A stretch of DNA of 21,194 nucleotides, taken from a virus. The notes beneath the pieces were generated by a model, which was not told where the DNA came from, made no database searches, and saw only the letters and a list, made by a program, of their open reading frames with translations. Positions within the stretch are counted from its first letter, which is position 1; every line of letters begins with the position of its first letter. A program made the position numbers and the translations under genes. Of this stretch, positions 1 to 21,194 are shown in pieces. The stretch lies in IMG/VR virus record IMGVR_UViG_3300042907_000401, positions 1 through 21,194 of that record, one strand, 5' to 3'.

Positions 1-3000
1 CACCAACACTCAAACTACCACCAGAAGTAATTCCTCCTCCCGCAGAAATTCCTCCACCCACACGCAGCGCAGCCGATGCAGTTATGCTTCCAACCACATC
101 AAGAGCCTGTGTTGGTCCAGATATTCCGATGCCTACTCTGTTATTTGCTGAGTCTACAGTAAGTACCGTGGTATCTCCATTATTACTAAAGATAAATCCC
201 TTTTGTGTTGCACTAATAGGTCTAATTCGGAGGAAATCTGGATGATCCGAATCTTCATATAGTCGCAATCCAACCTGACTGCTTGTACCAGCACTCAATC
301 GAAGTGCTTCCGATTGTGCTATCGTGGATCCTACTATTTCCAATTTAGCATTTGTTAGTGTTGTTGTTCCAATACCAACACTACCACCAATACCAACATT
401 GCCACCCGACTCGATTCGCATTCTTTCCGTGAGAGTACCACTGAGAGAAGTAGAAATTGTTAAATGTCCAGAGCGAGACGCACTACCATCAGTTAATAAT
501 GTTTTTATTTCTGCAACTGGACGGCGATCACTACTTTGGTTGTGTCCAAATCGTAATACAGCACCAGTATTCTCTGTGGCAGTTGTGTTTTCAAGATTAA
601 GAACAGGACTACCTTGAGATATATTTAACAAAGAATTGGGATTAGTTGTACCAATACCAACATTGGCAGCAAAACTTGCTGTAGCACCCACATTCAGCGC
701 ACCACCAATTCCTGCACCACCAGCAACTCTGAGTGCACCCGAACCCGTAGAAGTGGATGTGCTTGTGTCGGTTATGTTAACAAAAGTGCTTGCAGTAAAT
801 CCACCCCCGATCAATTTCATACCACCACTACCGACATCTAGTCTAGCAGCAGTAATTCCTCCACCCACATGGAGCGCACCAGCAATTCCTGCACCACCTG
901 CCACCACTAGTGTACCTGAAGTAATATTGGTAGATGCGATTATAGCAGAGGCGTTCACTACACCATTAGATGCAACTGAAACATGAGGATTCAGTGAGGC
1001 AGTTGCACCTACTGCTGATGTATGTAATCCAATACTGCCTTCAGGGGAGTTGAATCGAACAAATGCTTGTGCTTGTCCAGTGAATTGTCGGGTTTCCGCT
1101 TCACTTCCTGGACTTGCATTCAAATTAGCACCAATACCGCTACCATACAAAGTTGCGTTTGGTTCACTAGCCCACATCAGCAGTGCCGCACCTGCGGTAT
1201 TACCGTTTTGACCAAAATTTGTACCTTGTCCAGAGGCAACTAGTTGTATTTTAGTATTATTATGCACTCCTATTACACGAATCATATTACCGTAAGAACT
1301 AGTAGAAGTATAATTTCTAGGAGAACCAAGATTCAAATTACCAGCAGAAGTAATTCCTCCTCCCGCAGAGATTCCTAAACCCACATTAAGCGTACCCGCA
1401 ATTCCCGCACCACCCGCCACCACCAGTGAACCCGAACCCGTAGAAGTGGATGTGGTATTAAAAGAGGCGTTCAGACTCTTAGCCTGAAATGTTCCTGTGC
1501 TTAGAATATTACCAGAGTTTATAGTACCAGTAGTGTTAATTGCTCCTGATCCCAAATCTAGGCTACCCGCAGCAGTAATGCCTCCACCCACATAGAGATT
1601 TTTACCAATTCCCGCACCACCAACTACCACTAGATCACCACTACTTACAGAACTGGATTGGTTGCCACCACTGGCACCCAAAGTAGTAGCCGAAAATGAT
1701 CCAGTGAGAATACTTCCACTTTTCATTACTCCAGTTCCCAAATCAAGTCTAGCCGCAGTGATTCCTCCACCAACAGTAAGCGCACCACCCATAGAGATGC
1801 CACCCGCAGTAGTAATACCACCCACATAGAGGGCACCCTGAATTCCCACACCACCCAATACTCGGAGCGCACCTGTAATTGTAGAACTAGATGCGGCTGC
1901 ACTATCCACACGCGTTTCACCAGTGACATTCAGTGTACCAGCAATACTCTGACCATCAGCACCAACATGAAGACCCTTAGCCCCTATTCCACCCACCACA
2001 GTAAAGGCGGCAACAGTGGGAGAAGTGGCAGTAGTGTCATTCGTTACTCGTGTTAACCCGCTAAAGGTAATACCACCAGCAGCACTAATCCCACCACCAA
2101 CGGTAAGGTTTTTAGCAATTCCCGCACCGCCACCAAGAGTGAGTCCGCCTGTGGTTGTGGTTGTGGAGTCTGTAGTGGCAGGAATGTTCATCCCACCAGA
2201 ACTGTTCATGGTGATTGAGGTTCCTTGCAAGGAACCAGAACGAAATATATAATCTTTTGCTCGGAAATCAAGAGTAGTAGTAAATAAATTGGTAGTTCGA
2301 TTTAATGCTTGAATAAAACTCACATCTGTCTGATGTCCAGGTTGAAATTCAAGTGTGTCGTTACCTTGAGACACAACAAATGTATGCTGTGGGGTGGTTG
2401 TTCCAATACCTAATTTTCCATCATTAGTCAACCGCATCTGCTCTACACCACTAGTTCCATCGTTGGTCTTGAACACCAATGGTTCGCCGCTGCCACCTGG
2501 ACGCAGTGTGCCGTCCCGCAGATCACCCACAAGCAGACTGGTGTACGGAATGTCGATGCCGTCAATAATGGCAGCGCGTGTGTACGGCGAGGCTTTAATG
2601 ATGTACCGCACCACGGTGTAGGGGGGCAGATTGGGAAGCAATCCACCAGTAGTAGTTGCCGAAGTTACAAATGCAGCACTTCCCGCACCAACACCTGTAT
2701 TCGCAACAGTGGATTCTTGTCCACCCGCAGATCCAAGTGAATAGATGCCAGAGATGGCAGAATTTGTTGTATTTACTGTAGAGTCGTCATCAGTATCAGT
2801 GATTGCTCCTGTGTTTACACCAAGCGCAACTCGCCCACGCAGGTCTGGAGTATTAAAGTGGGTAATAGAAACCGCAGAGATGATCGTGAACGGATCTTCA
2901 TCGTCCTGAGCAAGACCAGTAGTAAACACAGTATTGTTTACAACAAAGTTTTTATTACCAGGACTATAAACAGGCACAGTCTGAACAGTAATAGTTGTTC

Positions 3001-3697
3001 CAGCAATCGCAATTATTTTTGCACGAACAGTAGTTGCATCGGTGCTCCCCTGTCTGATAAATCTACCGATACTTGATGGGGGAACTGGAGTTTGGGTGGT
3101 CAACACAGCAACATGACCGTATGCAGGAACACGATCACCACTGCTGTACTGCAACTTTGAGTACAGATACGGATACGCTCCCACCGCATACGAATTGCCG
3201 TTGCACTCCAACCACGAATCGGGAATTACCGAACCCGCAAACGGAACCACTGTGCCCACAGGCTGAATCTCGTCAATCGCAACAGTGGACGAACCGCCGA
3301 TCTGTGTACCAAGATAATTGGTAACAATATAACCTGATCCGTTTGTGATCTTTGTGAGTACAGGCTTTATAACACTTCCAATTGCACTTGGAGGAGAAGA
3401 AGTTAATCCACCCGCAGTAGTCGAATCCAAGAACAGCACAGGAGCAGATACGCCAGATAGTACAGACAGGTTAATATAACCAGAATAAGTTAAATCAAAA
3501 GTGTTAAAAGACGCAGCACTAACAACACCAGCAACTTCCGAATTTTCTGCACTATCGGCTTGTGCCTTTACCCATGTGCCACTAGGAATATCATACCGAA
3601 TAGCGTCTCCTTCTGAAAAAGAATTTGCTAGTGAAAAACTTTCCACAATGCTTCGTGGGGTGCTGGTTCCGCCTTTTAGAAGTAGTGATGATCCCAT
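1..3697 (-). CDS. Giant tail-collar fibre protein, C-terminus beyond window
   Basis: From the ATG at 3695-3697 the minus strand stays open for 1232 codons to the left edge, so only a minimum size is known. Domains in order: residues 20-130, a copy of the module found twice in the upstream gene (GTWVKAQADSAENSEVAGVV); 145-369, a phage tail-collar domain (PVGTVVPFAGSVIPDSWLEC, FNTPDLRGRVALGVN, GGQES, NLPPYTVVRYIIKA) with an insertion of about 90 residues; about 430, LGIGTTTPQ; 517-1005, seven copies of a Gly-rich motif such as SGALRVAGGAGIGGALNVG; and 1012-1200, blocks such as ERMRIESGGNVGIG and VGIGTTNPN. Such blocks commonly precede a C-terminal S74-type intramolecular chaperone, which may lie beyond the edge. 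It is probably a trimeric receptor-binding fibre. Confidence 0.88.
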   Translation of the reverse strand, partial: MGSSLLLKGGTSTPRSIVESFSLANSFSEGDAIRYDIPSGTWVKAQADSAENSEVAGVVSAASFNTFDLTYSGYINLSVLSGVSAPVLFLDSTTAGGLTSSPPSAIGSVIKPVLTKITNGSGYIVTNYLGTQIGGSSTVAIDEIQPVGTVVPFAGSVIPDSWLECNGNSYAVGAYPYLYSKLQYSSGDRVPAYGHVAVLTTQTPVPPSSIGRFIRQGSTDATTVRAKIIAIAGTTITVQTVPVYSPGNKNFVVNNTVFTTGLAQDDEDPFTIISAVSITHFNTPDLRGRVALGVNTGAITDTDDDSTVNTTNSAISGIYSLGSAGGQESTVANTGVGAGSAAFVTSATTTGGLLPNLPPYTVVRYIIKASPYTRAAIIDGIDIPYTSLLVGDLRDGTLRPGGSGEPLVFKTNDGTSGVEQMRLTNDGKLGIGTTTPQHTFVVSQGNDTLEFQPGHQTDVSFIQALNRTTNLFTTTLDFRAKDYIFRSGSLQGTSITMNSSGGMNIPATTDSTTTTTGGLTLGGGAGIAKNLTVGGGISAAGGITFSGLTRVTNDTTATSPTVAAFTVVGGIGAKGLHVGADGQSIAGTLNVTGETRVDSAAASSSTITGALRVLGGVGIQGALYVGGITTAGGISMGGALTVGGGITAARLDLGTGVMKSGSILTGSFSATTLGASGGNQSSSVSSGDLVVVGGAGIGKNLYVGGGITAAGSLDLGSGAINTTGTINSGNILSTGTFQAKSLNASFNTTSTSTGSGSLVVAGGAGIAGTLNVGLGISAGGGITSAGNLNLGSPRNYTSTSSYGNMIRVIGVHNNTKIQLVASGQGTNFGQNGNTAGAALLMWASEPNATLYGSGIGANLNASPGSEAETRQFTGQAQAFVRFNSPEGSIGLHTSAVGATASLNPHVSVASNGVVNASAIIASTNITSGTLVVAGGAGIAGALHVGGGITAARLDVGSGGMKLIGGGFTASTFVNITDTSTSTSTGSGALRVAGGAGIGGALNVGATASFAANVGIGTTNPNSLLNISQGSPVLNLENTTATENTGAVLRFGHNQSSDRRPVAEIKTLLTDGSASRSGHLTISTSLSGTLTERMRIESGGNVGIGGSVGIGTTTLTNAKLEIVGSTIAQSEALRLSAGTSSQVGLRLYEDSDHPDFLRIRPISATQKGFIFSNNGDTTVLTVDSANNRVGIGISGPTQALDVVGSITASAALRVGGGISAGGGITSGGSLSVG
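22..46. repeat. Exact 25-base direct repeat B, copy 1
   Basis: This is identical to 1345-1369 over 25 bases and codes for SAGGGITS in the giant fibre. The spacing of 1323 bases is a multiple of three. Confidence 0.88.
737..761. repeat. Exact 25-base direct repeat A, copy 1
   Basis: This is identical to 1430-1454 over 25 bases and codes for the Ser/Thr/Gly spacer TSTSTGSG just before a Gly-rich unit. The copies are 693 bases apart, a multiple of three, so recombination between them would keep frame. Confidence 0.9.
1345..1369. repeat. Exact 25-base direct repeat B, copy 2
   Basis: This is the second copy of the 25-base repeat at 22-46, in the same reading phase. Confidence 0.88.
1430..1454. 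repeat. Exact 25-base direct repeat A, copy 2
   Basis: This is the second copy of the 25-base repeat at 737-761, in the same phase of the fibre frame. Confidence 0.9.
3308..3640 (-). repeat. Fibre beta module, copy 3
   Basis: Residues about 20-130 of the giant fibre: SEGDAIRYDI, WVKAQADSAENSEVAGVV, SAPVLFLDSTTAGGLTS and AIGSVIKPVLTKI. It is the N-terminal module of this protein and paralogous to the two modules of the preceding gene. Confidence 0.7.
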
Positions 3698-3706
3698 TTG
3701 GTATTG

Positions 3707-3711
3707 CCTTT
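3707..3711 (-). promoter_or_regulatory. Shine-Dalgarno for the giant fibre gene
   Basis: The minus strand reads TAAAGG, with the TAA stop of the 644-residue gene overlapping AAAGG nine bases before the ATG at 3697. This fixes the start of the giant fibre and indicates coupling to the upstream fibre-type gene. Confidence 0.65.
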
Positions 3712-5644
3712 AAGAAATTCTCTGACAGAGATGATATGCTGTTGCGCCTGTGGAGTTACGATCAATTGCCCGACCACGAGTTTTCCATGTTCCATTCATT
3801 GTGACACCTGTGGTGCTGGCACCAAGATAGATGCCGTACTCTCCGCTCAAGCCACCGCTGTTGTGGTAGTAGAGGGTGACTCCCACATTTGGGGATAGCG
3901 TTGAGCCTGTTGTACCCATCACAATGCTGCCTGTAGGCAGATCAATATAATCAGCAGAAGCACCCGTGTACCCTGTGAACGAGGACTGCCCTGAGTTGTT
4001 TACATCACCACGATATGAAATAATATGACCACTGGTTGCCGTGGTGCTGAAAAGAAGTGGTTTCCTAACTTGTCCCACAAGAGTAGGAGGAGTATTAGTA
4101 ATAGATGGAGTGGAACTTTCAAAGGCTTGAGTATTACCAGCAGATCCAGCACTCAAGAAGTATTGAGTACCCGCAACCATATTCCCTGGAGTACCAGAAT
4201 TGCTTGCAGTTATTCCTAGAGAAGTTGCATCAAAAAATCCAGTTGTGGTAATGCTAAACTTAGAGTTAACAGCAGAAGTATCAATGGGGGTTACATCAGT
4301 AACAATACCAACCACTTCCGCTTGTGCTTCCGTGTCAGCCTGTGCCTTTACATAGATTCCGTCAGCATAAGTGGCAGATGTGTATCCAGGAGGAGGAATG
4401 CCTCCTGCATACGCATAAGAAAGTCCAGCAGAGCCAGCAATCCATCGAACTGCATCTCCAACTTGGAATTTGTTGATCTGCACTATAGATCTTCCAACTG
4501 TAGAAGCAGCAGTAATTATTGCGTCTTCCGCAAGAAGTCCACCAGTAAATGGAATCACTATTGCAGCACTAGCACCAGTAGCAATCAGAACAGCCTTGTG
4601 TACTGTTCCTACAGCCCTGGATGGTGTGGTGCTTAGTTTTCCCGCGCTTGTAGACAGGTAGTATACTGCACCAGTTATCAGATTAGATCCTGATGGCAAG
4701 GCATTGGTAAAGTTTCCAAATATCTCACCAATAAAAGTAACTTCAAATGTGTTTGCGTCCACACGATTAGACACAACACCAACAACTTCAGCCTTGTCCA
4801 CATCAGTACAATCTGCTGCAAGATAACTTCCGTTGTTGTACACATACACAGGAGTGCCAAAAGACAGTCCGTGAGCCGTTTGAGTAACCCGCTTACGGTT
4901 TACACCATTTCGAATATTTACAAACGGTTGTGCGCCGTATGTTGTGCCGTTGAGAACTTCCATGAAAACCGTTGCACCTGTTGATGAGTAACGGCTGAAT
5001 TCAATTGCTCGGTTGGTGGTTGCTCCTGCTGCTCCACCCGTGTTTGTCAGACTAATATTAAGTCCGTGATCCGTGGTTGATCCACCGTCAAGACGAATGG
5101 CAAGACCGTGAACAGGCAGGGTTCCACCGCCAGCAGGGTACAACCCGCTTGTGGCTCCGCTAAAGCCAATGTGTGTGTTTGCACGCCACACACCCGTGAC
5201 ACCGTGAACTGCAAAATTTTGCCAGAGCCACTCTGCTGTTCCACCACTTCCAAGATTCAAGATCAAGCCACCACCACCAGCGGCAGATGCTCCTGCGGCA
5301 GATGCACCAGCAAGATCGCCAAGCACAATGTTGTAGTCATCAATGGTAACCGTCTGTGCGTTCATGGTCACAGTGGAACCGTTAAAAGTAACTACACCAC
5401 CAAAGTTAATGTCGCCAGTAAAAGTGTGACCCGTGGTAATGGTTTCAAGCAAGGCAACAGAAAGAGTTCCACCCGTGGTTGTTGTAATGGAAATACTTCC
5501 AGTACTGATACCCTCATACACCTTCAGTTTGTTTAGTTTGTAGACGGCAGTATTGGTGATGTCACGCCATGTGTTAAAAGTATCCCCAAGTGCGACTTGT
5601 GGGATCGGATAGGTGTTTTCATCTGGTCCTGTATATGATGCCAT
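3710..5644 (-). CDS. Fibre-type virion structural protein with two repeated beta modules
   Basis: A 644-residue protein. Residues 15-45 (PQVALGDTFNTWRDITNTAV and YKLNKLKVYEG) look like the N-terminal attachment segment recurrent in marine phage fibre proteins. Residues 94-165 carry MNAQTVTIDDYNIVLGDLAG, then GGGGLILNLGSGGTAEWLWQ, a pattern I recall from cyanophage structural proteins. Two copies of a module follow (about 249-367 and 388-545), with the core KAEVVGVVSNRVDANTF / QAEVVGIVTDV and later VYYLSTSAGKLS / QYFLSAGSAG; the next gene carries a third copy. The C-terminus (GTWKTRGRAIDRNSTGATAY and HLCQRIS) is a short tail like those of phage fibre tips. Role is most likely a tail fibre or baseplate decoration; the exact place is unknown. 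Its stop overlaps the Shine-Dalgarno of the next gene. Confidence 0.8.
   Translation of the reverse strand: MASYTGPDENTYPIPQVALGDTFNTWRDITNTAVYKLNKLKVYEGISTGSISITTTTGGTLSVALLETITTGHTFTGDINFGGVVTFNGSTVTMNAQTVTIDDYNIVLGDLAGASAAGASAAGGGGLILNLGSGGTAEWLWQNFAVHGVTGVWRANTHIGFSGATSGLYPAGGGTLPVHGLAIRLDGGSTTDHGLNISLTNTGGAAGATTNRAIEFSRYSSTGATVFMEVLNGTTYGAQPFVNIRNGVNRKRVTQTAHGLSFGTPVYVYNNGSYLAADCTDVDKAEVVGVVSNRVDANTFEVTFIGEIFGNFTNALPSGSNLITGAVYYLSTSAGKLSTTPSRAVGTVHKAVLIATGASAAIVIPFTGGLLAEDAIITAASTVGRSIVQINKFQVGDAVRWIAGSAGLSYAYAGGIPPPGYTSATYADGIYVKAQADTEAQAEVVGIVTDVTPIDTSAVNSKFSITTTGFFDATSLGITASNSGTPGNMVAGTQYFLSAGSAGNTQAFESSTPSITNTPPTLVGQVRKPLLFSTTATSGHIISYRGDVNNSGQSSFTGYTGASADYIDLPTGSIVMGTTGSTLSPNVGVTLYYHNSGGLSGEYGIYLGASTTGVTMNGTWKTRGRAIDRNSTGATAYHLCQRIS
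4010..4483 (-). repeat. Fibre beta module, copy 2
   Basis: Residues about 388-545 of the 644-residue protein: FQVGDAVRWI, YVKAQADTEAQAEVVGIV, GTQYFLSAGSAG and TLVGQVRKPLLF. It is closest to copy 3 (both have VKAQAD) and longer than copy 1. Confidence 0.7.
4544..4900 (-). repeat. Fibre beta module, copy 1
   Basis: Residues about 249-367 of the 644-residue protein. The module runs from a GTPVYV strand through DKAEVVGVVSNRVDANTF, then GAVYYLSTSAGKLSTTPSRA and VGTVHKAVLIATG. It resembles the copies at 4010-4483 and 3308-3640. Confidence 0.7.
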
Positions 5645-5647
5645 GTC

Positions 5648-5842
5648 TTATTCGCTCTGCTGTGTGAGGTTTGATACAGATATGAGTTGCTGTACTTGCT
5701 GCTTCAGAGTATTTATCTCTGCTTTCAGTGCTTCTACATCTTCTGCTAGAGTCTTTTTTTGCATGAAAGCATCAATTGTCTGTGCATCTGCCAGTAGTAC
5801 TGCACCCGTGGCACTATCGCGGATGTACCTTACTCCACTCAT
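5648..5842 (-). CDS. Small coiled-coil protein between structural genes
   Basis: A 64-residue ORF that fits exactly between its neighbours: its ATG directly follows the TAA of the DUF4815-like gene, and its TAA is three bases before the next ATG. There is no strong Shine-Dalgarno, so it probably depends on coupled translation. The N-terminal half (SGVRYIRDSATGAVLLADAQ) looks like a small beta-hairpin. Residues about 30-60 (TLAEDVEALKAEINTLKQQV and on) form a clear heptad with leucine/isoleucine/valine repeats, predicting a short dimeric or trimeric coiled coil. It could trimerise with the fibre next door or act as a small assembly factor; no function is known to me. Exact packing between structural genes argues that it is real. 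Confidence 0.75.
   Translation of the reverse strand: MSGVRYIRDSATGAVLLADAQTIDAFMQKKTLAEDVEALKAEINTLKQQVQQLISVSNLTQQSE
5710..5719 (-). promoter_or_regulatory. Possible T4-type late promoter element
   Basis: The minus strand reads GAGATAAATA, one mismatch from the T4 late consensus TATAAATA (GATAAATA here), 65 bases before the 644-residue gene. It lies inside the coiled-coil ORF and also encodes EIN in a heptad, so it may be coincidence. Confidence 0.2.
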
Positions 5843-8800
5843 TTATTGAATGAAACTCACTGTACGGATGTTTCGTGCAGCAGGTGTTTTGAAATATGTA
5901 GAGTTTTGTGCCGTGGAAGTCATCACAACCTGTATCTGATACGAGGTGAACGCTCCTGAAGGTACAGCAACACGGAAGGCGGCTTCTCGGAAATCAATTT
6001 CCGAATTACTAGTAAATGAAGGGCTGATTTGTGGCATGAGGAGGAATCCCTTGGAGAATATATCGGTTTCTCCACTCAGACAGTATCGGTAATTCACAGC
6101 AATACCAGATCCTGTTGGAATATTTGCGTCTACAAACACAGCAATTCCGTTTGATGCGGTGGATTGCGGCAACTCCACTACTCGCGAAACATATTTTGAT
6201 GTTGGAGTGCTACTAGTGGAGTACATGGTGACACTAGCAGCGAACAGCGCAGAAATATCAATCACAGGAGACACTGATGTGTTTGCTCCTCTGCGTAGAG
6301 AATATTGCAGATCTGGATTACTTGAAATAATAGTCTTCAAATATACAGATTCGTTGTTCAAGAAGTTTTTACCATCAACGGTGCGATCAAGGGCGCAACT
6401 GCTTGGAATAATTTCTGGAGCGTAGAACTTTAAAATTTGAGCATTGGTGCAATTACTGATTCCACTGTATTTAATATTACCAGTTGAAACAAACGAACAC
6501 TGATTCAAGGTGAACATAAGATCTGTGGTGTTGTTTTGTACTGTTGAACCAATTCCTTGTGGTGTAAACAAGGTTCCAACCAACTGATTGTTTCCTGCGC
6601 GACCCGCAACAGCCGAATTATTGTTGATGGTATTAATCGCACTCTCAGCAGCAAACAATTCGTATTTGTCGCTGTTTGCCAAAATGCAGATAGCGTATTC
6701 ACCTGGTTCAAGATACACGGGACTGCTAAAGGTGAAATTTGTTGCTATTGGCAATGCAGAATTAGCGATTACATTTACTGAGTTTTTAACAACTGTGCTG
6801 AAAGGCATTACCACAGAAGGTGATGGATATCCAGAAACCGTTGGACGAATCTGAACCGTTACTGGTAATGTGGAATCCTTTGCAGCAAAATAAAGGTCTG
6901 CGCTACTAAGGAATATGCCATCAGGGTTTGCTTTCTTATCAACCAAGAATGTTTGTGATACAGGATCGCTCCAATGGTTGTTCTCAACAGAATCAATGTC
7001 TCGATTGAATGGATCCTTTGCAATACTTTCACTTGCAGCAGTTTGACGGCGCAGTTCAGGTGGACGAGTAGAATACGAACCAGAATCGCGTTGCTCTAAA
7101 AGACCCGTGCAGTAGTACACTGCTTCTGCTGCAATAGTGGAATTAGCCGTAACAGCAGAATCAGCAATACGAACAGTTCTTTGTCCTGCCAAGAATGTAC
7201 CAGCAGAAATTCCAAAAGATACGGTGCATGAGCCGTAAGTATCAGTGCTAATACCACTCTTGACTACTTCTCCGTCAAAATACAGAGAGAGATTTGTGGA
7301 ATTGGGTTTCAATCCGTCAACAGTTGCAGTCACGGTATTGAGTGGAATATAAGGAACCACACTGCGATCAATTACCCGCGAACCAATGCGGTGCTTGATA
7401 CGATTCTTTAGTTGACGAGCACTAATAAAATTGCTGTTCTTCTGATCAATGCTTTGCACCTTACGAGAAACACCTACTCGAATGCTACCAGAGTTGACCG
7501 ATGGAATTGCAGATGTGGATGCCACATGGGGAAGTTCAACAATACGCTTCTGTATATCGTCTTGTTCGTCTTCAACCTGATCTATGCCTGTCCATATACT
7601 TTCCCACTCATTCCACTGCGTACCAAAGCCACGCTTGTTGTTTGCATTGGATGAAATCCAATTGTCATTTTCTGAAAGTGCATTGGTCTTAACAGCAGGA
7701 CGATATCCTGTGTCGTAGAATGGTTCAACAGAAGTAGACAATTTCATAAACCCAAGCCAATTAACCGTGTTGGACGGATTAATCTTGATGCTCTTTGTAT
7801 ACTGCTTGTTTTCAATATAAGCAGGAGTAGTGTAATCAAGAGTAATCAATCCATCTGAAGAAACCACGGTATTGATTGTGATTGGAGTATTAATTGAAAT
7901 TTCTTGAGTTGTAAAGAATGGACGCAATTCCCCACGCTCAAAATCAATAGAACACGAATTAGAGTAATCGCACACATCCGAAACGGAGTGTCCATAGAAC
8001 TCATCTGAGAAGATAGAAGTCTTTAAAGGTTCGGCAGCAGCACAAGTTCCACGAAGTGATCTTGCTTCTATTTCAGATTCCGACAGGGAGAGTTTAGCAA
8101 ACACTTCAACTTCATCCACTCGCTTCTGAATCTTACCAATGTCTGCCATAGTGAATCGCTTGGTGTCTACGGGAGTAATCACTACATCACTTTCGTTGTG
8201 TGTGTACGCAGGAACAGTTACGGTAGCAAGCACAAGAGCATCAGCAGGATCAGGTGGAGCCGAAGGCGACAGGTCAGGAGTTCCTCCTACAAAGAAGAAG
8301 AGTGCAGACCCGTCTTCAGGATCAGCCTTAACGCACAATTTATCAATGCGTGGCAGATAGTGATTGTATGAAGCACTAGTAAACGATGGAACCACAACAT
8401 CAGTAGCACCATACGGTTTCAACATTGGTGTGGTTGCGGTAAGTCCAGAATGACGGAAGTCCAAGCAGTTTGCCAAAGACACCGTTTTGCCTGTACGCGG
8501 ATTGGTGAACAGTGGAATCTGAGCATACGGAAACGCAGAACCATCTGAAGAAAAGTATGAATGCTTGCCGATGAATGGTGCAGCAGACAATCCACCGTGA
8601 ACAAAATATGAATAGGTAACAAAAAGGTTCGCGTTGGTTAATGAAGAAGTATATACAGGCTTGGATGCCGAACTTTCTTTAATATACAGGCGAGAATTTT
8701 CGTAGTGAGTTTCTCGCTGACCATCATCCAACTCAAAATCATCGGTATAATCTATTGCTGCACTAGTTTGATTAACAACCGAAGCAATAGCGTACACATC

Positions 8801-10750
8801 ACGATTAGGAATAGTGAAGTATTTACGACCACCTTCTGATGTGCTCAAATTGGAAGTAAAATTTACCGTAGTTGTTGTCGAAGTTTTGGTTCTGTATGTT
8901 GTATTATTACCAATAGTGGGAGTATACACCACAGGAACCATTGCTCGCACTTGTTGAGCAGTGAATCCTGCTGGCACAGAGGAAGCCGAAGCCACTACAG
9001 TCATATTTCCTGAAGACACAGTAACATTTGCAGTACTAGTACTAGGAGTGAATGCAGTGGATGTGCTGTTTATAAAAGATATTTGACTGGCTGCTAGTGG
9101 TGTAGTAGGAAAATTAAACACACCATCACTACCAGTAGCAATAGTTTCACTAAATTGTCCCTTGGTAATTGTATAAGTTGTTTGATTTGTGGTTGGAGTA
9201 TTATAAGATGGAGAGAAAAGACTACCAATGAGCCTACATGGAATAGACAGAGAAGAAACTTCGTTAACCGCATATCCTGGCTGCAATTCGTAAACCAGAG
9301 ATGAATTGTCTGTGTTTGATGCAGAGAATCCCGAAGTGGTTTGTGGAGTAAAGGATCCAATGGTAAATCCTGTGGTATTACTGTAGATAAACCCTGTCTT
9401 GCCACTTGCAATAGAACCACTCAACCCGTACACATACAACCGATAGTGGTTTCCTGTGAATCCACCAGGACCAGATTGTTGAGGAGTAGGAATTGCACCA
9501 TGAACATGACCAGTAGCAACGGTAGCCGTATTGTCGGCGTTTCGGAATTGAACCTGTGCAGAGCCAGCACTAATAGTGGTTAGATTGGTAGCAAATGTTT
9601 CACCAAATCCAGATGCCGTATTGCCCATGCATACGCCAATAAAGTTTCCCGTGCTAAACACAAAAATACCCGATTCAGGTTGAACCGTTCGTGATTTACT
9701 AAAGGGAACCGTAATCGGATGCTGATTTTCAACATCATATCCAAGCACATACGCCTTGCCTTCACCAACAGACATATTTAATTGTGTGGTAGAATAGTCT
9801 TTAATCGTAAGATCAAACGGACGAACCGTATAGGATCCCGACTCATCATAGGTACGAAGAGCAAGTGCCTTCTGAATTTCTCCGTAGGTGATTCGCTCAA
9901 TCTTCTTGGTAACTTTTCCGCCTTCAAACCGAAGCAGTTCAACAAAGTCATCAGGAGTTTCGCTCAACTCAGCCTGAGCAAGCGAAAGAATAACCTTATA
10001 GCGATCTGCTCCAGGAGCATTGTAATTGTAGGATCCAATTGCAGGATCCCGCAGGGTGGGGTTTTCCTGTTCCGTAACATTGTCTCGACTAATGGCAAAT
10101 CCAATCTTCTTGGATAGTACGGAGAATGCGGTAAAATTCAGATCACGATATCCTGTTCTTGCGATATATGGAGTGAATTGCTGTGTATCGGTTCGAACAA
10201 AAAACCCGTCCACATAGAAAATACCATCAGAAACCGTAATCAGTTTGCAGTTACCTTTACCAAACGAATCAGAAACAACACTCAAACCAGAAACGGTGAA
10301 TAAATCCTTGGTCAAGTTAAAGGTACTAGTAAACGAAGTTCCCGAAACAAAATCCACAACAAGAATTAAATACCCATCTGTATTCACATCAGGAGCAATA
10401 TAGTGAACCACCGTTGCTTGTGTTGTGTCTGTGGTATTGGTGGGTGTAAGAATTCCGCCAACAAGGGTGGAGTAGTCGGTGACTCCCGCAAGAGGAGTAC
10501 CAACACCAGTAGCAACCATCAAAAATGAAGAATTGCGAACACTAATACCACCACCAATAATGCGAGATCCGTCCTTGAACAAATGATCGCCGATTCGGGA
10601 CAGTTGATCCTGTAGGATGGACTGCAATTGCGTGGCTTCACGGGCTTGCAGAGCGTATCCTGGCTTGAACAGAACACGCAAAAACCCGTTGTCCGCAGAA
10701 AAATCATCGTAGTACGGACTGATATTGAAGATGCTAGGATCGTATGCCAT
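5843..10750 (-). CDS. Large DUF4815-like baseplate/tail-fibre structural protein
   Basis: A 1635-residue protein. The N-terminus (YYDDFSADNGFLRVLFKPGY, then ALQAREATQLQSILQDQL and HLFKDGSRIIGGGISV, residues 13-70) is the pattern I recall for DUF4815 proteins of T4-like marine phages, usually annotated as tail-fibre or virion structural proteins. The centre is long, Ser/Thr/Asn-rich and beta-prone. Near 1147 is LKPNSTNLSLYFDGEVV. At about 1255-1360 is a conserved-looking block (DPVSQTFLVDKKANPDGIFL, VTVQIRPTVSGYPSPSVVMP, YLEPGEYAICILANSDKYEL). It ends in ARNIRTVSFIQ. It occupies the position after gp8 where T4 has gp9 and gp10, so a role in attaching peripheral baseplate parts or fibres is plausible (inference). 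The start has TAAGAGGA ending four bases upstream, overlapping the gp8 stop. The TAA abuts the next ATG. Confidence 0.85.
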   Translation of the reverse strand: MAYDPSIFNISPYYDDFSADNGFLRVLFKPGYALQAREATQLQSILQDQLSRIGDHLFKDGSRIIGGGISVRNSSFLMVATGVGTPLAGVTDYSTLVGGILTPTNTTDTTQATVVHYIAPDVNTDGYLILVVDFVSGTSFTSTFNLTKDLFTVSGLSVVSDSFGKGNCKLITVSDGIFYVDGFFVRTDTQQFTPYIARTGYRDLNFTAFSVLSKKIGFAISRDNVTEQENPTLRDPAIGSYNYNAPGADRYKVILSLAQAELSETPDDFVELLRFEGGKVTKKIERITYGEIQKALALRTYDESGSYTVRPFDLTIKDYSTTQLNMSVGEGKAYVLGYDVENQHPITVPFSKSRTVQPESGIFVFSTGNFIGVCMGNTASGFGETFATNLTTISAGSAQVQFRNADNTATVATGHVHGAIPTPQQSGPGGFTGNHYRLYVYGLSGSIASGKTGFIYSNTTGFTIGSFTPQTTSGFSASNTDNSSLVYELQPGYAVNEVSSLSIPCRLIGSLFSPSYNTPTTNQTTYTITKGQFSETIATGSDGVFNFPTTPLAASQISFINSTSTAFTPSTSTANVTVSSGNMTVVASASSVPAGFTAQQVRAMVPVVYTPTIGNNTTYRTKTSTTTTVNFTSNLSTSEGGRKYFTIPNRDVYAIASVVNQTSAAIDYTDDFELDDGQRETHYENSRLYIKESSASKPVYTSSLTNANLFVTYSYFVHGGLSAAPFIGKHSYFSSDGSAFPYAQIPLFTNPRTGKTVSLANCLDFRHSGLTATTPMLKPYGATDVVVPSFTSASYNHYLPRIDKLCVKADPEDGSALFFFVGGTPDLSPSAPPDPADALVLATVTVPAYTHNESDVVITPVDTKRFTMADIGKIQKRVDEVEVFAKLSLSESEIEARSLRGTCAAAEPLKTSIFSDEFYGHSVSDVCDYSNSCSIDFERGELRPFFTTQEISINTPITINTVVSSDGLITLDYTTPAYIENKQYTKSIKINPSNTVNWLGFMKLSTSVEPFYDTGYRPAVKTNALSENDNWISSNANNKRGFGTQWNEWESIWTGIDQVEDEQDDIQKRIVELPHVASTSAIPSVNSGSIRVGVSRKVQSIDQKNSNFISARQLKNRIKHRIGSRVIDRSVVPYIPLNTVTATVDGLKPNSTNLSLYFDGEVVKSGISTDTYGSCTVSFGISAGTFLAGQRTVRIADSAVTANSTIAAEAVYYCTGLLEQRDSGSYSTRPPELRRQTAASESIAKDPFNRDIDSVENNHWSDPVSQTFLVDKKANPDGIFLSSADLYFAAKDSTLPVTVQIRPTVSGYPSPSVVMPFSTVVKNSVNVIANSALPIATNFTFSSPVYLEPGEYAICILANSDKYELFAAESAINTINNNSAVAGRAGNNQLVGTLFTPQGIGSTVQNNTTDLMFTLNQCSFVSTGNIKYSGISNCTNAQILKFYAPEIIPSSCALDRTVDGKNFLNNESVYLKTIISSNPDLQYSLRRGANTSVSPVIDISALFAASVTMYSTSSTPTSKYVSRVVELPQSTASNGIAVFVDANIPTGSGIAVNYRYCLSGETDIFSKGFLLMPQISPSFTSNSEIDFREAAFRVAVPSGAFTSYQIQVVMTSTAQNSTYFKTPAARNIRTVSFIQ

Positions 10751-10759
10751 ATGTTCCTC

Positions 10760-13111
10760 TTAGAAGCCCAATCGAACTCTAAATTCTTCCTGTTGACCAA
10801 CAGTTCTTTGTATAGGTCTTACATTGTCTATGTATAAGATTTCGCCCGAAGTTCTGTCGATCTCTGGTAGGTCTACATTGGTCACAACGAACGCACCAAG
10901 CGTGGAACCCGACAACCCATCCACAGCAACACTCTTGAAAGAACCCACAACATTGGTCAGATGGAGTTTTCCATAGGAATTATTGATAAATTCCCAATGG
11001 TACACCTGACCACTGGCGTAGTTTCCGTAGGTTCCCGTGACTCCTTGAGTCACCAAGTCTCCATTAGAAAACGAGTTCTGAGTGAGTGAAGCGGAAGTGG
11101 TGTCTACAATACCCACCGCAGAATTCAAACTAGTACCTAGTTCTACAACATGAACACCCCTATATGCAGGAGTACTGTCTAGATCAAAATACGCTTGTCC
11201 TGCTTCCACAATCTTATACAGTTTTTGATTGCCACCACTACTCAAGAATGTGGCAGTATCAGAGGAGGCAACTGTATCAGTAACCCATACAGACTCTCCG
11301 TATGATGGAGCCACAGAAGAAATAGTACCAGTAACACCAGAAAGCAAACCCACAATAGGAAGACCCGCCTGATTAATAAAGTTTCCACTACTAGTAAGAC
11401 GAACACCTAATTGAGTTCCGCTTGTATAGAGAACCCGTCCTTGAGTGGTTATATCAAATCCATACGAAATTCCTGCTTGCAGAACTGTGGGCAGAACTGT
11501 TGCGGCAGGAATAATCTGCTCTACGGTTTCTCCAACTTGGAAATCCACAGACGGATCCGCAGTAAGCGTGAGTACATAATCATTTATGCGGTCTTGCTTG
11601 GTAATAAATCTTCCGCTGGCGTTCAGGGTTTTAAGAGTAATTTGTGGAGTATTTGTTGATTTCACGCCAATAACTTTAGCAGAGGAATATGTTTCGGTTC
11701 CAATTATAATATTTGCTTCTCCTGAACTAAAATCAGAAGAAAGCGCAGTACCGCTAGTACTAATAAGAGAGATGTCTCGATAGTACAAGTCTTCCCTTCC
11801 TGCCGCAATTCCGCTTCCGTCTCCAAGCAAAGGATTCTTGATTATTCCAAACTGTCTATACGATCCACCGCCTATAATTTTGGCAGAATCTTCTTCTGTG
11901 ATATTTACAATGATAAGAATATCTTTAATATTCAGTTCTTTCAAGATATTACTGCCGTGTCCTCCCTTGGGAGACAGAACCGCAGTCAGGGTTGGGTGAT
12001 TCGTGACTGCTGATTTAGGACTTGCCACTTCAACAAGTGCAGCAGAGTAATTGCGTCCACCGTTCACAACAGTAACAGCAGAAATTCCTCTACTGGCGTT
12101 CATTGTCGGAAAAGCATACGCTCCACTGCCGTTTCCTACAATTTTAATGTACGGTACAATCTCAACAGAGGCAATCTTTCCGTTTCCAGATGGAGTAATA
12201 GTGAAATCCACAACATCGTTTTGAAGGGTAAATGTAAAACTATTGGCGGTAGACGCTGCACCTGTAATAATTGCGTAGTTGTTTACTTCAGTTGCATTCG
12301 CAGTACTGTAGTCCACACGCAACACATACCCGATATATTTTGAAATATCAACACCAGAAAAATTCAATAGTCCTCTAGCACCATCATCTGTAGTAGTTAC
12401 TGTATTCGTTACAGGGTCAAATCCTGTAACAGTGATTGTATATGGATTGTTTCCACCAACTAGACTATTAGTGATAGTGTTCGGGTAAAAACCAGCAGAA
12501 GCACCCGATGAGTTTACCAAACCAATTCGGGTGATTGAAGCATTCACTGCACTAATCTGCGTGTTGTATTGGCTGCTAGTTTCCGTATCTGTGCTGGTTG
12601 TAGCAAAATCTACAGGAATATAATCCGTTAACTGATACGGAAGATCTCCTTCTTTTACAGTGGCAATATATTGCCAAGTATATCCATCAGTTGAACGAAA
12701 CGAAGAAGTCAACACACCATTTGGTTTAATAGTGGAGGCGACTCCACCGCTGTTGCCCAAGCACTTATAGATGTTGTTCTCGTCTGTAACCACATAGAAA
12801 ATCTTTGGGTTGGTATCGTCAAACAGGGCATCAGTGTCGCTGTACTGATCGTACTTTGTACCACCACCCCACTCGTATCGAGGCAAGGCAAAAATAATGT
12901 TCTGTGGGTTGAGTTTCTTGTAGCCAATAATGTCATTCATTACCTGATACTCAGATCCCACGCTGTCAACATAGGCAGTTGGATTTGGTTCAGTACTCCA
13001 AGCAGTACTCTTACTAATAAAAAAGAAGTACTGATTATCGTTGCGTTCCAAATCCGCCAAAAAACTTTCGGCGTATGAGCGTTGAATGGATGCCTTTAGG
13101 TAACTAGCCAT
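10760..13111 (-). CDS. 8: Baseplate wedge protein gp8 homologue, enlarged
   Basis: This 783-residue protein keeps both ends of T4 gp8 (334 residues). The N-terminus has YFFFISKSTAW, IIFALPRYEWGGGTKYDQ, KIFYVVTDENNIYKCLGN and DGYTWQYIATV followed by YIPVDF (to about 170), matching T4 gp8's path from IFITFGRSEPW through RRDWG, VYRCLD and DGYVWEYLF. The C-terminus, LPEIDRTSGEILYIDNVRPI, matches T4 RHSGEMIYMENRPPI, and both end in a short beta strand. Between them are about 450 extra residues of beta-rich sequence, including SPKGGHGSNILKEL at about 376-389. In T4, gp8 dimers sit on the wedge and contact gp7, gp6 and gp10. The start has AAGGGGA six bases upstream, overlapping the previous stop. 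Confidence 0.9.
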   Translation of the reverse strand: MASYLKASIQRSYAESFLADLERNDNQYFFFISKSTAWSTEPNPTAYVDSVGSEYQVMNDIIGYKKLNPQNIIFALPRYEWGGGTKYDQYSDTDALFDDTNPKIFYVVTDENNIYKCLGNSGGVASTIKPNGVLTSSFRSTDGYTWQYIATVKEGDLPYQLTDYIPVDFATTSTDTETSSQYNTQISAVNASITRIGLVNSSGASAGFYPNTITNSLVGGNNPYTITVTGFDPVTNTVTTTDDGARGLLNFSGVDISKYIGYVLRVDYSTANATEVNNYAIITGAASTANSFTFTLQNDVVDFTITPSGNGKIASVEIVPYIKIVGNGSGAYAFPTMNASRGISAVTVVNGGRNYSAALVEVASPKSAVTNHPTLTAVLSPKGGHGSNILKELNIKDILIIVNITEEDSAKIIGGGSYRQFGIIKNPLLGDGSGIAAGREDLYYRDISLISTSGTALSSDFSSGEANIIIGTETYSSAKVIGVKSTNTPQITLKTLNASGRFITKQDRINDYVLTLTADPSVDFQVGETVEQIIPAATVLPTVLQAGISYGFDITTQGRVLYTSGTQLGVRLTSSGNFINQAGLPIVGLLSGVTGTISSVAPSYGESVWVTDTVASSDTATFLSSGGNQKLYKIVEAGQAYFDLDSTPAYRGVHVVELGTSLNSAVGIVDTTSASLTQNSFSNGDLVTQGVTGTYGNYASGQVYHWEFINNSYGKLHLTNVVGSFKSVAVDGLSGSTLGAFVVTNVDLPEIDRTSGEILYIDNVRPIQRTVGQQEEFRVRLGF

Positions 13112-13122
13112 TGATTTTCCCC

Positions 13123-13641
13123 TTATAGACCGACACTATCGTATGTATCCTCTGATAGAACATTTCCCTTAGACTTATATGTACCATCTGGAAACAAGGA
13201 GAAATCTTCCAACACTATATTGCCAAAAGAAAGATCCTGCCACAGTCCTGGTATACCCTTGGTGTTTGGGTGGTGCTCAATATTCCAGTAAGTTAAACCA
13301 CGAGCATACGCACTTGGATGGGATGCAGCATAGGTATCAGGAAGTTTGGTGTCCATACTGTACTTGCGAGACAGATAGCCGTACACCTCTTGGCGTTCAG
13401 TTTCAGATAGTTTACGATCAAACACCAGCACCTCTGAGATAACACCCGTGAAAGAATACGAAGTGGTATTTTGAAGAATAGAGGCTATCCATGCCGCTGA
13501 TCCTATCGTGCCGCTACCAGTTGCGCCAGCACTAATATTCGAACCAATTCTGCCAACAACAATATCCGCACTATTGTATTGATCGGGTGCAGCAGCGTAA
13601 CCGTTCTCTAGTTGTGGAAGAAATACATCTCCATCAGGCAT
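13123..13641 (-). CDS. Small protein with the terminal part of a LamG-like lectin domain
   Basis: This is a 172-residue ORF. About residues 25-95 match the closing strands of a LamG / concanavalin A-like domain: ADIVVGRIGSN, then FTGVISEVLVFDRKLSETER and QEVYGYLSRKY. No opening half is present, so it cannot be a complete jelly roll alone. It lies in the same reading frame as the upstream gp7 homologue, separated by TAA and five codons (RKDTA). Its start MPDGDV resembles the point in gp7 (PPSGNE, about 974-979) where an earlier LamG domain breaks off before its closing strands. The simplest reading is a former C-terminus of gp7, detached when another module with its own stop was inserted. The remaining 75 residues (LPDTYAASHPSAYARGLTYW onward) are not recognised. 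It could be a separate virion protein or a readthrough extension of gp7. Confidence 0.8.
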   Translation of the reverse strand: MPDGDVFLPQLENGYAAAPDQYNSADIVVGRIGSNISAGATGSGTIGSAAWIASILQNTTSYSFTGVISEVLVFDRKLSETERQEVYGYLSRKYSMDTKLPDTYAASHPSAYARGLTYWNIEHHPNTKGIPGLWQDLSFGNIVLEDFSLFPDGTYKSKGNVLSEDTYDSVGL

Positions 13642-13648
13642 GGCAGTG

Positions 13649-13654
13649 TCCTTT
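13649..13654 (-). promoter_or_regulatory. Shine-Dalgarno for the 172-residue lectin-end ORF
   Basis: The minus strand reads AAAGGA seven bases before the ATG at 13639-13641, within the 15 bases after the gp7-homologue stop. It supports independent initiation or re-initiation of the 172-residue ORF, rather than the ORF existing only as stop-codon readthrough. Confidence 0.7.
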
Positions 13655-13656
13655 CG

Positions 13657-16600
13657 TTATACTCCGAATCTGTTGCGAGTGGAGTTGAAATTTTGCTGTA
13701 TTTCTGCTTTTGTTAAGGCGCGATCATACACACGAACCATTGCAATACTACTATTAAACTCGTAGTCTGTACCCATATAGGTGTAGTGATCTGTTGGGTA
13801 GTTTGCACGATTACCAATGTTTACTGTTGATAGCGAATACCTTTCATTTCCAGCATATGTTCCTGCGGTTACACCTGTTGCGTTTGCATAGATTTCATAC
13901 CGTGTATTATTTACTGTTGCGTTATAAGTAGACACAAAAACCAAGTGTATTGGTTTGCCAATAAAGGTTCCCCAACTAGACGGAACATTCCATGTGGTAA
14001 GTGTTTGCAGACCCGAAGTAGTTGGAGAAGTATTCTGCGACCACCGCACTTGAGTACTTCCAACAATACCAAAATATGGAAGACCACCAGCACCACAGAA
14101 CATAGCGACATCACCACTACTTGGTTGGGGTGTTATCCACACCTCCCATGTCTTGTTTCCAATATTACCAATATTAGAAAATACAGCACCCGATGTAATA
14201 ATCGCGTGCGACTTGCCGTTGAACGCTAACTGACCACCGTTTACAGAACTGTATTGTGGTTTTCCTATAACCGAACTAATAGAACCAGTTGGACTCAAAT
14301 CGTATACAGTATTTTGAGTATTGTTCAGCAACTCCTCGATGCTTGGTTCAGTGCCGTCTATCAAGTCAATACGAGGACGCAGGAATTGCACTTCTGTTCC
14401 TGGAGTACTACTGCCGTATAGGAATACTCGCATAGCAAGTTGTCCCAAAGTTCCGTCAAAAATATAATCTACACTCGTAGAGCCAGAGGATGTGGCGTAA
14501 GGAGTACTACCACCAGAAACGGTGTAGTATCCACTTGCTGCATCATTAGCACCAATTGCAGTTCCTAATGGATGCACATGACCAACCACAAGAACCCAAG
14601 TATTTTGTTTACCTGTGTAGGCATTACTGCTTGGTCCGTCTGCTGCGAAATACGGATTTGTATTTACTACTCCTGTTGATTTGGTTTTCAATCCAGTTGA
14701 TCTTGGACCAAAGTACACATCACCGCTACCAAGAACTTTTCGATTTACCCAAACAGAAAAACGATACTTTTTAGTCATATCAACAGCAATAGATGTGGTA
14801 TCGAACCCTCCATTGGAGTTATATAACGCAGTAGTAGCGTTGGAGGAATGATTTTTTCCCCTCCATCCTAGTTCAACATTTCCCCAAGGATTAGTTAACC
14901 GTTCCACTGAATTGGCGTTTGCTGTTCCCAATTTATTCCACGGAAACGGGTAACTAGAATTGGTTCGTGTGGCGGTGCCAGCAATATCACTCACCGTGCC
15001 ATACGGAAGAAGTTGTACGCGACCAATTCGATATTTTACACCTGGTACTAAATTAGTCAAACCAACCAGTGTGGCTGTTGAACTAGTGCCAGTAGGTTCA
15101 GTTTTTGTGAGAGTAACTTTATACCATCCACCCCCAATATCATCAAATCCTGTTGCTGCTGCTGCATAGGGGTTACTGCTTGCTGTGTAGATATACACAC
15201 CAGGACGAGTTATAAATCCACCATCATCCCTACGAATAGTGGCAGTGAATGTCCACGCATTGGCTGTTAGTAAATTCTCCCATGCTAAAGGAGTACCAGG
15301 ATAATTAAGATATAGATTTCCACTTGTACCAGTTGTTGCTTCAAAAACTTCATCAGTATCAAGTCCCGCACCAGATTGTGTAACAAGCACTACTGAATCG
15401 GGGGGAGAACCATCTCGTCCCCACATTGATGCCGTGAGCGGAGCAAGCACATTGATTGGAGTTGGAGTCATCTGATACTCACGAAGAATATCAGTACTGA
15501 TTCCGTCTTTGTAAGAACCAATAGACGCAGTTTGTCCCGCGTCAAAAGCGTAAATAAGGTTTTTAGAAACAAGCCACTCGTTTCCTGATGGTGGACTAAT
15601 GGAAGCAATCTGTCTGCCTGTTACTCTAGACTTATTCAACCCCTCATCACCATTCAAGAACACCTCAATCTTGTTTGAAGAGTCTCGAACGGCTTCTCCA
15701 ATACAAACTCCCAAACACGCCCCCGAAACATGGGGATCGTAAACAATAGAATTCTGTCCAGCAGCAGTATTGTCTCCACAAGGACGGAATCCAAAAGCAC
15801 CAGCAGGAGGAAGTGATGCACCAGGATACATGAGTTTTCCGTTTGGAAGAATCGTATAGTAACTACTGTTCTGCTGCGATAGAGTTCTGTCCTGCTGATT
15901 ATACGAACGACTGAACAGCACAGAGTCAAATCGCAAAGATGGAGTTGCAGACAAGTCACAATTTGTATTACGAGAAGCAAGCAGTCCGTATCCGTAACTC
16001 AACCCATCAATAGTTGATTTATACACAACAAATATATCTGCGTCATCAGTAACGGTTAGAGGTTTGGTAAGGTACATATGCTGACCAGTAAGAACTGCCG
16101 CAGCACTGCTGCCTGGTCCTGTGGTGTATCCAAGACCAACCACCGAACCAAAAGTTACTCCTGCGTAAGTTGAAGCAGGAGAAAACACTAGTCCTCCGTT
16201 AAACGAAACTCCCGTAACTCCACCGTACCCTGCTGTTTGCAGAGTGGGGCGAAGTTTGTCTAGCGTTACTCCTGCGTAATTTCGTACATCAATACCAGCG
16301 GATGCTTGGAATGTGGGATTTACGGGAGTTCCTTTATACGAGAGTTCAGTAATGGTTACAGAGTGACCTGTTCTACTAGCATCGTAGACCGCATCAAGAA
16401 AGAATGTGGAGTCTGCATAAAAACTCAGTCCGTATCCCTTATAATACCTATTTTTTTCAACACCATTTCTTCTCCAAACCATATACGGCTCAACATATTC
16501 CACTTCAAACACTGAGTTGTCGTATGCGGTTAAGTTTGCTCCCGCCGCTTCTTGTGTGTTCCTAAGAACATTCCCTGCGGAGTCGTATTGGATATAGAGA

Positions 16601-18513
16601 ATTCTTCTTGCATCAGAACTATTGGCGGAACTATGTGGTCCGTAAGAGTACACCCAACTTCCAGAACCATATCCACCAGATACTGCACCAGAACTAGTAT
16701 TCAATCCAACCATGCACAATCTGCCTTGTTGGAATCCACCGCAAAGACCGTTAAGCACAAACGCAATTTTTGTTACAGGATTAGTATTGTCATATACTTG
16801 TCTACTCCAACCAGTAGTTGTATTTGCCGTGTGTGTAATATGTGCAATCCCGTTCCACTTGCTCCATGTTGGGGGGACAGCGTGATTGCCACTTGGTGAC
16901 GCATCACGCCAAACATCCATGCTTGCGCCGTTAACCACCGATCCACACACACCAATATTTTCAGGCTTGAGCCACAAGACCAGTCCATCCATACCCGCAG
17001 GAGTAAGATTGCTTTCTCTGTTGCGATAGAACGCACTAGTACTGCCAAGCGGAGCACCAATAGGATTGTGCGAGGTACGACCACCTTCAGGCACATAGCA
17101 GTAGGTGTAGCCTAAAGAGGTTCCCACAAATACTGTTCCTACAGGAGTGGTCTGTCCGTTTGGTCCTACTTCACTCGTACTACCAATATACGGATTGTAT
17201 CCGAGTGGATACAGATCACCTGTGGCTCCAAGCCAGTATCCAGACAGTGTGTTACCGTTGGCGCGAAGATCTAATGTGGTTCCACTTGTATACGGAGTGT
17301 ATCGTCCAATAAGAGGAATCTCATAGAAAGTGGCTTGGGATGATGTGGTGAGAGCATTATCAATAGATCTATTCAGAAGAACAGAACCAAACATTCGCAT
17401 ACCTGTTGGATGGATAATATTTTTCAATACACCAAAATATATGTCCAAGGATACCGCAGACTTCAGTTCATACGAAAAATCCTGATAGTAGTGCCCGTCT
17501 TGAATCTTCTTGTTTGAAGACATCTTGCCACGATTTCCTGTAAAGTATCCAGGATAATTTGTAACAGCACTACGCAAACCAATCACCTTTGCGTTTCGTG
17601 ATCCTGTTTCACTAACAATGTTAAGAACAAGATCTCCTGTGTAGTTTACACCCGAATTGGAAATTCCAATCTTCTTAATCCCACCAGCAAGACCTACTTG
17701 ATCAATCTTGGCAGAAAATCCTGTGCCTCTAGAATCAGTAACCGTTACCAAATCACCCACACGATATCCGCTACCAGGAAGTTCAACGAAAAATTCACCA
17801 ATAACAGGATACGCTGTTTCTGTCCACTCGGTGCCGTCTTTGGAAAGCAGAACACTAGCATTAGGAGAAAATTGACCAGCAATATCAGTAATAAAGAACT
17901 CAGTAATTGGAACTCCGTTAAAGGAGTACTGCACCACCGAATTAACAAATGCGCTTGCAATTAATTGCACACCGCTGAATTGGTAGATGTTTCCGTTTAC
18001 AGCACCAAACAGATCGGTTCCGTTTTGCACAGTGGTTTTAATGGATCGTGGCTCTGTCCACACACCATCAGACACCTTGAGAATATCGTTCTTGGGGTAA
18101 TAGAATTCCAGATCACTGTCGTACAGAATACGAAACAGGAACTTGTATGAACTCTCTGTGCCCTTGTTTCCGTAGAAGTCACGAATCTTTTTCAGCAGTG
18201 TTTTCTTGTTTGGCTTGTTACCGCTGGCATTTTCTGCAAACATTTCAGGAAACGAATCAAGATAAGTGTTCTTGAAATGGGAGTAGAACTCATCAAGGTT
18301 CAGATCCACATCCCACACCGTATCCAACTTGGATGTTAAGTACCCAACATTTCCTTCTTGTTCCAACCACTCGTAGTACGCTTTTATAAACAAGACTAGT
18401 TTTGGATAGTCCGTCTGTACAAACAATGGAAACTGCTCCTTGATGAAAGGAGACAGCAGATCTTCTAGGGCTTCTGCTTCAGTGTTTAAAATAATATTGT
18501 TTATAGCAGCCAT
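13657..18513 (-). CDS. 7: Baseplate wedge gp7 homologue with lectin-like C-terminal modules
   Basis: This 1618-residue protein joins a gp7 core to adhesin-like modules. Residues 1-385 match the C-terminal part of T4 gp7: FVQTDYPKLVLFIKAYYEWL (31-50), DFYGNKGTESSYKFLFRILY (112-131; T4 has DFYSTKGIEASYKFLF), HYYQDFSYELKS and NIIHPTGMRMFGSVLL (365-380). T4 gp7's roughly 600 N-terminal residues are absent. From about 390 on, the sequence is Gly/Ser/Thr/Tyr-rich. A LamG-like domain starts at 508 (GLVLWLKPENIG, VWRDASPSGNHA), is interrupted at about 563-745, and resumes with LDKLRPTLQTAGYGG and DADIFVVYKS. A second starts at about 985 (NLIYAFDAGQTA), is interrupted at about 1004-1402, and ends in the hallmark VRVYDRALTKAEIQQNFNST. 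T4 gp7 connects the hub to the wedge periphery; the added modules probably face outward and bind surface glycans (inference). The start has AAAGGGA inside gp6. Confidence 0.9.
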   Translation of the reverse strand: MAAINNIILNTEAEALEDLLSPFIKEQFPLFVQTDYPKLVLFIKAYYEWLEQEGNVGYLTSKLDTVWDVDLNLDEFYSHFKNTYLDSFPEMFAENASGNKPNKKTLLKKIRDFYGNKGTESSYKFLFRILYDSDLEFYYPKNDILKVSDGVWTEPRSIKTTVQNGTDLFGAVNGNIYQFSGVQLIASAFVNSVVQYSFNGVPITEFFITDIAGQFSPNASVLLSKDGTEWTETAYPVIGEFFVELPGSGYRVGDLVTVTDSRGTGFSAKIDQVGLAGGIKKIGISNSGVNYTGDLVLNIVSETGSRNAKVIGLRSAVTNYPGYFTGNRGKMSSNKKIQDGHYYQDFSYELKSAVSLDIYFGVLKNIIHPTGMRMFGSVLLNRSIDNALTTSSQATFYEIPLIGRYTPYTSGTTLDLRANGNTLSGYWLGATGDLYPLGYNPYIGSTSEVGPNGQTTPVGTVFVGTSLGYTYCYVPEGGRTSHNPIGAPLGSTSAFYRNRESNLTPAGMDGLVLWLKPENIGVCGSVVNGASMDVWRDASPSGNHAVPPTWSKWNGIAHITHTANTTTGWSRQVYDNTNPVTKIAFVLNGLCGGFQQGRLCMVGLNTSSGAVSGGYGSGSWVYSYGPHSSANSSDARRILYIQYDSAGNVLRNTQEAAGANLTAYDNSVFEVEYVEPYMVWRRNGVEKNRYYKGYGLSFYADSTFFLDAVYDASRTGHSVTITELSYKGTPVNPTFQASAGIDVRNYAGVTLDKLRPTLQTAGYGGVTGVSFNGGLVFSPASTYAGVTFGSVVGLGYTTGPGSSAAAVLTGQHMYLTKPLTVTDDADIFVVYKSTIDGLSYGYGLLASRNTNCDLSATPSLRFDSVLFSRSYNQQDRTLSQQNSSYYTILPNGKLMYPGASLPPAGAFGFRPCGDNTAAGQNSIVYDPHVSGACLGVCIGEAVRDSSNKIEVFLNGDEGLNKSRVTGRQIASISPPSGNEWLVSKNLIYAFDAGQTASIGSYKDGISTDILREYQMTPTPINVLAPLTASMWGRDGSPPDSVVLVTQSGAGLDTDEVFEATTGTSGNLYLNYPGTPLAWENLLTANAWTFTATIRRDDGGFITRPGVYIYTASSNPYAAAATGFDDIGGGWYKVTLTKTEPTGTSSTATLVGLTNLVPGVKYRIGRVQLLPYGTVSDIAGTATRTNSSYPFPWNKLGTANANSVERLTNPWGNVELGWRGKNHSSNATTALYNSNGGFDTTSIAVDMTKKYRFSVWVNRKVLGSGDVYFGPRSTGLKTKSTGVVNTNPYFAADGPSSNAYTGKQNTWVLVVGHVHPLGTAIGANDAASGYYTVSGGSTPYATSSGSTSVDYIFDGTLGQLAMRVFLYGSSTPGTEVQFLRPRIDLIDGTEPSIEELLNNTQNTVYDLSPTGSISSVIGKPQYSSVNGGQLAFNGKSHAIITSGAVFSNIGNIGNKTWEVWITPQPSSGDVAMFCGAGGLPYFGIVGSTQVRWSQNTSPTTSGLQTLTTWNVPSSWGTFIGKPIHLVFVSTYNATVNNTRYEIYANATGVTAGTYAGNERYSLSTVNIGNRANYPTDHYTYMGTDYEFNSSIAMVRVYDRALTKAEIQQNFNSTRNRFGV

Positions 18514-18514
18514 C

Positions 18515-20326
18515 TTATCCCTTTAGATTTTGCTTGCGAGATACTTGTGACTGCAACGAGATACTAACTGAATCAGTATAACCTCGACTCATGCGAAGAA
18601 TCTTGTTCTCGAATACAAAGATGTCGGTATTATTTGGTTGCACCGTAATCGTGAAGAGAGGAGACACAGAAGTGGGGGCAAATGCAGTATTAAATTTCAC
18701 TGTTCCGTTTGCGTAGTCCACTACACCAATATTCGGGTATACCGTGCTTTGCGATCCGTTTGCATCAGTGGTAACAAGATTGATTTTGCCGTAGCCGTCA
18801 TCAGTTGCGTACACATCATTCACAATTACACCATTGGTATTTTTATGTGATATGGTGCTTGATCCCAAGATAGGGGAGTGTCCTTCATGGGGATGCAGAA
18901 GTGGATTCTTAAAATCAATAGCGAATCCCTTAGCCGCAACAAGTTTGGCAAGGTTAACTGTTTTACGAAGACGAACCGTTGTCTGATTACTAAGAATACT
19001 AGCACTCACCGAGTTCATGCCTTGAGACAATTGAGATAGGTAGAAGTTTGCACCAAATGTTTCAAGTGCAGTAGCCGAATAGGTAAAGGCGTATGCAACC
19101 AGTAGTGCCTTGATGGTTCCTGATCCAATTGAAGCCAAGTTTGGATCGTAGGTAACAATGGAATCAATCACCAAGTCAATATAATCAGCATCCACAATTT
19201 CGGGAGTAACAGTAACAACTGAACGATTCTGCCGCAGTACTCGCGCAAGACTAACTTTTTCATCAGTAGTAAGAGCCGATCCCGACTTGGGCTTTACAGC
19301 AATAAACACCTTGCCGTACTGTGGAGGCACAACAGTTTCTCCACCGTAAACATAAACAGAATCCGCATTGGGATACTCTTTAATTACTGCGGCGGTGTAG
19401 TCGTCTTCTGTTACTGCACGATTCTGTGACTTATAGAATCGAGGAGCCAAGAACTTGATACGGGAAACACTTTCCTCTAGTGCGCCACCTGCGGACACAG
19501 TATTAACCGTGATTGCACCAAGACCGCTAACCGTACTACTGAATGTAGATATTCCGTTTGCATCATCGGCATTGGTTTCCATGTACTCCACAATAACAAT
19601 ACTGCCAGATGCTGGTTTCATTCCAAGAAAGTCGTCTCCAAAGAACAGTTCGTACATACCTGTTTCTTTTTCCTGCAAGAAAAATACCTTGGATGTGGGA
19701 GTCAAATCAATATACGAATCAGCGTATGACCACACATCCTCAATGCCTGTGCTGTCAGCAGCAGAAGCCTTGACACGAACCTTGATGGTGCTTGTATCAA
19801 TCTTATCATTGGGGATAAGAAGAACCGATCCCAATTTTTTATTTGAATTGTACACATAACTCATGCGCCGAAGAGTGCCTTCGTATACTTCAATAGATGA
19901 AAACTTTTCAGCAGATGCGTACACCGTATCAAGCAGAATGAATCGGTACTGTGTTCCCGCAGGATTCACCCCCGTGAATTCTGTACCACGAGACAGGTAG
20001 GTGCTTGCTCCTGCTCCTGCCGCCACAACACTCAGAACAGCCTTAGAAGCACGGCGTGAAGACGGAACATATCCCAATGCCTTTGCATGGGAAACCACCG
20101 ATGGACGCAGTACAGCACTATCCAAGAACATCTCATTAGCAACCATGTTTGTATGGAAAGCCTGATAGTGGGTGTTGTAGGCAAGCACATCAAGTACAGT
20201 GCTGAGAACCGATCCATCAAAGTTGTAGTCCTTCAGCGTGTCCTGTGACTGCAAGAAAGTCTGTAGCGAAGCCTTTGCCTCATCAAAGTCAAGACCAACA
20301 ATATTAAAACTGTTCGAATTAGACAT
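18515..20326 (-). CDS. 6: Baseplate wedge protein gp6 (Baseplate_J-like)
   Basis: At 603 residues it is close to T4 gp6 (660), the protein whose dimers close the inner ring of the baseplate and hold neighbouring wedges together. The N-terminus has the gp6 signature: DYNFDGSVLSTVLDVLAYNT at about residues 33-52, then VANEMFLDSAVLR and KALGYVPSSRRA. Further on are ELFFGDDF, EYMETNADDANG (about 240-250) and AVTEDDYTAAVIKEYPNA (about 300), typical of the baseplate-J/gp6 fold, then VFIAVKPKSG. The ATG has AAAGGG seven bases upstream, inside gp25. Its last codons (CTAAAGGGATAAG) supply the Shine-Dalgarno for the gp7 homologue one base downstream. Confidence 0.93.
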   Translation of the reverse strand: MSNSNSFNIVGLDFDEAKASLQTFLQSQDTLKDYNFDGSVLSTVLDVLAYNTHYQAFHTNMVANEMFLDSAVLRPSVVSHAKALGYVPSSRRASKAVLSVVAAGAGASTYLSRGTEFTGVNPAGTQYRFILLDTVYASAEKFSSIEVYEGTLRRMSYVYNSNKKLGSVLLIPNDKIDTSTIKVRVKASAADSTGIEDVWSYADSYIDLTPTSKVFFLQEKETGMYELFFGDDFLGMKPASGSIVIVEYMETNADDANGISTFSSTVSGLGAITVNTVSAGGALEESVSRIKFLAPRFYKSQNRAVTEDDYTAAVIKEYPNADSVYVYGGETVVPPQYGKVFIAVKPKSGSALTTDEKVSLARVLRQNRSVVTVTPEIVDADYIDLVIDSIVTYDPNLASIGSGTIKALLVAYAFTYSATALETFGANFYLSQLSQGMNSVSASILSNQTTVRLRKTVNLAKLVAAKGFAIDFKNPLLHPHEGHSPILGSSTISHKNTNGVIVNDVYATDDGYGKINLVTTDANGSQSTVYPNIGVVDYANGTVKFNTAFAPTSVSPLFTITVQPNNTDIFVFENKILRMSRGYTDSVSISLQSQVSRKQNLKG

Positions 20327-20733
20327 CAGCGCACCCTTTCTAGGACAACCGTGATTCTATCTTGTTTGCCAACGGCTTGTATGGCGTATTCCACCACAAC
20401 CGTATAGTAGTTTTCGTTTGGACTTGCGGTTACATCCACCACCACCTGACCCACTCGTGGCTCGTGATTGCGGATAGTCATCAGAATTCTGTCGTGAATT
20501 TCCATTGTGGTAATGGCATCAATGGGTTCAAACAGCAGTGAGCGCAGCGATCCACCAATGGTGGGCTGAAACAACCGTTCACCGAAAGCGGTGGACATCA
20601 AATTGCGTATAGATGTGCGGACAGCCAAATCATCCCTGATGGTGAGCAGATCACCTGTCTTGGGATTCTTTGTAAAGGTGGGATCTATATCGGTAAATAT
20701 AGGTTTCCCGCTGCCTGTGATCTGTAGTGCCAT
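20326..20733 (-). CDS. 25: Baseplate wedge protein gp25 (GPW/gp25 family)
   Basis: This 135-residue protein has the size and layout of T4 gp25 and of the gpW/gp25 lysozyme-like fold family, which forms part of the inner baseplate wedge and contacts the sheath-initiating region. Seen directly: the N-terminal segment DIDPTFTKNPKTGDLL, the helix AVRTSIRNLMSTAFGERLFQ, the segment GGSLRSLLFEP, and the family hallmark EPR within NHEPRV at about residues 89-94. Its start overlaps the upstream stop as TAATG and lacks a strong Shine-Dalgarno, so coupling is likely. Its TGA shares one base with the gp6 ATG (TGATG). The family has a lysozyme-like fold but is structural; nothing here indicates enzymatic activity. 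Confidence 0.93.
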   Translation of the reverse strand: MALQITGSGKPIFTDIDPTFTKNPKTGDLLTIRDDLAVRTSIRNLMSTAFGERLFQPTIGGSLRSLLFEPIDAITTMEIHDRILMTIRNHEPRVGQVVVDVTASPNENYYTVVVEYAIQAVGKQDRITVVLERVR

Positions 20734-21194
20734 TAGTTGTGTTCTACTTTATATGAAAGGTGTGTGTTTATTTGGTGGACGCTGCTGTCAATTACTTCTT
20801 CTAGGGTTTTTTGCTTTATTCCCTCTGCCTCAATCTCATCTAGTTGGTCTGCCCCACACCAATGGCAGCACAAGAACCCAAGTGGAGTCAATCCATCAGC
20901 GCATCGTAAAGGGGTAATACTAAAGAATTCCACATTATTTATCTCAAGTCCAGAACGAAAAGACGATGGGGGCAGCGTACTTACTGATATAATTTTACTT
21001 GCAGACTCATCCATGACCCGAATTGTGTCAACATAACGAGTCAGCAGCACATCCTGCGACTCCAATATCATGCTGATTGTTCCTGATACACACGATTCGT
21101 GAGTAACAGAAAACCGCTTGATTGATGTGCCGTCTGAAAAATTACCACCATTGTGGAATTGAAATACTAGGCAACGGGATGCCCGAACCGTTAC
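20733..21194 (-). CDS. Unknown protein upstream of gp25, 5' end beyond window
   Basis: The minus-strand frame is open from the right edge to a TAA at 20733-20735, so the gene is probably cut by the window; at least 153 codons are visible. An internal ATG at 21069-21071 has AGGA about nine bases upstream and would give a 112-residue protein, so that start remains possible. I do not recognise the family. The C-terminal third has a cysteine cluster (RCADG, then FLCCHWCG), which could bind a metal, followed by an acidic, probably helical segment (QLDEIEAEGIKQKTLEEVI). The stop overlaps the gp25 start (TAATG), so it is co-transcribed and probably translationally coupled with the baseplate wedge genes. 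A small baseplate or tail-assembly protein is a guess from position only. Confidence 0.6.
   Translation of the reverse strand, partial: VTVRASRCLVFQFHNGGNFSDGTSIKRFSVTHESCVSGTISMILESQDVLLTRYVDTIRVMDESASKIISVSTLPPSSFRSGLEINNVEFFSITPLRCADGLTPLGFLCCHWCGADQLDEIEAEGIKQKTLEEVIDSSVHQINTHLSYKVEHN
20936..20945 (-). promoter_or_regulatory. Possible T4-type late promoter element
   Basis: The same ten bases, GAGATAAATA, occur here on the minus strand, about 200 bases before gp25 and inside the upstream ORF. They again encode EIN, so coding coincidence is a serious alternative. Confidence 0.2.

Follow-up and report, generated by a model that had tools for sequence, protein, structure and literature searches.

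A probably exchangeable tail-fibre tip, with or without an S74 chaperone domain, in near-identical T4-like viruses

How does a tail fibre end when its gene runs off the edge of the sequenced DNA? The question is raised by a 21,194-base stretch of viral DNA (the window), in which a long fibre frame is still open at base 1. A first-pass annotation of this DNA had described a giant fibre with a collar domain and a Gly-rich shaft, only partly contained in the window, and had predicted from motif blocks near the edge that a self-cleaving S74 intramolecular chaperone would follow beyond base 1. Since the window is the entire virus record (IMG/VR IMGVR_UViG_3300042907_000401), the continuation has to be read from relatives, among them the contigs L003 (3300034105_001972, 39,177 bases) and L002 (3300042541_001886). 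The part of the gene inside the window is laid out as follows.

2..3697, minus strand: tail-fibre gene, first 1232 codons, open at the window end; complete at 1481 aa in L003 and 1534 aa in L002
3146..3256, minus strand: phage tail Collar domain, residues 148-184 (Pfam PF07484, E 3.7e-9)
2..2440, minus strand: Gly-rich repetitive shaft, residues 420-1232, with repeats such as TSTSTGSGSLVVAGGAGIAGTLNVG (from sequence composition)
992..1324, minus strand: PRNYT...SAVG domain, with a second copy at 75.5% DNA identity over 400 aligned bases

The earlier description of this visible part holds up. The ORF analysis places an ATG at 3697, followed by a frame of 1232 codons that stays open through to the window end; the chance of so long a stop-free run is about 2e-26 (assuming equal codon use), and homologues of the fibre in IMG/VR loci also support the frame as coding. 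PF07484 is its sole Pfam match, at 36.8 bits against a cut-off of 24, and Gly makes up 18.2% of shaft residues 420-1232 vs 11.2% of those ahead of the shaft. The motif blocks on which the prediction had been built are all located near the window end (ERMRIESGGNVGIG at 386-427, VGIGISGP at 113-136 and ALDVVGSIT at 80-106), and the second copy of the PRNYT...SAVG domain starts inside the window and runs past its end in L002 and L003. Relatives of the fibre were found in seven IMG/VR loci. Six of these encode a protein whose best segment is 64-100% identical; in the seventh, L008, 87 residues matched at 30%. Against 50,697 INPHARED phage records, neither megablast with the window nor tblastn with the fibre protein gave a match, and among the genome contigs 58 stretches matched a pattern, none of them a relative. 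An exact search with 40 bases at the window end found only the L002 and L003 contigs.

The gene order around the fibre is that of a T4-like structural region, with the following neighbours.

3710..5644, minus strand: 644-aa gene between VrlC and the fibre, without Pfam or PHROG match
5843..10750, minus strand: VrlC-like gene, 1635 aa, with DUF4815; its 3' part lies inside a second L002/L003 mosaic patch
18515..20326, minus strand: baseplate wedge gene (phrog_219), with the best matches among isolates listed in Methylophilales phage Melnitz (37%) and Pelagibacter phage HTVC008M (36%)
20326-20733 and 10760-13111, together with 18515-20326: baseplate wedge genes by PHROG matches

Among the isolates listed, the best matches of the VrlC-like protein are VrlC of the Pelagibacter phages HTVC008M and Mosig, at ~30% identity. 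The succession of VrlC, 644-aa gene and fibre in a T4-like baseplate region is that of a host recognition cluster, which in pelagimyophages comprises VrlC with fibre genes close by (PMC7029224).

The closest continuation of the window is provided by L003, which matches it entirely and colinearly with 4 mismatches in 21,194 bases (one in 14,492 bases, the other three in a stretch of 7,227 bases that takes in the remainder). In this contig the fibre runs for 249 codons beyond the window end and then stops, confirming that the window holds only part of the gene. The leftward extension that the first-pass annotation had proposed as a check was thus made through relatives, and it does not lead to a chaperone domain: a Pfam search of the L003 fibre found only Collar and no S74 domain, a PF13884 search of the whole 39,177-base record gave no match, and a 13-sequence S74 model, run against the L003 fibre with filters off, returned nothing up to E 10. 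A further contig, L012 (3300042907_001165), picks up 20 bases beyond where the window ends and has the same tip as L003, with 44 differences in 10,375 bases between the two; a PF13884 search of its record likewise gave no match. The L003 tip is followed by a 391-aa gene. Searched for close relatives, this gene found only its own two contigs, and the search with the L003 tip returned the same two.

A different end is seen in L002, in which one mismatch was counted against the last 5,197 bases of the window. Its fibre ends in S74 (PF13884, E 1.4e-10), and so does that of L007 (E 1.6e-10), with scores of 41.7 and 41.5 bits against a curated cut-off of 22. Both carry the sequence SDIRSKEN, at 1437 in L002 and 1565 in L007, which contains the Ser-x4-Lys dyad of this domain; in L002 this is Ser1437/Lys1442, with 98 residues from the Ser to the C-terminus. 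The spacing equals that of the dyads given for T5 (Ser1264/Lys1269) and MyRF (S587/K592) (PMC4690869 and PMC8326128, respectively). The helper residues described there for T5 pb1, Arg at Ser-14 and Asp at Ser-25 (PMC4690869), are not in place in L002, where Ala and Ile are read at these positions; their role may fall to other residues in L002 and L007. Among solved structures, the L002 tip is matched best by 6f45_A, the distal subunit of a long tail fibre (E 0.005). L007 bears the same S74 end on a fibre that is 64% identical: in the last 354 coding bases the two differ at 5 positions and in 0 residues, whereas the contigs as a whole share 85.6% DNA identity over 14 kb. As the S74 ends are far closer than the rest of the gene, a recent exchange is suggested.

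The predicted S74 end therefore fails, probably, for the window virus, as the tips of L003 and L012 are without detectable S74, and is borne out in its sibling L002. The C-terminus of the window fibre lies outside the sequenced stretch, so its tip is assigned from these relatives; as identical shafts are seen with different tips, not even a relative four mismatches away fixes it. On this comparison of sequences, the window's own fibre most likely ends in an S74-free tip.

Do the shaft motifs tell the two ends apart? S74 occurs in two of the five distinct complete C-termini of the fibre family (L002, L003, L004, L007 and L015, drawn from six contigs with L012 repeating L003, and with L015 lacking the fibre start). 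This count leaves aside L005 and L006, which both stop within the fibre gene, as well as the distant loci L008 and L077-L079, which are 30-37% identical in parts of the first 420 residues; in the L008 record a PF13884 search found none. L004 and L015 have two further tips, both without S74, of which that of L004 matches the tail-fibre PHROG phrog_11355 (E 9.4e-7). Motif counts are equal in L003, without S74, and L002, with it; all four motif types occur in L004, and two of the four in the incomplete L015. Motifs that had been taken as forerunners of S74 thus occur with and without it and do not predict an S74 end within this one fibre family. Together with a best continuation that is S74-free, this makes the original prediction reasonable, though not reliable.

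The difference between the two ends is confined to a block. Between about L003:9000 and 14,856 the L002 and L003 sequences are the same, with no mismatch from the fibre start to the block. They separate some 360 bases beyond the window end and stay different through the end of the fibre and the next gene; around the point where the following gene begins they meet again, 98.6% identical across 219 bases. Within the block the tips are still homologous to about residue 1433 (57 of 100 aligned columns identical) and part at the S74 cleavage region, and the same genes flank both tip types. The gene after the fibre has 391 aa in L003 and 339 aa in L007, is found as two overlapping pieces (143 and 223 aa) in L002, and is missing in L004 and L015. 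A near-identical L003 without S74 and a sister L002 with S74 on the same shaft make the tip look swappable. A second mosaic patch, mostly in VrlC, covers about 5490-9490 of the window (L003 5000-9000); there L002 is ~8% different from both L003 and the window, and is 99.3% identical to L006 where L003 is 92.1%, with long mismatch-free stretches on either side. The tip block and the VrlC patch thus suggest recombination near the fibre twice in one near-identical pair. Downstream of the tip block, a 1039-aa gene (L003 16509-19628) is without a Pfam match and resembles a tail-protein PHROG only weakly; it is present in five of the contigs compared, and its start also in L002.

These data can be read in other ways. 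The window virus might itself carry the S74 self-cleaving chaperone, given the single mismatch that separates the end of the window from L002 and the share of S74 ends in the family; however, S74 is absent from the contig that agrees with the window throughout, also across the part of VrlC in which L002 diverges, and from L012 just past the window end, and we consider an S74 end unlikely here. The contrast between the tips could instead have been produced in assembly, with one of them misjoined to the shaft in one contig. All contigs compared are metagenomic and strain chimeras are possible, the shared shaft is joined to an S74 tip in L002 only, and close to the window end, where the window and L012 break off 20 bases apart, there is an exact internal repeat of 25 bases. 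We examined this repeat as the cause of the tip difference and rejected it, since the tips part well beyond it; moreover, each tip is seen twice, in contigs whose metagenome numbers differ (L003 and L012 for one, L002 and L007 for the other), and the same next gene follows either kind. A misjoin is, in our judgement, quite improbable.

The gene might also encode a short tail fibre of the T4 gp12 type rather than the long, host-range fibre. The Collar domain would fit such a protein, and there is a weak match to the short tail fibre family phrog_4591 (E 2e-4, 38 residues), which covers only profile positions 15-54 of 429 instead of the full length. T4 gp12 is, however, far shorter than the window fibre, whose collar stands near the N-terminus and is followed by more than 1000 residues of shaft and a variable tip, and among the PHROG families matched by the C-terminus of L002 are several of long tail fibre distal subunits; a gp12-type protein is accordingly doubtful. 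We think it likely, as one joint reading, that the window holds about the first five-sixths of the receptor-binding tail fibre of a T4-like myovirus and that this fibre ends in an S74-free, exchangeable tip. Likewise, the sequences compared probably represent an S74-free and an S74 tip on one and the same shaft, in the exchangeable fibre tip of a host-recognition region after VrlC. The fibre of the window would be trimeric.

The S74 tip of L002 is followed not by the 391-aa gene but by a different, adhesin-like partner gene. In L002 this gene (15400-16424) is split into two overlapping frames, while it is intact (339 aa) in L007 (15790-16809); the split could be either a real inactivation or an assembly error. 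The N-terminal ~55 residues of the L007 partner are common to many phage proteins with a variable C-terminus, as judged from the best 80 of its 299 relatives, which represent 79 distinct loci (including L081-L158), all of which were used. An S74-ending frame lies directly upstream of the partner domain in 32 of the 79 loci, or 27 of 74 when five previously examined contigs are taken out, with a gap of -10 to +27 bases from the end of the S74 frame to the start of the partner-domain match; the S74 model for these upstream counts was built from 13 of the 53 S74 loci. The other 47 loci have no S74 directly upstream, 5 of them having it elsewhere in the locus. In the reverse direction, 50 of the 53 S74 loci have at least 300 bases downstream, and the partner domain is found just downstream in 12 of these and not in the other 38 (an earlier look had taken in 20 of the 53, two without a frame). 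Both sets contain near-duplicate viruses. From 27 of 74 and 12 of 50, the link between S74 and the partner is common, not general.

Among phage records, 48 contain the partner domain. Six were inspected: a S74 fibre stands directly before the domain in phiM9, RHph_N34, S-CREM2 and Stenotrophomonas phage BUCTxx99, and none is annotated before it in Lentibacter phage ICBM1 and Vibrio phage F86. The partner-domain protein of RHph_N34 is annotated as a 'putative tail fiber adhesin'. No such domain was found in the 391-aa neighbour of L003 (E 0.24). For two partner proteins a Pfam scan gave no match and PHROGs only weak matches to families of unknown function, and structure models were too poor to use (mean pLDDT 37.3 and 29.7). 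Across the PHROG and Pfam scans generally, weak head decoration PHROG matches and a below-cut-off OpuAC match were not taken as functional. We read the partner-domain proteins as putative fibre-tip or cap proteins.

We suggest that the fibre is built from a conserved base with the collar, a repetitive shaft and a tip that can be exchanged. Where this tip has S74, the chaperone would trimerise it and then cut itself off at Ser1437, which would leave the domain preceding it as the mature fibre end; the partner protein may sit on this cleaved end. In the S74-free form, the tip would fold without S74, perhaps aided by the 391-aa neighbour. A swap of the whole block, by recombination in the shared flanks, would change the host range. 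We put forward more tentatively a wider reading, in which the same shaft in near-identical viruses is finished, as one block, either by a self-cleaving S74 plus an adhesin with a docking domain or by an S74-free tip plus an unrelated partner, so that the chaperone would be a property of the tip and not of the shaft, and the proteins with the ~55-residue domain would form a widespread family capping the end exposed by cleavage.

The feature is a modular receptor-binding fibre of an ordinary kind in a variable host-recognition region, and its natural tip pair is unusually clean. Tip exchange as a form of phage variation is known already; modestly new are the presence or absence of S74 on one identical shaft, on which we found no paper in the open literature (most subscription journals lie outside that scope), and the pairing of S74 with an adhesin-like gene. 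Having the same shaft and base with different ends, the pair offers a ready-made test of what an S74 chaperone is needed for. The S74-linked N-terminal domain, seen at 27 of the 74 further loci, could help in recognising some phage genes of unknown function as likely to encode fibre-tip proteins.

Several known systems resemble parts of this arrangement. The S74 end of L002, with its Ser and +5 Lys, is like those of the L-shaped tail fibre pb1 of T5 and the K1F endosialidase, whereas the domain is missing from the closest relative of the window with a complete fibre; L002 further differs from pb1 in having other residues at the places of the Arg/Asp helpers, and its cleavage is a prediction. 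The Alteromonas phages A5 and V22 share a module of fibre and chaperone, so that fibre and helper gene are shared together between phages as here; there (PMC10579305) the chaperone is a separate protein, while in the present viruses it forms the C-terminus of the fibre itself, and the partner gene resembles an adhesin. In the T-even gp37/gp38 pair (adhesin gp38 of T2 and S16; PMC10175313), a fibre-tip gene is likewise followed by a small partner gene, and the best structure match of the L002 tip, 6f45_A, points the same way; the partner proteins here differ in having no Pfam match and only the weak PHROG matches. Rhizobium phage RHph_N34 and Sinorhizobium phage phiM9 come close in gene order, with VrlC (phiM9) or an adsorption-associated tail protein (RHph_N34), a small gene, an S74 fibre and a partner-domain protein, but their fibres are shorter (596-597 aa) and the S-x4-K-x-N pattern was not found in that of RHph_N34. 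The host recognition cluster of pelagimyophages and cyanomyophages (PMC7029224) shares with the window a T4-like structural region in which VrlC is closely followed by fibre genes; here, VrlC and one baseplate protein are only about 30-37% identical to those of isolates, and a defined tip block varies between near-identical viruses.
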